From positions 1 through 64,000 of IMG/VR virus record IMGVR_UViG_3300046170_000162: a DNA stretch of 64,000 bases. One strand, 5' to 3'. The DNA is from a virus. The translations under genes were made by a program, and so were the position numbers. Below the pieces are notes generated by a model. The model did no database searches. It worked only from the letters and a program-made list of their open reading frames with translations, and had not been told where the DNA came from. Shown in pieces: positions 1 to 64,000 of the stretch (its first letter is position 1; each line of letters opens with the position of its first letter).

Positions 1-48
1 ACTGTTGTAGGTTGCTGTAGGGGACCCGTTTTATATGTCGCTCCCCGT

Positions 49-225
49 TTAGATTGGCACGTGATAACATAACCCTTCGCTGACCAGATACTGCAATTGT
101 TTCTGATACTTAGTGAAGTGCGGTTGTATCTCTGTGTCTAGTATGAATTGACCCCACTCCACTAACTCTAATGGGGGGATTGATTCGGTTTCATACAGTT
201 CACATAGAAATTGAAATCTGTTCAC
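49..225 (-). CDS. Small unknown early protein (58 aa, GTG start)
   Basis: Open frame of 58 residues beginning MNRFQFLCELYETES. The GTG start overlaps the TGA stop of the upstream gene (GTGA), the usual coupling in this region. No motif recognised. Support is the coupled overlap and clean open frame only. Confidence 0.55.
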   Translation of the reverse strand: MNRFQFLCELYETESIPPLELVEWGQFILDTEIQPHFTKYQKQLQYLVSEGLCYHVPI

Positions 226-362
226 GATTGAGTAGTGTAATCAAGATCTAAGTCATTCGATTCATCATCATAGGTTTCATAGTCATATTCTACCATATCC
301 TCATCGGTTTCGTCAAGTAGCACATCGATCCAGTCTAGTTTCCTAGGGTCATTCATTTCCAT
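222..362 (-). CDS. Small acidic protein (46 aa)
   Basis: 46 residues, very acidic (MEMNDPRKLDWIDVLLDETD then runs of D/E/Y). It starts inside the last codons of the upstream gene; a second ATG lies two codons later. A GGAGG-like sequence precedes the first ATG. Function unknown; small acidic early phage proteins are often host-directed, but nothing here proves that. Confidence 0.6.
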   Translation of the reverse strand: MEMNDPRKLDWIDVLLDETDEDMVEYDYETYDDESNDLDLDYTTQS

Positions 363-513
363 AATCCTCCGATGAATTAAAGCGGTTTTGTTTCTTTGTT
401 CTCCGTTGGTAATTCTTGTTAGTTAGTACCTCATTCGGTTTGTTTCTCTTTTCTCGTAATGACTTCGCTCTATTACTCTTGTATGTGTCATTACGTTTGT
501 ATGTGCGTCCCAT
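349..513 (-). CDS. Small basic protein (54 aa)
   Basis: Lysine/arginine/asparagine-rich protein starting MGRTYKRNDTYKSNRAKS. The frame is open upstream to a TTG at 573 and an ATG at 546, but a sigma70-type promoter (545-573) overlaps both, so ATG 513 is the first start an mRNA could use. No clear Shine-Dalgarno. Possibly nucleic-acid binding by composition; family not recognised. Confidence 0.55.
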   Translation of the reverse strand: MGRTYKRNDTYKSNRAKSLREKRNKPNEVLTNKNYQRRTKKQNRFNSSEDYGNE

Positions 514-544
514 TGAATAGTAGGGGAAATTTCTGAACACCTGC

Positions 545-573
545 ATTATATACCAATTTTCTCTATAGGGCAA
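545..573 (-). promoter_or_regulatory. Sigma70-like promoter upstream of the 54-aa basic protein gene
   Basis: Minus strand TTGCCC, 17-bp spacer, TATAAT. The -10 is perfect and the -35 matches 4 of 6. It would drive the three small genes 513 to 49. The 179 bp between 514 and 692 hold nothing else I can identify. Confidence 0.55.
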
Positions 574-692
574 TTATTTCAATTTTCCCATAAAGGTTGA
601 CAGATTGATGTCGATATGTTAGGGTCTTAGGTCGCTATTCCTCCGCTAGTTTCCTCAATGTATAAAGTTTCTAAGTATGTTTATTTGTACAT

Positions 693-1037
693 TTATGAAA
701 TAGGTTGTTTATCTAGTCTAAGGTTAGAGACGTGATCATTTAATTTGTTCCCATCTATGTGTAACACATTGGTAACACTTGAGTGTAGGGATATAAAAGC
801 AAGTGCGGTAAGTTTAGCAACTCTCCTTACTACTGTCTTACCATCTTGTCTTAGTGTTACTCTTCTATAACCATTTTCGTTAAGGTGAATTTTCAATTTC
901 TTCCACTTTCCCCACTTAGTAGAATAAATGGATCCGAGGTTACTAACATAATAGTCTTCATAGTTAGGGATGGGTTTATATAGTGTTCCCTCGCTATCTC
1001 TATAAGTGTTGTCATCAATTTTTGTAAAGGGATTCAT
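693..1037 (-). CDS. HNH homing-endonuclease-like protein (NUMOD4 + HNH_3)
   Basis: 114 residues. An N-terminal NUMOD4-like segment (PNYEDYYVSNLGSIYS, about residues 24-39) precedes an HNH_3-like segment ending VLHIDGNKLNDHVSNLRL (about 91-108). These families are typical of small free-standing phage endonucleases that nick DNA and mobilise themselves. The first HNH histidine, usually in a VHRLV context, reads VRRVAKL here, so catalysis may be lost. ATG follows directly after the stop of the oxygenase-like gene, so the two are co-transcribed. Confidence 0.75.
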   Translation of the reverse strand: MNPFTKIDDNTYRDSEGTLYKPIPNYEDYYVSNLGSIYSTKWGKWKKLKIHLNENGYRRVTLRQDGKTVVRRVAKLTALAFISLHSSVTNVLHIDGNKLNDHVSNLRLDKQPIS

Positions 1038-1682
1038 TTAAGGTGCTACATTAAAGGATAGAGTAATACGGTTATGTTCTCCATTGATTTCATATCCGTG
1101 AGTTAGGTTACTGGGGAAAATGATAATATCTCCTTCAGTAGTGGGTACGTTTGCATCTAATAGATTAAACGCGGTTAGACCATTTTGCTTACATTGCATA
1201 ATTGGATAATAGGATGACTGTGTAATACGTTTAAACTTAAGAGGCGAATGCTTTTGTGGGTCATAGTTAATGAAATAGCATCCTGAGTATAAACAATTAG
1301 AAAACTCGTGAGGTGCGTATAGGGCGTTTTGTGATGCGACTTCAATATGTGAATCGATTAATTCCATACTTGATAAGTCATAATTAAGAGATTGTTCATT
1401 AACCTGCCTAACTGCATCTAAAATGGTCTCTCTTACGTCCTTAAGTGTTGGATGGTCTAGGATGTTATTTTTCCCGATTTGCGTCACACCGTGGCATATA
1501 TCGCTATTAGGGGATTGAAATAGGTCATCATTTGTGCAACTATTAATATAACTCGTAATTGCAAGTTTATCCCTTTCGTGGTTTTTATTGGTATAATTAC
1601 CTACAGGGGACATAAACAACCCATAGACGTTAGTCTGTGCGATGGATTCGAAATCGTCCGATAGTTCTTTAGGATTATGCAT
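1038..1682 (-). CDS. 2OG-Fe(II) oxygenase-like protein
   Basis: 214 residues. The C-terminal half looks like the double-stranded beta-helix of the 2OG-FeII_Oxy_5 type: NCLYSGCYFINYDP (about 129-142), GDIIIFPSNLTHGYE with distal His195, and RITLSFNV with Arg205 for 2-oxoglutarate. The proximal HxD is not obvious (candidate H125-E-F), so activity is uncertain. The start lies immediately after the U-run of a terminator hairpin and has no Shine-Dalgarno. It heads a two-gene unit with the HNH gene. Confidence 0.65.
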   Translation of the reverse strand: MHNPKELSDDFESIAQTNVYGLFMSPVGNYTNKNHERDKLAITSYINSCTNDDLFQSPNSDICHGVTQIGKNNILDHPTLKDVRETILDAVRQVNEQSLNYDLSSMELIDSHIEVASQNALYAPHEFSNCLYSGCYFINYDPQKHSPLKFKRITQSSYYPIMQCKQNGLTAFNLLDANVPTTEGDIIIFPSNLTHGYEINGEHNRITLSFNVAP

Positions 1683-1710
1683 AAAAAAAGAGGACTTGAT
1701 TTAGTCCCCT
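1683..1710 (-). terminator. Rho-independent terminator after the 104-aa gene
   Basis: Minus-strand arms AGGGGACT and AGTCCTCT around a short loop, followed by seven Ts. It ends transcription arriving from 2059. The promoter at 1712-1740 overlaps its 5' side, so transcripts starting there lack most of the 5' arm and should escape. Confidence 0.75.
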
Positions 1711-1711
1711 T

Positions 1712-1740
1712 ATTATAGTGTATATAGTGAATTAAGTCAA
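1712..1740 (-). promoter_or_regulatory. Sigma70-like promoter of the 2OG/HNH unit
   Basis: Minus strand TTGACT, 17-bp spacer, TATAAT. The expected +1 (about 1705) falls inside the terminator hairpin, about 22 nt before the ATG at 1682. Confidence 0.7.
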
Positions 1741-1744
1741 CTCC

Positions 1745-2059
1745 TTAGAACGCTAACTCCATACCGTTAGCGAAATCTTCAGTCAAGTTCTTATAACCTA
1801 CGAACCACTCAAATTGCTTTTGAAAAACTCTAGTGCCATAAGAGAATTCATCAAGAATAGCGTTTAGACGTGATTTAGTTGTATTTGACTGCCAACCGCC
1901 ATCGAACAATAAAACAGAATTATTTGTAACTGTCGCGATGTGATTGCCGTGAAGATAAACGTTTGCTTCGCCGTTAGCGTGTGAAACAGTAGTATTTGCT
2001 GAACTGAAGTTGCTTCCGCTTCTGATTGCTGAGTTCATTTGAGTTTCGATCTTACGCAT
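1745..2059 (-). CDS. Conserved-looking unknown protein (104 aa)
   Basis: 104 residues with a distinctive middle (VYLHGNHIATV, LLFDGGWQSNTTKSRLNAIL, FQKQFEWFVGY). It looks like a compact folded domain rather than a chance ORF. It has its own promoter module (2092-2149), a Shine-Dalgarno-like CAGGAG and a terminator, so it is a monocistronic early gene. I do not know the family. Confidence 0.75.
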   Translation of the reverse strand: MRKIETQMNSAIRSGSNFSSANTTVSHANGEANVYLHGNHIATVTNNSVLLFDGGWQSNTTKSRLNAILDEFSYGTRVFQKQFEWFVGYKNLTEDFANGMELAF

Positions 2060-2091
2060 TTGAGTGGTGCTCCTGTGTTGCTTATACTAAT

Positions 2092-2149
2092 ATTATAGAG
2101 GATTGAGACGCGATTGCTAGGGGTGTTGTGCCACTAGTCAAACTGTCTA
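2092..2149 (-). promoter_or_regulatory. Dyad/-10 promoter module (a)
   Basis: TATAAT at 2092-2097 with a 22-bp imperfect dyad at 2128-2149 (plus strand GTGCCACTAGTCAAACTGTC), 30 bp between them and no -35 box. The start region carries the shared ATAAGCAAC sequence. The dyad covers the stop codon of the 40-aa gene. It drives 1745-2059. Confidence 0.75.
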
Positions 2150-2269
2150 CTCCTCCCTTACTTCAAAGAGTTCATATGTTATCATATCAATCAGATCTAC
2201 GTCAAGATCTTCTTTAAGTAATCCTCTGAGATTTTTTGAACTTAGTGCTTTAATTTCTTGATATGTCAT
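2147..2269 (-). CDS. Tiny unknown protein (40 aa)
   Basis: 40 residues, MTYQEIKALSSKNLRGLLKE and on, mixed charge and probably helical. Its ATG overlaps the previous stop (TAATG), the coupling seen throughout the window. The last codon lies in the next promoter dyad. Confidence 0.6.
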   Translation of the reverse strand: MTYQEIKALSSKNLRGLLKEDLDVDLIDMITYELFEVREE

Positions 2270-2592
2270 TACTTGCCTACTCCATAGTCTGCTGCCGCTT
2301 GCTCAAGTTGGAATAAACTTCCCGCTCTGTATCCATCCTTATATGATGATTCGATCTTTTCATCGATCGCTTCAAAGTCATCTTCTGATAGACCGCTCTC
2401 TTCGAAAATAAGTGCATTATCTGAAAACTTTCTCAACTCGTCAAGAACCTCATCATATGAAAACTGGCGGTTGATAGCATTCTCTCCAAATGCTAACTCA
2501 TAAACCTCTTCAATAAATTCGTTTTTTGTCATTTGCTTTTGTATAGTAAGATTGTTCAATGTAAGATTAAGATCGGTGAAAATGTCGTGCAT
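2269..2592 (-). CDS. Unknown acidic protein (107 aa or shorter)
   Basis: Acidic helical protein with segments FIEEVYELAFGENAINRQ and LSEDDFEAIDEKIESSYKDG. An internal ATG (MTKNEF, residue 21) is an equally likely start; neither has a clear Shine-Dalgarno. Second gene of the operon driven from module (b). Family not recognised. Confidence 0.65.
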   Translation of the reverse strand: MHDIFTDLNLTLNNLTIQKQMTKNEFIEEVYELAFGENAINRQFSYDEVLDELRKFSDNALIFEESGLSEDDFEAIDEKIESSYKDGYRAGSLFQLEQAAADYGVGK

Positions 2593-2597
2593 AGTGC

Positions 2598-2792
2598 TTA
2601 GAATGGATTTGTCCAGTTGTATGCTTGCCAGTCGGTAACCATACCATCCTGATTGAGGCAGTCAACAAAATTGTTCCAACTCTCGCGCTTCGCTATGGTG
2701 TCACCTCTGAGAGATCTATCCTGAGCAACGGCGACTTTCCAGTTGTAACGAAATTGATCTAGAACCTGTGCTTTAGTTGCTCTCCAAGTCAT
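2598..2792 (-). CDS. Small conserved-looking cyanophage protein (64 aa)
   Basis: 64 residues, tryptophan-rich (MTWRATKAQVLDQFRYNWK, GDTIAKRESWNNFVDCL, ending NWTNPF). From memory similar small proteins recur in T4-like cyanophages without known function. First gene after module (b), with a GGAG ribosome site. Confidence 0.75.
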   Translation of the reverse strand: MTWRATKAQVLDQFRYNWKVAVAQDRSLRGDTIAKRESWNNFVDCLNQDGMVTDWQAYNWTNPF

Positions 2793-2824
2793 TTGAGTTT
2801 TTCTCCTTTGTTGCTTATGTACTT

Positions 2825-2883
2825 ATTATAACGGATGAGAACCGCCTGTGTAGGGTAGGGTGTGCCAGTTCGTGAACTGTCCT
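2825..2883 (-). promoter_or_regulatory. Dyad/-10 promoter module (b)
   Basis: TATAAT at 2825-2830 and dyad at 2862-2883 (GTGCCAGTTCGTGAACTGTCCT), 31-bp gap, followed by ATAAGCAAC. Drives 2792 to 2147. Confidence 0.75.
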
Positions 2884-2914
2884 AGAAAGTGGTCAGTCTT
2901 AACTGTCTCATCTA

Positions 2915-3067
2915 TCATTTATTAAGGGGACTATTGAAATATGCTTTATTAACTGTGTAAACCGTGAAAATCGCGACGATGATACCAAAGAACCCTAACC
3001 AAAGAATTGGGGAATGGGGGAAATCGTAAAATGGAACTGTTTTGTCGAGAACTGTTGAAAATAGCAT
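2915..3067 (-). CDS. Small single-span membrane protein (50 aa)
   Basis: 50 residues. MLFSTVLDKTVPFYDFPHSP precedes a hydrophobic span (ILWLGFFGIIVAIFTVYTV) and a short polar tail. One predicted transmembrane helix. Third gene after module (c). Function unknown. Confidence 0.6.
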   Translation of the reverse strand: MLFSTVLDKTVPFYDFPHSPILWLGFFGIIVAIFTVYTVNKAYFNSPLNK

Positions 3068-3068
3068 C

Positions 3069-3146
3069 TTAGTAATTAGGATTGTAATAGTTGAGAAATA
3101 GCACTAATATAAGTGCGATGAGTAAAATTGAAATTGCTGTTATCAT
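3069..3146 (-). CDS. Possible membrane mini-protein (25 aa)
   Basis: 25 residues, almost entirely one hydrophobic helix (MITAISILLIALILVLFLNY). It directly precedes the 50-aa membrane protein. Very short and without a clear ribosome site, so it could be spurious. Confidence 0.4.
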   Translation of the reverse strand: MITAISILLIALILVLFLNYYNPNY

Positions 3147-3176
3147 TCAGATTCATATATTGAAACTGAAGCAAGT

Positions 3177-3341
3177 TCAGTATTTGCAGATTCCTTGAGA
3201 TTCCATCACATAAGTTTCATATGATGTATCTGAGAAGAGTTGATAATATAGATCATTCATAAGACCAAATTCAAAACTCGTGCCCGCGTGCTCTTCAGTC
3301 ACTCCCTCGTAGCATTTGAGAATTTCATCGTATTGTGTCAT
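3177..3341 (-). CDS. Small unknown protein (54 aa)
   Basis: 54 residues starting MTQYDEILKCYEGVTEEH, acidic and tyrosine-rich, preceded by an AGAGGA ribosome site and module (c). Family not recognised. Confidence 0.65.
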   Translation of the reverse strand: MTQYDEILKCYEGVTEEHAGTSFEFGLMNDLYYQLFSDTSYETYVMESQGICKY

Positions 3342-3365
3342 CTTTTCCTCTGTGTGTATGTAGTT

Positions 3366-3424
3366 ATTATAAGGGATGGATTTGAGTTTTGTGTGAGGTG
3401 TTGTGCCAGTAGTGGAAGTGGCAC
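3366..3424 (-). promoter_or_regulatory. Dyad/-10 promoter module (c)
   Basis: TATAAT at 3366-3371 and a perfect dyad at 3403-3424 (GTGCCA-N10-TGGCAC, extendable to TTGTGCCA/TGGCACAA), 31-bp gap. Drives 3341 to 2915. Confidence 0.8.
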
Positions 3425-3439
3425 AACATAGGTTGACAT

Positions 3440-3865
3440 TTAGTAAACGATCTGACTATTGTCAATGATTAGGATTATAAATCCTAGTTTGTTCAAGATA
3501 TTCTTATATCTTGCAATTTGAGTATTCTTGCGATATTCCCAAAGATCATTACCAAATGCGATATAAGAAACTTTTGCTGTTTTGGTCTTATCAATGTGTA
3601 TCGCTCTGTAATCATCTTGACTAATGTCATCGTGGGCAACATCGTAAACGATCTTAGCAACTACTTCGCCGCCGATGATTAGATTTGAAAATTGTGAACT
3701 CTCGTGCTTATGGTGAACTGAAACACCATTTTTCCAGTCTCCAGATCCATAAGTGTTGATAGCATTCAAAACTAGTGACTGATATACATCTAGTTTGACC
3801 TCTGGGTCTAGACCTATTCTAAGTGTGTCTTTTTTGATGAGTTCTTTGTATTCTGTAGGTGTCAT
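3440..3865 (-). CDS. Unknown protein (141 aa)
   Basis: 141 residues, MTPTEYKELIKKDTLRIGLD at the start and a hydrophobic end (ILNKLGFIILIIDNSQIVY). Mixed alpha/beta pattern. Sole gene of the unit driven by module (d). No family recognised. Confidence 0.7.
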   Translation of the reverse strand: MTPTEYKELIKKDTLRIGLDPEVKLDVYQSLVLNAINTYGSGDWKNGVSVHHKHESSQFSNLIIGGEVVAKIVYDVAHDDISQDDYRAIHIDKTKTAKVSYIAFGNDLWEYRKNTQIARYKNILNKLGFIILIIDNSQIVY

Positions 3866-3888
3866 AGTTGTTTGTTGCTTATACTAAT

Positions 3889-3947
3889 ATTATAGAGGAT
3901 GTATATCCAATAATAAACAACGTGTGTGCCACTAATACAACTGGCAC
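3889..3947 (-). promoter_or_regulatory. Dyad/-10 promoter module (d)
   Basis: TATAAT at 3889-3894 and perfect dyad at 3926-3947 (GTGCCACTAATACAACTGGCAC cores), 31-bp gap, ATAAGCAAC downstream. The dyad touches the stop of the 70-aa gene. Drives 3440-3865. Confidence 0.8.
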
Positions 3948-4159
3948 TAGAATCTTTCTAAAACTTTGCATTTTGTGTAATCATATACAGGGTGAAATAA
4001 TGTTTCATCGTTACAGATTTCGAACTGTGGTCTACAATAGCGTCCCCATCTTCGAATAACTGTCCCAATAATTCGCTGACCTATTGGGTCAGTATATGCA
4101 ACAATGTCACCGATACTTATCTCTGTGAATGTGTCATAAGTGTTGTAATCTTTGATCAT
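3947..4159 (-). CDS. Small unknown protein (70 aa)
   Basis: 70 residues, beta-rich looking (ISIGDIVAYTDPIGQRIIG then VIRRWGRYCRPQFEICND), possibly a small barrel fold. Overlaps the end of the 76-aa gene by an ATGA junction. Function unknown. Confidence 0.65.
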   Translation of the reverse strand: MIKDYNTYDTFTEISIGDIVAYTDPIGQRIIGTVIRRWGRYCRPQFEICNDETLFHPVYDYTKCKVLERF

Positions 4160-4386
4160 TGTGCAACCGCTCTTGTCTCTGTGATTATGTCTCTTACTCT
4201 CTCGCGATCGAGTGAGTCACCATCACCGAACTCAATATTAGTGTTTGATGCACATAAATCGAGGTATCTGAGTATCGCGATTGCGATCTCTCCAGTTGTT
4301 AATCCATCTATAGGATATAATACATCGGGATGATATGGTGCATAAAATGATTCGATGTAATCTAGAAATTCTTGAAAGTTGTGCAT
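4156..4386 (-). CDS. Small unknown protein (76 aa)
   Basis: 76 residues, MHNFQEFLDYIESFYAPYHP and LTTGEIAIAILRYLDLCASN, mostly helical. Middle gene of the 4584-3947 operon. No family recognised. Confidence 0.65.
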   Translation of the reverse strand: MHNFQEFLDYIESFYAPYHPDVLYPIDGLTTGEIAIAILRYLDLCASNTNIEFGDGDSLDRERVRDIITETRAVAQ

Positions 4387-4389
4387 TGA

Positions 4390-4584
4390 TTAAACTCCTT
4401 TAACTCTTTTTTGTAGGTAGGTAGATTGTGCTTGACATACATTGTCAACTAGGTTATCAAATGTTTGAGCATCCCAACCTTTTTGCTCTGCAATGTCTAA
4501 CTCGTATGCTGTCATTACAAGATCATAGAGTAACTCGTATTGACCGTTTGAGACTTCGATATTCATTCCTTTGATTGATTTCAT
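4390..4584 (-). CDS. Small unknown protein (64 aa)
   Basis: 64 residues (MKSIKGMNIEVSNGQYELLY, then a helical region with two Cys-free turns and VDNVCQAQSTYLQKR). First gene after module (e), with a GGAAAC ribosome site. Function unknown. Confidence 0.65.
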   Translation of the reverse strand: MKSIKGMNIEVSNGQYELLYDLVMTAYELDIAEQKGWDAQTFDNLVDNVCQAQSTYLQKRVKGV

Positions 4585-4612
4585 TTTAGTTTCCTTTGTT
4601 GCTTATGTCCTT

Positions 4613-4670
4613 ATTATAGAGGGTTAGTAGCGATCTGGGATGCTTTTGTAGTCACTTTGTGAACTGTCAC
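4613..4670 (-). promoter_or_regulatory. Dyad/-10 promoter module (e)
   Basis: TATAAT at 4613-4618 and dyad at 4649-4670 (right arm GAACTGTCAC intact, left arm degenerate), 30-bp gap, ATAAGCAAC downstream. The dyad lies wholly inside the 3' end of the 64-aa gene. Drives 4584 to 3947. Confidence 0.7.
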
Positions 4671-4818
4671 AATGCTCCTTGACAAGATACTCGCCTGTCA
4701 TTATTCTTTCAAATACTGCGGTCTGATCATCAGTTAGATCAAAATCCATATCTCTGAGAGTATCCCAAAGTTTCGTCATTTGATATGACTCGTCGAATGA
4801 CATAGGTATATTAAGCAT
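4624..4818 (-). CDS. Small acidic protein (64 aa)
   Basis: 64 residues (MLNIPMSFDESYQMTKLWDT, DLTDDQTAVFERIMTGEYL). Its C-terminal codons double as the operator dyad of module (e). Overlaps the upstream gene by 8 nt. Function unknown. Confidence 0.65.
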   Translation of the reverse strand: MLNIPMSFDESYQMTKLWDTLRDMDFDLTDDQTAVFERIMTGEYLVKEHCDSSQSDYKSIPDRY

Positions 4819-5035
4819 CTGGGTTATTAACTCCTGAGAATACTCTTAATTCAGTTGCATAGTTAACTAGTTGATCAAATCCCTCTTCATTTACCTTTAT
4901 CTTATTCAAGAGCATATAACCTGCTTCCTCACTTAGAAACCTCATAATGGTCTCAAATTGCTCTAACGCTTCAAAACTAAATCCAGTCTCTGCTTCAACT
5001 TCTGAGCGATCTGGGAATGTGTTGTTTTCAGTCAT
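4811..5035 (-). CDS. Small acidic protein (74 aa)
   Basis: 74 residues, acidic and helical (EVEAETGFSFEALEQFETIM, FLSEEAGYMLLNKIKVNEEG). First gene after module (f). Function unknown. Confidence 0.65.
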   Translation of the reverse strand: MTENNTFPDRSEVEAETGFSFEALEQFETIMRFLSEEAGYMLLNKIKVNEEGFDQLVNYATELRVFSGVNNPDA

Positions 5036-5060
5036 TTGTTTCTGTGTTGCTTATGTTTAT

Positions 5061-5118
5061 ATTATAGTCATTATATGGTGCATATAATGTAATGATGTGC
5101 CAGTTATATTATTGGCAC
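5061..5118 (-). promoter_or_regulatory. Dyad/-10 promoter module (f)
   Basis: TATAAT at 5061-5066 and perfect dyad at 5097-5118 (GTGCCA-N10-TGGCAC), 30-bp gap, ATAAGCAAC downstream. The dyad covers the last codons and stop of the 52-aa gene. Drives 5035 to 4624. Confidence 0.8.
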
Positions 5119-5267
5119 TCATCCTCAAAACGCTCGCGTGCGATATACTCGCAATGCTCAACAAGTGCTTCCTCGCTCATCATTTTGTCGAGACCTGTGG
5201 ATTTCATTAGTTCTAACTCATCTTCGTAGAATTCGATGAGCATATCTTCGTGATGTGAAACTGACAT
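5109..5267 (-). CDS. Small acidic protein (52 aa)
   Basis: 52 residues (MSVSHHEDMLIEFYEDELEL, CEYIARERFEDECQ). The ATG follows the previous stop without a gap (TAAATG). A GGAGGTGG sequence just upstream gives a strong ribosome site. Function unknown. Confidence 0.65.
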   Translation of the reverse strand: MSVSHHEDMLIEFYEDELELMKSTGLDKMMSEEALVEHCEYIARERFEDECQ

Positions 5268-5432
5268 TTAAACCACCTCCGCTAGATTGTCGAACCAGTC
5301 AGAAGTTTCCTTCTGTGGGTGTTGCTTTTTATATAAGTCTTCGACTGAGCAACCCTTACGTCTTGCAACTTGTCTTGCTATCATTGCTTCCCATCTTAGG
5401 AATGACTCATAACTTCTGTTTGTTCTGCACAT
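5268..5432 (-). CDS. Small basic protein (54 aa)
   Basis: 54 residues (MCRTNRSYESFLRWEAMIAR, QVARRKGCSVEDLYKKQHP). Helical, basic N-terminal half. First gene after module (g). Function unknown. Confidence 0.65.
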   Translation of the reverse strand: MCRTNRSYESFLRWEAMIARQVARRKGCSVEDLYKKQHPQKETSDWFDNLAEVV

Positions 5433-5455
5433 AATGTTTGTTTGTTTATACTATT

Positions 5456-5513
5456 ATTATAGTAAATGTGTGGTGCATATGGTAACATTATGTGCCACTA
5501 GTTGAACTGTCAC
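5456..5513 (-). promoter_or_regulatory. Dyad/-10 promoter module (g)
   Basis: TATAAT at 5456-5461 and dyad at 5492-5513 (GTGCCACTAGTTGAACTGTCAC cores), 30-bp gap. The dyad overlaps the stop of the 77-aa gene. Drives 5432 to 5109. Confidence 0.8.
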
Positions 5514-5743
5514 ACAATACGATCCATAAAGATCCATTCATATGTACCATCTTCAGGGTCACGTCCATCAACAACGAACTCTTCATAGATCGCATCAGCA
5601 TCGTCAAAACGATTTGCTTCAATATGTCTCGTGACCTGATTCATATAGTGCTCGCCGAGAAGATCGATTGAAGTTTGCATTAGTTCGTTAAATTCCTGAT
5701 TTTGGTCGTATTCGTGGATTTCGTTATTTAATTCGTGTTCCAT
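5510..5743 (-). CDS. Small acidic protein (77 aa)
   Basis: 77 residues, acidic (MEHELNNEIHEYDQNQEFNE, FDDADAIYEEFVVDGRDPED). Overlaps the end of the PD-(D/E)XK-like gene by 20 nt in another frame. Function unknown. Confidence 0.65.
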   Translation of the reverse strand: MEHELNNEIHEYDQNQEFNELMQTSIDLLGEHYMNQVTRHIEANRFDDADAIYEEFVVDGRDPEDGTYEWIFMDRIV

Positions 5744-6230
5744 AGGTTTGAATCGCTTTGTTGGGGATAGTGTAACCTAGTCGTGGGTCTTTTCTGATCT
5801 TATCAGAATGAAATTGCTTTTTAAGACTAGGTAGTAGCAAGTTCAGTACATCGTCACCTGACATTTGCCAGACTTCGACAACTTGACCATTTTGGTATCT
5901 TGCAAAGAAGTGATCTTTGTACTTGCCAATTTTCTCTTCTTTGAGATACTTGAGTTGATCTTCCCAAGTATCTTGAACTGAAATACCGTTGTAGGTAGCA
6001 GTTAGTTTCTTACCTATAGTAGATTTATATTCAACAGGATTCCCATCCTGATCAAATGCATCAGCACCTGAGTAATCATCAGCAACGTTGTGCCCTAGGA
6101 TGCCTGCCAAGTGAATCTCACGTGAGCGTGCATAACTGAATGGGTCTCCCCATCCGTGTTGGTCGCAAAGAGCATACATCTGCTCAAAGAGTTGCTGATA
6201 TTGTTGTTCGGGTGTTGATGTCACTTGCAT
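5724..6230 (-). CDS. Putative PD-(D/E)XK endonuclease
   Basis: 168 residues from the ATG at 6230, the first start after the mapped -10. Contains SGADAFDQDGNPVEYKST: Asp57 followed by Glu67-Tyr-Lys69, the D-X(n)-E-X-K arrangement of PD-(D/E)XK restriction-type nucleases. A later segment (VEVWQMSGDDVLNLLLPSLK) could bind DNA. In this early position it could degrade host DNA or act in modification/restriction conflict. The nuclease call is motif-based inference. Confidence 0.55.
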   Translation of the reverse strand: MQVTSTPEQQYQQLFEQMYALCDQHGWGDPFSYARSREIHLAGILGHNVADDYSGADAFDQDGNPVEYKSTIGKKLTATYNGISVQDTWEDQLKYLKEEKIGKYKDHFFARYQNGQVVEVWQMSGDDVLNLLLPSLKKQFHSDKIRKDPRLGYTIPNKAIQTYGTRIK

Positions 6231-6252
6231 AGTTCTTTTGTTCGATACCTCT

Positions 6253-6310
6253 ATTATAAGGGGAAACCCATCCTGTGTGTGGATGGGTGGGACACTAGTC
6301 AAACTGTCAC
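6253..6310 (-). promoter_or_regulatory. Dyad/-10 promoter module (h)
   Basis: TATAAT at 6253-6258 and dyad at 6289-6310 (right arm AAACTGTCAC), 30-bp gap. Between them lies a 7-bp hairpin (CCCATCC/GGATGGG) followed by TTT, terminator-like. Drives 6230 to 5510. Confidence 0.75.
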
Positions 6311-6311
6311 A

Positions 6312-6545
6312 CTAGCAGGATGCAGGTAAGTAGTTTTGTGGTTCAGTTAAGAAGTCGGTCACCTGATAACCAATATCGAGACGTGCGTTGATTGTCTCAG
6401 TCATTTCTCGTTTGTTCATCAAACGCATTGACATAGCATTAACCTCGCCCCACTTGTTTTTCAAACTGAGAGTATAAACGAATTTGTCACTCAAAATGCT
6501 ATGGGGACGGAACTCAACTGTCATCGATCCTGCTGTGAGTTGCAT
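6312..6545 (-). CDS. Small unknown protein (77 aa)
   Basis: 77 residues, beta-rich N-terminal half (MQLTAGSMTVEFRPHS, FVYTLSLKNKWGEVNAMSMR). Monocistronic unit driven by module (i), with a CAGGAG ribosome site. Function unknown. Confidence 0.7.
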   Translation of the reverse strand: MQLTAGSMTVEFRPHSILSDKFVYTLSLKNKWGEVNAMSMRLMNKREMTETINARLDIGYQVTDFLTEPQNYLPASC

Positions 6546-6566
6546 TTGGTCTCCTGTGCTTTACCT

Positions 6567-6890
6567 CTATATTATAGAGGATGGATCAAGGTCTAGTGGT
6601 TCGGGTGTGACAGTTTGTGGTTTGGCACGAAGTGTCATCTGCTGCCAGTCATCCCACTCTGTTCCATAGTTAGATTCCACTAGTGGTTTGATCTCTTGCA
6701 TCAATCCTACTATTGCGTCTTTACCATAATAATCGTGTTCGATAACATCGTGACCAGTACAACTTGATCCCCACTCTGTTACATCGCTGTCAATTCTTGC
6801 AACTAAACCGCGTGCATAATAGTGAAGCATACCTAGTTCTCTTCTGGACAATTTGATTGTAAATTCTTTTTTATTGTTAGTTTGATTCAT
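6567..6890 (-). CDS. Unknown protein (107 aa)
   Basis: 107 residues (FTIKLSRRELGMLHYYARGL near the start, EWDDWQQMTLRAKPQTVTPE near the end). ATG abuts the upstream stop. Both -10 and dyad of module (i) lie inside its 3' end. No family recognised. Confidence 0.7.
   Translation of the reverse strand: MNQTNNKKEFTIKLSRRELGMLHYYARGLVARIDSDVTEWGSSCTGHDVIEHDYYGKDAIVGLMQEIKPLVESNYGTEWDDWQQMTLRAKPQTVTPEPLDLDPSSII
6571..6628 (-). promoter_or_regulatory. Dyad/-10 promoter module (i)
   Basis: TATAAT at 6571-6576 and dyad at 6607-6628 (GTGACA-N10-TGGCAC), 30-bp gap. The whole module lies inside coding sequence of the 107-aa gene. Drives 6312-6545. Confidence 0.75.
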
Positions 6891-7165
6891 TATACTATCC
6901 TCGCGTCTAATACTGTTACAGGGTCGATAAAGAAACCGTTATCGATTGTATTGACTACTACGTTTTGGTTGATAGCATCACCGTCAGGGCAATTGATTTC
7001 GTCTTCTGTATCAACTTCAACTAGTAATGTGATTTGTACTCTTGTCATCGTATTAGGTTGTGTAATATTGTGACCATCAGAGCGAGGGTATCCCTCAGCG
7101 ATTTGTAATGTGAGCAACGCTCTGACGGTTGTGTGAGGTGTGGAAGAGGTTCGAATTGAAAGCAA
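6890..7165 (-). CDS. Small unknown protein (52 or 91 aa)
   Basis: The frame is open from a TTG at 7165. A more natural ATG at 7048 gives a 52-residue protein beginning MTRVQITLLVEVDTEDEIN, a typical beta-strand start for small phage proteins. I cannot decide between the two; the ATG version has no clear ribosome site. Followed without gap by the 107-aa gene. Function unknown. Confidence 0.5.
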   Translation of the reverse strand: MLSIRTSSTPHTTVRALLTLQIAEGYPRSDGHNITQPNTMTRVQITLLVEVDTEDEINCPDGDAINQNVVVNTIDNGFFIDPVTVLDARIV

Positions 7166-7198
7166 TTAGTGAATGCTACCCTTGCCTTCCACATTTAT

Positions 7199-7257
7199 AA
7201 TATACCAATAAAAAAGACCCCTGTGGGGTCTTAGTAGTACAGTTATTTAAGTGTCAC
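7199..7257 (-). promoter_or_regulatory. Weak dyad/-10 promoter module (k)
   Basis: TATATT at 7199-7204 and a degenerate dyad at 7236-7257 (right arm AAGTGTCAC), 31-bp gap. Same geometry as the other modules but poorer match. The terminator at 7210-7232 sits between the two elements. Would drive 6890-7165 and 6567-6890. Confidence 0.45.
7210..7232 (-). terminator. Rho-independent terminator after the 142-aa gene
   Basis: Perfect 8-bp stem AAGACCCC/GGGGTCTT with a 3-nt loop, then Ts, on the minus strand. Ends transcription of 7263-7691. Nearly identical stem to the psbA terminator at 60408-60432. Confidence 0.85.
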
Positions 7258-7262
7258 ATAGT

Positions 7263-7691
7263 TTACCAGAATGTCCCCAAATGTGATACCTTATCGAAGA
7301 ATGCTTCCCTGTATGTGTCATCAATGCTGTTGGCATCTACAGTATAAAGATCCCCTTTAAGTTTCTTGCATTTACCAGTAGAACCCTCGATCCACATTAA
7401 TTCTTTTGTGTGTCCACCTCTATCTGCAGGTGCTGTCGCTGTAATTTTGATGTCATCGCCATCATCTACCTTAGCGAATGTCCACGTGACGGAAGCATCG
7501 TCCGCTACAACTTTTTCTCTTTTGTTGAGGATAACGTTCACGTGAGTGTGAATTGATCTTGCAATTTCTGTAGTTGTGCCAACAGATTCTGCGATTCTCT
7601 TGTCAATATTGGCGAGTCTATATGCCTTCGCCTTCTCTGACAATTTAGTGAGTAGCAAATCTGCATACCCATTAACTGCTGTCGTTGCCAT
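7263..7691 (-). CDS. Unknown late protein (142 aa)
   Basis: 142 residues (MATTAVNGYADLLLTKLSEK; later ITATAPADRGGHTKELMWIE). Isolated by its own late-type promoter (7723-7730) and a strong terminator, unlike its early-type neighbours. This suggests late expression, perhaps a virion or assembly protein. Family not recognised. Confidence 0.7.
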   Translation of the reverse strand: MATTAVNGYADLLLTKLSEKAKAYRLANIDKRIAESVGTTTEIARSIHTHVNVILNKREKVVADDASVTWTFAKVDDGDDIKITATAPADRGGHTKELMWIEGSTGKCKKLKGDLYTVDANSIDDTYREAFFDKVSHLGTFW

Positions 7692-7722
7692 TGTTAATCT
7701 CTGTAACTGTACTTGATAGAGT

Positions 7723-7730
7723 TATTTATG
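7723..7730 (-). promoter_or_regulatory. T4-type late promoter (CATAAATA)
   Basis: Minus strand CATAAATA, a full match to NATAAATA, about 32 nt upstream of the ATG at 7691 and overlapping the stop of the helicase gene. Confidence 0.7.
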
Positions 7731-8979
7731 CAACTAGCGACTCGGGGTGGATACCGTGGACGAAAATCGCATCTACAACCCTCTGAAGACGCTTTGCGAT
7801 GTGCTTACCATAGTTCGTGTAGGTCGGGACTGTCACGTAACCAGTTGGTTTGCGATACATCTTAAGGTTACCCGCTGTCAGTTCACCTGAGCGAATACGC
7901 TTAGAGTCCTCTTTATGTAGTCTGATAACACGTCCGATGGTTTGTGCCATTTCGACGGTTGCCAACTGTCTCAAGAGAATAGTATGGGTTAGACCGTGAA
8001 CATTGATACCTTCAGATAGGATAGAGTAATGGAAGATGATAAACTTACGATCATCATCACGTCCGAACTCATCCATAGTATTGAAGAACTGCTCACGGTT
8101 TACCTTCTTGTTATTGACATAGGCACCGAACTTGCTAGTCACGTGTAGGACATCGTAACCGCGTTTCTTCAACTCTGATAACAAGTTGGTTTGACCTAGC
8201 ATATTACCTAAGATCTTAGAACTAGGAACTGCACATAAAACTTTCTGTGCGTTCTTATCGTCAAGATTCTCCAGTACATCGAGAACTGTTTGTGCATCAG
8301 TATCCCAACTCATTTTCTTAACTCGATCAATATCTTGCTCGAATGGCACAATAGTTGGTGGGATGATTGAACCGCTCTCGATCAACTCGGGTGCAGGTAC
8401 TTGTTCAATGATCTGACCATAAACAAGTTGGTTATTCATACCACGGTTGTGTCTACGTGCGATGCGAGGTGTTGCTGTAAAGAAGTAGCAACGTTTTGCT
8501 GTTTCGCTGATCTCTTCAGTTGATTCAAAGAAATTACGTGCTACGCTGTTATGTGCTTCATCAAAATATGCTGTATCGATCTCAATGCCAGACTCAACAA
8601 CCCTTCTCAATGAGTGGTATGTTGTGAAGATAACGTGAGTTGCAACTGCATTATTCTCTTTGTTCTTTTCAATGAATTTTGCAAGTTTCTCAGGTTTTGT
8701 GCCTGACTCGTGATGAGTCTCTCCAGAGTGGACGTGATAGACGTGAACCCAATCTGCCTTAAGGAACTGCATAAACTCCTCACTCAACTGATTAGCGAGT
8801 AGGATACGAGGTGCAACAACTACAATGGTGCTGTTGCTGTTAGTGTTGAGCGTCCTTAAAGCATCATAGATCATACACATTGTCTTGCCGCCACCTGTAG
8901 GGATGATGACCTGACCTTTAGTCTCACGCTTCATAGCGTCTACTGCTCTCTGTTGGTGCTTGCGAAGATTAACGCTCAA
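7726..8979 (-). CDS. SF2 DEAH-type DNA/RNA helicase
   Basis: 417 residues from a TTG at 8979, chosen because AGGAGA lies six bases upstream and the promoter -10 (9005-9010) excludes the longer open frame. Motifs: Q-like LRKHQQ (5-10), Walker A PTGGGKT (27-33), DEAH (140-143), FTATPR near 167, and QTIGRVIR (346-353). The layout is that of SSL2/UvsW-like SF2 helicases that unwind or remodel branched nucleic acids. It may be a UvsW analogue, but the short N-terminus makes me leave the symbol open. Confidence 0.85.
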   Translation of the reverse strand: MSVNLRKHQQRAVDAMKRETKGQVIIPTGGGKTMCMIYDALRTLNTNSNSTIVVVAPRILLANQLSEEFMQFLKADWVHVYHVHSGETHHESGTKPEKLAKFIEKNKENNAVATHVIFTTYHSLRRVVESGIEIDTAYFDEAHNSVARNFFESTEEISETAKRCYFFTATPRIARRHNRGMNNQLVYGQIIEQVPAPELIESGSIIPPTIVPFEQDIDRVKKMSWDTDAQTVLDVLENLDDKNAQKVLCAVPSSKILGNMLGQTNLLSELKKRGYDVLHVTSKFGAYVNNKKVNREQFFNTMDEFGRDDDRKFIIFHYSILSEGINVHGLTHTILLRQLATVEMAQTIGRVIRLHKEDSKRIRSGELTAGNLKMYRKPTGYVTVPTYTNYGKHIAKRLQRVVDAIFVHGIHPESLVA

Positions 8980-9004
8980 ATGTCTCTCCTGATCTGTTAC
9001 ACAT

Positions 9005-9063
9005 AGTATAACACCAAAAAACCCACCGATGGGGGATCGATGGGTCAGTTGTTGGATTGTCAC
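9005..9063 (-). promoter_or_regulatory. Dyad/-10 promoter module (j) of the helicase gene
   Basis: TATACT at 9005-9010 and dyad at 9042-9063 (GGGTCA-N10-TGTCAC), 31-bp gap. The terminator at 9016-9045 occupies the interval. It fixes the helicase start downstream of 9000. Confidence 0.7.
9016..9045 (-). terminator. Rho-independent terminator after the 51-aa gene
   Basis: Minus strand ACCCATCGA/TCGGTGGGT stem (one G-U pair) followed by six Ts. Separates the genes transcribed from the right from the helicase gene. Confidence 0.75.
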
Positions 9064-9067
9064 ACGG

Positions 9068-9223
9068 TCAGAACATATCTCTGCAAATTCGTTTGCATTC
9101 TCCTGAGTGTGGTTCAATCGAGCATTCGATTAAGCAATTGAAATAATCGTCCATTAGTTCTTCGTCGTTTAGAGACTGATTAGTCCATTCAACGAGTTGC
9201 TCCTTCGCCATTAAGTTGTGCAT
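9068..9223 (-). CDS. Small Cys-containing protein (51 aa)
   Basis: 51 residues (MHNLMAKEQLVEWTNQSLND) with four cysteines in the C-terminal half (CLIECSIEP, ECKRICRDMF). Possibly binds metal or forms disulfides. GGAG ribosome site. Function unknown. Confidence 0.65.
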   Translation of the reverse strand: MHNLMAKEQLVEWTNQSLNDEELMDDYFNCLIECSIEPHSGECKRICRDMF

Positions 9224-9295
9224 AGTTGTTACTCCAAATTTTATACCATAATGTAGAACATACTGGATGCATTGTGTCCTCGTTAATTCTACTAG

Positions 9296-9303
9296 TATTT
9301 AGA
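9296..9303 (-). promoter_or_regulatory. Late-type promoter candidate (TCTAAATA)
   Basis: TCTAAATA on the minus strand, the variant seen before several tail genes, about 70 nt upstream of the 51-aa gene. The 136 bp between 9224 and 9359 otherwise hold a TATAAA-like box and nothing recognised. Confidence 0.45.
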
Positions 9304-9359
9304 TTGTTCTGGAATCATAACATAATAATGTAACGATGAATACATTTTGTTACTTATCT

Positions 9360-9668
9360 TTACCTGTTTCGATCTGTCTCCCAGTAGTATGGTGAGTGCT
9401 CGTAACTGTCTTGACGGATGCCTGTATCTGTGAATGAGATAAGACCGTCTCCGATGGAATCGAGATCCTTCCTAATATGTCCACCATTGTTTTTTTGAAT
9501 GAATTGCAATTCAGAGGATTGTTGCAAGGTGTGTTGCCTTTCGAGTTCATAGATTACAGTATTCAGATTTGACTGTAGATACTTTGTGAAGTCACACTCC
9601 GTCACCTTCTCGTGCATCAGTTTCGCCAGAGAGATCAGTAGTTGATAGTCCGTGTTCGATTGATTCAT
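9360..9668 (-). CDS. Unknown protein (102 aa)
   Basis: 102 residues from MNQSNTDYQLLISLAKLMHE. Helical N-terminal half, polar C-terminal half. Overlaps the 3' end of the next upstream gene in a different frame. Function unknown. Confidence 0.6.
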   Translation of the reverse strand: MNQSNTDYQLLISLAKLMHEKVTECDFTKYLQSNLNTVIYELERQHTLQQSSELQFIQKNNGGHIRKDLDSIGDGLISFTDTGIRQDSYEHSPYYWETDRNR

Positions 9669-9816
9669 TAACAAATTCCTGTAGTTGTTCCTGTGTTAGA
9701 TTGTTTAGAAAGTTCCACATAGGGTCATTTCTGTCCCAGTCAAGAGTAACCTGACCGTCTTCAACTTGTATCTTAAGCGAATCCCCTGCTTTTCCCTCCT
9801 TTTGTTCGTTTGGCAT
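9592..9816 (-). CDS. Small acidic protein (74 aa)
   Basis: 74 residues from the ATG at 9816 (MPNEQKEGKAGDSLKIQVED), with a central RNDPMWNFLNNLTQEQLQEF typical in feel of small cyanophage proteins. The longer open frame upstream overlaps another gene and is not supported. Function unknown. Confidence 0.6.
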   Translation of the reverse strand: MPNEQKEGKAGDSLKIQVEDGQVTLDWDRNDPMWNFLNNLTQEQLQEFVNESIEHGLSTTDLSGETDAREGDGV

Positions 9817-9985
9817 CAATAACCTCGATATGTGAAATGTGAAAATGGAAGTTCCACCAAGCGGTTTGGACTTCCTCGTAAGACTCCACGATTTTAACTG
9901 AGTTGTCCTTGCACCATATTTTATACCAATGACGGTCATATGGCAAGTCAGACGTGGATTTGAAAAACTCAGGCAATGCGCTCAT
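9773..9985 (-). CDS. Small Trp/His-rich protein (70 aa)
   Basis: 70 residues from MSALPEFFKSTSDLPYDRHW, with YEEVQTAWWNFHFHISHIEV and a basic tail. Overlaps both neighbours. Function unknown. Confidence 0.55.
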   Translation of the reverse strand: MSALPEFFKSTSDLPYDRHWYKIWCKDNSVKIVESYEEVQTAWWNFHFHISHIEVIDAKRTKGGKSRGFA

Positions 9986-10178
9986 AAGACCAATGGGGAT
10001 CATCGTCACCGTCAGACCATATCCAGACTTCTGGATTATGTTTAGATGACATAAACAAACGTCCATCCTTTCTACGTTCTTGAATTTCGCAGATTGGATT
10101 GTTGTTCATCAGATTGACGAACTGTTGCTTTGTTCGGTCAGATTTCGGTGTGACCTTCACCAATTTCCTCAAGGGCAT
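9969..10178 (-). CDS. Small unknown protein (69 aa)
   Basis: 69 residues (MPLRKLVKVTPKSDRTKQQF; VWIWSDGDDDPHWSYERIA). Basic start, acidic Trp-rich end. Overlaps neighbours in other frames. Function unknown. Confidence 0.55.
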   Translation of the reverse strand: MPLRKLVKVTPKSDRTKQQFVNLMNNNPICEIQERRKDGRLFMSSKHNPEVWIWSDGDDDPHWSYERIA

Positions 10179-10314
10179 TTTCTAATTTTTGATAGAGATC
10201 ATTATATTTGATACCGAGAAGTGATTCCCAGTTCTGTTGTGACTTGTCATCAAGCATTTGCATTGCTGACATACATCCTAGCAGTTCTTTAGGTGAGAGT
10301 GCGAGACTGTTCAT
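10138..10314 (-). CDS. Small unknown protein (58 aa)
   Basis: 58 residues (MNSLALSPKELLGCMSAMQM, LYQKLENALEEIGEG), helical. Overlaps its neighbours by 26 and 41 nt. Function unknown. Confidence 0.55.
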   Translation of the reverse strand: MNSLALSPKELLGCMSAMQMLDDKSQQNWESLLGIKYNDLYQKLENALEEIGEGHTEI

Positions 10315-10432
10315 TTGTGAATTTCTGGCATTGATCGGTGTGTTCCTGTATTGTAGCAGATTTTGGTTTGTCGTGTGCGTAATAAATCAAAATCTCCTCA
10401 TACATATTTTCATCGTAATTACTGTGTTTCAT
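10289..10432 (-). CDS. Small unknown protein (47 aa)
   Basis: 47 residues (MKHSNYDENMYEEILIYYAH). Start overlaps the upstream stop by ATGA. Function unknown. Confidence 0.55.
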   Translation of the reverse strand: MKHSNYDENMYEEILIYYAHDKPKSATIQEHTDQCQKFTNEQSRTLT

Positions 10433-10758
10433 CGGTCTTCGATCGGTGGTAACATCTCATTTCCTGGGTGGTCATTGGTTTTTCCCTTGTAATTCTTTAC
10501 ATTTTTAAAGGGAGAATCATCTATTTCTAGATCATCCCAATCACGTGAATACACCAGTAAACAACATTTATTCATAGGATGTCTTGATCCTTCTGGATTG
10601 GGTTTCTCTGAAATACAGAGAGTAATATACTCTTCTGATACAAATTCGATTGTACCTGTGAAATCCTTATACCGTGCAGGCATACCAATTTCAAGAGATT
10701 TGAGTACGTTTCTAATTTCCAATGGGATAGACTCCGAAATGAATAAAGGTGTTGACAT
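10429..10758 (-). CDS. Unknown protein (109 aa)
   Basis: 109 residues (IPLEIRNVLKSLEIGMPARY; TGTIEFVSEEYITLCISE), alternating beta pattern in the middle. TAATG junction with the upstream gene. Function unknown. Confidence 0.65.
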   Translation of the reverse strand: MSTPLFISESIPLEIRNVLKSLEIGMPARYKDFTGTIEFVSEEYITLCISEKPNPEGSRHPMNKCCLLVYSRDWDDLEIDDSPFKNVKNYKGKTNDHPGNEMLPPIEDR

Positions 10759-10940
10759 TAATCCTGTTTCAAATGTAATAAATCAGTAATCAAATTCACC
10801 TCATTAAGTGTTTCGCTTAATGTGATGTCATTGATTTGTCCATTGTGATGTCTCTTATGTAGAGACGAAATGTACAACAGTATCGCTTTGCGTAAAACTG
10901 ACTGCTGTGTGTTGTTAAGCATTCTGGTTTTTAAGAACAT
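10758..10940 (-). CDS. Small helical protein (60 aa)
   Basis: 60 residues (LNNTQQSVLRKAILLYISSL; HNGQINDITLSETLNEVNLI). Strong GGGGGAG ribosome site. A TATATA box and a TGTAAATA element lie at about 10961-10973, so transcription may restart here. Function unknown. Confidence 0.6.
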   Translation of the reverse strand: MFLKTRMLNNTQQSVLRKAILLYISSLHKRHHNGQINDITLSETLNEVNLITDLLHLKQD

Positions 10941-10968
10941 CGCTCCCCCAAGCGAACGTATATACTAT

Positions 10969-11643
10969 TTACAATAGTGGAATAAGTGAGAACTGATCGT
11001 CAGGTAAATCTGACTGAGTATGAATATCGAACCCTAAAGTAATACGAGGTGTGTTAAATTCCTCGTGAACTACAACTCTGTGTTGCCTGTCCCACCCAGG
11101 CCCAAAGTACACATTGCCCACTTCATTCTTTATATTGTAGAGTGGTTTACCGTCTTGTCTGAACTCGGTTGTAGTGTTGTGTGGTTCGATACTAATATAA
11201 CCGTGGTAATCAAATTTGTGATCGTGCCACTTTAACACCTGATCGGGTGTGTGGTAGTTCATCCAACATTGAAACCATAATGGTTCATCAGTTTCAAGAG
11301 TGCTTCGCACAATAGTTTGAAGATCTCTGTTCAATAACCAGAATAGCGGACTCGGGGACGTAAGTGCGAATATGTTATAGAACCGATACCCAGAATGCTG
11401 GTTTTTGCCCCAATTCTTGATAAAATCCTCATCTTCCTTGCGTTTTTCATCATAATCGAATAGAGTAGGAAGATTTCCGATTGTCAATCCTTTATCAGTC
11501 AGCGATGAATCGAATCCTGTAAAAGTATTTTTGAAGAGACGATATGCTCTTCCCAATTGTGTGATCATTTCATCCTGTTCGTGGACGATACAGGGTGATC
11601 TCCAGAGAGTCCAATCCTCTCCAGTTTCAAGTAAGGTTGCCAT
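10969..11643 (-). CDS. 2OG-Fe(II) oxygenase-like protein with unusual HDH motif
   Basis: 224 residues from the ATG at 11643 (the longer frame overlaps the upstream gene). Core: LKWHDHKFDYHGYISIEP (about 138-154), GNVYFGPGW, QHRVVV with distal His188, and RITLGFDI with Arg200. This is the cupin-like oxygenase layout, but the proximal site reads H140-D-H142 rather than HxD. Last gene of the halogenase cluster. Likely hydroxylates or otherwise oxidises the same substrate as its neighbours; substrate unknown. Confidence 0.65.
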   Translation of the reverse strand: MATLLETGEDWTLWRSPCIVHEQDEMITQLGRAYRLFKNTFTGFDSSLTDKGLTIGNLPTLFDYDEKRKEDEDFIKNWGKNQHSGYRFYNIFALTSPSPLFWLLNRDLQTIVRSTLETDEPLWFQCWMNYHTPDQVLKWHDHKFDYHGYISIEPHNTTTEFRQDGKPLYNIKNEVGNVYFGPGWDRQHRVVVHEEFNTPRITLGFDIHTQSDLPDDQFSLIPLL

Positions 11644-12316
11644 AATTAGGATTGTATGAGGAACGAATGTCTGTGGGTGTTTTCTCACTCACATTTATAT
11701 TTACCACTAAACGTGGATTGAGTGTTGAGTAGGATGAACTGTGAAATAGATCACCCTTGAAAGCAACCGCTCTGCCCTTCTTAGGGGTGATTCGCTGCTT
11801 TTCAGTCCAAGCGTCCTTGTCAACCATTGCAGGGTATTCAAAGGCATCCTGAGTCCTCTCATTGTAGATGATTGTATCACCGTCAGTATCATTTAGATAG
11901 TAGATTACATTCCAAGAGTTAGGAACGTAACTATCAATGTGTGGCATTTGAACTTGATTGCATCCCATTGCAGGAACTGCATTGATTCTCATCCGTAGCA
12001 AACATTCAGCACTCAATGCTTCACGGAACTGAAGAGCGAGCGGCATAAACCCATTTGTAAGTGTTGAGCAATGTGATTTGTCACCGTACTCAATTTCATA
12101 CAAATAATGTAAGTTAGCGAACCCATTGCGAGGGTCACCAATAAACTCGGGGATGTCCGTGATTGCATTGTCCTTACGATACCAAGCAAGATCTGGATTG
12201 TTTGCACATAAGAGTAACCAGTCTTGATATACTGGTGGGATTATATCCTCAAAGACGATTACATCATCTAGTTTCTTATATGCTGTGTCAAATGGATTGC
12301 TGACTGTCAGTTTCAT
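11627..12316 (-). CDS. 2OG-Fe(II) oxygenase
   Basis: 229 residues. Clear facial-triad pattern: PHIDSY (His126, Asp128), NVIYYLNDTDGDTIIYNE as the strand pair before the lid, KGRAVAFKGDLFHSSS (His192), and RLVVNINV (Arg202 for 2-oxoglutarate). Same layout as phage prolyl-hydroxylase-like proteins. Overlaps the next gene by 17 nt. Substrate unknown. Confidence 0.8.
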   Translation of the reverse strand: MKLTVSNPFDTAYKKLDDVIVFEDIIPPVYQDWLLLCANNPDLAWYRKDNAITDIPEFIGDPRNGFANLHYLYEIEYGDKSHCSTLTNGFMPLALQFREALSAECLLRMRINAVPAMGCNQVQMPHIDSYVPNSWNVIYYLNDTDGDTIIYNERTQDAFEYPAMVDKDAWTEKQRITPKKGRAVAFKGDLFHSSSYSTLNPRLVVNINVSEKTPTDIRSSYNPNYGNLT

Positions 12317-12969
12317 TATGTGTAATAGGGTGATGTGTTGATCATTGATTGTTCATTCTGGATTTTCTCACTTGCTGTTTCCCAAGGTGCTGCCAACATC
12401 GGACGACCGTCCCATTTATTGTCAGAGTATCTACCATCTTGATCCACATAAGATACAAATGCCTGTATCTGTAGATCTCCCTGATATTTTGGTCTCCAAT
12501 GAAAATCTTTATGTCCTCTGAATACAATCATATCACCTTGATTCATCAGTAGGTCATACGATTTACCATCAATTTCGATGTAAAAGGGCCAATTAGTTTC
12601 GTCTCTTGTTACACATATATTTCCTACCCATTCACCACTCGTTCTGTCTCTATGTCGTACCAGATTCGTGCCTTTAGTATATACTCTAGCGTAACTAAAT
12701 GTCTGCCATAATTTACATCTAACCACGTCCTCAATCTGTTTCTTAATTACCTGTCCCATTGCTTCAAAACATACTGGTGAGTACATTGCAAAGGCACCTG
12801 GCATTATGGGATCGCTTGTGGGACCTGAAGTTGTCGCTTCAATTATGTTTTTAATCATAATGAATTCGTGCTTCAAATGTTCACAAGTTTCCTGTGATAA
12901 TGCATTACGAATTCGCCAAAGTTTACCGTTGGCAAATTCTTCGATTTTCTCGTCAATAATCACTTCCAT
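12316..12969 (-). CDS. 2OG-Fe(II) oxygenase-like protein
   Basis: 217 residues. LVRHRDRTSGEW (His106, Asp108), FYIEIDGKSYDLLMNQGDMI and GHKDFHWRP (His157) fit the oxygenase fold with an HxD...H triad. Start overlaps nothing but abuts the upstream gene (MEVII directly after it). Part of the halogenase cluster. Confidence 0.7.
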   Translation of the reverse strand: MEVIIDEKIEEFANGKLWRIRNALSQETCEHLKHEFIMIKNIIEATTSGPTSDPIMPGAFAMYSPVCFEAMGQVIKKQIEDVVRCKLWQTFSYARVYTKGTNLVRHRDRTSGEWVGNICVTRDETNWPFYIEIDGKSYDLLMNQGDMIVFRGHKDFHWRPKYQGDLQIQAFVSYVDQDGRYSDNKWDGRPMLAAPWETASEKIQNEQSMINTSPYYT

Positions 12970-13635
12970 TTAATGTTTGTTGTTTATAAGATCATCAGCG
13001 ATTCCGTGGAAGAAACCTACTATAGTTAGGCGAGAATCGTGTACATCTTTTCCGAAGAAATCCATACCACCGTGAAACTTTCTACCATCAAATAGTAAGC
13101 AACGATTGTATCGACTTTCAACACTAATTGATGTTTGATACATCGCATTACATTCTTCTCTATAGGTATCATATGCTGCTGCCGATTCAGTATCATCCTG
13201 AGCAAGTAATTGTTTCTTGAATTCATCTTCGAAACCTTGTCCCTTAAAATGTGGTGGCACATCGTAGATGGTTGTACCACGATCAGGTACAACTCCATCA
13301 TTCAAATAGATAACCATACCGACACCTAAGTGTGGTGGGTCTGAATGAATCCATCCACGTTTGTTGTTACCATCACACACGTGAAATGCAACATCAGCAA
13401 TATCAAATGCGACGAAAGACGGTAGATATGCTATAACCTTTCTGCATATGATTTCGTGTAGGATAGGATCAACTCCGTCAAGAAGATTCGACCTCATCCC
13501 AGGCCAATTGCCCTTGTTGGGGTGATCATAGCACCGAAAATACTGTTGCTGTTTCGCTAAGTTAACGACCAACGATGGTGTCTCGAAAAAATTATCGATT
13601 ACGATGGTTGGGCAATACTCTTCTACAAACTTCAT
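12970..13635 (-). CDS. DUF6445-like oxygenase-fold protein
   Basis: 221 residues. NWPGMRSNLLDG (about 43-54), RGWIHSDPPHLGVGMVIYLN (His97, Asp99), a GTTIYDVPPH lid and a later KFHGGMDFF and SRLTIVGFF match the DUF6445 family, a probable 2OG-Fe(II) relative often found beside tryptophan-type halogenases. Substrate unknown. Overlaps the next upstream gene by 4 nt. Confidence 0.7.
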   Translation of the reverse strand: MKFVEEYCPTIVIDNFFETPSLVVNLAKQQQYFRCYDHPNKGNWPGMRSNLLDGVDPILHEIICRKVIAYLPSFVAFDIADVAFHVCDGNNKRGWIHSDPPHLGVGMVIYLNDGVVPDRGTTIYDVPPHFKGQGFEDEFKKQLLAQDDTESAAAYDTYREECNAMYQTSISVESRYNRCLLFDGRKFHGGMDFFGKDVHDSRLTIVGFFHGIADDLINNKH

Positions 13636-14348
13636 TTTCTAAACCAAGGGAAAGGGCATTTCTTTTCTTTCTCACCAAAGATAATATCTTTAGCAAGGAA
13701 CGGTGTGAATTGTTTTACTGCCAGACGTTTATGCATCTGCAGTAACATTTCCTGTGGTGGTACTGATTTGGTTAACTTGAATGACTCTCGTAGATCTCCT
13801 TCTTTATAGAAAGCGAATTTATAAATTGGGTCACCGCGTTTAATCTTTACATCCTGTTCAGAATCACATACATTGATACCGAAAGATATAGGTCGGCACC
13901 AATCAGATAGATTGAACCAACCGTTTACTATTGTAAAGTTATTGTTTCTACTTGTCAAGGGATAATCTCTTGCTTCTACCCATACACCTTTCGATTTTGT
14001 CCACAACAATAATTGTGGTACTGAAATCTGTAGAGTCTTGATAGGTGGTTCTAAATCTTCTACCTTCAAATATTTCTGAATCTGCTGATCATTCAATTCT
14101 TTTACTGTAATATATCCTTCCTTGTTGATTACGATTGTCAAGTCCTTCGGATTGTACATAATAAACTCACGTGAGTTCTTATGTGTCCAAGCAGGACATT
14201 GCATATATGGTACGAATTTGTTTCCTTCGTACTCATCAATAACTTTCTTGGGTTCAATACCAATACCATCCAAACTTAGAGGTGAATCCCAACAGTTTAG
14301 AATGTCTTGACCACCGTCATACTGGTAGTAAAAGATCTCAATGCTCAT
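13632..14348 (-). CDS. Unknown cluster protein, related to the one at 15370-16155 (DUF6065-like?)
   Basis: 238 residues. Shares spaced landmarks with the 15370-16155 protein: a CP near the front (QCPAW vs NCPGL), P-x-D-x-x-I-x-x-N (NPKDLTIVINKEG vs APMDFIIRTNGDG), an aromatic W before a beta segment, and a G-P-I/L...F end (RGDPIYKFAF vs AGTPLAQFIP). It may belong to DUF6065, proteins that accompany halogenases, but I cannot confirm this. Confidence 0.55.
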   Translation of the reverse strand: MSIEIFYYQYDGGQDILNCWDSPLSLDGIGIEPKKVIDEYEGNKFVPYMQCPAWTHKNSREFIMYNPKDLTIVINKEGYITVKELNDQQIQKYLKVEDLEPPIKTLQISVPQLLLWTKSKGVWVEARDYPLTSRNNNFTIVNGWFNLSDWCRPISFGINVCDSEQDVKIKRGDPIYKFAFYKEGDLRESFKLTKSVPPQEMLLQMHKRLAVKQFTPFLAKDIIFGEKEKKCPFPWFRK

Positions 14349-14880
14349 AATTAAAATTTAGTGTAATTCTGTTTGTAGACTGTGTGGGATTCTGCGATGC
14401 GTGGTAAATAGAACCATCAAAAATAATGACTTTACCTGCCTCTGGTTTCTCTCTCCTTATTTCATTGTCTTCTTCATCAAAAAATACAGTTTCACCGTCT
14501 GCTGAGTTCACATAATATAGTGCAGTAGTGTGTGGTCTGTTCATATCCACGTGTGGCATATTATGTGGTGACTTTAGTTCACCTTGTGGTAACAATAGTC
14601 CACCCTTGATCCTAAACAGATTGTACTCGTGTGTCTCTACGAATGAAAACAGTAGTGGCATTATGATGTTACAAAACTCTGAGTGAGTATTTGTTTCTGC
14701 ATCGAAAAACAAATGTGCGAACCCCTGAGTTCCATTTGCATTTGGAAATCGGTTTCGCACTTCATCAGTATCTCTGTATGTGACATCCTCAAGGTAACCC
14801 CAAGGAAATCCAACATCTAACATCATTTGTTTGATCCTCTTCTGATATACAGCAGGGATCACATTACGAATAACTCGCAT
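14338..14880 (-). CDS. 2OG-Fe(II) oxygenase
   Basis: 180 residues, compact. MPHVDMNRPHTTALYYVNSA (His110, Asp112), KVIIFDGSIYHAS (His160), and RITLNFNYEH (Arg171) make a complete HxD...H...R set. Among the best-preserved oxygenases in the cluster. TAATG junction with the upstream 55-aa gene. Substrate unknown. Confidence 0.8.
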   Translation of the reverse strand: MRVIRNVIPAVYQKRIKQMMLDVGFPWGYLEDVTYRDTDEVRNRFPNANGTQGFAHLFFDAETNTHSEFCNIIMPLLFSFVETHEYNLFRIKGGLLLPQGELKSPHNMPHVDMNRPHTTALYYVNSADGETVFFDEEDNEIRREKPEAGKVIIFDGSIYHASQNPTQSTNRITLNFNYEH

Positions 14881-15047
14881 TAGTAACTCTGTTCACACTC
14901 CTCTAAGTTTTCTGAAAGGCATTCCATCGAAATGCTATCTGTATGATACGAATGGTAAATTCTTCCCCATACTACATCGAATTCTTCTTGGTTCAAGTCT
15001 TTGAATAAAACTTTACCATTGTAATAGACGTGGTACGATTTAGACAT
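14880..15047 (-). CDS. Small acidic Tyr-rich protein (55 aa)
   Basis: 55 residues (MSKSYHVYYNGKVLFKDLNQ; SMECLSENLEECEQSY). Rich in Tyr, with a Trp, two Cys and an acidic tail. Coupled to an oxygenase gene, it could be a carrier or substrate peptide of the tailoring enzymes, or simply unrelated. GGAGTAAC ribosome site. Inference only. Confidence 0.6.
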   Translation of the reverse strand: MSKSYHVYYNGKVLFKDLNQEEFDVVWGRIYHSYHTDSISMECLSENLEECEQSY

Positions 15048-15049
15048 TG

Positions 15050-15373
15050 TTACTCCTCCGTTTCATTTTCCTCTGATACATTACCAATAATTTCCATTTC
15101 TGGATCTGCAGCATCAATTTCTGCCATAGGCATATTGACATCTGTTTCATCACCCATTATATCACGTTTCACAATAAAGAGTGCATCGATAGCACCCTCC
15201 AATCTAGATCTCTGAGCATATGCATCAGATCTCTTTTGAAACTCAACTGTGGTGACACCGTATGGATTCAGTTTCTTGTTAGAGAACTCTGTATCGTAGT
15301 TGTCGATAATTTTATCAACTTCCCCCTTTTGAAGATGGAAGTTTTGGATCAATTCATCAAGTGTAAGACTCAT
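15050..15373 (-). CDS. Acidic protein inside the halogenase cluster (107 aa)
   Basis: 107 residues: helical front (MSLTLDELIQNFHLQKGEVD), middle FQKRSDAYAQRSRLEGAIDA, then a very acidic tail rich in D/E/M. No Trp. Overlaps the upstream gene by 4 nt. Function unknown. Confidence 0.65.
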   Translation of the reverse strand: MSLTLDELIQNFHLQKGEVDKIIDNYDTEFSNKKLNPYGVTTVEFQKRSDAYAQRSRLEGAIDALFIVKRDIMGDETDVNMPMAEIDAADPEMEIIGNVSEENETEE

Positions 15374-16155
15374 CGGTCAATTCCGTTGCTGTGGTGTTTG
15401 ATCGCTCTCATAGCACGAGCGACTTTGTGCGATACATCGTCATCGTTAGGATACTCTGCCTTCAATGAGTAATTGAAAGCATTTTCTAGATCCCAATCTT
15501 CAGTCGTTGCATTATCTATACGAATATCATACCAACTCTTGTCAAGTGTTTCTCTTGGCATTGGTATGAATTGTGCTAGTGGTGTCCCTGCCTTAACTAG
15601 AGTTTCACCATCTAGAACGTGCCAGATAAGTTGCACGTTAACTTGCATAGCAAATCTTGGATCATAGATCCCTGCAGTTGCTTCGAAACGGGACTCATTG
15701 TTCCAGTAAACGGGTGTCTGCAGAAAAATAATATCATCACTTGCTCTCACTCTCCACGGTGTTTCAAGTTTGATAATGTGTGCAAGTGATTCACGTGGAC
15801 TGTCTACCAAGGGTACAGTTTGGTCTGGTGGATGATCACCAACAAAATTCGCGTGTCTCGTGAACATTGTAGGAATCTCATACTCATAACCAACTCCATC
15901 ACCGTTTGTACGAATGATGAAATCCATTGGTGCTACTACAACATAACCCATACGAGTGATCTGTTTCAGACCTGGGCAATTTGCCACATTCATATTACCC
16001 CGAAAGGGGCATTTCTTGTTTCGCTCTTCCTTAGATTGCCAACGTCTTCTCACGGAACTCGTTGGTATCAAAGGATAATTCTCGACTAACCCTGGTTCTA
16101 GAGAGAAGAATCGCAACCAAGGTTTCTTTTTCTTATTCCTCAGGAAGTTGAACAT
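15370..16155 (-). CDS. Unknown cluster protein with CP and P-x-D-x-x-I motifs (DUF6065-like?)
   Basis: 261 residues from MFNFLRNKKKKPWLRFFSLE at 16155; a MVKT start at 16167 is possible. Follows the first halogenase with a 23-nt overlap. Contains KKCPFRGNMNVANCPGL (two Cys-Pro pairs), APMDFIIRTNGDG and a beta-rich C-terminal half (FLQTPVYWNNESRFEATAGI). Distantly similar to 13632-14348, suggesting duplication within the cluster. Confidence 0.6.
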   Translation of the reverse strand: MFNFLRNKKKKPWLRFFSLEPGLVENYPLIPTSSVRRRWQSKEERNKKCPFRGNMNVANCPGLKQITRMGYVVVAPMDFIIRTNGDGVGYEYEIPTMFTRHANFVGDHPPDQTVPLVDSPRESLAHIIKLETPWRVRASDDIIFLQTPVYWNNESRFEATAGIYDPRFAMQVNVQLIWHVLDGETLVKAGTPLAQFIPMPRETLDKSWYDIRIDNATTEDWDLENAFNYSLKAEYPNDDDVSHKVARAMRAIKHHSNGIDR

Positions 16156-17785
16156 TGTCTTCACCATAAATGTTTTCAAGTAAGAATTCATAATGTGTTG
16201 GAACTTCATCTGACTTGACGAATTCCTCAACCTCTTTAATGTAATCTAGACGCTCATTTCCAACGTGAGTGAGTTCTTCAACGTTTCCATATCCATTGAA
16301 CCTAGTTCCCAATCTCAGTCCCATACCTGCAGCGATGAAATTCATACCTGCAACGTTTGCTCTGAGTGGTCTACCAAGATCTAGAATATCTCCCATCCTC
16401 TCATACTCATCGTTCACCTTGATGTTACCATCAAACTGTTCGAGCATATACTCACATCTTTGTGATGCGTGTCTCCAGTATGGATTATCAGTTCGTTTGC
16501 TTAATGCATAGTGCATTGCTACGAAATGACTGAATCCAATGACCTCACGTTGTGCAGCATAATTGAACCATTGACGCTCAATACCTGACACATAACCCTG
16601 ACGACGATTGAGAACATCAACCAGTCTAAGGATATTCTCGTGAGTTGTCAACAGACCAGTGGATTCTAATGGTTCGATGAAACCATATGACATCCCGATT
16701 GCTACACAATTCAACTCCCACGCTTTCTCTCTATATCCGTGCTTAATATCAATTAGTTGGATTTCATATTCTTCTGGTTCCAGATCAAACTCTTGTTCAA
16801 TCCAAATTTCGAATTCCTGTCTTGCTTCTGTTTCCATAGCAAAACGTGATGACCAACAGTATCCAACTCCGATTCTATCCCACAATGGAATAGTCCACAT
16901 CCAACCAGTATTTGCACCGCGACAGTCTGTCACGTTGTGCATCTTTTCCTCACGTTGTTTCTGATTCTGGTAAGGAATACGAGCGAAGAATGCTTTGTCG
17001 TTTGGTAGATACTTCTCGAAACTAATATGACGTACAGACATCATATCCTCAATGAGTGCACCCTTAAATCCTGTGCAATCAATGAACAGATCTCCCTGTA
17101 CTCCGATAGTTTTCTTATCTGCGTCTAGTTTTACTGCTAGTTGTTTGATGACTCTGTTACTTTGAGATGGTGATCCACCTGCAGTAACATCTTTGACCAT
17201 TCCTCGTACATCACCTGTGATGTGTGTGAATCTATCCTGTTCAGCGAACGGATAACATACATCAGTCTTTAAGTATTCGCCGAATCTGTCAGCATCAATA
17301 TGGTAGGCAGTATCACTAGCAAAATCAAAATCCCTAATTCTCCCATCTTTGTTATCGTATTCTTTGTTATGTTCTGCCATACAGGTATTGCCTGCCAAGT
17401 AATACTTAGCAAATAACTCTGGCGGGAACTCATCAGGATATAGTCTTTGAAGATCAAAGAAATCTTGAATATCGTTCTTACAATTATATAGATCTGCAGG
17501 TCCAAATGGATACTGAAATGTAGATCCTACTTCACGAAAGTCTGTAAATTGAATACTGTTCTTATATGTTGCTCCTACCTTAGGCATCCAATCTACATCT
17601 TTAAGACCGAGTGCTCGCAAATACTTATTAAACTGTCCAATAGTTGATTCACCAACTCCGACTGGTTTATACTTCTTAGATTCGACCAGTACAACGCTGA
17701 TCCAAGGGCACAGTTTCAAGAGTGCTGCTGCAGTCATCCATCCAGATGATCCACCACCAACAATCACAACATTGTTAACTTGCAT
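16133..17785 (-). CDS. Flavin-dependent tryptophan-type halogenase 1
   Basis: 550 residues, the usual size of PrnA/RebH-type halogenases. N-terminal FAD motif VVIVGGGSSGWMTA (GxGxxG at 10-15), VGVGEST (42-48), catalytic Lys75 in GATYKNSI, GWMWTIP (the WxWxIP motif that hinders monooxygenation), and GFIEPLESTG with the active-site Glu. The family uses FADH2, O2 and chloride or bromide to halogenate indole rings; FADH2 must come from another reductase, none visible here. Whether free tryptophan is the substrate is unknown. Confidence 0.88.
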   Translation of the reverse strand: MQVNNVVIVGGGSSGWMTAAALLKLCPWISVVLVESKKYKPVGVGESTIGQFNKYLRALGLKDVDWMPKVGATYKNSIQFTDFREVGSTFQYPFGPADLYNCKNDIQDFFDLQRLYPDEFPPELFAKYYLAGNTCMAEHNKEYDNKDGRIRDFDFASDTAYHIDADRFGEYLKTDVCYPFAEQDRFTHITGDVRGMVKDVTAGGSPSQSNRVIKQLAVKLDADKKTIGVQGDLFIDCTGFKGALIEDMMSVRHISFEKYLPNDKAFFARIPYQNQKQREEKMHNVTDCRGANTGWMWTIPLWDRIGVGYCWSSRFAMETEARQEFEIWIEQEFDLEPEEYEIQLIDIKHGYREKAWELNCVAIGMSYGFIEPLESTGLLTTHENILRLVDVLNRRQGYVSGIERQWFNYAAQREVIGFSHFVAMHYALSKRTDNPYWRHASQRCEYMLEQFDGNIKVNDEYERMGDILDLGRPLRANVAGMNFIAAGMGLRLGTRFNGYGNVEELTHVGNERLDYIKEVEEFVKSDEVPTHYEFLLENIYGEDNVQLPEE

Positions 17786-17787
17786 AA

Positions 17788-19278
17788 TTAAGATTCTTCT
17801 TTCTTATATAGGGTAGATTGATAATACTCCAAAGGGGTTGGATAGTCTGGATCTTGCTTGGTTAAATGATCCATAAACATATCATCAAAGTCGGGTGATT
17901 CGTAACCATCGTGTCTGGCAATAACATCGAACCTATCAGGAATTATATCATATTCGTACCCACCTAGCAAGTAGAGAGCACCCTCGGATAGATAATTGAG
18001 GTTTCCGATCTGTTCAAATCTTTGTGTCAAAACATCAGGGAACTCCGATTGGAAGTTCATCTGATTATAATGCTTCCAGAATGGTGTGTCACTCCTAGGA
18101 CTCAAACAGTAATGTGCTAGTACAAAATCCTTGAATGACTGTAGTCTCCTCTTCGATCCCCAGTTGAACTGTTCTCTTATGAAACCATTGTAATAGTCAA
18201 TCTCTCTAGGAAGAACCTGTATCAGATTAAATAAGAACTCGTGAACTGAATATAATCCACCTGATTCTAGTGGTTCAATGAAACCACCTGCCAATCCAAT
18301 AGATACCACATTCTTTTTCCATATCTCCTTTCTTACACCTGTAGGGAACTTAAGGAATCTAAACTCTTGATCATCACCTACACCTAAATGCTGTTTGAAT
18401 TCTGTTAATGCATCCTCTTTCGATTGATGACGGGATGAGAATACATAACCCGTGCCAATTCGTGACCACGTGGGTGCTCTCCATACCCATCCACTGCTCA
18501 TTCCTGTGCAGTTTGTGTATGCAACTAACTCTTTTGCTTTGTCTTTATATGGTATTCTCGTTGTCCACGCTGAGTCACACATCAACTCATCTGTACCATT
18601 AATATCTGAATTCCACGCTTCCCACGTACTTCCTACCTCATTGCTGAGAATTGCATCAAATCCTGTACAGTCTATAAAAAGGTCTGCATCGTACCGATCG
18701 CCACCAGAAAGGCAAACTCCGCTAATCCCGTCCACGCTGGATTCAATCGAGACGACTGTATCTTCAATGAGTCTAATACCTTTAGGAATTGCATAGTTGT
18801 GTTTTAGATATTCTGCAAAGGAAATAGCGTCGAAATGGTAACCGACATTGAAGTGAGTGAGATCAGGAATGAGTTTCCCATTTTCTGAACTACGGACTGT
18901 ATCTGAATATATCAGACCCCAAGTCATACTGTCAACTTTTCCGATCTTTCTCCAAGTGTAGTAGTCAGCAACCGATGCAGGTCCCTCTGTCTTCCCAAAT
19001 GGATAATGGAATGGACCTTTTGGATTAAAGTTCTCAAACCGTACGCTATGTTTGTATGTGGCATCACATTTAGGCATCCAGTCGGAATCTTCCAATCCCA
19101 GATACCTAATAAAAGTATTAAAAAATTGCGTTGTCGCTTCCCCTACACCAATTCTAGGTTTTGTAGGAGATTCGATCAACACAATCTCTTTTGTATTACC
19201 AAAATGTTTCGCTAGTACACTAGCAGTCATCCACCCTGCACTGCCGCCACCGACAATACAGATTTTATGTAGTTGCAT
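17788..19278 (-). CDS. Flavin-dependent tryptophan-type halogenase 2
   Basis: 496 residues. ICIVGGGSAGWMTA, IGVGEAT (43-49), Lys76 in DATYKHSV, GWVWRAP in place of the canonical WxWxIP, and GFIEPLESGGLYS with the active-site Glu. Key catalytic residues are kept, but the WxWxIP change and divergence from its neighbour suggest a different substrate or site. Two nucleotides separate it from halogenase 1, so both are made from one mRNA. First gene of the cluster, directly after the tail-fibre assembly-like gene. Confidence 0.88.
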   Translation of the reverse strand: MQLHKICIVGGGSAGWMTASVLAKHFGNTKEIVLIESPTKPRIGVGEATTQFFNTFIRYLGLEDSDWMPKCDATYKHSVRFENFNPKGPFHYPFGKTEGPASVADYYTWRKIGKVDSMTWGLIYSDTVRSSENGKLIPDLTHFNVGYHFDAISFAEYLKHNYAIPKGIRLIEDTVVSIESSVDGISGVCLSGGDRYDADLFIDCTGFDAILSNEVGSTWEAWNSDINGTDELMCDSAWTTRIPYKDKAKELVAYTNCTGMSSGWVWRAPTWSRIGTGYVFSSRHQSKEDALTEFKQHLGVGDDQEFRFLKFPTGVRKEIWKKNVVSIGLAGGFIEPLESGGLYSVHEFLFNLIQVLPREIDYYNGFIREQFNWGSKRRLQSFKDFVLAHYCLSPRSDTPFWKHYNQMNFQSEFPDVLTQRFEQIGNLNYLSEGALYLLGGYEYDIIPDRFDVIARHDGYESPDFDDMFMDHLTKQDPDYPTPLEYYQSTLYKKEES

Positions 19279-19287
19279 ACCAAAAAG

Positions 19288-19806
19288 TTAAAGTTCTTCG
19301 TAGGTTCTTCCCCAGTTAGAATATCTCTCCCAACAAGGTTGTTCTTTCGATGATAGTTTACAGGGTCTTCCGACTCCAGGCTCTACAGCGTCAGACATAA
19401 ACTCAGCGATCTCTTCCTCAGTCATTGTAGGATCCATTGGTTCCTCAACTGATGAAGGTTGTGTCGTATTGTCTTTAACTGTCTTCACGTGATTATACCA
19501 AAGAGCATCCTCTGCTGTCAATGCTCTGCCTGCTGCAAGGTCTTTGTAGAGCATATCTAATTGTGCCCCTACCTCACCATATGCCACTCTGCGAGTTGTT
19601 GCAGGGTCTGCATATGTTTCAGTTCTCTTAACCCAAGTCATATCTTCTGCCGAAGGTGACCATTCAAGAGTCCACACATTTGTAATATCATCAGGTGCAT
19701 TTACCCACATCTGTGAGCAACCACGACCTAAGAATAATGCATATTCTTCCCCAGGTTCTACTACGTCAGCAACGTAACCTGTAAAATCCATTAATGCTTT
19801 TTTCAT
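19288..19806 (-). CDS. Tail-fibre assembly or structural protein (172 aa)
   Basis: 172 residues. The segment RRVAYGEVGAQLDMLYKDLA followed by LWYNHVKTVK is the QLDMxYKD pattern seen in small phage tail-fibre assembly proteins. It follows the glycine-rich fibre tip gene, where such chaperones usually lie. Cysteines near both ends. Role inferred. Confidence 0.55.
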   Translation of the reverse strand: MKKALMDFTGYVADVVEPGEEYALFLGRGCSQMWVNAPDDITNVWTLEWSPSAEDMTWVKRTETYADPATTRRVAYGEVGAQLDMLYKDLAAGRALTAEDALWYNHVKTVKDNTTQPSSVEEPMDPTMTEEEIAEFMSDAVEPGVGRPCKLSSKEQPCWERYSNWGRTYEEL

Positions 19807-19815
19807 AGTGACCCC

Positions 19816-20616
19816 TTACTTGTAGTTGATAACAGTAACAACACCATACTTACCGTTTGAACCACGGAAAGAGTGGAAGTGACCACCTGAACCACCTGAA
19901 CCATATGCTGAGTGATCTTGGTGGTTATGACTGAAGTTTCCACCATTTGGCCAACCAGCAGCAACCGATCCACCGAAGTGAGAAGGTCCACCAGTTCCAC
20001 CACCGTGAGCAGCGTGGGACTGTCCACCACCACCCCAGATATTCAGGTCTCCACCAGAACCTTCTCGTCCTAGTCCACCTGAGTGTGAGTTATTACGTGC
20101 AGCACCGTGTCCACCACCTGCTGACATATAAGGACCGAATGAAGATGATCCTCCATCACCACCACGGTTGAAATACCAAGTACCTCCACCGCCACCACCA
20201 ATCGTAATACCGACTGATGAAATGTTGGCAACTGACATCACACGTTCGGAGTAACCTCCTGCACCGCCTGATTCACCGTGACCAGCACCTCCACCACCGC
20301 CACCTTGACAGCGAACGTGAATATATTTTACGCCACTTGGTCTATTCCAAGTACCGTTACCAGTCCAGATTTGCATAGAACTGATGTTTTCTGAACTTAC
20401 GTCTGTCCAAGACATTGACGATCCGTTCGTGGTAAGAAACTTACCTGATTGACCTGAGACACTAGGCACGATCTGACTAGATGAACCTGACATCGTACCA
20501 TTAACGGTCAAGTTACTAACAGTCAGCGTACCATTAGCAGTAATATTACCAGATGCGAGGGTAAAACCACCAATGCCAGACAGGTCTCTAATAGATGCAA
20601 CTTTGAGTGTGCTCAT
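19816..20616 (-). CDS. Glycine-rich tail-fibre/adhesin protein 1 (266 aa)
   Basis: N-terminal fibre-type start (MSTLKVASIRDLSGIGGFTL), an NGTLTVSNLTVNGTMSGSSS repeat, then a glycine-rich domain from about residue 105 with many GGGG runs separated by Ser/His/Asn and ending YGVVTVINYK. Glycine-rich phage adhesins (T4 gp38 type) form polyglycine sandwiches at fibre tips and recognise the host. Has its own late promoter (20644-20651). Confidence 0.75.
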   Translation of the reverse strand: MSTLKVASIRDLSGIGGFTLASGNITANGTLTVSNLTVNGTMSGSSSQIVPSVSGQSGKFLTTNGSSMSWTDVSSENISSMQIWTGNGTWNRPSGVKYIHVRCQGGGGGGAGHGESGGAGGYSERVMSVANISSVGITIGGGGGGTWYFNRGGDGGSSSFGPYMSAGGGHGAARNNSHSGGLGREGSGGDLNIWGGGGQSHAAHGGGTGGPSHFGGSVAAGWPNGGNFSHNHQDHSAYGSGGSGGHFHSFRGSNGKYGVVTVINYK

Positions 20617-20643
20617 TTTTTCCTGTTAAAATTTCCTCTGATG

Positions 20644-20651
20644 TATTTATA
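20644..20651 (-). promoter_or_regulatory. T4-type late promoter (TATAAATA)
   Basis: Perfect TATAAATA on the minus strand, 28 nt upstream of the fibre gene start at 20616. Confidence 0.8.
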
Positions 20652-20653
20652 CA

Positions 20654-21187
20654 TTATGTAGGTGGCACAGGGCGTGTGAAACCTGCAGGCAGATAAGGTT
20701 GATCTGCTGCCCACTGTGCGTCATCGGGATAGTATCCGTCGTGGTACACAACTGTACCTTCAGGATTGACTCTTTGAGCGGATGGATCCTCGTAATCGGG
20801 GATCGTAATATCCTCTCTATGTATTAGAGATTTCTCATTATCACCTGCCCACATTTGAACTGCGTATTTAACTTCAGGAGTTAAAGCAGGTAATGATGCT
20901 GTCAACTGATATTTAGAGTCACTCGATAAAATGTTATCAAGTTGTTGTGTGAAGACCTGTGTACCATCTGGTTTTGAAACTGAAATACCGATTCTTAAAC
21001 CGTTATCCCATTTCAGTTTGTACTCTCCAAACTTTCTTACACTCATCTTAATGGTTACGTCTTTTGACTTTAGAGTCGAAAATCCACCACCAATAGTTGT
21101 GTTTTCGCCTATATCGAAAACTGCTGTAGCGACGTTAAAATTTTGGTAACCGTCGTCTACTGTCTTTGGGTCGTTAGTTGTTGCCAT
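20654..21187 (-). CDS. Tail-fibre region protein (177 aa)
   Basis: 177 residues, beta-rich central part (KDVTIKMSVRKFGEYKLKWD; LRIGISVSKPDGTQVFTQQL) resembling an Ig-like or fibronectin-like domain, then a Pro/Asp/Tyr-rich tail. Lies between the two glycine-rich genes. Probably a structural component. Confidence 0.6.
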   Translation of the reverse strand: MATTNDPKTVDDGYQNFNVATAVFDIGENTTIGGGFSTLKSKDVTIKMSVRKFGEYKLKWDNGLRIGISVSKPDGTQVFTQQLDNILSSDSKYQLTASLPALTPEVKYAVQMWAGDNEKSLIHREDITIPDYEDPSAQRVNPEGTVVYHDGYYPDDAQWAADQPYLPAGFTRPVPPT

Positions 21188-21189
21188 AA

Positions 21190-22170
21190 TTAGATCAAAT
21201 AACCAAGAGTTCCTATACCTTGTCCACCATTAGGTTGGGCATATCCTTGTCTGAATTGAGAAGAAGTGTCCCCTGGGGTTCCCCAGTCACCATTACTTAT
21301 GGAACCACCGATGTGGTATGGAGAAGAAATCCAAGATGCACCTCCACCTCCACCAGCAGCACCATTACAATCACAACTAGGGTTTCCACCACACTGTCCA
21401 GCGTTGTAACCGCCGCCACCGCCGCCTCCACCAGAAGAATCGTTCCCTGGTCTGCCACACTCATCACCGTTGGTATCACCGTTACCACCCATTGCTCCAC
21501 CCTGTGAACCGCACTGTCCGTTTGCTCCTCTTTGTCCACCTGCTCCACCAGAACCTGCTCCAGAGCAACCTTCACGACCTCCACCACCACCGCCGCCTGC
21601 TGCGACTGCGAGAATGTGTGTACTATCCATACTTACGCCCAATGGTGTGAAGAGCATAGTTGCTGCTCCTCCTCCACCACCACCTGCTGAACATCCACTA
21701 CAAGATGCGTTGGTGCCACGACCGCCTGAACCATAACCTGATCCATTGGTACCATTACCGCCGCCACCCCAACATCCGTAGCAACCTGATCCACCGCCGC
21801 CGCCACCGCCGACGTAAACTCTCATTCTTCCACCTTGAGCGATCCAATCTGCCTGTACTGTAATCTCACTATATGACATACCGCCTGCTCCACCACCTGC
21901 TCCACCTTGTCCACCTGCACCGCCTGCAGCACCCCACAACCAAGCGTATAGAGTTGCACCTGCACCTGCATCAATGTATAGACTATTATCTCCTGTACTT
22001 GTAAATCTATGGAATCTGAAGTTCAGACCTTCATATGCTTGGTCAAAAACTGTTCCGTTATCTTGAGCAATAATTCTAGCAGCACTACCGCCACCTGCTC
22101 CTCCACCACGTGATGCCAAAGAGGAAGACAAGGGACTGAACATCCCAGAATAACCAATGTTAGTAGACAT
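21190..22170 (-). CDS. Glycine-rich, Cys-rich tail-fibre adhesin 2 (326 aa)
   Basis: 326 residues. After a short N-terminal part (GTVFDQAYEGLNFRFHRF), a beta segment (ATLYAWLWGAAGGAGG) leads into about 230 residues of glycine runs broken by cysteine pairs (CYGCWGG, CSGCSAGG, CGGNPSCDC). Likely a fibre tip made of packed polyglycine helices cross-linked or metal-bound by Cys. Longer than the 266-residue paralogue. Confidence 0.75.
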   Translation of the reverse strand: MSTNIGYSGMFSPLSSSLASRGGGAGGGSAARIIAQDNGTVFDQAYEGLNFRFHRFTSTGDNSLYIDAGAGATLYAWLWGAAGGAGGQGGAGGGAGGMSYSEITVQADWIAQGGRMRVYVGGGGGGGSGCYGCWGGGGNGTNGSGYGSGGRGTNASCSGCSAGGGGGGAATMLFTPLGVSMDSTHILAVAAGGGGGGGREGCSGAGSGGAGGQRGANGQCGSQGGAMGGNGDTNGDECGRPGNDSSGGGGGGGGYNAGQCGGNPSCDCNGAAGGGGGASWISSPYHIGGSISNGDWGTPGDTSSQFRQGYAQPNGGQGIGTLGYLI

Positions 22171-22172
22171 AA

Positions 22173-23039
22173 TTATGCTTGATAATATCCAGTAGAAGAA
22201 CCAAATATAGTGAATGATTGCTGAGCAGTGTTAGGTGTGTAGACCAATGCAAATGAGACAACAACATAAGTATCATCTTCACCCCAACTTGGTTCAGCAC
22301 CACCTGACCAGTATATAGTTGTTGACTGTCCGTTAACGTTAACTGATGTGGGAATACCCTCACCACCTTGGTTTTTGATAGCAACAGTCATACCATATGC
22401 GTGTGCACCATCAGTAGGAACGTTAGTAAAACTGATAGTGAAATTACTACCACCAGTTTTGTTGATCCAGATTGAATTTGAATTATTATAATCGTGAGTT
22501 ATAGAACCACTTGATGTGTAATAGTAAACCTGCTCTTTTGTTTCACCATAATGAAGTGTACCAGTGAATGTAGCGTGTTGTGATTCAATATCAACAAATT
22601 CAGCGTATGACAGGTCATCGTCACCAAGTAGTGTCCAAGATGCACCATTCTCAATAGTAACAGTATAACCTGAGTTAATTTGAATTGGACCTGCTGAAAA
22701 TCCGTTTGTGAATTCTACACCGCCGTTTGCAGTAGGACCGACAGTTAAGTTCTCTCCAATATTTGTACCGTTAGTTCTAATGATAGAACCTTCACCAATA
22801 GCAGGACCACCCCCACCAACATCAGACCACCCAGGGTTGCCTTGTGCGGCATCCTGTTTGTAGATCTGTGCCATATCTTCTGTCGTATTGTAGATGACAG
22901 TACCAAATGCAGGTGTGCCGAGGGCATTGACCTGTGATTGGTTAAGTGGCGGTAAATTTATTTGTTCGGAAATAGACCACGCTTCAACTAGACCTCTAGT
23001 TGTCGCTTGTATCTGATTACCATTAATCTTTGTTGACAT
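22173..23039 (-). CDS. Tail-fibre structural protein (288 aa)
   Basis: 288 residues. Fibre-like start (MSTKINGNQIQATTRGLVEA), FGTVIYNTTEDMAQIYKQD typical of fibre repeats, then beta-rich sequence. Very Ser/Thr/Asn/Gly-rich. Late promoter TCTAAATA upstream. Confidence 0.7.
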   Translation of the reverse strand: MSTKINGNQIQATTRGLVEAWSISEQINLPPLNQSQVNALGTPAFGTVIYNTTEDMAQIYKQDAAQGNPGWSDVGGGGPAIGEGSIIRTNGTNIGENLTVGPTANGGVEFTNGFSAGPIQINSGYTVTIENGASWTLLGDDDLSYAEFVDIESQHATFTGTLHYGETKEQVYYYTSSGSITHDYNNSNSIWINKTGGSNFTISFTNVPTDGAHAYGMTVAIKNQGGEGIPTSVNVNGQSTTIYWSGGAEPSWGEDDTYVVVSFALVYTPNTAQQSFTIFGSSTGYYQA

Positions 23040-23060
23040 AGGATCCTACTGCTCCTCTTC

Positions 23061-23068
23061 TATTTAGA
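23061..23068 (-). promoter_or_regulatory. T4-like late promoter (TCTAAATA)
   Basis: Minus strand TCTAAATA 22 nt upstream of the ATG at 23039, overlapping the stop of the 1191-aa gene. Confidence 0.65.
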
Positions 23069-26000
23069 TGACTAGTTCCCTGATCTGGACCACATCACCA
23101 GTTGAGGGTGGAGTACCGATTGAGAAGTCAACAGCGTTGCCGCTAACTTGATAGTCAGTACCTGGGATTTGGGCGACACCATTCAAGAATACAAGAACAG
23201 AGTAAGAGGTATGCCCTGGGGAAATAGCAAAGGATGATGTTGACCCGTTACCATTGTATGTGACCCCGTTATTGTCATTAGCAAGACCTGTTGCAAGTCT
23301 ATACTTATCAGCAGAACCATACTTACCAGTAACATCTAAGTCACCAGAAATGAATGTGTTACCACTGATCTTCATTCTATTGGATGCATCAGGTGCCATT
23401 CCAATACCATAGTTAGTGACACCACTGAACCTACGTGCAGTAATTGGTCCAGTATCTGTCATACCAAATTTGTACCAAGTTCCTGAATCGTAGATCCATC
23501 CAAGTGAATCACCTGACTGCCAGTCGATATTATAGATAATATCACCATCGTTAAATGCCAATGCAGCATCAATATCTGGTTGACCTGACCCATCATCTTC
23601 TGCAAGGAATGTCTGCTTTAGTACGGTACCATCAGTGTTACTATAAGTCAGTTTCAGAGTCTGAATATTCTCCTGAGCAGTAATTCTCTTCTGGAATGTA
23701 ACTGGACCTGAGAATACAGATTCTAACTGGTTAGATGCACCACCAATAACAGTTAGTTTGTCAGTAAGAACAATCTCTGAGAACGTCTCAATAGTTGTAC
23801 CTTCTTCACCCAACACGTTAAGTTGTGCAATATCTTCGTTAGTGATCTGACCTGTAACTGGGTTGATAACTTGGTTACCAACGAATAGTTCACCGTCAGA
23901 GTTAACACCTGAGTAGTATGCAACACCTGCTGCTTCTTTCAATGACTGCGACAGTCTGACCTGTGCAGGTGATAGAACTTCCACCTGTGTAGATGGGAAT
24001 GCAGTTGAGTAGTTACCTGGCCCAAATCCAAGATATTCAAACGTGTGACCAGATGCTCTAAGGATGGAGTATCTTCGTAGTTCACATAGAATAGGAGCAA
24101 CTGAGTTATCAGCGTTCAACTTCAGAGGGATCTTTCTCTCTTCTTCATCACCAAGGCGTCCTGTAACAACTATACTGTTCAGTGTATTAGATGTTGTGTT
24201 ATATCCTAGGTTGTTTTCCTGTTCAAGTAAGAAGAACTGTGTTGTCTCTTTAGTGATAGAGAGTTTTGTGTTCTCATTAGGTGTAGGTGTGGCACCATCA
24301 GTGGTAGTAACAACGCCAAGAATGTCATTGTCAGCAACTGAGATAGCGGGACCTGGGTCTGCTACTGGGTTGTCTCTGTCAAATGCGGGGTATAGATCAA
24401 CTGTCTGCTGTGAGAATGCGAAGTCATCAAAGTTAGATGTAGATGGAGCAACTGATGCATTCAGGAATGTCAGATAGTAAATACCATCCTTGAGACCTCT
24501 TTCAAATACTTGATAGACTTCTACTTCATAGATGTAGTATGTCTTGTCATATGCAGGTGAGTTAGTCTCTGAAGATCTAGGTTGTACCACGAAACCAGTA
24601 ATGGGTTGTCTAGGAATCGGGAACGCATCCTTGTCCAGTACATATCTAAATCTGTAGATTCTATCTTTAAGGTCTCTTGCGTCGGGTACTCTTCTAATGA
24701 ATGATGTCGGTGTGAATCCAAGATTTTGATACTGACTGTTAGCAATTAGAGTTGTATAGATGTCGTTCTGGTTTGAATCGACTTGTAGATACCAGTTAGA
24801 CTGGTTAGCATCCCACTTGATAGGTGAGTTGTCATCACCTGGGGATGTACCTGTAACATCACCACCTGAAGGATCAATCTTCGCTGTGTGTGTTGTTGGT
24901 GAGTTTGCACCTGAAGCAATCAACAGAACGTTAATCTTGTCAGGTAGTGTAGGTGAATCTCTTCTAGCACCAATGGTATAACCCTGAATCTTAGAGGGTG
25001 GTTTACCTGTTTCGTTTGTATATCCGTAGAGGTATAATTTTGTAGGGTCTGCTGCAGCACGGATCTTATTAATATCAAATGTCACCCAGTTGATAGAGAT
25101 CTCTGCTACGTCTGAAATATCTTTTGGTGGAATTACGTGTGTAATTTGACCTGCTTTATCTTTCGTAAATGATGCTGACTTAAATCCTTTACTTCGAAGA
25201 GACGTGTTACCGAAGTTACTGTTAGAGTTAGTAATCGAAAGGTCACCACCACTATCTGAGAAGAAGTGATCACCAAATCCAACAGCGAACACAGAAACGA
25301 CCTGAATGAAAGCATCATTACTTGCTTTAATGTGGACGTGTCTCCATCCTTTTCTGTACTTACATAGTCCGTTAATATGTGCGCCAGATCCGCTTGCTTG
25401 TGCTTCATAGTTTCCTGTTGATGGATTATATAATACGAATGCTCTGTCGTCCTTCTGTAGTGAAATACCAGTGAACTGAGCAACAACCATTGATTTGAAA
25501 CCAGTGGCGAGTGAACCATCTGCGTGCATACCACAAATACCCCACACAGAACGTAGGGAGCAGTTGAACACATATGGTGACGCTGAGTCAACCGTGTCAA
25601 TCTCAACTTTAACCAGTACGTTAGAACCAATCGCGTTACCTGACGGTTCTGCTGACATCTGGTAGGTAAACTGGTTACCCTGTGCTGACGTTACGAGGAA
25701 GGATCCGTTGTATAGATTAGAATCTGTCTCTGTCGGTCCAGTAACACCAGAGATGTTAACTGCAACACCCACAGAGAAACCGTGATTACTAGGGTTATCT
25801 TGAATATCAACCGTAAAAGCAGTTGCAGTTTGACCATTTCGGATAATCTGAGATACTCGGAATTCGTCTGAAATCGGACCAACGATCCTGTTTTCTTCGA
25901 CTCTTGCCTGTAACTGGTCTTGTGCGATAGTTCCAGAGGTATCTGGAATTGTTGCGTATGCCTTTGAGATCTTCTGATAGTAAAGATCTAGGTCAAGGAT

Positions 26001-26639
26001 CGTAGCATACTCAAAACAAGTAATCTTATGGTGTGAGAAGTTAGGTGCAATAGTATCTGCAACGTCTCCTCTATAATATACCCCGTTATTGTCCCCGTCA
26101 AAGAAGGACATCTGCCAGAAGTAAGTACCACCAGTCAATCTGAAGATTGCTGATGCCCCTGGTTCGTTTGCACCTGTAATACCAAGTGATGCGTTAATAG
26201 TAGGATATGGAACATACTTAGGAATGATCTTAGTTCTTCTAAGGTCAGATCCAACAACAGAACAACCTCTGGGTACGATGATTCCACCGTTCACAGAGTT
26301 AAATTTGTATAGGATATTGTTAGGAGAAGTTAAATCAAAGTTTGTATTTTCGTCAAACGGCGTAATCTCGTTAAAATTACTGGTCCCTGGTCTATTATCT
26401 AGAACGTATTCTGAAGGATATAGGTATATACTGAATGCGTCAAATTCGTCATTACTAAGTCCAACTCTATATGAAAATCTCGATACCTCAAGGAAGGCAC
26501 GTTGCAACGTCTTAAACGGGCGCAGTGCCGAGTTACCTCGGTTGTCGTAAGCATCCGATGCATCGAAGTCGTCGGGGTTGACGTATATAATACGACCAGT
26601 CCTCGACGTGATGATATTTTTAAGACGTGTTAGTGCCAT
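23064..26639 (-). CDS. Large structural protein (1191 aa), probable baseplate/fibre component
   Basis: 1191 residues starting MALTRLKNIITSRTGRIIYV, with a conserved front (NRGNSALRPFKTLQRAFLEV) that looks like the beginning of a pectate-lyase-like beta-helix or attachment domain. C-terminal fibre-type repeats (GDLDVTGKYGSADKYRLATG) and the end VLVFLNGVAQIPGTDYQVSG, a common phage fibre-terminal domain. Late promoter upstream. Likely a long tail-fibre or baseplate-periphery protein. Confidence 0.75.
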   Translation of the reverse strand: MALTRLKNIITSRTGRIIYVNPDDFDASDAYDNRGNSALRPFKTLQRAFLEVSRFSYRVGLSNDEFDAFSIYLYPSEYVLDNRPGTSNFNEITPFDENTNFDLTSPNNILYKFNSVNGGIIVPRGCSVVGSDLRRTKIIPKYVPYPTINASLGITGANEPGASAIFRLTGGTYFWQMSFFDGDNNGVYYRGDVADTIAPNFSHHKITCFEYATILDLDLYYQKISKAYATIPDTSGTIAQDQLQARVEENRIVGPISDEFRVSQIIRNGQTATAFTVDIQDNPSNHGFSVGVAVNISGVTGPTETDSNLYNGSFLVTSAQGNQFTYQMSAEPSGNAIGSNVLVKVEIDTVDSASPYVFNCSLRSVWGICGMHADGSLATGFKSMVVAQFTGISLQKDDRAFVLYNPSTGNYEAQASGSGAHINGLCKYRKGWRHVHIKASNDAFIQVVSVFAVGFGDHFFSDSGGDLSITNSNSNFGNTSLRSKGFKSASFTKDKAGQITHVIPPKDISDVAEISINWVTFDINKIRAAADPTKLYLYGYTNETGKPPSKIQGYTIGARRDSPTLPDKINVLLIASGANSPTTHTAKIDPSGGDVTGTSPGDDNSPIKWDANQSNWYLQVDSNQNDIYTTLIANSQYQNLGFTPTSFIRRVPDARDLKDRIYRFRYVLDKDAFPIPRQPITGFVVQPRSSETNSPAYDKTYYIYEVEVYQVFERGLKDGIYYLTFLNASVAPSTSNFDDFAFSQQTVDLYPAFDRDNPVADPGPAISVADNDILGVVTTTDGATPTPNENTKLSITKETTQFFLLEQENNLGYNTTSNTLNSIVVTGRLGDEEERKIPLKLNADNSVAPILCELRRYSILRASGHTFEYLGFGPGNYSTAFPSTQVEVLSPAQVRLSQSLKEAAGVAYYSGVNSDGELFVGNQVINPVTGQITNEDIAQLNVLGEEGTTIETFSEIVLTDKLTVIGGASNQLESVFSGPVTFQKRITAQENIQTLKLTYSNTDGTVLKQTFLAEDDGSGQPDIDAALAFNDGDIIYNIDWQSGDSLGWIYDSGTWYKFGMTDTGPITARRFSGVTNYGIGMAPDASNRMKISGNTFISGDLDVTGKYGSADKYRLATGLANDNNGVTYNGNGSTSSFAISPGHTSYSVLVFLNGVAQIPGTDYQVSGNAVDFSIGTPPSTGDVVQIRELVI

Positions 26640-26666
26640 CTTCTATAGGAATCCTGTCTATATGGT

Positions 26667-26674
26667 TATTTATG
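26667..26674 (-). promoter_or_regulatory. T4-type late promoter (CATAAATA)
   Basis: CATAAATA on the minus strand, 28 nt before the start of the 1191-aa gene. Confidence 0.75.
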
Positions 26675-26690
26675 AAGGGTCAAGATTAGG

Positions 26691-28604
26691 TTATGGAGCA
26701 GCACCGCCGCCTCCACCAGCACCACCGCCACCTGCAGCAGCTTGGTTGTACTGATCGGGTAAGAAATCGTTCGCCTCATTCTCGAATCCATTCACTTGGA
26801 ATGACAAATCTGCACTTGATGCATAAACCACAATGTGTGAATTAGGTCCTACCACAATTCCACTATGTTTGTTAGCACCATTAGCACTGATAGCATAGTC
26901 ATAATAAATGTAATCTTCAGTTGCAAGGTCACTAGGGGCAGTAACCGAACTGGCAGTGACTGTACTTCTGTCAGCACCCTGTTCAGGGGGTGTGTCAACG
27001 AATGTGTCTGCCCCTGCAAATGCTGCAGATCCAACTCCAAGAGCAACAGAAAGAACTGGAGCAGTCCAGTCTGTGACCCAACCATACTTACCACCAGTTA
27101 CAGTACCAACAGTAATTGTTGAAGTACCAACCAAGAATGTATCACCAGTGACCCAAGTTCCATCCACATCATAGAGAAGTATCTCTGTGTATTGTGGGTT
27201 TTGTACAACAGTTAAACTAGCAGAATAAACTGTAGTACCTGCAGTTGAAACAGTTCCCTCAGCATAGTAATACAGTGGGTTAGGTGATTGTGATGTGGGA
27301 ATAAGATCAATGATCCCGTCCGTTCCAGCAGTACCAGATTTCGTTACACCAGTTGTGTATTCTGTACCTGCAACTGGAGTCGCTCCTGTACCCTCTTGTG
27401 TATCAGAGAATCTAAGAGGAAGTGAAGCGTTTGTTGAATCTGACTGATCAAATCTGTATGTTCTTTCCACATCCATAGAGAACGTAGAAGGAACAACTTC
27501 CTGACCTGAAACAGTACCCCAAACAAATCCTGTTGTGTAGATAGCACTTGAAGTTGCAGTGAACTGAGTGTCAACAGTAGCAGCAGAAGTACCACCTGTA
27601 ACAGTCTCAGCACTGTCAAACCAGTTGACCATTGCTTGAGCACCCTGTGACATAGGTGTGACAGTTGCACCATCAGCGTGTGCAGCATCTACAGTACCCC
27701 ACTGACCTCTGGTAACTGAAAGATCGTTACCAACTACACCAGTACAAAGCATAATCTCGTTGCCAACACGTAAGTATTGACCAGAGACGATTACAGTACC
27801 ATCAGTAACAGTCAACGTAGTGTCTGCTACAGCGAACTGTGCACCTTCGTTAATAGTTGTAGTGGTTCCTGAATCTTGGAAGAATGAAACCATCTGTCCT
27901 GACGGGTGTGCAGCAGCAGAGGTACCGAATTGTGCTCGTGTGACAGTTGCGTTAGCACCGCCAGTTGTGCCACTGTAGAAGGTAGGAGTACCCACTTGGA
28001 TGACCTCAGGAGTATATCCATTGACTCCATCAGATAGTACGAAATATGAACTACCAGCAGATGCAGTACCATCACTCATCTTGAGTGTTGTTGCACCTGA
28101 AGCAATGTCTGCAATCTCAATATTCATTGTGGTCCCGATACCACGGAATGTTGCAGATACACCTGAAGTACCACCAGTTACAGTTTCACCGCCCTGAAAT
28201 GTTCCTGAAATACCAGTTGCATCAATACCAATAGAAGTATATGTCTTAACCTTCACATAGTTCGTGATAACACTGGTATCAACAACCACGTCCAAGACTG
28301 ATGCTTGTTTAGCAAAGTCAGAAGAAGAGATCTGTAAACCAGGGGTTGCATCGGATCTTGAAATCCCAGGTGCAATTTCCAGTTTATATGTTGAAACTGG
28401 GTTACCTCTATTAAACTTGTAATTACTCGCGTCTAAAGTGAGTTTCTGAGTGTAGTCTTTAAGACCAACTCGATAAGTCGCAGCGGATCCACCTCTTTCC
28501 GATGCTAGTAATACGGTGGATGCTGTATTCAACTGACTAGTCGAGTACAGCACAGTATTTGTTGTTGCTGCAGGGGCGGATGCAGCGAGTCTACCTGCGC
28601 TCAT
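26691..28604 (-). CDS. Structural protein with internal repeats (637 aa)
   Basis: 637 residues, Ala/Thr/Gly/Ser-rich. Two copies of a repeat are readable: ATVTRAQFGTSAAAHPSG and LSVTRGQWGTVDAAHADG, each preceded by DxxxxVSG/GSSYF strands; this VTRGQxGT-AAxH pattern is common in phage structural proteins. C-terminal glycine run (AAAGGGGAGGGGGAAP). Likely fibre shaft. Confidence 0.7.
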   Translation of the reverse strand: MSAGRLAASAPAATTNTVLYSTSQLNTASTVLLASERGGSAATYRVGLKDYTQKLTLDASNYKFNRGNPVSTYKLEIAPGISRSDATPGLQISSSDFAKQASVLDVVVDTSVITNYVKVKTYTSIGIDATGISGTFQGGETVTGGTSGVSATFRGIGTTMNIEIADIASGATTLKMSDGTASAGSSYFVLSDGVNGYTPEVIQVGTPTFYSGTTGGANATVTRAQFGTSAAAHPSGQMVSFFQDSGTTTTINEGAQFAVADTTLTVTDGTVIVSGQYLRVGNEIMLCTGVVGNDLSVTRGQWGTVDAAHADGATVTPMSQGAQAMVNWFDSAETVTGGTSAATVDTQFTATSSAIYTTGFVWGTVSGQEVVPSTFSMDVERTYRFDQSDSTNASLPLRFSDTQEGTGATPVAGTEYTTGVTKSGTAGTDGIIDLIPTSQSPNPLYYYAEGTVSTAGTTVYSASLTVVQNPQYTEILLYDVDGTWVTGDTFLVGTSTITVGTVTGGKYGWVTDWTAPVLSVALGVGSAAFAGADTFVDTPPEQGADRSTVTASSVTAPSDLATEDYIYYDYAISANGANKHSGIVVGPNSHIVVYASSADLSFQVNGFENEANDFLPDQYNQAAAGGGGAGGGGGAAP

Positions 28605-28607
28605 TTT

Positions 28608-29933
28608 TTAGAAACCTGAGAAAAAGTGTTGTTGTAATCTTAGTCTGCCACCAAGATCAGGAGCAGAAATTGAACCACCGAAACTAACACCAAGTGTCGT
28701 AACGTTTTCGGTTGAAAGTAACGTTGCATCAGCATTCGGGAATCTGATAGAACGTGTTCCTTCTACATTATCTAGCACAAAATTGATCTTGTTCTGATCG
28801 TTGTCTCCACTGATTAGTTGAAGACCTACCACAGATTTGTTCTCGATAACCTGTTGTGCTTTCTCAGTAACAACTACGTTATTAGATGAGATAGGAACAT
28901 TCAGATTATTATGTGGGAACGCATAACGTAAAAGAGTTGTTCCAGAAATAGCAGATAGATCGAACTGGATACGTTTGGTAACGTCAGTTGCGTCTGCAAA
29001 TCTAGGATCAGCGTATTCTTTGTTTTTGAATACCTGAGTTGATTCAGTACCTGCAACTGTAAGTGACTGGTCAGGGAAAGTAACAATACGATTAGAAGTT
29101 ACATCACCAGATTGGAATGTGACTTGTGGTGTCGGATTATTAGCATCACCAGACTCAATATTACTAATTGAGGGGTTAATGAAGTTTTTGTTACTAACAT
29201 TCTGTTCGGTAACAGTATCAAGAAGTGTTGATTGTGCAACACCTGCACCATAATCAGGAAGTCTATAGAGGTGAGTTCCAGGGGATTCCCAAGAGTCACA
29301 CTCAAATAGAGCAATCTTACTAGTGTCAGATGAACCAGTAATTCTCAAGTCGCCATCTTTGATGATGATCGTCTTGTTACTGATAGTCTGTGCAGTATCG
29401 TTACCTAAAAGAGTTGTTGATGTAAAACTACCTGTGCTTGGAAGTGCGAAGGTACGAATACCTGCACCAGTTGAAACACCAGAGATTTCAAATTTTGCTT
29501 TCTTATCTGGGTTCTGGTCATCTGCAATAAGCAGGTTGACATCTTGGAACTCAGCAGGTCCATTCACTAGGAATCTACCAGATCCCTGTGGACGCATATC
29601 GATATTAACGTTGGAAGATGTAGTATCTCCAGCGATCATTCGAATCGTAGCAGAACCGTCAGCGTTTGGTTGCTTTCTATAGTACATACTTGATGTACCA
29701 AAAGCAATACCAATCTCATTATATGAATTCTGGTATAGTCCTGTGTCCCTATCCAAATCGAACGAAAGTCCAGGTTGGGACTGACTTCCTGCGGATACAC
29801 CTTTGAAAAGTTGATTTATTTTTGCTTTTCTATTCGGTATCAGCGGGTCAGAAATCACAACGGGAAGAATCGCTTCTCCCGTCAAAACGGCATCTGCCAG
29901 AGTTTCTAATTGTGAAATTCTTTTTGTTCCCAC
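28608..29933 (-). CDS. Tail-fibre structural protein (441 aa, GTG start)
   Basis: 441 residues. Starts MGTKRISQLETLADAVLTGE, a fibre-attachment-like front, then FDLDRDTGLYQNSYNEIGIA, a motif found in many cyanophage fibres, and repeats of the TISNKTI type (AQTISNKTIIIKDGDLRITG; EQNVSNKNFINPSISN). Ends in HFFSGF. First of the fibre genes, with late promoter 29962-29969. Confidence 0.75.
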   Translation of the reverse strand: MGTKRISQLETLADAVLTGEAILPVVISDPLIPNRKAKINQLFKGVSAGSQSQPGLSFDLDRDTGLYQNSYNEIGIAFGTSSMYYRKQPNADGSATIRMIAGDTTSSNVNIDMRPQGSGRFLVNGPAEFQDVNLLIADDQNPDKKAKFEISGVSTGAGIRTFALPSTGSFTSTTLLGNDTAQTISNKTIIIKDGDLRITGSSDTSKIALFECDSWESPGTHLYRLPDYGAGVAQSTLLDTVTEQNVSNKNFINPSISNIESGDANNPTPQVTFQSGDVTSNRIVTFPDQSLTVAGTESTQVFKNKEYADPRFADATDVTKRIQFDLSAISGTTLLRYAFPHNNLNVPISSNNVVVTEKAQQVIENKSVVGLQLISGDNDQNKINFVLDNVEGTRSIRFPNADATLLSTENVTTLGVSFGGSISAPDLGGRLRLQQHFFSGF

Positions 29934-29961
29934 TTGACTCAGGCGCTTTTTTATACAATCT

Positions 29962-29969
29962 TATTTATA
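29962..29969 (-). promoter_or_regulatory. T4-type late promoter (TATAAATA)
   Basis: Perfect TATAAATA on the minus strand, 29 nt upstream of the GTG at 29933. Confidence 0.8.
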
Positions 29970-30204
29970 CACGTTGCAGGTAGAGGTCTTGAAGCGTCTC
30001 TTTCAGACTACCAATATGCTTGGATCCGATAGAAATTTGAGGGTACGATGCACCCTCTCCAAATTCATTCTCAAATGCTCGTTGTGTAAAGTGATGATTT
30101 AGTTGATATGTTTGAAAGTCGAAATCTTGAGATTGAAGGAACTGTTCTGCTCTCTCGCACTCTTGTGAACCATTGCTGTACAAAACTGCATTCGGATGAC
30201 TCAT
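29965..30204 (-). CDS. Glutaredoxin-like protein lacking the CxxC site
   Basis: 79 residues of glutaredoxin shape: beta start NAVLYSNGSQECERAEQFLQ, then a helix, then SYPQISIGSKHIGSLKETL where glutaredoxins have the TVPqifi...GG segment. The CPYC site is replaced by SQEC, leaving one Cys, so dithiol reduction is not expected. It could be a monothiol-type or purely structural protein. A second, intact glutaredoxin lies at 55105-55353. Confidence 0.65.
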   Translation of the reverse strand: MSHPNAVLYSNGSQECERAEQFLQSQDFDFQTYQLNHHFTQRAFENEFGEGASYPQISIGSKHIGSLKETLQDLYLQRV

Positions 30205-30235
30205 CTGTCGCCTTTTAAGATACTACTATTTACCC

Positions 30236-30523
30236 TTACAAACCATTCCAGAATGTATCTGATGGTGATTGCATATTTCTTGAAACAATATACAAAACTA
30301 CATTACAAGTGAACCACATTAGATTGGTTACCCACGCTTGTCTCCAGCAATATTTCCTATTCGTCTGGACTATAAAATTATTCCTCTCGTTTACCTCTTT
30401 AAAAGCAGAGAAAGGTCTGTATTTCAACCACTGTTCTAACAGTAGTGATATTACGAATCCAACTGCGAAGATGTAGAAGAACAAGTTCAACACACCTGCT
30501 GCTGTGAATAGAAGTGATAGCAT
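30236..30523 (-). CDS. Two-span membrane protein (95 aa)
   Basis: 95 residues with hydrophobic segments LFTAAGVLNLFFYIFAVGF (residues about 5-30) and TNLMWFTCNVVLYIVS (about 66-81). Basic, aromatic loop between. Function unknown; in phages such proteins may aid lysis or entry exclusion, but this is not shown. Confidence 0.6.
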   Translation of the reverse strand: MLSLLFTAAGVLNLFFYIFAVGFVISLLLEQWLKYRPFSAFKEVNERNNFIVQTNRKYCWRQAWVTNLMWFTCNVVLYIVSRNMQSPSDTFWNGL

Positions 30524-30757
30524 TTAGTTCTGTGGTTTGTGGTCTTTGAATTTATCGTGGTTACCGTCCCCAGGCATTTTGCCAAAGGCAACGTATTCGA
30601 TTGCTTGTAGAGAACCTTCCAATCTTGTCAGAGCGTTCTCATTCTTTATATACTCTTCATACCAACCTTGTAGGTCATCTTGTCTAGCAGACAATTGTTC
30701 TTTACGTTTAGTAAAGCGAGCAATAAGTTGCTCGTAGTTTTCAACAGGTTTTGTCAT
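30524..30757 (-). CDS. Small coiled-coil-like protein (77 aa)
   Basis: 77 residues, helical with heptad-like charge (YEQLIARFTKRKEQLSARQD; NALTRLEGSLQAIEYVA), basic/acidic tail. Stop and next ATG abut. Function unknown. Confidence 0.65.
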   Translation of the reverse strand: MTKPVENYEQLIARFTKRKEQLSARQDDLQGWYEEYIKNENALTRLEGSLQAIEYVAFGKMPGDGNHDKFKDHKPQN

Positions 30758-31068
30758 AATGTTCTCTCTAATCTGGTTGTTGCTTGGTCTGGGAAATCCC
30801 TTGGTCTACTATCAGTAGCATTGTCAGTTCTAGGAGAACCTTCGTTTGCCTTCATAGTATGTTGATAGTTTGGTCTTTTATACCTCATATAGAACGGGTC
30901 AGGCATCCAGTAGGTAACTTGCCATTCTTGATCAGGACATAGTTCGAGATGTTTCTCTACAGTATGAGAGAAACTACCGAGTTGGATGTAACCATCGTGA
31001 CTGACACACCTACCATCACCAGTGTCAACCAAGAACATCATCTTACTACTCAATCTCTCTGTCTCCAA
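30754..31068 (-). CDS. Unknown protein (104 aa)
   Basis: 104 residues; the ATG at codon 10 (MMFLVDTGDGRCVSHDGYIQ) may be the true start because the first codons overlap the upstream gene. Middle EWQVTYWMPDPFYMRYKRP aromatic. Function unknown. Confidence 0.6.
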   Translation of the reverse strand: METERLSSKMMFLVDTGDGRCVSHDGYIQLGSFSHTVEKHLELCPDQEWQVTYWMPDPFYMRYKRPNYQHTMKANEGSPRTDNATDSRPRDFPDQATTRLERTL

Positions 31069-31361
31069 TCATCTGGTTTATCGTGATGAAACCAATCATT
31101 GATGTCATCAGCGTCGGTGAACCCTGTTCTTGTATCGGATGGGTCTGGTTCACCTAACCCCATCCTATTCAGAAAATCATCGGTACTGCCTTCATCGATC
31201 CCTTTGGATGCTCGTCGTGCCTGACGCATCCACTCTCGGGCAGTTGTATGACTCTTTGATAATTTCTCTGCCCAGATCATATCTGAGATTGATACTTCTT
31301 CTCCTTTGGAGATTTTCTTACAGATCCCTTCGAGTCGAAGTCGGTAAGCAGTTGAGAGCAT
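31050..31361 (-). CDS. Unknown helical/acidic protein (103 aa)
   Basis: 103 residues: basic helical front (MLSTAYRLRLEGICKKISKG, AEKLSKSHTTAREWMRQARR) and an acidic tail (SDTRTGFTDADDINDWFHHD). Small phage proteins of this layout recur near tail genes. Late promoter upstream. Confidence 0.65.
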   Translation of the reverse strand: MLSTAYRLRLEGICKKISKGEEVSISDMIWAEKLSKSHTTAREWMRQARRASKGIDEGSTDDFLNRMGLGEPDPSDTRTGFTDADDINDWFHHDKPDDWRQRD

Positions 31362-31379
31362 TGTCTACGAGCGTTTTGA

Positions 31380-31580
31380 TTATTTAGAACCGAGTATCTC
31401 TTTCAAGGCATCAACCTTCTGGAATTCAGCGTACGCTGACTCTGATCGATCTGAAAGGATACCAAGAATGTCTGACAAAATGTCATCGTTATCAACGTCA
31501 TCGTTGATGTAGGAGTCTAACGCTTCCTGTAAGTAGCGTCTCCTGTTCCATTCTGGTGAATAAGGTTTGTAGTGTGGCAT
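31380..31580 (-). CDS. Small acidic protein (66 aa)
   Basis: 66 residues (MPHYKPYSPEWNRRRYLQEA, DNDDILSDILGILSDRSESA). Helical. Function unknown. Confidence 0.65.
   Translation of the reverse strand: MPHYKPYSPEWNRRRYLQEALDSYINDDVDNDDILSDILGILSDRSESAYAEFQKVDALKEILGSK
31381..31388 (-). promoter_or_regulatory. T4-like late promoter (TCTAAATA)
   Basis: TCTAAATA on the minus strand, 20 nt before the ATG at 31361, overlapping the end of the 66-aa gene. Confidence 0.65.
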
Positions 31581-31582
31581 TA

Positions 31583-31840
31583 TTAAAATGGCAATTCCTC
31601 TTCACATCTTACCACGTCTGTCAACTCAAAGACGATAGGGTGGCAAGATTCCATAATGAGGTATTGGGAGTGCCTATAAAGTTCCTCCATAGTATAGCAC
31701 ATTTTTTCAGTACATTCATCTATTAACTCAGGAGTTGGTCGATCAACTTCATCAAACGTAAAGGGGATGCCATTGATGTACCACATCTTGACGACACCTT
31801 GTCCGTGAATAAGTCTAAAATCTGAATTTACCGTGTACAT
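31583..31840 (-). CDS. Unknown protein (85 aa)
   Basis: 85 residues; an internal ATG gives MWYINGIPFTFDEVDRPTPE, also plausible. C-terminal half holds several Cys (CTEKMCYTMEEL, MESCHPIVF). Overlaps the upstream CpeT-like gene by 13 nt. Function unknown. Confidence 0.6.
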   Translation of the reverse strand: MYTVNSDFRLIHGQGVVKMWYINGIPFTFDEVDRPTPELIDECTEKMCYTMEELYRHSQYLIMESCHPIVFELTDVVRCEEELPF

Positions 31841-32262
31841 TTTACAAACTCAAAAGGTCCTTTTTCTGATCCCCATAGAAGAGTTCCTGATTTGTCCCAC
31901 CCTTTGTCAGACGTTTCCCAAGAGTCTTTAGTAAGTCTTGCCTTGGTTTCAACTCTCCTACCTTGTTCGTCAATCCTTTCAGATTTACCGACCCAAACAC
32001 GATCTTGGACTTCTGTGAACGTCATATCACTGACGTTGATTCCATCTTTGAAAGTTTGTAGGATTAGTTGATCATTATCAATAACAATTTTATGTTCTCT
32101 CTGGCGATATACATCACCATTCCAGTCATACCACTGTTTAGTTTTCAATACGTCATCTTCGTAGTACCACTCATAATGTACATAAGCAAATGAAGTCGGG
32201 TTGAGTTGACATTGCTTGATGTTATGCCAGTGGTGGACTAAGTGATCAAGAAACTTTTTCAT
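31828..32262 (-). CDS. CpcT/CpeT-like chromophore lyase family protein B
   Basis: 144 residues. Follows the CpcT/CpeT pattern: HHWHNIKQCQLNPTSFAYVH (N-x-x-Q...P-x-x-F), KQWYDWNGDVYRQREHKIVI (the WY...YRxRxH segment corresponding to the PYRQR region), then beta strands (ILQTFKDGINVSDMTF). This family attaches bilins to phycobiliproteins; cyanophages carry CpeT genes. Close paralogue of the next gene. Family call moderate, enzymatic role unproven. Confidence 0.5.
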   Translation of the reverse strand: MKKFLDHLVHHWHNIKQCQLNPTSFAYVHYEWYYEDDVLKTKQWYDWNGDVYRQREHKIVIDNDQLILQTFKDGINVSDMTFTEVQDRVWVGKSERIDEQGRRVETKARLTKDSWETSDKGWDKSGTLLWGSEKGPFEFVKCTR

Positions 32263-32266
32263 AGAT

Positions 32267-32704
32267 CTAATCTATATATTTTCTTTTGAAAATGAATGGT
32301 CCTGGAGTTTTACCCCACGTCGTACCTTTATCAATAGATGTAAATTCTTCAGCAGTCACAGTGACGTAAGAATATACGTCTTCACCTCTGCTATTCTTAG
32401 CATCCTGTTCAGTTCTACCACAGAAACCACCCTTCCCTACCTTAGTGAAGAGCATACTAGGTTCTTGAGTATTATCCTTGCGAAAGGTTTGCAACTCAAT
32501 GTGATTACCTTTGTCCAAGAGTTTGTGATTACGCTCTCGGTACATTTCTCCATTCCAGTCATACCATTGAGCAGAATGAATCTCTCCATCTTCTTCCCAG
32601 AACTGATAGTGAACGTGGGAGAAATGAGATGGAGAGTTCTGTGCTTGTTGTTTGTTTTCCCAAGGATGAAACAACAGTGACTTTAATTCTTCAATCTCGG
32701 TCAC
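32267..32704 (-). CDS. CpcT/CpeT-like chromophore lyase family protein A
   Basis: 145 residues. HPWENKQQAQNSPSHFSHVH, AQWYDWNGEMYRERNHKLLD and IELQTFRKDNTQEPSMLFTK mirror the neighbouring paralogue segment by segment and recall CpcT/CpeT lyases. Shorter than typical host CpeT (about 200 residues), like phage versions. Two tandem copies imply duplication with divergence. Overlaps the Phd-like gene by an ATGA junction. Confidence 0.5.
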   Translation of the reverse strand: MTEIEELKSLLFHPWENKQQAQNSPSHFSHVHYQFWEEDGEIHSAQWYDWNGEMYRERNHKLLDKGNHIELQTFRKDNTQEPSMLFTKVGKGGFCGRTEQDAKNSRGEDVYSYVTVTAEEFTSIDKGTTWGKTPGPFIFKRKYID

Positions 32705-32964
32705 AGCATCTTATGAGCGGCAGCAGTCTCTTGTGCAACGTGTGCACCAAGTGCTCCTTCGCTAGGTAAGTTGTCCATATTGGGTAGTTGTTCTTCTTCA
32801 TTAAGAAGTGAATCTACTTCAGAACCAATAGTGCGCCCTGGGGCAACTTGTGTCATAACAACATTACCTTTAGGTGCTTCGATGAGAACATTCTCACCGC
32901 GTTCAACAAGTTTGAACAAGAAATCAAAATTTTCTTGTGCTTCGTCGATAGTAACTCTAATCAT
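32701..32964 (-). CDS. Orphan Phd/YefM-like antitoxin
   Basis: 87 residues. The first 40 (MIRVTIDEAQENFDFLFKLV then ERGENVLIEAPKGNVVMTQV) follow the Phd/YefM DNA-binding dimer pattern: VT-x-x-EA...F...L...V..GE.V.I.....G..V. The C-terminal half (LPNMDNLPSEGALGAHVAQE) would be the toxin-neutralising tail. No RelE/Doc/YoeB-like toxin lies adjacent. It could neutralise a host toxin or act as a repressor; both are inference. Confidence 0.65.
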   Translation of the reverse strand: MIRVTIDEAQENFDFLFKLVERGENVLIEAPKGNVVMTQVAPGRTIGSEVDSLLNEEEQLPNMDNLPSEGALGAHVAQETAAAHKML

Positions 32965-32969
32965 AGGTT

Positions 32970-33116
32970 TTAATCATCGTGGTCATCAAATGGATCGTCA
33001 AGTCCCTCGTTATCAAAGAATCCTTTGTAGACGCCATAGAAAACAAAGATCACAACGATAACCATAATGGAGATCGGAAATGTGATATTTGGATCAGCGT
33101 TGTAGTGATGGATCAT
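32970..33116 (-). CDS. Small single-span membrane protein (48 aa)
   Basis: 48 residues with one hydrophobic helix (ITFPISIMVIVVIFVFYGVY) and an acidic tail (GLDDPFDDHDD). ATG overlaps the previous stop. Function unknown. Confidence 0.65.
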   Translation of the reverse strand: MIHHYNADPNITFPISIMVIVVIFVFYGVYKGFFDNEGLDDPFDDHDD

Positions 33117-33316
33117 AGTAAATAACAAATAGATTCGTTGTCAACTGCCCCTTGGACATTAGTTACGGATTCTCGGAATCCTTCTGCTCCTTCTTCGGTG
33201 AACTTATACCGAATCTTTTCAATATTTCCATCACTAACTTGTATGGACAGGGTGCGTTTCGGAAAATTGATCCAAACATAATCAACGTACAATTGGTCTA
33301 GGTACTCGTCAGTCAT
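33113..33316 (-). CDS. Small unknown protein (67 aa)
   Basis: 67 residues from MTDEYLDQLYVDYVWINFPK, beta-rich (TLSIQVSDGNIEKIRYKF). The ATG overlaps the upstream stop (ATGA), which selects this start over the longer frame. Function unknown. Confidence 0.7.
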   Translation of the reverse strand: MTDEYLDQLYVDYVWINFPKRTLSIQVSDGNIEKIRYKFTEEGAEGFRESVTNVQGAVDNESICYLL

Positions 33317-33468
33317 TTGTATGTAGGATAGCAATCGATAACTTGCAGACCATACATAGATGCTGCGGTTTGACGTGCCTCTTGTGCAGAGAACACTTCG
33401 TCAATTATAACACGTTTGATTGGACCGTTTGGTCTACGAAGGAGAACTTCGTACTTCCTTGCAGGCAT
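33313..33468 (-). CDS. Small unknown protein (51 aa)
   Basis: 51 residues (MPARKYEVLLRRPNGPIKRV, IDEVFSAQEARQTAASMYGL). The beta-beta-alpha-like layout resembles small phage nucleic-acid-associated proteins, but no family is recognised. Confidence 0.65.
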   Translation of the reverse strand: MPARKYEVLLRRPNGPIKRVIIDEVFSAQEARQTAASMYGLQVIDCYPTYK

Positions 33469-33498
33469 TGAATTCTTGTGACTGACCTTAGTATAGCA

Positions 33499-35955
33499 CT
33501 AATTCAGCATAATGGGTAGTCCAACGAACTGTGCTAGACCACCTGTACAACCTGCTGTGTAGACTCCAGTTCCAACTGTATATGCCATAGCACCGTTGTT
33601 GACAGTGTTTAGGATAGCACCACCTGCTCCTGTAACGAATTCTCCGATACCACCTTTAGGTGTTTTAACCAGAGTCAAGTGACCACCACCTGTACCTGTA
33701 ACTAGATCCACCATACCCCCAGGTTGTCCTGTACACTCGGCAATACGAACGTGTGCAGCAGGGAGAGGTGATGTACCTGCTCCTGATCCACAGATAGTAA
33801 GGTCAAGACCTTTCATCAAAGTACATCTACCTGTCAATCCAGGGATCACATTAGTCATTCCAATGTTCTGGAAAATAACATTGTTGATAAACTCAGACTT
33901 CCACGCTGCCTCGTTGATAATCTCACCAGAAACAGTGTTCATTAATGTTGTACACTTATTATTAATTGCTGAAGCGTTTAAACTCAACTCACTGTGAGCA
34001 TTCAATTTAATATTTGCTGCTTGAATCTGATAGTCACCCTCATAAGCAACGTTATAATCTGATGAATATGTTTGTGCTGCTTTAGATTGCTTTGCACCTG
34101 ATGCAGGTTCACCAGTCTTTTCATCTGTCTCAACATTTTGTGAGAGGTGAGTATTGAATGCACCACCAACCTCAAGGTTGAAATCACCCATAACTTTGAG
34201 GTTAAGATCACCCTCAACAGTCAGAGTTTTATTTTTCTTGACAGTCTTGCAATCATCTCTACCAATGATCTTTGTATCATTTCCAGGGACGTTTGTATGT
34301 TGGTCACCCATCACAGTGGCGATCACAGTCTGACCACCTGCGTGCTGAACAATAGTTTTCTCTTTTCCTGGGGTGTTATCTTGAATAGTTTTTGCACCAT
34401 TCAAGAATGATTCTGCTTGTGTAGCATATACATCAATATCCGAGAAAAGATTACTGAGGTAACTTCCCTTCTTCTTATTGTTTTTTCCACCACCAGTATA
34501 AACAGTAACTTCTTCTTCTAAGAAGTCTGGAACACTAGCACACGTCGTTGTACCCAACAAGGGCATCCAGAATTTAATTTTCGGTCGTTTAATCTTCCTC
34601 CCGCAATCCTTGTTTCCAAACAGTGCTGCAAGGATACCAAGAATGATTGAAACGAGTGATTGGAAGTTTAACTTAGAGAAATCAAATTCAAAAAGAGTAT
34701 CTAGTTTATCTTTGATATTACGAGCAACACCAGTTGCCTTCTTTGCCATAGCAAGTGCTGATGTGATCTTATTAGCAACTCCAGAAACTTTACCAATAGC
34801 ACCTTGAACCTTACCAATAACTGCGTTGACTGTATCAGTAACTTTATCAGCAAAACCACCGACAACTTTAGTAACTACCTTACCTGCAATATCACTGGCG
34901 AATCCACTAATATCTCCAAGTGCACCCTGAAGTCCTTTGATAATATAATTTGCTTCGAAGTTACAGAACAAGTTGGTAATGAAGTCTGCAAGTGTTAGGA
35001 TTGAAGAGATAACTCCTGTAGGGACAACATTACTAATAGCAGACATAATCTTATCCATAATTGCCTCGATGCCTTTTGCAAGCATCTGTTTCAAGGAACT
35101 TAGGATACCAGTCATAGCAGAAGAAACATAGTTCTTGATACCTGCCATCGATTCATTCATCACATCGTTAAAAACCTTCTTACCAGTAATCAATGAAGTG
35201 AGATTACCATTTAAGTCAGTCGCGAGTGTGCCGCTAAGATTGCCGAACTCTGTCAGCATTCTTTCAAGGTCTTTTTCAAAACCGTCCCCACTTGGACCGA
35301 CCGCTCCATCAGCAACACCTTGTGCTTCTGCTGGAACCTTAGTAGGGTTTGTATATGGATTTCCAGGTGTTTGTTGCTCTAGGATTGACAACAATCCTCT
35401 AGACTTTTCTTCACCACCACCCTCGTCACCAACCTGTTGACTTGGATCTACGTTAAATGAAGTACCTTGGTGTGCAACTTGTCCTTTTACATCTTTTGAT
35501 GCAGGAGGCATTTCATCATCAGATAATGCCTCATCATTAGATGCAATAGTAGTTGCACTGATCTTCTCATCTGACGTAGGTGTAGTATCTCCACTTTTAG
35601 GATTACTCATACCACGGAATCCACGGAGGGATCCCATCACAACAGGAAGTTGTGCTTCTTCACCATCTAAAAAGAAACCTAGAACCTGTGCACCAACCTG
35701 CAGTTCAGTCTTAGTACCAGTATTCTTGATACCTGCCTGATCTGTAGGAAGCATAACAACTGCCCACGGTAAATCTTCAGTAGGGACTTTATCAAGATAC
35801 GATTCACCGCCAGCACCAGTGTACCAACCGACAATACGCACCTTGACCCTACCGATCATCTGAGGATCTTTAATAGACTCGACTTCTCCGATCCACCAAG
35901 TGAACCCGTCGCGTCCCATTACATCAGATTTTCCGACAGCAGCAGTTAAACTCAC
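33499..35955 (-). CDS. gp5: Baseplate hub/central spike protein gp5-like
   Basis: 818 residues. N-terminal OB-fold region FTWWIGEVESIKDPQMIGRV then KVRIVGWYTG (about 19-45) as in T4 gp5/VgrG-type hub proteins; a long amphipathic middle (KGIEAIMDKIMSAISNVVPT and similar, 290-420); and a C-terminal repetitive beta-helix (QHAGGQTVIATVMGDQHTNV onward) as in the gp5 spike. No lysozyme domain is visible, unlike T4 gp5. It would form the membrane-piercing spike. Late promoter upstream. Confidence 0.8.
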   Translation of the reverse strand: MSLTAAVGKSDVMGRDGFTWWIGEVESIKDPQMIGRVKVRIVGWYTGAGGESYLDKVPTEDLPWAVVMLPTDQAGIKNTGTKTELQVGAQVLGFFLDGEEAQLPVVMGSLRGFRGMSNPKSGDTTPTSDEKISATTIASNDEALSDDEMPPASKDVKGQVAHQGTSFNVDPSQQVGDEGGGEEKSRGLLSILEQQTPGNPYTNPTKVPAEAQGVADGAVGPSGDGFEKDLERMLTEFGNLSGTLATDLNGNLTSLITGKKVFNDVMNESMAGIKNYVSSAMTGILSSLKQMLAKGIEAIMDKIMSAISNVVPTGVISSILTLADFITNLFCNFEANYIIKGLQGALGDISGFASDIAGKVVTKVVGGFADKVTDTVNAVIGKVQGAIGKVSGVANKITSALAMAKKATGVARNIKDKLDTLFEFDFSKLNFQSLVSIILGILAALFGNKDCGRKIKRPKIKFWMPLLGTTTCASVPDFLEEEVTVYTGGGKNNKKKGSYLSNLFSDIDVYATQAESFLNGAKTIQDNTPGKEKTIVQHAGGQTVIATVMGDQHTNVPGNDTKIIGRDDCKTVKKNKTLTVEGDLNLKVMGDFNLEVGGAFNTHLSQNVETDEKTGEPASGAKQSKAAQTYSSDYNVAYEGDYQIQAANIKLNAHSELSLNASAINNKCTTLMNTVSGEIINEAAWKSEFINNVIFQNIGMTNVIPGLTGRCTLMKGLDLTICGSGAGTSPLPAAHVRIAECTGQPGGMVDLVTGTGGGHLTLVKTPKGGIGEFVTGAGGAILNTVNNGAMAYTVGTGVYTAGCTGGLAQFVGLPIMLN

Positions 35956-35973
35956 AGCGATATATAGTTTTTA

Positions 35974-36132
35974 TTATTTAGCAAGTGACTCAACATAGTT
36001 ATTAAAACTCTCTGACATACGGTGATAACCGCTGCCAATATAAATTTGTCCTGCTACAACAGCAACAGTACAAATACCCCAGAAAACGTAGTAAGGTGAT
36101 GCTTTCACTTGATGAAAATGCTTTTTCTTCAT
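35974..36132 (-). CDS. Small single-span membrane protein (52 aa)
   Basis: 52 residues (MKKKHFHQVKASPYYVFWGI), hydrophobic span YVFWGICTVAVVAGQIYIG, short polar tail. ATGA junction with the zinc-ribbon gene. Function unknown. Confidence 0.65.
   Translation of the reverse strand: MKKKHFHQVKASPYYVFWGICTVAVVAGQIYIGSGYHRMSESFNNYVESLAK
35975..35982 (-). promoter_or_regulatory. T4-like late promoter (GCTAAATA)
   Basis: GCTAAATA on the minus strand, 20 nt upstream of gp5, overlapping the stop of the 52-aa membrane protein gene. Confidence 0.65.
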
Positions 36133-36287
36133 TGATGTGGATAATAAACTTCAACAAATGAGTTGCACTTAGGACAACTCAGATTAGTGACCATAGAATA
36201 CTCCGACGAGGTGACTGGATAGTCTTCTTCATCGAGACTATGGTCACCTCCCCAGATTAACTCAGTTTGGCAATGCCAACAATTCAT
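36129..36287 (-). CDS. Small zinc-ribbon protein (52 aa)
   Basis: 52 residues with two Cys pairs: CWHC (residues 3-6) and CPKC (38-41), the spacing of a zinc ribbon, plus acidic loop EEDYPVTSSEYSM. Similar mini zinc-ribbon proteins occur in T4-like cyanophages. Possibly binds nucleic acid or protein. ATGA overlap with the metalloprotease-like gene. Confidence 0.7.
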   Translation of the reverse strand: MNCWHCQTELIWGGDHSLDEEDYPVTSSEYSMVTNLSCPKCNSFVEVYYPHQ

Positions 36288-36973
36288 TTAATGTATTTGT
36301 TTTTGAGTAACCACTTCCTTGTGAGAGGAGTGGGTGAGTAATGTTCCCACATAGGAGTAGATGATGCACAGACTTTAAGTGCTTGTGCAGTCATACCCTC
36401 TGTGTGCCCTGCCCAAAACGCTTCCTTTTCCCAAGGGATTGCCGAGGGTTGTTGGAAATACGTTTTCTCTGCCATATTCTGCCACATTTTAGGAACTTGG
36501 TCCTCTGGGTGAATAATAGCGATCAATGAATTGTTAAGGGTACCTGCCATACAATCCTGAGCAGCGTGCCAACCTTCGTGCCTGACTACTGCCATAAACA
36601 CATTAGGACGACTGACGTGTGCCTCATTTAGATAGAAATGATTACTCACAGTATGGTAAACACCTCTATGTCCAACAGGAAAATACTTTGGACTTGCAAT
36701 ATAAACGTTAATTCCTAATTTGTCAAATGATCTTGATAGACTATTAAACTCTTCTCTAACTGTATTGAAGTTTTGGTTAGAAAAAATCTTTTGTACATCG
36801 TCCGTATTACGGACTCTCTTTACATCTTCAGTACACTCCTGTAGGAGCATACATCCCATAGCATCATTTGTAAACCACCCTTTAGTAATTTTACCTTCAA
36901 TAGGTTTTGGTAAAGGGTTTGCTGCTACAGGTAAACTCAAACTCAACAATGTCGCCAATAGGACATTACGCAT
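36284..36973 (-). CDS. Secreted zincin-like metallopeptidase
   Basis: 229 residues with a signal peptide (MRNVLLATLLSLSLPVAA, cleavage near residue 18). VVRHEGWHAAQDC places an HExxH-like motif HEGWH at 132-136; EKEAFWAGHTEG (from 182) could give the third zinc ligand. Four or more Cys suggest disulfides and periplasmic location. It could cut host envelope proteins or peptidoglycan-linked targets. Lies in the hub module, co-transcribed with tail genes. Peptidase activity inferred. Confidence 0.65.
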   Translation of the reverse strand: MRNVLLATLLSLSLPVAANPLPKPIEGKITKGWFTNDAMGCMLLQECTEDVKRVRNTDDVQKIFSNQNFNTVREEFNSLSRSFDKLGINVYIASPKYFPVGHRGVYHTVSNHFYLNEAHVSRPNVFMAVVRHEGWHAAQDCMAGTLNNSLIAIIHPEDQVPKMWQNMAEKTYFQQPSAIPWEKEAFWAGHTEGMTAQALKVCASSTPMWEHYSPTPLTRKWLLKNKYIK

Positions 36974-37559
36974 ACGAAATCCATCCAGTTACAATTAATT
37001 TTTCTTCGTTTGGTGCAGGGTTACCGTGATGAATATGAGTCCAATCTACAGGCCACAGCAGGGTTAAACCCTTTTCTGGTTGAATCTGTAGGTCTTGATG
37101 AACCCATTGTGTATCACCGCCTTCCTCTACGGTGTTTAGGTATGTCATCCATACCAGATGTCTGAAAGAGGTGGTCTTATTGGAACCTACTCTTTCACAG
37201 TGTGGTTGTGTGAATGCTTGCCCTGGTTCATACTTCTGGATATTGAATGGTTCGATAACCTCCAAATCCGCCATTTTTGCCCAGGGATATTGATCGACGT
37301 ACAATTGAATGCACGCTTGTACCTCATCCAAATAATTTGTAATTCTCGGATCTTTGATCCAAGATGGAACAGACATATCCGTGGAGTTCTTGATCAATGG
37401 ATCAGTTCCACCACTATATTCACCAGGGACTTTGGCAAGATAATCACAGGTGTTGTAAAAATCTACTACACCGTCAATGATTTCTTCTTTTATTTTGCCA
37501 CCTGCAATAAACGATTGTACTGCTGCCATAATAATAGATGATAGGTTATTAGTCTTCAT
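36966..37559 (-). CDS. Prolyl-hydroxylase-like 2OG-Fe(II) oxygenase
   Basis: 197 residues from MKTNNLSSIIMAAVQSF (ATG 37559); the second Met is an alternative start. Core: QKYEPGQAFTQPHCERVG (His120, Glu122), RHLVWMTYLNTVEEGGDTQW, WTHIHHGNP (His177 or 178) and EKLIVTGW (Lys187 for 2-oxoglutarate). Fits phage P4H-like oxygenases, with Glu replacing the usual Asp in HxD. Possibly modifies tail proteins. No clear ribosome site; the start overlaps the cp12 stop. Confidence 0.65.
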   Translation of the reverse strand: MKTNNLSSIIMAAVQSFIAGGKIKEEIIDGVVDFYNTCDYLAKVPGEYSGGTDPLIKNSTDMSVPSWIKDPRITNYLDEVQACIQLYVDQYPWAKMADLEVIEPFNIQKYEPGQAFTQPHCERVGSNKTTSFRHLVWMTYLNTVEEGGDTQWVHQDLQIQPEKGLTLLWPVDWTHIHHGNPAPNEEKLIVTGWISYA

Positions 37560-37776
37560 AAACCAGACATTCTGGTTCTGAAGGGTTTTGATCACAATAT
37601 AGTTCGAGAGCAGTAGGATCGTGATGATCTCCTTCCTCAATTTCTTTTTTGTGATGATCGACGTAATCTTCCAACTCGTGAAGTTCGCCTTCGATGTGCC
37701 TACGAGTCTGAGGACTTGTTGTAGGATTATCCAAGATTTCTTTATCGTGTTGGATGTGGTCTTCTAGTGATTTCAT
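37549..37776 (-). CDS. cp12: CP12 Calvin-cycle inhibitor
   Basis: 75 residues. The C-terminus DPTALELYCDQNPSEPEC then LVYED matches the CP12 signature (D-P-L-E-x-Y-C-x-x-N-P-x-x-x-E-C-x-x-Y-E/D) with Cys61 and Cys70 in the redox-pair spacing; the front is helical and acidic, as in marine picocyanobacterial CP12. CP12 bridges GAPDH and phosphoribulokinase and switches the Calvin cycle off; phage CP12 is thought to divert NADPH to nucleotide synthesis. AAGGAG ribosome site. Embedded between hub genes, so probably late. Confidence 0.85.
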   Translation of the reverse strand: MKSLEDHIQHDKEILDNPTTSPQTRRHIEGELHELEDYVDHHKKEIEEGDHHDPTALELYCDQNPSEPECLVYED

Positions 37777-37786
37777 TAGGTCTCCT

Positions 37787-39154
37787 TTATGAGGTTACAC
37801 TATCTTTAGATAGTTGTAAATGGGTAGTTAATCCAGTAGGACTATAGTCGTGTTTTAGTCCTACGACAAGATAACGTCCCGAATATACAGGATCCAATAC
37901 AGTTCTTTCCTCTACGTTAGAAGATGCAGGAATTTTACATTGAATTACCATACCGACAGCCAATGATACATTACCTGGGATGGTTATGTCAAGTCTTATG
38001 GAGTTAAGTAACTGCCATCGAGAATACGAGTATGAACTCGCTGCAATGGTGTCATTATCCATATTTCCTGCAGTATCGGTTCCATCTTGAGACGTTTTCG
38101 CATTCTTCATTCCAGGTAGAGCACGGATTTTAACTCTGGTAGGTTTTTTCTCATCAAAGTATGCTTCCTTGATCTTTGGAAAAGGAAAAGCATCATTAAG
38201 TGTTTCTGCCTGTCCAAATACCTCAATTAATGATTGAGTCCTTGGCGGTGAGATTGAACCAGAGGGTCCACTCTTTCCACTCCCTGCTGTAGGGAGATTA
38301 CCTGAAGTGAGTGCAGGTGCTTTAACACCGATAACGGTATTTACATATGCACCAGTTCGCATTTTTTCCAGATGGTTGCCCTGATCTGGATAATTCATAC
38401 TTTCGATACTGTAAGCATTATACTCGGCATTGCCGACATTTGCTTGTTCATATGTGAACGTCGGGACACTTCCCTTGTTCATCAATTCTCCCTTGGTAAG
38501 GGTATCTATAGTATTAAAATAGAACCCATTCTTGTTTTCAAAGAACAAATATCCTGCCTTGTTGTTTTCAGATGAAACAATTTTATCAGAGATATATGCA
38601 ATAACATCAAATGGTCTCCAAGAGGGAGATATAAAATTGAAGTTACCTTTAGAACCTTCGTATGAATACTTCCGTCCAGATGACTTCAAAAACTTGTTGA
38701 CAATTTCTTTTACGTGACTTGATCCAGTCTTATATCTAAATGCTTTAAATACTCTATTTGTTTCATTGTTATATGCTTCTGGTGAAACTGTATATATCAC
38801 ATATGATTGTGCTCTTTCAGATTTAGTTACCGCACCAATCTTAAAAATACGTTGTCTGACGATTAGAGGTTGATCTGGAGCACTATCTGACTCCATTTCT
38901 AGTTGAATAAATTCATTACCAGTTAGATCCGAAATCAAGTCAACAGTATCCATTACTGCAATCTCCATTCTGACCGAAGGAGAATCGATAGACTCAATAT
39001 AATTAAATCCAGGGCAGATACCTCTAATATCTACTGCCTTTCCCCCTTCAGGTGACAGTTCCTGAATCTTTTCTGATGGAACATAGTCATCTGCCAAATA
39101 CAGATTAAACTGTTTAATTTTATACCCTTTTGCTTGGTACGTTGATTCAGACAT
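37787..39154 (-). CDS. Baseplate hub protein (gp27-like)
   Basis: 455 residues. Beta-rich throughout; the end YSGRYLVVGLKHDYSPTGLT followed by THLQLSKDS is the hub-protein ending seen in gp27/gp44-type baseplate proteins (G-R-Y-L-V-x-x-x-x-H...T-x-L-x-L-x-x-D). Lies one gene from gp5, as T4 gp27 partners gp5. T4 symbol not certain. Confidence 0.65.
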   Translation of the reverse strand: MSESTYQAKGYKIKQFNLYLADDYVPSEKIQELSPEGGKAVDIRGICPGFNYIESIDSPSVRMEIAVMDTVDLISDLTGNEFIQLEMESDSAPDQPLIVRQRIFKIGAVTKSERAQSYVIYTVSPEAYNNETNRVFKAFRYKTGSSHVKEIVNKFLKSSGRKYSYEGSKGNFNFISPSWRPFDVIAYISDKIVSSENNKAGYLFFENKNGFYFNTIDTLTKGELMNKGSVPTFTYEQANVGNAEYNAYSIESMNYPDQGNHLEKMRTGAYVNTVIGVKAPALTSGNLPTAGSGKSGPSGSISPPRTQSLIEVFGQAETLNDAFPFPKIKEAYFDEKKPTRVKIRALPGMKNAKTSQDGTDTAGNMDNDTIAASSYSYSRWQLLNSIRLDITIPGNVSLAVGMVIQCKIPASSNVEERTVLDPVYSGRYLVVGLKHDYSPTGLTTHLQLSKDSVTS

Positions 39155-41178
39155 CAGAACAGATTACTCAATACACTAGCGGATTCAGCAACTCTACCAA
39201 ACCTGCTAGACAAGAAGTCATTCGCTGGATTGGGATTACCTTTTTGTACAACAGGGGTACCGCCACCACCACCTGAACTAGTTTTAGCAGTAGGTAGTAC
39301 GATTGCTTCAGCAACCATAGTCTCTATACTAGAATTTAGGTCACTAGTCTTGACCTTAGTAGCAATACTCTTGATATTTGCAACTGTTTTATTAATAATA
39401 TTACCAGTTCTTGCTTTAAGTGCAGGTGGCATAATATCAACAACATTATTCACAACACCACCAATATTCTGTGCAGCAGTATTGATATGTGGTTGCATAA
39501 AGTTCATTGCTGCCTGTGCACCTGGGGGTAGAGTTGCCGATGCCACTGCTGAACCTATACCTTTCAACATACCACCAAATGAATATCCTTTATATTGTCC
39601 GTAGTTTGATGGGGGTAGTGATGAAACTGCTGTTGACTTTTTAGATCCGAAATCAAAAGGAACTGTACCACCCATAGAAAATCCAGGGACTTTATATCCT
39701 GCAGAAGTTGCTTGTTGAATTCTTCTACTAGTAAGTCCAGGGTCTTTCTTAGTATGGGGGGTATTAAAGGGAACAACAAAACCCCCACGAGATCTTTGTG
39801 CCACATATTCAGTTCCGTGTCCGATAAAGGATACGGACTTACCACCATCGAGTGATACTGGGTAACCTGATTGTGGTCCAGAGATCCAACCACCATCCGA
39901 CTTCTCAGGTAGAACTGCAGTCTGTGGAACGATTCCACCTATGGACATTTCTGGCGTATCTTCGTTATTTGCGTTCTCTGCCGCGTCCATTCTCTCTTGC
40001 ACCCCAGGAATCATCTTGAGGAAAAATGTCAACCCTTCGATCATTTTGATCAGTGGGAAGAATGCCGCTTTACCCATAAATTCGGCAAACGACAGTAATT
40101 TAGGTAGATGTGGTTTGATCGCATCTACTATCATCTGCAATGGAGGACCCACTGCTTTGAAAAGTTCTGTAATTGCCTCTCTTAAAGGTTTAAAGAACTC
40201 ATCAAGTGTCTGCATCATAAAGTCAAATGCTTCCTTAATAGTATTAAAGAAATTACCAACTATAGGTCCAAGGAACTTGCCTGCCTCTTTTCCTAGTAAT
40301 CCACCAACAGCGTTACCAATCAAACCACCGATAGGACCTGCAATCTGGTTGCCGATCATACCAAGTGCCATACCGCCACCTGCAGCACCAATACCAGCAC
40401 CTCTCGCCGCTGCCATCCTGTCTTCTTCAACACCGTCATAGTTCTGTGATACATCCTGATATGCTGCAGCACCCTGTGCACCTGCTAGTGCTAACTGACC
40501 TAGAGGGTTGCCACCAAGGAATTTACCCAGATTCAGGATACCTTTACCGATAGTACCAATAATACTACCAAATGCTTTGACAGTTCCGATAGGATTCTTC
40601 AGGAATGATAAACCTGCTAATACAGCAAGTCCTGCACCAAGCATTTTTGCTGCTGCTTTGAATCTGGTCCATCCATCACTATCTTCGCCAAATAACTCGC
40701 CATATTTCTGTTTCCACCAATTTATCGTGTTCCCAATCCACTTAAATAACCCACTAACCATCTCAAACGCTTTTACTATCTTCTCTCGGTTCTCTTTCTT
40801 AGATAACCAATTGAGTGCACCAAATATCAAGAGGTTTTTAAGGAATTTCATCAAATATTCCATAAATCCCAAACCAGCGCCCTTTGTGGCACTGATTGCA
40901 CTATCTGCAGTATCTCCTTTTGCTTCTATCGCTGCTTCTCTTTGTCTATCTGCTTGAAGAGCAGCAAAGCGGCGCTGCTCATCCATAAGTCTTTGTTGTG
41001 CTAGTTGGTTCTTCTTCAGTGCAAGACCAATACTATTTACAGTCGCTCCTAGGGAATTAATTGCTTTAACTGTCGGGACGAAACCTGTGGTGGTAAATGT
41101 TTTTTTACCGACAGTCATCTGTGCACCATCTGCCTCTTTAGGTGGTGTGACGTATTTGTATAGTCTTATCTTACTCAT
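39154..41178 (-). CDS. Tape-measure-like/hub structural protein (674 aa)
   Basis: 674 residues. Front coiled-coil-like segment (LVLKKNQ-type helices; RLMDEQRRFAALQADRQREA), then ALNWLSKKENREKIVKAFEM, then long alternating hydrophobic glycine/alanine stretches (GAGIGAAGGGMALGMIGNQI) typical of tape-measure or membrane-inserted tail proteins. Shares the LSKKEN segment and overall design with the next gene, so the two are paralogues. Start overlaps by one base. Confidence 0.65.
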   Translation of the reverse strand: MSKIRLYKYVTPPKEADGAQMTVGKKTFTTTGFVPTVKAINSLGATVNSIGLALKKNQLAQQRLMDEQRRFAALQADRQREAAIEAKGDTADSAISATKGAGLGFMEYLMKFLKNLLIFGALNWLSKKENREKIVKAFEMVSGLFKWIGNTINWWKQKYGELFGEDSDGWTRFKAAAKMLGAGLAVLAGLSFLKNPIGTVKAFGSIIGTIGKGILNLGKFLGGNPLGQLALAGAQGAAAYQDVSQNYDGVEEDRMAAARGAGIGAAGGGMALGMIGNQIAGPIGGLIGNAVGGLLGKEAGKFLGPIVGNFFNTIKEAFDFMMQTLDEFFKPLREAITELFKAVGPPLQMIVDAIKPHLPKLLSFAEFMGKAAFFPLIKMIEGLTFFLKMIPGVQERMDAAENANNEDTPEMSIGGIVPQTAVLPEKSDGGWISGPQSGYPVSLDGGKSVSFIGHGTEYVAQRSRGGFVVPFNTPHTKKDPGLTSRRIQQATSAGYKVPGFSMGGTVPFDFGSKKSTAVSSLPPSNYGQYKGYSFGGMLKGIGSAVASATLPPGAQAAMNFMQPHINTAAQNIGGVVNNVVDIMPPALKARTGNIINKTVANIKSIATKVKTSDLNSSIETMVAEAIVLPTAKTSSGGGGGTPVVQKGNPNPANDFLSSRFGRVAESASVLSNLF

Positions 41179-41181
41179 AGT

Positions 41182-43680
41182 TTATGAATTTAAACCTGTT
41201 AGAGAGAAATCACCAGACTTAGTGACCGTTTGTACTCCTATCACACCAGTCTCTGAGACAACAGGTTTAATAATTGGTTGGAATACTACCATTGAAGATC
41301 CATCTCCAGAACTTAGTTCGGTATCTTGTTGTTGAGATGACCGTGTTAATTCACTAGTCTTCGTACTATTTAGATCTGTTGGTCTGATTTCTCTATTGTC
41401 AGGACTAGGTGAAGGTCCAGTGCTCAACTGTTTTGCACCTTTAGCGATAGAAACTCTTATAGTTTCTGGCATCACCTGTTTATATTTTTTCACAAAATCC
41501 TTATCTTTATTATTACCTGCAGTACCACCAAGAGTCACACCAACACAACCTGCAGTACCATTGTCATTAATATCATTATGAAGTTGAATTGCAGATCTCT
41601 TACCAATAACACCACCCATATTGTTAATAAAGGTAGACCAAGTTCCAATACCACTTACATTTGAGTGTTCTGCAAATCCAACAAGAGGATACTTACCATC
41701 TGGTAAAGGATAAAGAGCACCAGATACGTTTCTTCTTTGTGATTGTGATGTGCCTGCTGTACTATATTGACCACTAATCGCTTCCCACTGACCAATCTTT
41801 CTATTCTTACCATCAAACAGACGTAGCACACCAGTAGCACCATCACCGTGTCCTTGGAAATCTATACGTCCTCCTTTTGGTACAGGACTATCATCGGTAC
41901 CGATACCTTTCTTCGATACAAATGGATCATCGACCATAGAAGTTTGAGGTTGTGCCATCTCAAACTGTGCCAATGCTGCCTTCGCACTCGCTGCTTTTTC
42001 TTCAGCGAACGGTATTAAAACATTCTCCCAGTGCTTCGCTTTTTCTTCGTTGGTTGAACCTAAACCATTCCAGTGTCCATTCATAATGGTCATCCCTGGA
42101 GCACCATTTGATGTCTTGAACACGCCATCAACCCCAAACCAGGCAGATCTACTTCCACCTTCACCATTTGCAATTCTTTCTCTTATTACTTTAAGTTCTG
42201 CCTTCAATCTCTTCACATCATAGTCTTCATTCTCTACCTGTGCCATTGCCTTTTGACCATCACTACCAATGACTCTGGTTAAAGTATTCCCTGTACCTTT
42301 AATAAATCCTCCAACATTATTAATTGCCCATATTGCTTTCTCAAATATCCAGACAATACTATCTAACGCTGCCTTAGCAGCAGGACCAATAACATAGTCC
42401 ATCAAACCTTGGAAAGCAGCACCTGCAATAGGTGCAATAAACTCAAGCACCATATCAAGGACGTGCTTCAAAGGTTCAAACAAATTTTGTATTGCTGTTG
42501 CAACTGGTTTTACAAATGCATTAAACATTGGTAAAGCAATATTCTTAAAGTAATCTCCAAGAGGTTTCAGAACAGGTTCTATTGCCTCTCCAAGGAACGC
42601 TCCAATCTTATCTCCAAAGAACCCACCTAGAACACCACCCACAATAGGTGCGAATGGTCCTAGGACAGGTGTTAACAGTGCAGTGACCGCAACTGTACCA
42701 ATAGTGGCACCGATACCTCCACCTGCTGCTACATTCATTTTGTCACCAGCAGCGAGTCTGGATCCAAATGAGAGTGCACCTGCAAATATACCTCCACCAG
42801 CACCAGATCGCATAAAGCGACCCATACCTGTCATACCTTTAAATCCTGCCCTTCCTGCAATACGACCACCGAATCTTGACTTGGATGCATTGCCACCAAA
42901 TCTTCTAGCGTATCTCTTTCGTGCTGCCTTTGATGCGTTACCAGACCTGATACCTTTTGCTACTCTTTTTGGTTTTTGCTTTAAGAAATTATTTTGATTT
43001 ACTTTCTTTGCGTTTTTTGTTGCCTTGGTACGATTAACTTTAAATAATTTTGATAGTTTACCAATATCTCCTGCCAACTTCCAGGGCATTAAAATCCTAC
43101 TTGCTACCTTGAGCGCGGCGATGCCCCCTACAACCTTCAACGCTCTCATTAAGTAACTGTCGTTCCCATCTGGATCGAACAGTCCATCATATATCATACC
43201 GAATCCCCACGATCCAACCTTCCAGACCGTGCCCAACCACTTACCGATCCATTCGAACCCAGTCCGAATTGACTCTTTGTTTTCCTTCTTAGACAACCAG
43301 TCTAATGCAAAGAATGTACCAAGAGTTGCCGCAAATTTAATCAGTGGTTCTATTAATGGTGATAGGAACCCAAAGATACCACTCCCACCCTTTGAATATC
43401 CTCTTGATTTCGACTCTCTTTCTATCTCTTCAGTTGCTTTCTTCTCAATCTTACTCTCTCTCGCCCTGTCCTGTGCTAGAGATCTTCTCCCTTGCACAGC
43501 GTACGCTGCATCAAGTCGTGCTTGGTGTCCACTTGTGAGAATCTTACCAACATCGGTGACAGTATGTCCCAATCGGTTGACCGCTAGGGTCATTGACATT
43601 GCAGGATCCTTCTTGTCCATACCAGAGGTAGTGACAGGAATAAAGTTTCTTATTGATAACTTGGGTGCTGCTTTTGCCAT
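41182..43680 (-). CDS. Tape-measure-like protein with an L,D-transpeptidase-like C-terminal region (832 aa)
   Basis: 832 residues. Front half: helical, basic (GRRSLAQDRARESKIEKK), ALDWLSKKENKESIRTGFEW shared with the 674-aa paralogue, then glycine-rich hydrophobic blocks (NVAAGGGIGATIGTVAVTAL). C-terminal region about 600-740 carries SGALYPLPDGKYPLVG, RSAIQLHNDINDNGTAGC then VGVTLGG: His701 and Cys712 in an H-x8-T-x-G-C arrangement like YkuD/DUF2778 (Tlde1-type) L,D-transpeptidases. It may act on peptidoglycan during injection; this is inference. Confidence 0.65.
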   Translation of the reverse strand: MAKAAPKLSIRNFIPVTTSGMDKKDPAMSMTLAVNRLGHTVTDVGKILTSGHQARLDAAYAVQGRRSLAQDRARESKIEKKATEEIERESKSRGYSKGGSGIFGFLSPLIEPLIKFAATLGTFFALDWLSKKENKESIRTGFEWIGKWLGTVWKVGSWGFGMIYDGLFDPDGNDSYLMRALKVVGGIAALKVASRILMPWKLAGDIGKLSKLFKVNRTKATKNAKKVNQNNFLKQKPKRVAKGIRSGNASKAARKRYARRFGGNASKSRFGGRIAGRAGFKGMTGMGRFMRSGAGGGIFAGALSFGSRLAAGDKMNVAAGGGIGATIGTVAVTALLTPVLGPFAPIVGGVLGGFFGDKIGAFLGEAIEPVLKPLGDYFKNIALPMFNAFVKPVATAIQNLFEPLKHVLDMVLEFIAPIAGAAFQGLMDYVIGPAAKAALDSIVWIFEKAIWAINNVGGFIKGTGNTLTRVIGSDGQKAMAQVENEDYDVKRLKAELKVIRERIANGEGGSRSAWFGVDGVFKTSNGAPGMTIMNGHWNGLGSTNEEKAKHWENVLIPFAEEKAASAKAALAQFEMAQPQTSMVDDPFVSKKGIGTDDSPVPKGGRIDFQGHGDGATGVLRLFDGKNRKIGQWEAISGQYSTAGTSQSQRRNVSGALYPLPDGKYPLVGFAEHSNVSGIGTWSTFINNMGGVIGKRSAIQLHNDINDNGTAGCVGVTLGGTAGNNKDKDFVKKYKQVMPETIRVSIAKGAKQLSTGPSPSPDNREIRPTDLNSTKTSELTRSSQQQDTELSSGDGSSMVVFQPIIKPVVSETGVIGVQTVTKSGDFSLTGLNS

Positions 43681-43853
43681 TAAAGTGACTGGTGTTGTCC
43701 CGCCTGTTGGCGTTGTCTTGCCTCTTCCTCACGTAAGTAACGCATCAAGAGGTTCACATAAACATCCCTTTCCCACGGCATCATATTTTCAAGTTCTGTG
43801 AGACTGTACTTATGATGTTGCATCAAAGCAAAGTTGGTCTCATAGATGTTCAT
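43680..43853 (-). CDS. gp51-like baseplate hub assembly protein
   Basis: 57 residues (MNIYETNFALMQHHKYSLTE, ELENMMPWERDVYVNLLMRY, then a basic Gln-rich tail). Position directly after gp26 and the NMMPWERDxY pattern recall the small gp51/tail-assembly-chaperone type proteins of T4-like cyanophages. TAATG junction with the following gene. No ribosome site is obvious. Confidence 0.55.
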   Translation of the reverse strand: MNIYETNFALMQHHKYSLTELENMMPWERDVYVNLLMRYLREEEARQRQQAGQHQSL

Positions 43854-43873
43854 CAACGAATCGTGCGCTAGGG

Positions 43874-44578
43874 CTACGCGAAAAAACTTGCTAGTCCTTC
43901 GAGTACAATTGGTGATGTAACTTCAGTCTTCGGATTGAAAACCTCAATAGTATGGGAGAGTTTAGGCATAGTTTCAAAGAACTTCTGAACTAAACCGAAC
44001 TGTTGTGAGTTCATATTTTCATAGAATTCAACTAGTTCTTTAGTTGTGTGATCTTTTCCTTCATATACATCCTCACCTTCAGCAATACTTTCAGTACAAC
44101 TAGCAGCAAGTTTGAATAGATCGTCTACACCTGGGTTGTCAACGAGATTATTCTTCACAAACACATCCAAGGATGGATATTGCATAGTGATAGTGACATC
44201 ATCGCTGACTTTAAGAATGGTGGTATGTTCCTTAGGAATTATTACCTTCACATCATCAAGGTTGACTTCAACATCAACTTGAGTCTTCTCATCATCAGGG
44301 CAAGTGATCTTAAATTCACTCACCTCACCAACAGATTTACCACGGATTCTAAGAAAGAGATATTCAATATCAAATGTAGCAAGGTCATCAAGTTTCTTGA
44401 GGTTGGTACAATTCTTGATAATCTCTTTCACCGCTTTGATCATCTCTTTATTATCCTGTGTTTCCATAGCAAGATAAAGAAGTTTCTCTTCTCTCACTAG
44501 GAATGGTCTATAGGTAACCTTTTGACCACGAGGAAGCACGCATTCATAATCTGGAATGCTCAGTTTGGGTAAAGGCAT
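43874..44578 (-). CDS. gp26: Baseplate hub subunit gp26-like
   Basis: 234 residues. PLPKLSIPDYECVLPRGQKV, TYRPFLVREEKLLYLAMETQ and IEYLFLRIRGKSVGEVSEFK match the T4 baseplate-protein family that includes gp26 (PF12322 as I remember it). Length is near T4 gp26 (208). It works in hub assembly. First minus-strand gene of the hub group, with late promoter 44605-44612. Confidence 0.75.
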   Translation of the reverse strand: MPLPKLSIPDYECVLPRGQKVTYRPFLVREEKLLYLAMETQDNKEMIKAVKEIIKNCTNLKKLDDLATFDIEYLFLRIRGKSVGEVSEFKITCPDDEKTQVDVEVNLDDVKVIIPKEHTTILKVSDDVTITMQYPSLDVFVKNNLVDNPGVDDLFKLAASCTESIAEGEDVYEGKDHTTKELVEFYENMNSQQFGLVQKFFETMPKLSHTIEVFNPKTEVTSPIVLEGLASFFA

Positions 44579-44604
44579 CGTGTAAAATTACAATTCAGTA
44601 AAAC

Positions 44605-44612
44605 TATTTAGA
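44605..44612 (-). promoter_or_regulatory. T4-like late promoter (TCTAAATA)
   Basis: TCTAAATA on the minus strand, 27 nt before gp26, overlapping the end of the tail-tube gene. Confidence 0.7.
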
Positions 44613-45333
44613 CCCCGACGTAGGTCCTGAAATCATTATCGTCGAGAACACTATCTATATTGTTTATAACCTTTTCGTTGGTCCAACCACCTGCCTTCTC
44701 TTGTTTTGTAGTAAATCTATAACGCTCAAACTTAAACTGTACATCTAATCTCATCACTTCTGAATTACTGTTGCCGAAGGTCATTGTACCTAGGTTGAAT
44801 GGATATGCTCCATTGAATCTCCATATACCAACTGCTTTATTTAAACGTGTTTGATATTTTTGTCCTTTCTTCACGGTCTGCACGATAAAGTTAGATCCTC
44901 TCTCCCATTTCCTTACAATAATGTCACAAATATAATCATCATAGAAACTGACTCTGTTCTCACCATCAGGTGCAATAGAATTCATCCAAGTCTCAAAGAA
45001 ATTTCTATGCCACTGGTTCTTTGTCACTAAGAATGACACTGCTAGTTCATTAGGTGTCTGTCCTGTTACATATGATCTTTGAAGACCAAAGTTCTGAGTG
45101 TCTCCAGTCGTCAAGTTTCTTGAAGGGATAGTAACTTGATCAGCAAAATAATTTACAGCGTCATAATATTCTCTACCATATGCAATCGTCCCACCACCAT
45201 TAAGTGCTGCAGATCCCAAGACACCAGGGAATCCAATCTCTACAGAGTAAAGATTACCACGGGAGGGTTCCCACGCTCCCTTAGAAACGAGGTCTGTGAA
45301 TGATCTAAATGAATTGGGTGCTGCGTATGACAT
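44608..45333 (-). CDS. Tail-tube-fold protein, probably gp54 baseplate-tail tube initiator (or gp19)
   Basis: 241 residues from MSYAAPNSFRSFTDLVSKGA (ATG 45333, TGATG junction). Contains ADQVTIPSRNLTTGDTQNFG, NQWHRNFFETWMNSIA, FYDDYICDIIVRKWERGSNF and a beta-rich end (VMRLDVQFKFERYRF), the pattern shared by T4 gp19 (tube) and its homologue gp54. Its place beside gp48 and gp26 favours gp54, which starts the tail tube on the baseplate. Late promoter at 45481-45488. Confidence 0.7.
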   Translation of the reverse strand: MSYAAPNSFRSFTDLVSKGAWEPSRGNLYSVEIGFPGVLGSAALNGGGTIAYGREYYDAVNYFADQVTIPSRNLTTGDTQNFGLQRSYVTGQTPNELAVSFLVTKNQWHRNFFETWMNSIAPDGENRVSFYDDYICDIIVRKWERGSNFIVQTVKKGQKYQTRLNKAVGIWRFNGAYPFNLGTMTFGNSNSEVMRLDVQFKFERYRFTTKQEKAGGWTNEKVINNIDSVLDDNDFRTYVGV

Positions 45334-45788
45334 CAGAGTTTCTTTAATACTAACGACGTTGGTACGGATATGTTTCTTCCGTTGACAGTGGTTACAAATT
45401 CTTCGGAGGGAATCAAACCAATATCTGCCCACTCAGAGTTTTCAATGCTGTAATAGGGTGATAAAACATTACTTCGCAAGTATTTATGCAGAGTAACAGG
45501 AGGTGGTGACGGAGTGAACCCTGAGACCCGTGCTTGAGGTGGTAGATAGTGTACATTAGCACCCCAAAAGTGGTTCGTTGACTCACCTATGACATACACC
45601 AAAGGATATTTGTCCCAGAACTGATACTTCTCTGCATACTCTGCTGCGTACTGGAAAGTACATACTCCTCCCACAGCAGGACCATCTATACCACGACCTG
45701 ATAGGTAGAAGAACAATTGACTCCTCCACCAAGAAGGTGCCTGTGCTCTATTGTTTGCTAGATCTTTTAGATCTTGATAGACGCTCAT
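45333..45788 (-). CDS. Unknown structural-region protein (151 aa)
   Basis: 151 residues with a helical front (MSVYQDLKDLANNRAQAPSW), GGVCTFQYAAEYAEKYQFWD, and a Pro-rich middle (GFTPSPPPVTLHKYLRS). Lies between gp4-like and tail-tube genes, linked to both by ATGA or TGATG overlaps; likely an assembly or virion protein. Family not recognised. Confidence 0.65.
   Translation of the reverse strand: MSVYQDLKDLANNRAQAPSWWRSQLFFYLSGRGIDGPAVGGVCTFQYAAEYAEKYQFWDKYPLVYVIGESTNHFWGANVHYLPPQARVSGFTPSPPPVTLHKYLRSNVLSPYYSIENSEWADIGLIPSEEFVTTVNGRNISVPTSLVLKKL
45481..45488 (-). promoter_or_regulatory. T4-type late promoter (CATAAATA)
   Basis: CATAAATA on the minus strand inside the 151-aa gene, about 150 nt before the tail-tube gene. 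Confidence 0.6.
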
Positions 45789-46219
45789 ACTTTGAGTTCT
45801 TTTTCTGTGAGTATAATAAATTTCATCTTACGATCTGCACAATACTCACGTGCTGCCTTCCACTTCGCCTGATTGACTCCGTACGTGGCAATCTCTGTCA
45901 ATAATCTCTTAGTCTTCCTACCTTTTTTAGGTGGAAGAGTTTGTGCCTTGGGTTTTACCTCCACTATATATTTAGTAGTACCAGAGGAAGTTCTTCCTTT
46001 GATGTAGAAGTCTGGAAAATATCTGTGTATTCTATTGTCAATAGGTGAGATATATGGAATGATTATCTCCTCTGAACCCCATTCCATTACGTTTGCATTC
46101 TTATCGCACCATACCATTAATTTACGTTCCCACAAACTCCTATAAATAATATTCGTAGGGTCACCTTTGTATTTTCCTGGGTAACTAGGTCTGAACCTTC
46201 CAGAATAACTTCGCTGCAT
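45785..46219 (-). CDS. gp4: Head completion protein gp4
   Basis: 144 residues. NIIYRSLWERKLMVWCDKNA, EWGSEEIIIPYISPIDNRIH, RYFPDFYIKGRT and YIVEVKPKAQTLPPKK are the hallmarks of the T4 gp4 (gp50) family, which has a PD-(D/E)XK-like fold (PDF...EVK) and completes DNA-filled heads for tail joining. Its ATG abuts the divergent gp48 ATG with no bases between. Confidence 0.85.
   Translation of the reverse strand: MQRSYSGRFRPSYPGKYKGDPTNIIYRSLWERKLMVWCDKNANVMEWGSEEIIIPYISPIDNRIHRYFPDFYIKGRTSSGTTKYIVEVKPKAQTLPPKKGRKTKRLLTEIATYGVNQAKWKAAREYCADRKMKFIILTEKELKV
45969..45976 (-). promoter_or_regulatory. Late-type promoter candidate (ACTAAATA)
   Basis: ACTAAATA on the minus strand within gp4, about 180 nt upstream of the 151-aa gene. 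Confidence 0.4.
46141..46148 (+). promoter_or_regulatory. T4-type late promoter (TATAAATA) of the plus-strand operon
   Basis: Perfect TATAAATA on the plus strand, lying inside the oppositely oriented gp4 gene, 71 nt upstream of the gp48 ATG. It is the only promoter candidate for 46220-48503 and explains how abutting divergent genes can be transcribed. Confidence 0.75.
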
Positions 46220-47314
46220 ATGACTACCCCACTAGTTTACCCAAGAACATTGCCGACCGATATACTCGGGTCGCGACGTGAGATCTCTCGTGAAGATACT
46301 TTTGCGACTAAACTCGTAGATTATCTTAAAATTCAAGTGTACGATCCTCAACAGGGTGGTAATCCTTATACTTATGTAGGTAACAACGGTAAACCCGTAG
46401 CAGAACCTTTTAGAAATGCATCTGATGCAGGATTAGTTGGTAATGTATTTTTATATTTACCTAATGGTTTACAAGAAAATTATACAGCGATGTATAATGA
46501 AACCACTTTAGGTGCAGCAGGTCTTGGTGCTATGCAAGCAGCATCAAATCCGACTCAAGGAAATGCTGTTAATACTCTACAAGAAACAGCAGGATCTTTA
46601 AAACCAGAGTTTTTAATGAACTCAATATCATCTGCTATTGGTACAGTTAACTCTACTCTAGGTGCAGGTGGAGATATTGATGGCAATGCTTTGTCTGCCA
46701 TTGCAACTAAGAAAATATTCAACCCATACCAAGAAGTTACATTCAAAGGTGTGGCATATAGAAACCACACATTTAACTTTAAGATTGCACCACGTAATGC
46801 TAAGGAAGCACAAGAAGCACTAGGTATATTCAAACTCCTTCGTTTTGCTATGCATCCTACGATGTCTGGTAGTAATGCTGATGCGATCAAGAAGATGTTT
46901 AAGTTAGGTCTCACCAGCACTGATCAAGAAACTAGAGATAATGCAGAAAAAGCAACAAATGCTCTTTCAACAGGGAATGGTACTGATGTAGGAACTCTGA
47001 ACAACGCTAGGTTCCTAAACATTCCAAACTATTTCAGACTCGGTATTGTTCGTGTCAAAGCACAAGAGACTGAGAGTGGTGATGATCTTAGGATTACAGG
47101 CAATGGTGGTATGCTCAAGAGTATTCACTCATTCCCTTCCAAGGTTGTACTTGAGAATCTACAGTTGAATACATCACCTGATAACTTTATGAATACTTTG
47201 AGAGACATTACTGATAACACTTGGGACTATGGTCCAGTTGCATATACAATGACTCTCACCTTCAAGGAAACTCAATTCCTTACTTCAGATATGTTTGCAA
47301 GAGGAGGTTCCTAA
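46220..47314 (+). CDS. gp48: Baseplate tail tube cap gp48
   Basis: 364 residues, the same length as T4 gp48. Front LVYPRTLPTDILGSRREISR, middle TKKIFNPYQEVTFKGVAYRN then HTFNFKIAPRNAKEAQ, and an end with SFPSKVVLENLQLNTSPDNF and VAYTMTLTFKETQFLT; this beta pattern is that of tube-cap proteins. gp48 caps the baseplate and with gp54 starts tube polymerisation. TAATG junction into gp53. Confidence 0.8.
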   Translation: MTTPLVYPRTLPTDILGSRREISREDTFATKLVDYLKIQVYDPQQGGNPYTYVGNNGKPVAEPFRNASDAGLVGNVFLYLPNGLQENYTAMYNETTLGAAGLGAMQAASNPTQGNAVNTLQETAGSLKPEFLMNSISSAIGTVNSTLGAGGDIDGNALSAIATKKIFNPYQEVTFKGVAYRNHTFNFKIAPRNAKEAQEALGIFKLLRFAMHPTMSGSNADAIKKMFKLGLTSTDQETRDNAEKATNALSTGNGTDVGTLNNARFLNIPNYFRLGIVRVKAQETESGDDLRITGNGGMLKSIHSFPSKVVLENLQLNTSPDNFMNTLRDITDNTWDYGPVAYTMTLTFKETQFLTSDMFARGGS

Positions 47315-48261
47315 TGGCATATTTTAAATATTTACCTAACGTATATGTAAGAAACAGAACGTTCCTTAATGGTACCCATCCATATGAACTGACTGTTAAT
47401 ATCTTCCGTCGTATTAAGATCCGAGATCTATACAAAGGAGAACTTTTAGGGTTCACTAAGTATGCTATCAAAGATAACGAACGTCCTGATCAAATTGCAA
47501 AGAATGCATATGGTGATAGTGGATTAGACTGGATTGTTTTACTTGTGAACAACATCATCAATGTAAACACTGAATGGCCAGTGACAAGAGAGGACCTTTA
47601 TAAGATATGTGTAGACAGATTCGGTACTGTAGATAGTGTACATCACTATGAAACTAAAGAGGTTAAAGGTCAGAATGGTGAAGTGATTCTACCTGAAGGT
47701 CTTCAAGTCAATGAGAATTTTCAGTACATCAAACCAGATGGTACCCTGACTCCTAAGAATGATTCTCGTAGACCTGTCAGTAACTATGAAACGATGGATG
47801 AAGAGAATGAATTCAAACGTCAGATCTATTTGCTACGTGGTGCATACGTTGATGACTTTGTGAATGAGTTCAGAAGACTCAGCAAGTATCTACCTAATGA
47901 TGAAGTAGATTCTGATGGCAATAAGAAAACCCCTACCACACTGGCAGAGGAGTTCATTGGTATTACTAACTATAGAAAACCAAGTCAGAGCACAGCGTCA
48001 ACTGGTTCTGCACGTGGTGGTGGATCATCTACTGCTCTCATTGCATCTGGTGGTGGGTCAGGTACTGCAGGTGTTGCAGCAGCAGTAGCAACAGAAGTAA
48101 CTACTGGGACTAGCAGTACAGGTACAACAAGTAATAGCACTACATCATACAATACAGAGACAGCAAGCAGCAGTTCGTCATCATCCAGTTCCAGTTCTAG
48201 TTCTTCCTCATCTAGTTCTTCTTCATCCTCTGGATCATCTGGATCCTCAGGAGGATATTAA
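47314..48261 (+). CDS. gp53: Baseplate wedge gp53 with a poly-Ser tail
   Basis: 315 residues from MAYFKYLPNVYVRNRTFLNG. GFTKYAIKDNERPDQIAKNA, YGDSGLDWIVLLVNNIINVN and EWPVTREDLYKI match the LysM-like core of T4 gp53, which joins wedges to the hub. After about residue 220 the sequence turns into Gly/Ser/Thr low complexity, ending with more than 20 almost consecutive serines and GSSGSSGGY. T4 gp53 is about 196 residues, so the tail is an extension. Confidence 0.85.
   Translation: MAYFKYLPNVYVRNRTFLNGTHPYELTVNIFRRIKIRDLYKGELLGFTKYAIKDNERPDQIAKNAYGDSGLDWIVLLVNNIINVNTEWPVTREDLYKICVDRFGTVDSVHHYETKEVKGQNGEVILPEGLQVNENFQYIKPDGTLTPKNDSRRPVSNYETMDEENEFKRQIYLLRGAYVDDFVNEFRRLSKYLPNDEVDSDGNKKTPTTLAEEFIGITNYRKPSQSTASTGSARGGGSSTALIASGGGSGTAGVAAAVATEVTTGTSSTGTTSNSTTSYNTETASSSSSSSSSSSSSSSSSSSSSSGSSGSSGGY
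48161..48258 (+). repeat. Serine-codon low-complexity tract
   Basis: About 95 bp made of TCA, TCC, TCT, TCG, AGC and AGT codons encoding the poly-Ser end of gp53. The mixed codons indicate selection for serine rather than simple slippage of one unit. Confidence 0.85.
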
Positions 48262-48503
48262 TGCTTTGTATTGAAGGAGCACAATCTCTTAAATTAGAGT
48301 GTGCTCTTCGTGAATTAGGGTTTGTAGATATAGGTTGGAAAACTGTAGCACACGCAGGTATATTTTTTGTGCAACCAGTAGGAGTTCCTGATGTTCCAGA
48401 CGGAGATCTCCTAGGATTTCTTGTGACTATTCCATACGCAGAATGGCGGCGTCCTAAACTTAAGACGACCGCCAAACTTGCTTTAGATTATGCTCTAGGT
48501 TAG
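48261..48503 (+). CDS. Small unknown protein (80 aa)
   Basis: 80 residues (MLCIEGAQSLKLECALRELG, FVQPVGVPDVPDGDLLGFLV, RRPKLKTTAKLALDYALG). TAATG junction with gp53. Ends convergently with the minus-strand gene by a 4-nt overlap. Last gene of the plus-strand operon. Function unknown. Confidence 0.7.
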   Translation: MLCIEGAQSLKLECALRELGFVDIGWKTVAHAGIFFVQPVGVPDVPDGDLLGFLVTIPYAEWRRPKLKTTAKLALDYALG

Positions 48504-48784
48504 AAACACCAACCGTTTTTCTTGTAGATATAACACGGTGTTCCGTGTTCGTTATGCTTATTAGGTGTGAAGTATTCACCGTGATTGTGATCACCGTGGT
48601 AGTGATGATGTCTTCGCTTGGGGACTGGTGTGTACCAACAGTTCCAAGTCTCAAACAATTTATCGTAAGTGCAATGTGAGGGTTCAACCTCAAAATTACC
48701 ACTTCTCAACCTCGGTGCACGGTGGTGTGCCATCGCAGGTGTAGCGACAGACAGTAGCAGTAGTGCGATGGCAAACTTCTTCAT
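48500..48784 (-). CDS. Secreted His-rich small protein (94 aa)
   Basis: 94 residues. Signal peptide MKKFAIALLLLSVATPAMA (cleavage after residue 19), then four Cys (EPSHCTYD, ETWNCWYT, GTPCYIY, GWCF) and a histidine-rich stretch RRHHHYHGDHNHGEYF. The mature protein would be exported and could bind metal such as zinc, copper or nickel. It follows gp32 by 8 nt, so is probably co-transcribed with it. Function unknown. Confidence 0.75.
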   Translation of the reverse strand: MKKFAIALLLLSVATPAMAHHRAPRLRSGNFEVEPSHCTYDKLFETWNCWYTPVPKRRHHHYHGDHNHGEYFTPNKHNEHGTPCYIYKKNGWCF

Positions 48785-48792
48785 AGGTTCCT

Positions 48793-49710
48793 TTACTCTT
48801 CTTCTGCTAGTTTAGCAAAGTAAGACAGAGTATCGTCCTCACCTGTGCCACTTGTTGAAGTGGATACTTGTTCAGTCCAAGATGGTCCTGCTGTAGCACT
48901 GATAGTGGGAGCAGGTCCACGTCCTTCAGACTCGTCTTCAAGAGACTCATCAACCTGCAGAGCAGCAGTCTTAGGACCAAGCACAGACTTCAAACGTGCC
49001 TCAAGTTCTTCATAAGACTTGAATTGATCTGGTGAAGTAAACGATGCAAGATCGTGTGCCTGACCATAAACCTCTTCAAGTTTATCATCATCAAAACTAC
49101 CTAGAGTTTGTGGTGAAGTGAACGTTGAGTCATCATAGTTCCAGTAACCTGCAACCTGCTTGATCTTCAACTTGAAGTCAGCACCCTTCCAAAGATCGAA
49201 AGGATTGAATGCGGGTTCTGGATCGTAATCATTCTCATTGGGTTGCATCTTTGCCATAATCTTGTCAAAGATACGCTTGCCATACTTATAGAGAAATACT
49301 TTCCCTTCGTTCTCAGGATTCAATGGATCCTTTACAACGTAGATGTTACTGTAGTATGACAGTTTACGCTTTTGTTTACGTGCGATTTCTTTATCAGACT
49401 CGATACCAGAATTCCAGAGTGAAGAGTTCAGTGCAGAGACTGGATCCTTCTGTCCGAGAGTGGTAAGAGAATTCTCGATGAACCAACCGCCAGGTCCTTG
49501 GAATGCGTGACTCCAAACCTGTGCCCAAGGAAGTTCTGCTCCCTCAGATTCTGGAAGGAAACGGATCACTGCGAATCCATTACCTGCTTTATCTACCTGT
49601 GGTTTCCAGAAGCGTTCATCAACCTTCTTTCCTCCACTGCTCATCTTCTCAATTTCCTTAGTCAAGTTAGCGAACTTACCTGACTTCTTTTTAAGATCTG
49701 CGAATGCCAT
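48793..49710 (-). CDS. gp32: Single-stranded DNA-binding protein gp32
   Basis: 305 residues. LKKKSGKFANLTKEIEKMSS (LAST-like KRKST-type front), ERFWKPQVDKAGNGFAVIRF, SSLWNSGIESDKEIARKQKR and YYSNIYVVKDPLNPENEGKV are typical of T4-like gp32; the OB-fold core lies about 50-210 and an acidic tail (ESLEDESEGRG; GEDDTLSYFAKLAEEE) ends it. It coats ssDNA and organises replication and recombination. Leader carries a strong hairpin (49741-49765). Confidence 0.9.
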   Translation of the reverse strand: MAFADLKKKSGKFANLTKEIEKMSSGGKKVDERFWKPQVDKAGNGFAVIRFLPESEGAELPWAQVWSHAFQGPGGWFIENSLTTLGQKDPVSALNSSLWNSGIESDKEIARKQKRKLSYYSNIYVVKDPLNPENEGKVFLYKYGKRIFDKIMAKMQPNENDYDPEPAFNPFDLWKGADFKLKIKQVAGYWNYDDSTFTSPQTLGSFDDDKLEEVYGQAHDLASFTSPDQFKSYEELEARLKSVLGPKTAALQVDESLEDESEGRGPAPTISATAGPSWTEQVSTSTSGTGEDDTLSYFAKLAEEE

Positions 49711-49740
49711 TTGTATTAGTGTTAGTGTTTTTGTGTGATT

Positions 49741-49765
49741 GTACTACCCATATAGGGTAACGTAC
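49741..49765 (-). promoter_or_regulatory. Hairpin in the gp32 leader
   Basis: Minus strand GTAC-GTT-ACCC-TATA-GGGT-A-GTAC: an 8-bp (4+4) interrupted stem starting right at the expected +1 of the late promoter, about 30 nt before the ATG. T4 gp32 represses its own translation through a structured leader; this could be the equivalent. Confidence 0.5.
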
Positions 49766-49773
49766 TATTTAGT
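49766..49773 (-). promoter_or_regulatory. Late-type promoter candidate (ACTAAATA) of gp32
   Basis: ACTAAATA on the minus strand, 55 nt upstream of gp32 and overlapping the stop of the 113-aa gene. A TTGACA lies just upstream, so gp32 may also have early expression, though no good -10 pairs with it. Confidence 0.5.
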
Positions 49774-50110
49774 TGTTGTCAAGGTGCTCTCTACGCATAT
49801 CCTTGAGTTTTGTCTCCATATCATCAAGAACTTCATTGATGTGCTTGCCTCCAGAATACATCTCTGAAAGCGTATCAATTTTGAACTTGATGTCTGCTGC
49901 CTCCTTGTCCTGATGTGCCATCAGAGCAAGTCTAGCATAGAAAACCTTTTGTTTGGCGATCAGTTCTAGAGTTCCCTCTAGGTGCTCTCGCCTGCCTTCA
50001 TCATCTAGTTCAGTAAACTTTACTGATAGTTTTGCTAGTTCGAGATAGAGTTTCTCCATCTCTTTTACTTCACCACGTACGACTTCTGATTCGTAAAATG
50101 GATTGGTCAT
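49769..50110 (-). CDS. DUF1825-like protein (113 aa)
   Basis: 113 residues, all-helical: SEVVRGEVKEMEKLYLELAK, LDDEGRREHLEGTLELIAKQ, KVFYARLALMAHQDKEA and a basic-acidic C-terminal helix. The pattern (VxxE...m..Ly.eL...f...d..g..eh...l..Li.KQk.Fy.RL.L) recalls DUF1825, conserved in cyanobacteria and cyanophages, function unknown. ATGA junction with gp33. Confidence 0.6.
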   Translation of the reverse strand: MTNPFYESEVVRGEVKEMEKLYLELAKLSVKFTELDDEGRREHLEGTLELIAKQKVFYARLALMAHQDKEAADIKFKIDTLSEMYSGGKHINEVLDDMETKLKDMRREHLDNN

Positions 50111-50352
50111 ATTGGTAGGACTCCCCTTGATGTTCGTTTAACATAATTTAACTCTTGGGCATTAAACTTAATCTTATCCTTCAGCGGTTTGCTGATGAGT
50201 TTGTTGACAGTATCCACCTCAATGTCAAGATCATCGCAGACAACAATGACTGCATCAATATAGTTGACAAGACCGTTGCTGTTTTTGACAACATCTTCAA
50301 CCGCAGCAGAAAATTTTGCTTGTGTCATAAATTTGTCTTTGTATTCCTTCAT
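50107..50352 (-). CDS. gp33: Late transcription co-activator gp33
   Basis: 81 residues. AAVEDVVKNSNGLVNYIDAV, CDDLDIEVDTVNKLISKPLK, IKFNAQELNYVKRTSRG correspond to T4 gp33 (EKMVEEFGMSYLEA...FLEENSI...). gp33 links the sliding clamp to RNA polymerase at late promoters of exactly the NATAAATA type found across this window. Position near gp32 is normal in cyanomyoviruses. Confidence 0.75.
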   Translation of the reverse strand: MKEYKDKFMTQAKFSAAVEDVVKNSNGLVNYIDAVIVVCDDLDIEVDTVNKLISKPLKDKIKFNAQELNYVKRTSRGVLPI

Positions 50353-51020
50353 TGTAGTTTATCCTGCATAAATTCGTTGATGTATTCGACAAGTAGTTGG
50401 TAATAATAATCAAGGTCTGTCTTCTGAATGATCTGCATAGATCCTTCTTCAGTAGAAATAATAGTTACAATACTATCAACCTTGACACCACACCGCTCGT
50501 AATACATCACAGCGTATGCAGTTTCTTGAACAAAGTAGTTCTCGATCCAGGATTCCTTCTTGGGTTTAGTAGAAGTTTTGAAATCAATGACTGATAACTT
50601 ACCTTCATACTCAGCAATGCAGTCTACTCGACCTGCTATGCGAAGGTGATCACTGTAAAGAGGACTTTCAAGAAGATGAATGTTGTTAATGTTATTGAGA
50701 GTATCCTTAGCAGTCTTAAACATAAAAGATGCTAGTGGATTCTTCTCATCAAACTTGACAGTTTCATTCTTCAGGTAACATTCTACCATACTATGAAACT
50801 TATTGCCACGTGAGGAAGCACGACCTGAGATCTTGTTTGCTTCCTTCTCGCCAACCCTCTTCCTCCACTTCATAATTTTGTCCTTAGTCCTATGACCAGT
50901 GACTGTAGTGACGGATGGGTACCATTTGTTTTCACCAACTTCATAGAGACGAAGACCATTACTCTTGGTAACAGCATTCATCTCAGTCAGTGGAACTGGA
51001 GGTCCCACTAAGTTAAACAT
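50349..51020 (-). CDS. PD-(D/E)XK exonuclease
   Basis: 223 residues. IAGRVDCIAEYEGKLSVIDF, KTSTKPKKE give the D...DFK motif and QETAYAVMYY the QxxxY motif of RecB/Cas4-type nucleases; GRASSRGNKFHSMVECYL is the helix with the first acidic residue. Cyanophages commonly carry this exonuclease, probably for recombination or host DNA breakdown. ATGA junction with gp33. Confidence 0.8.
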   Translation of the reverse strand: MFNLVGPPVPLTEMNAVTKSNGLRLYEVGENKWYPSVTTVTGHRTKDKIMKWRKRVGEKEANKISGRASSRGNKFHSMVECYLKNETVKFDEKNPLASFMFKTAKDTLNNINNIHLLESPLYSDHLRIAGRVDCIAEYEGKLSVIDFKTSTKPKKESWIENYFVQETAYAVMYYERCGVKVDSIVTIISTEEGSMQIIQKTDLDYYYQLLVEYINEFMQDKLQ

Positions 51021-51022
51021 AA

Positions 51023-51775
51023 TTAAAATCCTAGATTGATTTTACTGATCAGATACTCACGTACCAGACCAGAACGCACGATGTCTTCGATACCAAATTC
51101 TACGCAGTCAAACGAACTCATTGTTTGAATGATCTTCATAAAATCTAGGACACCATTTTTTTCATTTGTTTTGATGAGGTCAGACTGTGTGTAGTCACCT
51201 GCAAAGATGATCTTACAGTTCTCTCCCACCCTAGTAATTATACTATCAAGTTCGTGAAAGTTCAAGTTACTGAACTCATCGACGATAACAATACAATTAT
51301 CCATCGTGACACCACGGATGAATGATGTTGACCAGAATGAAATAGTTTCCTGTGCTCTAAGATTATCGTAAAGCATTTCGAATGCAGCATCATCTGGCAT
51401 TTCGAACATATACTTTACCATATTCTTATAAGGAATCTGGTATAGGTTTGACTTGTCTTCGTGGTCACCTGGAAGGAAACCAATCTCTCTTGTAGGTACA
51501 AGAGAACGAACCATATAAACCTTTTCATAGGCAGTGGAAGGTTCTAGAACCTCCTTGAGTGCCATATAAAGACTGATAAATGTTTTACCAGTACCTGCTG
51601 CACCGTGTAGGCATAGGTTTTTACCTTCAGCATAAGACTTGAATACCCGCTCCTGATTAGTGGTGATGGGTTCAATCGTCTTAAGATGTTCTTGATTGAT
51701 TGGTTTCTTTCTTCGCATCTGTTTCGCTGAGCGTGAAAAGGATGAGACAGGTGTCTTTCTCTTGCGTTGTGGCAT
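51023..51775 (-). CDS. phoH: PhoH-like ATPase
   Basis: 250 residues. Walker A GAAGTGKT (58-65), NCIVIVDEFSNL Walker B (Asp166-Glu167), and VRSLVPTREIGFLPGDHEDK, the PhoH signature, are all present; basic front (MPQRKRKTPVSSFSRSAKQM). PhoH proteins are phosphate-regulated ATPases or RNA-linked helicases of uncertain role, near universal in cyanomyoviruses. Confidence 0.92.
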   Translation of the reverse strand: MPQRKRKTPVSSFSRSAKQMRRKKPINQEHLKTIEPITTNQERVFKSYAEGKNLCLHGAAGTGKTFISLYMALKEVLEPSTAYEKVYMVRSLVPTREIGFLPGDHEDKSNLYQIPYKNMVKYMFEMPDDAAFEMLYDNLRAQETISFWSTSFIRGVTMDNCIVIVDEFSNLNFHELDSIITRVGENCKIIFAGDYTQSDLIKTNEKNGVLDFMKIIQTMSSFDCVEFGIEDIVRSGLVREYLISKINLGF

Positions 51776-51778
51776 AAT

Positions 51779-52009
51779 TTAGGTAAAGCGACTAAGGTTC
51801 GCTGCAGGGTGATCCTTTTGGATTTTTTGCATCACGTTTTTGAATCCTTCAGACTGCCTAGGTTTACCATAGACAGTACCGTTGTGTTGATTACCCAAGT
51901 ATCTTTCCAACTCAGGATGTTCTTCTTTGTATTTATCGAGGTCTTTGATCGACATAAAATTGGTTGTGATCTCACCTGATTCTTTGTTAATCCATTCGTA
52001 GGTTGGCAT
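51779..52009 (-). CDS. Small protein resembling FmdB-type front without cysteines (76 aa)
   Basis: 76 residues. MPTYEWINKESGEITTNFMS recalls the start of FmdB-type zinc-ribbon proteins (MPTYEF...), but no Cys pair is present, followed by IKDLDKYKEEHPELERYL and QSEGFKNVMQKIQKDHPAAN. Similar proteins are common in T4-like phages, role unknown. Gap of 3 nt before phoH. Confidence 0.65.
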   Translation of the reverse strand: MPTYEWINKESGEITTNFMSIKDLDKYKEEHPELERYLGNQHNGTVYGKPRQSEGFKNVMQKIQKDHPAANLSRFT

Positions 52010-52052
52010 TTATCTTAGAATAATGTGGGTGTTGAGGGTAACTTTATATAGG

Positions 52053-52295
52053 TCATACCCAGTCGTATGAAGCATCGTCTGGGAACTCTTCTATCATATC
52101 ATACGGACCATCTAATTTGTGTTTGTATTCTCTTTCATCCAAGACCTCATTGATAAGTTGTTTAAGTTCAACCTTCAATGCATCAGATAAAAGATTCATT
52201 TCCTTTTTTTCTAAATCGGGAATCCGATTTCTCTGTTCTTCTATGTCCGATAAATCAATAGCACCAATTTGTGCTGACATTGCTTGTGTGTTCAT
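52053..52295 (-). CDS. Small helical protein (80 aa)
   Basis: 80 residues (IGAIDLSDIEEQRNRIPDLE, LLSDALKVELKQLINEVLDE), long amphipathic helices and an acidic tail. TAATG junction with thyX. Function unknown. Confidence 0.65.
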   Translation of the reverse strand: MNTQAMSAQIGAIDLSDIEEQRNRIPDLEKKEMNLLSDALKVELKQLINEVLDEREYKHKLDGPYDMIEEFPDDASYDWV

Positions 52296-53014
52296 TAATC
52301 AATACGGAGACAAGGTTGTAGATCATTCCAGTAACTCTCGTCAACACAGTTGCAATCCTCATCAGGACACCAGTCAAGAGCAGCAGAAATAATAGGGAAC
52401 TGACAGATGAAGTGATTCTTCACGGTGTCAGCAATCTTTTTATGTTCTAGTTGCGTACCATTCTTCTCACGTAGTTCAATGTAATGAATCCAGTTGCGAA
52501 GATTGCCTGTCATATACAAACGAGTTGGTGTGGCAAGAGGTAGCACAAATCTTGCTGACTCTTTTGCAATACCATCTGTAACCATTTGCTTATACAGATC
52601 CATCGACTCATCAAAATGTTTACGGACTAGAATCTCATACTTTTGCCTAGTGAAATCATCAATATCATCGATGGAATTTTGTCTGTTCTTTGTATCCTGT
52701 CTGCGTAATGCAAACAAAGGGATTTCATTTTCAATCTGTGATGCGTCTGCATAGCGTTGAGAAAACTCTTGAAATGTAAACGACCTGTGCCTCAGAATTT
52801 GGGCAGCGATTGCTCTGGTCGTCGTAATCTCAAGAGTCATACTTGCTTGCTCAAATACAGACCAGTGTCCGTGCTTGATGCAGTAACTCAACAACCCAGA
52901 AATTTTAGGGTTGTCTTGATTTTTAGGGTTGCTCACACGAGCGATGTATCCAATAGTCTTTTCAGCATCAGGTGTGACGGAGACTAAGCATACCTTCGTA
53001 GGGTCAGTCGGCAT
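52295..53014 (-). CDS. thyX: FAD-dependent thymidylate synthase ThyX
   Basis: 239 residues. ThyX motif RHRSFTFQEFSQRY (75-88; RHR-x7-S) is intact, with SYCIKHGHWSVFEQASMTLE before it and LPLATPTRLYMTGNLRNWIH after. Makes dTMP from dUMP with methylene-THF and NADPH for phage DNA synthesis. Fits with CP12 and RNase H in a nucleotide-supply strategy. Overlaps the membrane gene by 11 nt. Confidence 0.93.
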   Translation of the reverse strand: MPTDPTKVCLVSVTPDAEKTIGYIARVSNPKNQDNPKISGLLSYCIKHGHWSVFEQASMTLEITTTRAIAAQILRHRSFTFQEFSQRYADASQIENEIPLFALRRQDTKNRQNSIDDIDDFTRQKYEILVRKHFDESMDLYKQMVTDGIAKESARFVLPLATPTRLYMTGNLRNWIHYIELREKNGTQLEHKKIADTVKNHFICQFPIISAALDWCPDEDCNCVDESYWNDLQPCLRID

Positions 53015-53234
53015 TAGTAATAAACCTAGTTAGTACAATCATATAAAATGCGTGTAGATAATTTAGTGCCTTTAATCCAAAGAGGTACGGCATTAAACCA
53101 TTCCAACACACCATCAGAAGTAGCGGTCCAAGGAGGAAAACTCCAATGAACTTCCCGACTTGTTCGGGAGTGACTTCATATTCTTTCTTGGCATCATCAG
53201 AGTCTTCTTTGTTAAGACCCCTGATGTATGTCAT
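53004..53234 (-). CDS. Small membrane protein (76 aa)
   Basis: 76 residues from MTYIRGLNKEDSDDAKKEYE (ATGA junction decides the start). Two hydrophobic segments: VGKFIGVFLLGPLLLMVCWN and ALNYLHAFYMIVLTRFI. Function unknown. Confidence 0.7.
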   Translation of the reverse strand: MTYIRGLNKEDSDDAKKEYEVTPEQVGKFIGVFLLGPLLLMVCWNGLMPYLFGLKALNYLHAFYMIVLTRFITNAD

Positions 53235-53485
53235 TTTTTCTTGCCAGGAGGTTGAGGGTTTGGATTCCATAATTTAGGGGAGATGCGTCCTTGGGTTTGT
53301 TCAAACCTTTGAAACTTCTTCTTATACTTATCGTAGTAGTGATCAAAGATTCTACCTGTATCACCCATCGCTATATCATAGAGGGGATTGTCGTTCTCGT
53401 CAAGATAAGTAACAAGATACGAGTTGTTTGGAAGCGTCCGATCGTTACCTGCTTCTAGTGGCACACTCTCTTTAAGTATTTTCAT
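53231..53485 (-). CDS. Unknown protein (84 aa)
   Basis: 84 residues from MKILKESVPLEAGNDRTLPN; beta hairpin (YLVTYLDENDNPLYDIAMGD) then a basic helix (HYYDKYKKKFQRFEQTQGRI) and a proline-rich tail. TAATG junction with the next gene upstream. Function unknown. Confidence 0.7.
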   Translation of the reverse strand: MKILKESVPLEAGNDRTLPNNSYLVTYLDENDNPLYDIAMGDTGRIFDHYYDKYKKKFQRFEQTQGRISPKLWNPNPQPPGKKK

Positions 53486-53934
53486 TAAGCGTTCTGACTC
53501 CGACCACCCCAATTGATAGTTGGAAACGCTTCACTCACAACATTCTTTGTGATACGAAACTTCTTGTGCAACTTCTTATCTTTTACAAGACAAAGAACTT
53601 CTGCTTCATCTTTATGCAACCCTTCACACATTTGAATAAACATATTCTCACGTGTCATCTTGTTGATGTTTTCTGCACCACCCTTGATGAAGTAATAAAA
53701 CTTACGTCCTTCTTTCTCTAGAAGTGTATGCTCTGTTCCTTGGGGTGCATCGTTTTCTCGGTAAGGTACTTCACCTTCTGGTACGATGGACTCTACAGTC
53801 TCGTCAAAGTTCCAGATGAACAGTGACCTGAGTGACTGTGAATTATTTTCTTGAAGGATTTTCACCTTCTCTGCTTTTGTTTTAGCGTTGTGTGCTTTCT
53901 GCAGAATTTCAGAAATCATAAGTTTAAATGCCAT
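53485..53934 (-). CDS. DUF6433-like phage protein (149 aa)
   Basis: 149 residues. MISEILQKAHNAKTKAEKVK, LFIWNFDETVESIVPEGEVP and IKGGAENINKMTRENMFIQM then CEGLHKDEAEVL match the conserved T4-like protein family (DUF6433 as I recall) found next to RNase H. Function unknown; near-universal in these phages. Confidence 0.7.
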   Translation of the reverse strand: MAFKLMISEILQKAHNAKTKAEKVKILQENNSQSLRSLFIWNFDETVESIVPEGEVPYRENDAPQGTEHTLLEKEGRKFYYFIKGGAENINKMTRENMFIQMCEGLHKDEAEVLCLVKDKKLHKKFRITKNVVSEAFPTINWGGRSQNA

Positions 53935-53936
53935 AG

Positions 53937-54806
53937 TTAAAAGTCTCCTATTTGTTGGAGCAAATCATTTAGTTCGTTGTCTACAAGATACTTCCACACG
54001 TACTTACGTGCAGGAGGATTAAAACTCTCATAGGTATCTATAATCTTTTCTTCAACCTCTTTTGGGATACAAGAAAAGTCTATCAGAGTTTTGTTTCTTT
54101 CGTAGTTCTTTTTGTTTTCCTCAGGGATGTAGTCTAAGTTCTGTACCCAGACATCGATCTTCTTACGTGCCAGAGGGCGCTGTCTGCGTCCTTCTGTAAG
54201 GCAGGAGTCGTCTGATAGGATGTTGGGGATTCCGTCGCTCCTATCGCCTTTGAGGATGTGCTCAGAGATATAGATGAGAGGGTCTACACCGTTCACATAT
54301 TTCTTGAGGCAAGGATTGTACTGAGTAACAAACCTAAAGCGTTGTAGTTGAATGAAATCTTTATCACCAGATAGGATCAAAACTTTCTGAGCAGGTTGCA
54401 TATTGTTTTGCAATCGTATGTTCTTAAGACCTTGGTCTTTAACAAGGATTGCGATGATGTCATCTGCTTCTGCTCCATCAACCTCAACAACTTTATAGGG
54501 GAGTGACTCTCGAAACTCATCCTTAAGTTTGTTCAGTAGATCGAAGATGTTGTTCCAATTGTGCTTGGACTTCTCTCGGTCTTTCTTTCTCGTACCTTTA
54601 TAGTACGGATAGTATTCGCGTCTCCAGTAGTGTTTACTGTCATAGCAAAGGACTAACTCACCATACTCTTTCCGAAACTCGTGCCTGTAATTACGCAACG
54701 AGTTAAGGATCATATGGCGAACCAGTCCTTCTTGTAGTTCATCAGATAGTGACAAACTAACCATAAGGTTAGCGATCATTACCTGATTCATATCGACCAG
54801 GATCAT
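53937..54806 (-). CDS. rnh: T4-type RNase H (5' nuclease)
   Basis: 289 residues. Acidic residues line up with FEN-family nucleases: Asp5 (LVDMNQ), Asp56 (LCYDSKHYWR), Glu113-Asp115-Asp116 (AEADDII), Asp148-Asp150 (SGDKDFIQLQ), and GDRSDGIPNI (187-196). Removes RNA primers of lagging-strand fragments. Length close to T4 RNase H (305). Confidence 0.9.
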   Translation of the reverse strand: MILVDMNQVMIANLMVSLSLSDELQEGLVRHMILNSLRNYRHEFRKEYGELVLCYDSKHYWRREYYPYYKGTRKKDREKSKHNWNNIFDLLNKLKDEFRESLPYKVVEVDGAEADDIIAILVKDQGLKNIRLQNNMQPAQKVLILSGDKDFIQLQRFRFVTQYNPCLKKYVNGVDPLIYISEHILKGDRSDGIPNILSDDSCLTEGRRQRPLARKKIDVWVQNLDYIPEENKKNYERNKTLIDFSCIPKEVEEKIIDTYESFNPPARKYVWKYLVDNELNDLLQQIGDF

Positions 54807-54809
54807 AAC

Positions 54810-55040
54810 TTAGTCGTCGTCTTCAACATCAAGTATATCATCGTTCTCTGTGAATCGCAAGTAGAGCAGTTCAGTCTGATCTACATTGCCTTCCTCATCC
54901 AGCATCTCAGGATGCGTAATTGACTTTGCGTAAGCAGCGTTATCAATGTATGCATCAATGTAGTCTTTCGCTGTCCAAGTTACCAGTCCTCCAATTAGGA
55001 ATGATCCTATGATTGCGAAGACATATAATGCTGTTTCCAT
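54810..55040 (-). CDS. Small membrane-anchored acidic protein (76 aa)
   Basis: 76 residues from METALYVFAIIGSFLIGGLV (GGAGAGACC ribosome site at 55040). One transmembrane helix at the N-terminus, then an acidic soluble tail (TENDDILDVEDDD). Heads the RNase H unit. Function unknown. Confidence 0.7.
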   Translation of the reverse strand: METALYVFAIIGSFLIGGLVTWTAKDYIDAYIDNAAYAKSITHPEMLDEEGNVDQTELLYLRFTENDDILDVEDDD

Positions 55041-55101
55041 CGGTCTCTCCAAGTAAGGTGAACAAAGGGTGCAAGTTAGAGACCTCCTATAACGCTAAGG
55101 T

Positions 55102-55109
55102 TATTTATA
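55102..55109 (-). promoter_or_regulatory. T4-type late promoter (TATAAATA)
   Basis: Perfect TATAAATA on the minus strand overlapping the glutaredoxin stop, 62 nt upstream of the 76-aa gene. Confidence 0.7.
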
Positions 55110-55353
55110 GAAGACCCTGGGATCTAAACTGTGTGAGTGTTTCGTTACACCCACCAGTCCTTTTACCATCAACGATTAATTGTGGGAACGTAGCAGTACG
55201 ACCAAACTCTTCCCAGAATTGTGGACGTGTGAAGTTGACATCAAGTTTTTGTTCTTGGAATTTCCATCCTTTCATCTCGTATAGTTTCTTAATCTTAACA
55301 CAGAAAGGGCAACCGTCACGAGTGTAGATAATAGTAGTGTTAGGCATTGTCAT
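55105..55353 (-). CDS. grx: Glutaredoxin
   Basis: 82 residues. CPFC (residues 15-18) in TTIIYTRDGCPFCVKIKKLY, TATFPQLIVDG (TVP-type cis-Pro) and GGCNETL (GG glutathione motif) make a complete glutaredoxin. Likely supplies electrons to a phage ribonucleotide reductase. Two in-frame Mets at the start (MTM); either works. Confidence 0.9.
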   Translation of the reverse strand: MTMPNTTIIYTRDGCPFCVKIKKLYEMKGWKFQEQKLDVNFTRPQFWEEFGRTATFPQLIVDGKRTGGCNETLTQFRSQGLL

Positions 55354-55361
55354 TAGAGAAT

Positions 55362-55384
55362 AAAAAAGGGAGCACTATGCTCCC
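55362..55384 (-). terminator. Rho-independent terminator after the outer-membrane-like gene
   Basis: Minus strand GGGAGC-ATAGT-GCTCCC followed by TTTTTT. Ends transcription of 55410-55778 just before the glutaredoxin gene. Confidence 0.85.
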
Positions 55385-55409
55385 TAGTATCTATTATGGT
55401 ATGAAAAAC

Positions 55410-55778
55410 TTAGAAAGCGTACTTAACTCCTAATTTACCACCATAACCAGTGTCAGCAACCTCATCTGTTAGGAATGAGATTTCACCATATACTCCAACT
55501 GCTTCTGAAACAGACAGTCCAAGACCTGCCTTACCTGAGAACTCAGTGCTGCTCTCAGCACCGTCAACAGCGATTACAGATGGACCCGCTTGAACGTAAT
55601 ATGAAGCGCTTCCTGTGGCACCCTCGTACCCCACGTGAAGATCTGTGGTTGCAGATGTGTAATTAGAACCAGTCCATCCAGCGTTTGTTTCCACGTTGAC
55701 GTAGGGTCCTGCAAGGACCGCAGATGGGGCAGCAATAGCAGTTGCAGCGGCAAGAGCAGCGAATGCAGATTTGATCAT
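55410..55778 (-). CDS. Small secreted outer-membrane beta-barrel-like protein (122 aa)
   Basis: 122 residues. Signal peptide MIKSAFAALAAATAIAAPSA then VLA (cleavage about residue 23). The mature part is alternating beta (YVNVETNAGWTGSNY, ATTDLHVGYEGATGSASYYV) and ends GGKLGVKYAF, with the C-terminal Phe that marks barrel strands for BAM assembly. It could place a small porin-like or mask protein in the host outer membrane late in infection. AAGGAG ribosome site, own late promoter and terminator. Confidence 0.75.
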   Translation of the reverse strand: MIKSAFAALAAATAIAAPSAVLAGPYVNVETNAGWTGSNYTSATTDLHVGYEGATGSASYYVQAGPSVIAVDGAESSTEFSGKAGLGLSVSEAVGVYGEISFLTDEVADTGYGGKLGVKYAF

Positions 55779-55844
55779 TTAAAAAAACTCCTTAATTAAT
55801 AGTGTGAACGATTCGTGATGCGATACGATTCGGGCACGAATGAT

Positions 55845-55852
55845 TATTTATA
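55845..55852 (-). promoter_or_regulatory. T4-type late promoter (TATAAATA)
   Basis: Perfect TATAAATA on the minus strand, 66 nt before the ATG at 55778. The leader contains an ATTCGTG/CACGAAT inverted repeat that may form a hairpin. Confidence 0.8.
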
Positions 55853-55875
55853 CACAACATTGTTTAATTGTGTAA

Positions 55876-55960
55876 CGGAAAAGGTGGGATTCGAACCCAC
55901 GGATGCCTTCACATCGTTGGTTTTCAAGACCAATGCCATCAACCACTCGACCACTTTTCC
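55876..55960 (-). tRNA. tRNA-Ser (anticodon UGA)
   Basis: 85-nt class II tRNA on the minus strand: acceptor GGAAAAG/CTTTTCC with discriminator G, anticodon arm TTGGT-CTTGAAA-ACCAA (anticodon TGA, reads UCA and probably other UCN), a long variable arm and a GGGTTCGAATCCC T-arm. The CCA is not encoded. It would help translate UCA serine codons, common in this genome. Its 5' end overlaps the 3' end of the 69-aa gene. Confidence 0.95.
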
Positions 55961-56148
55961 TTGTATTGAAATAACCCAGAACGATCATACACTAAACGGT
56001 AGTTATCTGTCAAGACATAGTGTCCAGTTATGTCGCTACCATCACAATGGTAACCATAGGAGACTACGGACTCATAAACCCCATCAATACAGAACTTTTT
56101 CTGTTTATTCTCCAAATAAGAATGGTAATATTGATCAAGATTGAGCAT
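55939..56148 (-). CDS. Small unknown protein ending inside tRNA-Ser (69 aa)
   Basis: 69 residues (MLNLDQYYHSYLENKQKKFC; ITGHYVLTDNYRLVYDRSGL). The last codons (KEKWSSG, TGA) lie in the 5' 22 nt of the tRNA gene, so the mRNA and tRNA overlap. ATG overlaps the upstream stop. Function unknown. Confidence 0.65.
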   Translation of the reverse strand: MLNLDQYYHSYLENKQKKFCIDGVYESVVSYGYHCDGSDITGHYVLTDNYRLVYDRSGLFQYKEKWSSG

Positions 56149-56287
56149 TGATTTCTCCCAATTTTGTATGGCAATACTCTACTAATTCGTCACGATAATT
56201 TAAGAGTTCATCGTAACATTCTTGGTTGTGTGCACACGCTCTGAGTTTAGAGTCAGGTTTGTGCAGACTCTCTATCAGCAGTGTCAT
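56135..56287 (-). CDS. Small Cys-containing protein (50 aa)
   Basis: 50 residues from MTLLIESLHKPDSKLRACAH (GGGG just upstream); ACAHNQECYDELLNYRDELV holds Cys pairs. Overlaps its neighbours by 35 and 14 nt. The longer open frame upstream is antisense-like in composition and not used. Function unknown. Confidence 0.6.
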   Translation of the reverse strand: MTLLIESLHKPDSKLRACAHNQECYDELLNYRDELVEYCHTKLGEINAQS

Positions 56288-56522
56288 CCCCCGAATCTTT
56301 TGATCCTTCGTTGATGGCATCAATCGTGTCCTCCTGTGTCGGTTTCGTAACATTATATAGGGTTTGGTCCAATCTTGCAACCTCTCCCAAGGGTGATCTA
56401 AAAAACTTTCTAATCTTTTTAAGTTTCTGTTTCGCTTTCGCTTGATCTCCAGACTTGAGTGCTCCTTTAATAGCATCCAACTCCATCTTAGATTTCATAA
56501 AGCGTCTGTCCCAGTAATCCAT
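56253..56522 (-). CDS. Small basic/acidic helical protein (89 aa)
   Basis: 89 residues (MDYWDRRFMKSKMELDAIKG, QAKAKQKLKKIRKFFRSPLG), TAATG-coupled to the 1216-aa gene. Acidic tail rich in D/S. Function unknown. Confidence 0.65.
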   Translation of the reverse strand: MDYWDRRFMKSKMELDAIKGALKSGDQAKAKQKLKKIRKFFRSPLGEVARLDQTLYNVTKPTQEDTIDAINEGSKDSGDDTADRESAQT

Positions 56523-59500
56523 TAGTCGGTATCTTTAATGATTATGTTGAACTGCCTCACCTGTGTAGGTTGATAAGCAGTCCTATTACTATACCATACC
56601 GTGCTCGTTTTGTCGTGCATTGATTGGTAGATTGCCATTCTAGCATTACGTTTGTATCTAGCGGTGGTAGCATCCCGTACAAGAACTTTCTTAGGTAGGT
56701 TCTTTTGACTAGGGAAGTAAGGAGACATTGGTTCATCACCATCAGTAACCTGCAATTGCTTAGGCGGCCACTGAATATTAAGCACATCATCTGCATCATA
56801 TCTCTTACCGTAAGAGAATACTTGTGAGATTCTTACCATACCAAACCATCCATATCTATCAAACTTATACGCATCACCAGACTCATAGTTGTCCTGACGT
56901 GTAACTCTTATCCTTAGTCTGAAACGTAGTCCTTTCTGATCAGAGTAATCTGTTGCAAACACTACGTCATTACCTGCAGCGGTTTGTTCCAACCAATACT
57001 GATGGAATGATGTTGCAGTTCCACTCTCATACAAGAAGAAACTCTGGAAGACCTCATTCATATTAACTGCATACTCATTACCTGTAGTGCTCTGATTGTT
57101 TACCACAATCGCATCTGGTTGTCTAGGAGTTGTTATGTCACCATATGCACCAAGAGCAATGTCTTGAATCCTACCTTGGTTTTCATTAGGGTCGGGACAC
57201 TGATCAGAGTTAACACCAGTCACTTTGAATCCTATCTTATAATACTCAGGACCAGACCAAGTAATACCATCAAATCCATTTTCATCTGTATTGAAATACT
57301 CATCCTGATCATCAATGAGTAAATCAAACTCATCATTAACTTTAAAACCACCACTACCCCAGTCTTCAACACTATCAAGGTACCATCTGACATAATAACT
57401 GTCTTTATCTTCAATAAGATACTTGAGTCTCACTGAGAATCCGTTCTTTGCGACGACATCAACGTAACCTACATCACCATCTTCGTATCTAAGTGCAATA
57501 TCTTTACCATTAATGATCCTACATCTCTGTGATGCTCTATCAGGATGATCCAAATAAACGTTTGCTGCTTGATCCACTACCTTATTTGTTATTACAGTTG
57601 TATAATCTTCCTTATCTGGGTCATCATCCAAGTGATTATTCCAAACAAATAACTGACCACTAGTAGGTAGACCACACGGTTCTGTAATCTCAGGACCTGA
57701 TTGTGGTTGTCCCTCTGCTTGATCTTTACTGTCAGTTCCATAACTGTGTGACTGTGTAAGTAAATTGACAGTCCAAGTATTGACGTATGTACCTTCCGAT
57801 TCATCTCTGATTGCGAATGCAGGAGATGCTTTTCCGTTGTAGTGTCCTGTGTCGATTGATTTAATTTTAAATACTAAGTTGTCTCCCTTCTGTACATCAA
57901 AAGTATGTAAGACAGCACCGATCGTTTTCCATTCAGATACTAGTGATTTCTCTTGATAGATTACATCACCATTCAATTTAAGTAACCAAGTAAACTTAGT
58001 ACAGTCACCATAACCTGCAGTCATACCACCGTGTGATCTGATCGTTAGTGTTGTAGATTTTGCAATCTTAACTTTCTGTACTCTGTTAATACTATTTGCA
58101 TAGTCACCTTTACATTTACCACACTCCCACGTGTCAGCACCTGTCTTAGGATGTTCGTGATAGGAACCACATTCTGTACGGACCAACATCACATCACCAA
58201 ATGACCCCTTCCTAAATGCTTTCTTCTCACAGTCATCTTGTACGTTGATGTTTGCCATAACTGGTTGAGCAGGTTCAGAGAACACATAACATTCAATACC
58301 TTCGTAGTAGTATTCACTTTCACCATACCCTACTCTATATGATATACGAACATCATTATAGTCCTCATCACCATCGAACAAGTCTTCCCAATATTGCCAA
58401 ACATTATCTGGCCACTTAGTCTGATCCCTTTTATCTGGATTCAATCTCCTGTCTGAGAAAAATACATATCCGTTTTGTTTAGGATGACTGTTCTCATTAG
58501 TAGTCCATCCAGGACCGTGCGAATTATTATGTGGTGAGAATGTAATGTCTTGACCATCAAATGCACCACCATTATTACCATCAGAAATTATAAAGAACCC
58601 AAGATTACAAGGCATATAAGAATTGATCTCGTCTCTAGGAATCTTTCTATGGAAAGTACCAGATGCATCAGTAGCATTGTCTACTAGAACACGACCAAAG
58701 ATAGGTTCATTGTCTGCGTTAGTTACATACCATCCAAATGTATTCTCATAGGAAGCACCACCACGTCGTATGTTAAGTTGAATCTTAAGTGCAGACTCAG
58801 CGGGGGTTTCAAACCTGAATATATTATTCTTGAGATTTGGTGCGCTCGCTACATTACCAAGTGATTCAATTGAATACTTATGATCATTACCCTCAAAACT
58901 ATAGTACCGATGTAGAGGTGCAGGTTTCTCACCCTCCATCAGTTCTGAGATCATATCTTCTGCCTCTCTATATCCATAGAAAAGAATCTCATCACGTGGT
59001 TGGTAACCACCTTCATCTAGGTCACTACTCTCACCTGCAACATCAGATACTAACTGAGTGTCTTGTCTAGATGCTGAGAAGGTTCTATGTACTGAAATAC
59101 TACGTCCTGTACTTGATGGAACTATGTTGCCATAAAATGATACACCTACCTGCTGATAACCTGCATCAGGTGTGTCTGAAAGACTGTACCTATGATCTCT
59201 GCCAATATTATTATTACCTAAGATAGAAAACCTTGCGTTGGCATCATTACCATCATTGTCTTTGAATGCAATCGACTTGTTGTCACCATAGTTCTTATCA
59301 TTGTCAACAGAATATCCAGAACCAGATAGACCTGAGTAAGAAATACTATGGTCCCCAGGTGCGAGTGTGATTGCTATTGTCTGCTTTCCTTTCTCCCCAA
59401 CTCTAGTAAAGGTAGTGCCACTAACAGTAATACTATCTACAGCAGTGCCTGCTGTTCTAGGGTTATCATCCCACTCAAAATGAAAAGATATTGTTTGAGA

Positions 59501-60172
59501 AGTATTACCAGTAACAGTTACAGTGTTGGCACCATTGAAGATAGCAGTCCCTGGAGTACCCATACCTTTTCTCATTTCAAATACAGGTGCTCTTTCGGTA
59601 ACACAATTTCTGATACAAACCATATTGGTTGTACCATACGTTGCTTTAGGAACGAATGAATCACAGTCTGCCTGAGGTGGTTTCCACGCACCACCAACAA
59701 AGGGTCTGAAGAAACAATCAAGATGATTCTGAATACAATCTTGAAGTTCTAAGTTCTTATCGTTGTCGCATTCTACAGTAATTGGAGATGCATTAGTTGT
59801 CCCTGGTGGAGAGGTACAAACCTTACCACTATCTTCATCATCTGCAGTAGGAGGAACAAATAATATATCAGGAGTCAAAGGTGCTCCCAGTCCAAGACCA
59901 ACAATCTGTGATAACAGAGGGTCCCACGGAATGTGAACAGGAGGTGGTAACGGTAACTCAGGATCTGTAGGAAAATTCTTTTGTAGAAGAGTACCACTGT
60001 CACCATAACATTGACCTAGAAGTTGTTCTACAACACCCACTAATGTATTAGGAGAAGCACCACCCCCAGGCGCACCAGTACCACCCCCTCCAGACTGGAC
60101 TGCTTCTTGCTGTTCGCCAGAGTCCTCAGGATCACAATTTCTACTAAACCAATGGTCGTTTTGTATAGTCAA
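56522..60172 (-). CDS. Large Cys-containing structural protein with a DUF4114-like segment (1216 aa)
   Basis: 1216 residues. Gly-rich front (EAVQSGGGGTGAPGGGASPN), Cys-rich middle segments (DCIQNHLDCFFRPFVGG; VCIRNCVTERAPVFEM), an NDHKYSIESLGNVAS region and WEDLFDGDEDYNDVRISYRV near residue 600, which matches the DUF4114 end motif (D-x-D-Y-N-D-x-x-x). A RxDD-rich C-terminal part. Probably a large virion surface or fibre protein that binds carbohydrate. Late promoter inside the previous gene. Confidence 0.7.
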   Translation of the reverse strand: MTIQNDHWFSRNCDPEDSGEQQEAVQSGGGGTGAPGGGASPNTLVGVVEQLLGQCYGDSGTLLQKNFPTDPELPLPPPVHIPWDPLLSQIVGLGLGAPLTPDILFVPPTADDEDSGKVCTSPPGTTNASPITVECDNDKNLELQDCIQNHLDCFFRPFVGGAWKPPQADCDSFVPKATYGTTNMVCIRNCVTERAPVFEMRKGMGTPGTAIFNGANTVTVTGNTSQTISFHFEWDDNPRTAGTAVDSITVSGTTFTRVGEKGKQTIAITLAPGDHSISYSGLSGSGYSVDNDKNYGDNKSIAFKDNDGNDANARFSILGNNNIGRDHRYSLSDTPDAGYQQVGVSFYGNIVPSSTGRSISVHRTFSASRQDTQLVSDVAGESSDLDEGGYQPRDEILFYGYREAEDMISELMEGEKPAPLHRYYSFEGNDHKYSIESLGNVASAPNLKNNIFRFETPAESALKIQLNIRRGGASYENTFGWYVTNADNEPIFGRVLVDNATDASGTFHRKIPRDEINSYMPCNLGFFIISDGNNGGAFDGQDITFSPHNNSHGPGWTTNENSHPKQNGYVFFSDRRLNPDKRDQTKWPDNVWQYWEDLFDGDEDYNDVRISYRVGYGESEYYYEGIECYVFSEPAQPVMANINVQDDCEKKAFRKGSFGDVMLVRTECGSYHEHPKTGADTWECGKCKGDYANSINRVQKVKIAKSTTLTIRSHGGMTAGYGDCTKFTWLLKLNGDVIYQEKSLVSEWKTIGAVLHTFDVQKGDNLVFKIKSIDTGHYNGKASPAFAIRDESEGTYVNTWTVNLLTQSHSYGTDSKDQAEGQPQSGPEITEPCGLPTSGQLFVWNNHLDDDPDKEDYTTVITNKVVDQAANVYLDHPDRASQRCRIINGKDIALRYEDGDVGYVDVVAKNGFSVRLKYLIEDKDSYYVRWYLDSVEDWGSGGFKVNDEFDLLIDDQDEYFNTDENGFDGITWSGPEYYKIGFKVTGVNSDQCPDPNENQGRIQDIALGAYGDITTPRQPDAIVVNNQSTTGNEYAVNMNEVFQSFFLYESGTATSFHQYWLEQTAAGNDVVFATDYSDQKGLRFRLRIRVTRQDNYESGDAYKFDRYGWFGMVRISQVFSYGKRYDADDVLNIQWPPKQLQVTDGDEPMSPYFPSQKNLPKKVLVRDATTARYKRNARMAIYQSMHDKTSTVWYSNRTAYQPTQVRQFNIIIKDTD

Positions 60173-60389
60173 CGTCTGTGTTAGGTACTCGTTTTAGGTA
60201 TTTAGTAGCAGTTTCTTCGGGTGGATTCCAATGTCGAATGACTCCGCTGATAATAAAACAGTTAGTGATAAGATAACTGAGAAATAGAATGGTCCGTACA
60301 AGAACAATGTGGTTATCATATCGTTCTGTTTTGTCGTCGGAGAAACTCCCAAGTGAATACTTCCAGACATCCCAAATTTTTTTGATCAT
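60144..60389 (-). CDS. Small single-span membrane protein (81 aa)
   Basis: 81 residues from MIKKIWDVWKYSLGSFSDDK; hydrophobic helix IVLVRTILFLSYLITNCFII. Proteins beginning MxKKLWxxWKYSLGSFSD seem widespread in cyanophages (from memory). An ATG 6 codons earlier, right after the terminator U-run, is an alternative start. Overlaps the 1216-aa gene by 29 nt. Confidence 0.7.
   Translation of the reverse strand: MIKKIWDVWKYSLGSFSDDKTERYDNHIVLVRTILFLSYLITNCFIISGVIRHWNPPEETATKYLKRVPNTDVDYTKRPLV
60199..60206 (-). promoter_or_regulatory. T4-like late promoter (ACTAAATA)
   Basis: ACTAAATA on the minus strand, 27 nt before the 1216-aa gene, inside the 81-aa gene. Confidence 0.6.
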
Positions 60390-60407
60390 ACAGTATCTAT
60401 ATGCCAT

Positions 60408-60432
60408 AAAAAAAGACCCCTTTCGGGGTCTT
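60408..60432 (-). terminator. psbA terminator
   Basis: Perfect 8-bp stem AAGACCCC/GGGGTCTT with loop GAAA-like and seven Ts on the minus strand, 24 nt after the psbA stop. Stem identical to the terminator at 7210-7232. Confidence 0.9.
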
Positions 60433-60456
60433 GAATATCATATTAAATTGATAGTA

Positions 60457-61551
60457 TCAACCAATAGAAGGTGCAATCAAAGCAACAGGAGTTGAATCAG
60501 CAGCAGCAAGATCTAGTGGGAAGTTGTGAGCGTTACGCTCGTGCATAACTTCCATACCAAGACCTGCTCTGTTAAGAACATCTGCCCAAGTTGGGATCAC
60601 TTTACCAGATGCATCAACAACCGACTGGTTGAAGTTGAATCCGTTCAAGTTGAATGCCATTGTGCTCACACCCATTGCAGTTGCCCAGATGCAGACCACA
60701 GGGAATGCAGCAAGGAAGAAGTGAAGTGAACGTGAGTTGTTGAATGAAGCATATTGGAAGATCAAACGACCAAAGTAACCGTGAGCGGCAACGATGTTGT
60801 AAGTCTCTTCTTCTTGACCGAACTTGTAACCGTAGTTCTGAGATTCTTGCTCAGTAGTCTCTCTGATTAGAGATGAAGTGACTAGTGAACCGTGCATTGC
60901 ACTGAATAAAGAACCACCAAACACACCTGCTACTCCCATCATATGGAAGGGGTGCATAAGAATGTTGTGCTCTGCTTGGAACACGAACATATAGTTAAAA
61001 GTACCTGAGATACCAAGAGGCATCGCATCTGAGAATGAACCTTGTCCGAAAGGATACACCAAGAACACAGCGAATGCTGCAGATACTGGTGCTGAATAAG
61101 CGACACAGATCCAAGGACGCATACCTAAACGGTATGAAAGTTCCCACTGACGACCACAGTATGCTGTGATTCCGATTAGGAAGTGGAATACAACGAGTTG
61201 GAAAGGACCACCGTTATACAACCACTCATCGAGTGATGCTGCTTCCCAGATTGGGTAGAAGTGTAGACCGATTGCGTTTGAAGAAGGGACAACAGCACCA
61301 GAAATGATGTTGTTACCATACATAAGAGATCCTGCAACAGGTTCTCTGATGCCATCGATGTCCACAGGTGGAGCAGCGATGAACGCGATTACAAAACAAG
61401 TAGCAGCGGCAAGTAAGCAAGGAATCATCAAGACACCGAACCAACCGACATAGATGCGGTTGTCAACGCTTGTGACCCAGTTACATAGTTCGTCCCATCC
61501 TGAGAGGAGACCACCACGCTGGCGTGTAATAGTTGGACTTGAAATAGACAT
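60457..61551 (-). CDS. psbA: Photosystem II D1 protein
   Basis: 364 residues, full-length D1. Redox-active Tyr166 (Tyr161 in standard numbering), Asp175 (Asp170), His195/His203 (His190/198) and the C-terminal processing site NFPLDLA-A (after Ala349) are all present; position 130 is Gln (R-Q-W-E-L), the D1:1-type. Replaces damaged D1 during infection so photosynthesis keeps powering phage production. No intron. Own promoter (61718-61747) and terminator. Confidence 0.98.
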
Positions 61552-61717
61552 TGAAAAAAGGGTTAGGTAATAGTGCAGGGAAACACTGATAGATATTCCT
61601 GATGCACCCTCAGCAGCAGGTATGAGAGACGTAATTTATTCTCCCTAGAGGTCTCGGTTTAAGGGGAGCAGTAATAGTTGAGGAATTGTTTACATTCCGT
61701 AACATTCAACACTATGT
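61552..61717 (-). other. psbA 5' untranslated region
   Basis: About 160 nt between promoter and ATG. Contains an AATAAATT late-like element near 61630 and GC-rich stretches that could pair (CCCTAGAGG / CCTGATGC region), plus the T-rich ...CCCTTTTTTCA just before ATG. Length suggests post-transcriptional control; nothing else found. Confidence 0.4.
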
Positions 61718-61747
61718 ATAATACATTGAATGTTCAAGATTTGTCAA
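61718..61747 (-). promoter_or_regulatory. Sigma70-like promoter of psbA
   Basis: Minus strand TTGACA (61742-61747), 18-bp spacer, TATTAT (61718-61723). The -35 lies in the last codons of the 57-aa gene. Consistent with early expression by host polymerase. Confidence 0.75.
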
Positions 61748-61907
61748 CCCCTTGTGCCAGTTCTTTTTGTGCCTTCTCCGCTTTGATATGACGGAGAGTT
61801 GCGAAAGCATAGTTGATCTCTTCCTGAGTATAGTTCTCAGGGTGCTTCATCGCATTAGTAATCAGACGTTTGGCGATCTTTTTGTTTGCTAGTAATTTCG
61901 GTGTCAT
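61734..61907 (-). CDS. Small basic protein (57 aa)
   Basis: 57 residues from MTPKLLANKKIAKRLITNAM; NYTQEEINYAFATLRHIKAE. Overlaps the 102-aa gene by 53 nt. Its end contains the psbA -35 box. Function unknown. Confidence 0.55.
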   Translation of the reverse strand: MTPKLLANKKIAKRLITNAMKHPENYTQEEINYAFATLRHIKAEKAQKELAQGVDKS

Positions 61908-62163
61908 AATAGTATTCCAGATAGAGTGATGATAATTCGTGTGTAAACAGTTCCGAATCAATTTGCTCAACTTCCATCAGTCTTTTATATTGCCCACTGC
62001 TCATAACCCAATCACAAAAATCATAATGTTTATTGGTAAGTTCTCCTTTCCAATTAACACATCTTTGCAATAGAGTTGCTCTGTACTCCATCATTTCATC
62101 GGAGTATCTCCAGTCATTAGTTACCATCGGGAACCATCCTAACGTTACAATAATATGGTACAT
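61855..62163 (-). CDS. Unknown protein (about 102 aa)
   Basis: 102 residues, or 90 from MVTNDWRYSDEMMEYRATLL. Helical, acidic (VEQIDSELFTHELSSLYLEY), with Cys in CVNWKGELTNKHYDFCDWVM. Start uncertain. Function unknown. Confidence 0.6.
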   Translation of the reverse strand: MYHIIVTLGWFPMVTNDWRYSDEMMEYRATLLQRCVNWKGELTNKHYDFCDWVMSSGQYKRLMEVEQIDSELFTHELSSLYLEYYYDTEITSKQKDRQTSDY

Positions 62164-62198
62164 AAGGTTTCGACATTTCGCAAACCTTTGTATAGAAA

Positions 62199-62753
62199 TT
62201 ACCCTTTAATTCCGATAAACCCGAGTAGTTTCTCAAAGTGACCCACTCGTCTTTGATTTGAACTTGAAGATTGAACTTTTTCATCAGCGGAGACTTTTGA
62301 TAGTCGATCCAGGTAATTATATGTATAAGTGCTTCGTGGTCCTTCTACTCCCCAACCTAACCATCTGTATGCTGCACGATGGTATTCAGCGTAGGTACGA
62401 CCAGGGATTTGCCACGTCAGTAGTGCCTGTTGAAATTGATATTCGTTCGACATATAACGCAACTGTCCCTCGAAAGACGATGGATTCAATCCATACTTAG
62501 CACAGAACATTCCAAGTCCTGCATAGCGTGACTCAGATGTCCATTGGATTAGACCATACCCTCCCTTATGACAGTCTTGCCAGTCAACAAGGTCACCACC
62601 TTCACAAACATTAGGAACAAACTTTGATTCCTGTTTGATGTTTGCCATAACAACAGAAAGCGCCAGAGGATCTCTGATCCCTTGACGCTGCTGTAGGTAC
62701 TGCAGTGCTCTCGATTCATTGAAAGAGCACGTTGCACAGATCCATTCAATCAT
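62199..62753 (-). CDS. Phage lysozyme-like (tail lysozyme family) protein
   Basis: 184 residues. ANIKQESKFVPNVCEGGD (catalytic Glu42 candidate) followed by GGYGLIQWTSESRYAGLGMF (64-83) is the signature of the phage tail-lysozyme family (Phage_lysozyme2-like); RTYAEYHRAAYRWLGWG fits the rest. No signal peptide. It could be the endolysin or a peptidoglycan hydrolase for entry. Located in an operon with hli genes, so possibly late and for lysis. Confidence 0.8.
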   Translation of the reverse strand: MIEWICATCSFNESRALQYLQQRQGIRDPLALSVVMANIKQESKFVPNVCEGGDLVDWQDCHKGGYGLIQWTSESRYAGLGMFCAKYGLNPSSFEGQLRYMSNEYQFQQALLTWQIPGRTYAEYHRAAYRWLGWGVEGPRSTYTYNYLDRLSKVSADEKVQSSSSNQRRVGHFEKLLGFIGIKG

Positions 62754-62958
62754 TTGATAGAACTAGATAAAACTTCGTTTGATCAACTGGTGCGTTCTCG
62801 TAAAATGAGATGTCGCCATAAGTTTTGTGGTCTTTGTATCCAACCATACGACCTTTCGTATTTTGGATAGCACCCATCATAGCAATGATGAGAAAGACTG
62901 CAGGTGGTCCAATAATGAGAGCACCACCGATAACATAATACGTGAGAAGTTCAATCAT
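62746..62958 (-). CDS. Small single-span membrane protein (70 aa)
   Basis: 70 residues; MIELLTYYVIGGALIIGPPA then VFLIIAMMGAIQNTKG is one hydrophobic helix, followed by RMVGYKDHKTYGDISFYENA. Resembles small thylakoid-type membrane proteins, but I cannot name it. It precedes the lysozyme by ATG overlap, so a holin-like role is possible but unproven. Confidence 0.65.
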   Translation of the reverse strand: MIELLTYYVIGGALIIGPPAVFLIIAMMGAIQNTKGRMVGYKDHKTYGDISFYENAPVDQTKFYLVLSND

Positions 62959-63103
62959 TTCGTTTTTTAATAACGATTACATTTTCAGAGTTGACTACAT
63001 CCAGACCGAACTCCAGATGGTCGTCGGGTTCCCAACACAATTCTTGATAGAGTGCATTGAGTTTTTCCATATCCTCCCATAACTGGTCTGGGTTCGGTGT
63101 CAT
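62951..63103 (-). CDS. Small acidic protein (50 aa)
   Basis: 50 residues (MTPNPDQLWEDMEKLNALYQ, ELCWEPDDHLEFGLDVVNSE), coupled by overlap to the membrane gene. Probably conserved among cyanophages. Function unknown. Confidence 0.7.
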   Translation of the reverse strand: MTPNPDQLWEDMEKLNALYQELCWEPDDHLEFGLDVVNSENVIVIKKRND

Positions 63104-63124
63104 AGTTATACGTTTCGTTGAACG

Positions 63125-63132
63125 TATTTATT
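63125..63132 (-). promoter_or_regulatory. T4-type late promoter (AATAAATA)
   Basis: Perfect NATAAATA on the minus strand, 22 nt before the 50-aa gene, which starts the membrane/lysozyme unit. Gives the lysis-type genes their own late start within the hli operon. Confidence 0.75.
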
Positions 63133-63135
63133 CTA

Positions 63136-63318
63136 TCAGAATAATCCGAAGAACATATGCCCAGTTAACAAATCAGAACAAGCAGCAGCGACCAAACCGA
63201 TCATTGCTATTCTACCGTTCCAAGTTTCTGCCCAAACCTTTTGTGGTTCGATGGCGATTGCCTTGGCAGAGGTCTGTGTGCTCTGCTCAGGGACTGAGAA
63301 TTGTGTGTTGGTTCTCAT
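63136..63318 (-). CDS. hli: High-light-inducible protein (60 aa)
   Basis: 60 residues. ETWNGRIAMIGLVAAACSDL (E-x-x-N-G-R-x-A-M-x-G) is the chlorophyll-binding Hli/ELIP signature in one transmembrane helix. Protects photosystem II, here probably together with phage D1. Polar N-terminal extension. Confidence 0.92.
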   Translation of the reverse strand: MRTNTQFSVPEQSTQTSAKAIAIEPQKVWAETWNGRIAMIGLVAAACSDLLTGHMFFGLF

Positions 63319-63319
63319 C

Positions 63320-63427
63320 CTAGAAAATTCCAGGGATGATTTGTCCAGTTGTAACGTAAGCGCCTACTGCTGCTACGAAACCGAGCATTGCTGCCCATCC
63401 ATTAAATCTTTCTGCTTCAGGTGTCAT
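63320..63427 (-). CDS. hli: Short high-light-inducible protein (35 aa)
   Basis: 35 residues: MTPEAERFNGWAAMLGFVAA then VGAYVTTGQIIPGIF, the minimal Hli (E-x-x-N-G-x-x-A-M-L-G-F). One nucleotide separates it from the 60-aa hli. Confidence 0.92.
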   Translation of the reverse strand: MTPEAERFNGWAAMLGFVAAVGAYVTTGQIIPGIF

Positions 63428-63448
63428 TGTGAGTCTCCGATAGGGTGT

Positions 63449-63535
63449 TTAAGAAAATACGAACGGTAGTCCGTTAGTTGCTGTGTAACCTAGTACACAG
63501 AGGAATGCGATGTTAGGAAAAATTGATTTGATCAT
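63449..63535 (-). CDS. Tiny hydrophobic protein in the hli operon (28 aa)
   Basis: 28 residues: MIKSIFPNIAFLCVLGYTAT then NGLPFVFS, one possible membrane helix. Lies between two hli genes in the same operon, so it may accompany photosystem maintenance. Not recognised as any known small Psb or Pet subunit. Confidence 0.5.
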   Translation of the reverse strand: MIKSIFPNIAFLCVLGYTATNGLPFVFS

Positions 63536-63539
63536 TAGA

Positions 63540-63737
63540 CTAACCAAGGATTCCAAAGAAAAAGAAGTTTCCTGTTGCGATATAGGAAATCAAACCTGTG
63601 GTAAAACCAAGCATTGCTAGTCTACCATTCAGTTTTTCAGCAATCTCGTTATGAGTAACTGAAACATCCATAACCTGCATTTCAGGTTCTTTAGCGAAAA
63701 TGTTTTGTCTTCCGCCTTGTTCGGTGATAGTTGTCAT
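63540..63737 (-). CDS. hli: High-light-inducible protein (65 aa)
   Basis: 65 residues. NEIAEKLNGRLAMLGFTTGL (E-x-x-N-G-R-x-A-M-x-G-F) in one helix, then ISYIATGNFFFFG. First gene of the hli/lysozyme operon, driven by the promoter at 63763-63791. Confidence 0.92.
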   Translation of the reverse strand: MTTITEQGGRQNIFAKEPEMQVMDVSVTHNEIAEKLNGRLAMLGFTTGLISYIATGNFFFFGILG

Positions 63738-63762
63738 TGATCAAGTATTAAGAACTGTTACA

Positions 63763-63791
63763 ATTATATAGGGATTGTAAACTTTTGTCAA
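63763..63791 (-). promoter_or_regulatory. Strong sigma70-like promoter of the hli operon
   Basis: Minus strand TTGACA (63786-63791), exactly 17 bp, TATAAT (63763-63768). Close to consensus. Early expression by host polymerase expected. Confidence 0.85.
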
Positions 63792-63813
63792 CCCCTAAGT
63801 CAGAATACCTTGA

Positions 63814-64000
63814 TTACTGTGTCGAAACTGTATCACGTTCGTAGCAAGGGACACCTGCAGGGTCCAACCACTTGGTGTAATCGAAGTCTTCGATAGCAGT
63901 CATCATCTGATCCATATTGTCACAGTAGTACATCGTCTGGTAACGTTCTGTGTACTCATTGAACTTAAGGATCCTGCAATCTGGTTTGCCATTGATCTCT
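63814..64000 (-). CDS. Unknown protein, C-terminal 61 residues (cut by window edge)
   Basis: Open frame entering from the right edge: EINGKPDCRILKFNEYTERY, then MYYCDNMDQMMTAIEDFDY and a TKWLDPAGVPCYERDTVSTQ end. Cys-containing, beta then helix. Start outside the window. Not identified. Confidence 0.65.
   Translation of the reverse strand, partial: EINGKPDCRILKFNEYTERYQTMYYCDNMDQMMTAIEDFDYTKWLDPAGVPCYERDTVSTQ

Follow-up and report, generated by a model that had tools for sequence, protein, structure and literature searches.

We propose that two flavin-dependent halogenases and five oxygenase-like proteins encoded beside the adhesin genes of a virus form a late-expressed, RiPP-like post-translational tailoring operon that acts on the tail-adhesin module, most likely on the C-terminal tail of the protein gp40L. 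We give this reading a probability of roughly one half, slightly on the favourable side. A narrower version is more tentative: a virus-encoded multi-enzyme pathway would halogenate and hydroxylate the gp40L Trp/Tyr tail at virion assembly, and this tail would be the natural substrate of VirX1-type halogenases. The window, i.e., the whole stretch of DNA analysed, comprises 64,000 nt (positions 1-64,000 of the IMG/VR record IMGVR_UViG_3300046170_000162).

The unit and its layout

The enzymes are encoded at 10969-19278 of the minus strand in a near-gapless unit whose ORFs almost touch: two flavin-dependent halogenases, five 2OG-oxygenase-like proteins, X1, and X2. The original prediction had described a tightly packed minus-strand enzyme unit, and its ORFs were found where it placed them. 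Its list omitted a 107-aa gene within the unit (15050-15373). It also overlooked the gp40L gene (19288-19806), directly upstream of HalA, with its conserved Trp/Tyr tail. The features are as follows:

20644-20651, minus: late promoter element of the T4 type, TATAAATA, 28 bp ahead of Adh1; the unit probably begins here
19816-20616, minus: Adh1, 266 aa, tail-tip protein rich in Gly; its homologues carry the annotation 'tail fiber assembly' or gp38
19288-19806, minus: gp40L, 172 aa, candidate substrate; N-terminal phrog_1787 domain plus C-terminal tail
19291-19458, minus: gp40L C-terminal tail, residues 117-172; missing in halogenase-free relatives
19312-19338, minus: gp40L aromatic motif PCWERYSNW; W159, R161, and W165 invariant, Y162 90%
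17788-19278, minus: HalA, flavin-dependent (tryptophan) halogenase, 496 aa
16133-17785, minus: HalB, VirX1-like flavin-dependent halogenase, 550 aa
15370-~16167, minus: X1 (phrog_7084), ~265 aa; predicted dUTPase-like fold
15050-15373, minus: conserved small protein of 107 aa; its gene lies between those of X1 and the oxygenases
14338-14880, minus: O1, 2OG-Fe(II) oxygenase, HxD...H...R
13632-14348, minus: X2 (phrog_17480)
12970-13635, minus: O2, DUF6445 oxygenase-like, HxD...H...R
12316-12969, minus: O3, oxygenase-like, HxD...H; PHROG name 'ferrochelatase'
11627-12316, minus: O4, 2OG-Fe(II) oxygenase, HxD...H...R
10969-11688, minus: O5 (phrog_2696), oxygenase-like, HxH...H...R
10940-10955, minus: weak terminator-like hairpin right 3' of O5, a consensus match only; possible end of the unit

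Across 122 related loci, T4-type late promoter elements lie less than 80 bp 5' of the starts of Adh (54), gp40L (47), or Hal (26). Judged from these elements, the enzyme genes and the fibre/adhesin genes probably form a single late unit rather than separate transcripts.

Catalytic residues and relatives of the enzymes

HalA and HalB match the Pfam family Trp_halogenase (PF04820) over most of their length, with E-values of 1.7e-100 and 3.3e-85 (337 and 287 bits, for a cut-off of 21). In an alignment of 22 halogenases, the columns of the catalytic Lys and of the FAD GxGxxG, WxWxxP, and FxEPLE(S) motifs are invariant or nearly so. The catalytic Lys and Glu of the tandem pair are intact, as had been claimed. 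The motifs of both proteins also line up in sequence with those of VirX1 of Syn10 (PDB 6QGM), the top PDB match for both. HalB aligns with VirX1 from end to end (493 bits), shares its catalytic Lys and EPLES motifs, and is 46.6% identical to the Syn10 gene; the gene order is the same in Syn9. Because HalB has a characterised homologue with which it shares ~47% identity, the enzymes are not of a new kind, and cyanomyovirus prnA genes have been listed since 2010. The system had been called undescribed, which does not hold for its enzymes: the novelty is in the genetic anatomy of the unit.

Among the oxygenases, O1 and O4 match Pfam 2OG-FeII_Oxy_3 above the cut-off and O2 matches DUF6445 (50 bits, cut-off 24); O3 and O5 had no Pfam match above the cut-off. 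We scored ligand conservation in family alignments of 52-121 rows. The ligands are conserved in O1 (H110-D112-H160-R171), O4 (H126-D128-H192-R202), O2 (H97-D99-H188-R202), O3 (H106-D108-H157), and O5 (H155-x-H157...H203...R215), and the HxD...H triad and distal Arg of O1, O4, and O2 reach 97-100%. O3 has the HxD...H ligands but no clear distal Arg. These results agree with the proposed set of five oxygenase-fold proteins, including a DUF6445-like one, and the single variant suspected among them is O5, which has three His.

The two remaining proteins had been described as mutually similar. X1 and X2 gave no BLASTP match, and their profile-profile comparison (hhalign) reached a probability of 24% with E=8e-4, so that any similarity between their sequences would be at best marginal. 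The predicted model of X1 has a dUTPase-like fold (Foldseek E 2e-4, probability 1.00, TM-score by target 0.64), but only 1 of 43 family members matched Pfam dUTPase, at E=0.11, and we did not class it as such. Assignment to DUF6065 was also rejected (a single member at E=0.15; the family search of its own genome was negative). A literature search on DUF6445, DUF6065, and halogenated virion proteins returned nothing relevant. X1 is almost confined to the position directly 3' of this type of halogenase. In cellular genomes it occurs only in a Prochlorococcus single-cell contig and, within a Nonlabens assembly, in a phage contig that is P-TIM40-like, and is therefore effectively phage-restricted. 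X2 is also present away from halogenases in other cyanophages.

Linkage between the enzyme cluster and the adhesin module

The gene order is strongly conserved across marine cyanophages. Among 59 distinct X1 loci, Hal lies immediately upstream of X1 in 58; the gp40L and Adh pair is upstream in 50/51 and at least two oxygenases are downstream in 52/52, with about seven per cluster. An independent scan seeded only with the gp40L N-domain gave 61 distinct proteins, all with a WxRYxxW-type tail and a downstream Hal, which is at most 1 kb from gp40L in 60 of them. The cluster still adjoins the adhesin module in loci L094 and L102, where it is on the opposite strand, and in L075, L086, and L106, where the adhesin triplet that it faces is a different one to which the Adh profile has no match. 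The location beside tail-fibre genes, already pointed out in the original prediction, is hence no accident but conserved as a rule. That prediction had named lost catalytic residues, absent co-conservation, and separate transcripts as outcomes that would speak against it; all three came out opposite.

This linkage bears on a classical interpretation, in which the genes are an auxiliary metabolic set that makes or detoxifies a small molecule (free Trp or an indole product, an antibiotic, or a pigment precursor). Free Trp is the substrate of the PrnA/RebH homologues, VirX1 accepts many small aromatic compounds in vitro (PMC8407142), and antibiotic protection or metabolite halogenation has been proposed (PMC2984593, PMC9964418, PMC10452541). 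Against such a role stand the late co-transcription signals shared with adhesin genes and an adjacency that is near-invariable even in inverted orientation; it would not account for the gp40L tail, and we recognised no biosynthesis, carrier, or export gene within the unit. We regard it as improbable.

The same adjacency counts fit another protein substrate, the adhesin itself. Adh resembles the gp38-type adhesins of the T4 superfamily in being Gly-rich, in following the long fibre genes, and in having relatives annotated as gp38 or tail fibre assembly; unlike theirs, its gene has gp40L and then the enzyme cluster behind it. The Adh proteins linked to clusters have lineage-specific invariant residues (Y148, H178, H201, E115, and E124), and Adh1 of these phages, with its invariant Y148, H178, and H201, could therefore be a target. 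Adh1 or Adh2 would then be the substrate, gp40L a chaperone or adaptor that docks the enzymes through its Trp/Arg/Tyr tail, and the adhesin loops would be diversified. The gp40L and Adh pair also occurs in halogenase-free phages, as expected for an adhesin chaperone. However, in cluster-bearing phages the Adh loops average 1.0% Trp versus 1.8% in controls, with none specifically conserved, and the cluster also lies beside the other triplet, to which the Adh profile has no match. The adhesin as substrate is thus rather unlikely in our view.

The C-terminal tail of gp40L

The protein gp40L consists of an N-terminal domain common to halogenase-free phages and a C-terminal tail found with the cluster. 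The tail is present in 93 of 94 distinct cluster-linked homologues and missing in 62 of 64 distinct halogenase-free ones; it contains Trp in 92/94 versus 0/64. The cluster-linked tails of L094 and L102 are without Trp, and in S-B64 gp40L has no tail and the halogenase is elsewhere in the genome. The group that includes the window's gp40L has the motif W-x-R-Y-x-x-W; the gp40L tail follows the pattern ...EP-x4-P...S...PxWxRYxGWxGY, and the gp40 C-terminus of Syn9 or Syn10 reads PCWKRYPGWSGY. E142, P143, W159, R161, and W165 have a frequency of 1.0 within a linker whose mean top frequency is 0.44. Codons for R, Y, E, and P vary synonymously in the tail, and the constraint therefore acts on the protein. 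The motif is absent from all other annotated genes of the window, and searches with gp40L in Pfam, PDB sequences, and PDB folds gave no convincing match.

In the gp40L tree, every cluster-linked protein falls in one clade (98/94). The correlation between tail and halogenase is therefore one event kept by linkage, and we dropped the idea of many independent gains. A single clade is also what one would expect if the tail were a structural element of another adhesin lineage, with the cluster sharing the adhesin-helicase cargo slot by chance and being kept there by linkage. This slot is variable, with other small genes in S-RIM2, Syn33, and P-RSM1. AlphaFold gives residues 141-160 a pLDDT of about 90, so the tail may be an ordered structural piece and not a free peptide; a partly ordered tail, if the model is right, would also suit the docking role considered above for an adhesin substrate. 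Chance sharing of the slot is very improbable, though, given that convergent or inverted clusters still adjoin the adhesin module, that linkage was 61/61 in the seed-independent sample, and that the cluster-linked clade contains several distinct Trp-bearing tail types. These types do not match the number of halogenases one to one.

We favour modification of the gp40L tail. Expression from the late promoter before the adhesin gene would yield Adh1, gp40L, and the enzymes. HalA and HalB, probably partnered by X1, would halogenate aromatic residues of a protein, whichever halogen they may use, and the 2OG-type oxygenases would hydroxylate the same or adjacent residues. That all of them work in series on one substrate, as the original prediction had it, is a conjecture. 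The likeliest substrate is the tail, an aromatic C-terminal peptide borne by a separate folded domain. Once modified, it (or the adhesin) may tune host recognition or adhesin assembly.

The proposed role of the tail has a precedent in RiPP halogenases (SrpI acting on the proteusin SrpE, and MibH/ChlH), which are flavin-dependent Trp halogenases of ribosomal peptides. SrpI brominates the C-terminal Trp of SrpE, a precursor whose leader is folded (PMC10858898, PMC12615548) and whose layout, a folded N-terminal part before this Trp, resembles that of gp40L. The domain-plus-tail build of gp40L and its place next to tailoring enzymes would suit a RiPP precursor. Unlike these systems, the unit lies in a phage adhesin module and has many oxygenases. 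We found no match between gp40L and known RiPP leader families in the searches done, and identified no protease or transporter among the genes of the unit, which we therefore class as working like a RiPP cluster and not as one. VirX1 is a well-known biocatalyst whose characterisation used small, unnatural substrates, and its active site is large, open, and takes bulky ones (PMC8407142); the window has instead a tandem halogenase pair and a proposed protein target.

Halogenases were found in 20 of 153 cyanophages in one survey (PMC10452541), and lists of cyanophage halogenase genes go back to at least 2010. Surveys treat the cyanomyovirus prnA and 2OG-Fe(II) oxygenase genes, the same as those of the unit, as separate auxiliary metabolic genes. 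In the literature searched, their function is a matter of guesses (antibiotic protection, metabolite change), and the linkage with the gp40L tail and late adhesin genes is not described. As a candidate protein substrate that is strictly linked to the enzymes and carries an aromatic tag without variation, gp40L gives phage halogenases a specific, testable target. If our proposal is true, VirX1-type enzymes would be protein-directed halogenases, and phages would chemically widen the range of amino acids in the structures with which they recognise their hosts.

Enzymes of the gene unit

The source record, which has 181,945 bases and begins with the 64 kb of the window, resembles T4-like cyanophages. 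The features considered here are:

19278 down to 10969, minus strand: ten almost abutting genes, for the halogenases HalA and HalB, X1, a small 107-aa protein, O1, X2, O2 (DUF6445), O3, O4 and O5 (O1-O5, oxygenase-like; X1 and X2, no assigned function)
19288-19806, between the adhesin gene and HalA: gp40L, made up of a phrog_1787 domain (about 115 aa) at the N-terminus and a C-terminal tail

HMM searches identified two full-length proteins of the tryptophan-halogenase family, two 2OG-Fe(II) oxygenases (O1 and O4) and the DUF6445 protein O2; by PHROG profiles, O3 and O5 match conserved phage families. In an alignment of 22 phage halogenases, the FAD GxGxxG motif, the catalytic Lys, WxWxxP and FxEPLES are invariant or almost so; in HalB the catalytic Lys is K75, within ATYK, and the FxEPLES Glu is E374. 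VirX1, the already characterised enzyme of cyanophage Syn10 (PDB 6QGM), aligns with HalA and, over the whole length, with HalB (46.6% identity between HalB and the Syn10 gene). Family alignments show that the oxygenases retain their metal ligands, O5 as an HxH...H...R variant, and HxD...H...R is kept in 121/121 aligned rows of the O1/O4 family. Because both sets of residues are conserved, the loss of catalytic residues, which the original prediction of a halogenase/oxygenase tailoring cluster had named as a refutation, is not seen.

The PHROG names ‘DNA endonuclease V’ for O1 and O4 and ‘ferrochelatase’ for O3 seem to be annotation errors that were passed on. PHROG and RefSeq give these names to proteins with conserved 2OG-oxygenase metal ligands (11627-12316, 12316-12969, 14338-14880 and homologues), and the wrong names have likely propagated through many cyanophage records.

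For the predicted model of X1 (pLDDT 84), the fold comparison gives a match to dUTPase (E 2e-4, probability 1.00); comparing X1 with dUTPases by sequence gave no meaningful match. The dUTPases are classically trimers. As VirX1 is also a trimer (PMC8407142), a complex of halogenase and X1 is an attractive hypothesis.

Gene order and probable late expression

The gene order is shared by reference phages from several genera (Syn9, S-RIM44, P-TIM40, S-CREM1, Sf-FR1, Sf-FP1, S-WAM1, P-RSM6, S-SZBM1): the long fibre genes are followed by one or more Gly-rich adhesin genes and gp40L, next come one or two halogenases, in most cases with X1 and the small gene after them, and the oxygenases stand last. 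Using X1 as query against IMG/VR, we collected 80 loci (59 distinct). A halogenase lies directly upstream of X1 in 58 of the 59 distinct loci, gp40L and an adhesin lie upstream in 50/51, and at least two oxygenases follow in 52/52; the 42 long loci hold 311 oxygenases. All 14 strong X1 matches in phage records come after a halogenase, and matches in the bacterial collection are on phage-like contigs only. X1 is thus essentially confined to the halogenase-cluster context. One flavobacterial contig (NZ_RMVE01000006.1, Nonlabens xiamenensis assembly) carries a P-TIM40-like cluster of gp40L, two halogenases, X1 and oxygenases, probably phage contamination. In many large-phage clusters (L039-L048, L156-L192; e.g. 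L162 18239-19767, minus), the distal end of the oxygenase array has one or two extra halogenases, encoded on the other strand.

Halogenases are also sited elsewhere in S-B64, S-MbCM6, P-SSM2 and S-SSM7. That the linkage has no functional relation is the least probable of the four readings we ranked: the enzyme cluster is on the opposite strand in loci L094 and L102, and convergent with a different adhesin triplet in L075, L086 and L106, yet it adjoins the adhesin module in all five, which argues against mere common descent of the slot. Where clusters lack gp40L, a different small protein (L075 15027-15722, L106 13591-14229, minus), possibly its functional equivalent, ends the adhesin triplet beside the halogenases.

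In the window, the late-promoter element TATAAATA lies 28 bp upstream of the adhesin gene Adh1; its five copies in 64 kb, against 2.9 expected, are not by themselves a significant count. Across 122 loci, the element occurs at most 80 bp upstream of the starts of 54 adhesin, 47 gp40L and 26 halogenase genes, and among the loci listed it is rare in the 8 kb downstream. Given these elements and a weak terminator-like hairpin 3' of O5, the simplest reading of the sequence is that the enzymes are transcribed together with late genes for structural proteins. Within gp40L there is a perfect 12/12 sigma-70-type match (TTGACA-18-TATAAT with TG; 19492-19521, minus), located some 210 bp before HalA; it may be fortuitous or may be a further promoter for the halogenases.

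The C-terminal tail of gp40L

Relatives of gp40L without a linked halogenase end at the domain end (S-RIM2, 112 aa; Syn33, 116; P-RSM1, 119; S-B64, 117). Counting distinct sequences, in a first sample gathered via halogenase or X1, a tail of 15 aa or more is present in 93 of 94 cluster-linked gp40Ls (with Trp in 92); 62 of the 64 without a cluster have no such tail, and none of the 64 has a tail Trp. Because of how this sample was gathered, we searched again using nothing but the N-domain as query: among the best 80 of 232 matches, beyond which lie more distant relatives, all 61 distinct gp40Ls carry a tail of the WxRYxxW type and have a halogenase downstream, in 60 cases no more than 1 kb away.

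The tail end in the window's group (67 sequences) is PxWxRYxGW. Residues E142, P143, W159, R161 and W165 have a weighted frequency of 1.0 and Y162 of 0.90 (linker mean 0.44), and synonymous variation is seen in the codons for R, Y, E and P. The motif is present in none of the remaining window genes. Other cluster types have different tails, each with its own conserved Trp (IPAWL..., DPxWNxLP, GRxAWxPW); the cluster-linked gp40Ls of L094 and L102 have no tail Trp. Since all cluster-linked gp40Ls form one clade of the N-domain tree (98/94), the phylogeny indicates that the association of tail and cluster is one event kept since, not several independent gains. The AlphaFold model is confident at tail residues 141-160 (pLDDT about 90), so the tail may be ordered.

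Two gp40L-like proteins (L204, S-CAM4, 6007-6294; L280) have an acidic aromatic tail (e.g. DWNVEEFVAYDFSKETFIEDLD) and no halogenase nearby; the L204 gene is directly 3' of 2OG-type genes.

Candidate targets of the enzymes

In the best-supported reading, to which we give a probability of roughly one half, the unit would be an operon for protein tailoring that serves the adhesin module: its enzymes would modify a protein of this module, and the tail of gp40L is the most likely target. The adhesin might instead be the target and gp40L an adaptor, a second-ranked and rather doubtful reading; the adhesin of cluster-bearing phages has lineage-specific invariant Y148, H178 and H201, which limits the gp40L-target reading. 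For S-CREM1, a proteome paper gives 14 proteins of the virion, and its accessible text does not name gp40L among them. Small-molecule chemistry, ranked third, seems unlikely. Cyanophage halogenases are already known, and their literature handles these genes as metabolic (PMC3037559, PMC2984593, PMC10452541, PMC9964418); we found no link of halogenases to tail fibres or virion halogenation in a literature coverage with most subscription journals outside it.

For tailoring of the gp40L tail, the proteusin halogenase SrpI gives a precedent: it halogenates the C-terminal Trp of a precursor whose leader is folded (PMC10858898, PMC12615548). The unit may work like a RiPP-type tailoring system; we do not class it as a RiPP cluster because no protease or exporter was identified among its genes. 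The locked unit of adhesin, gp40L, halogenase, X1 and oxygenases, together with the tail motif, appears to be new.
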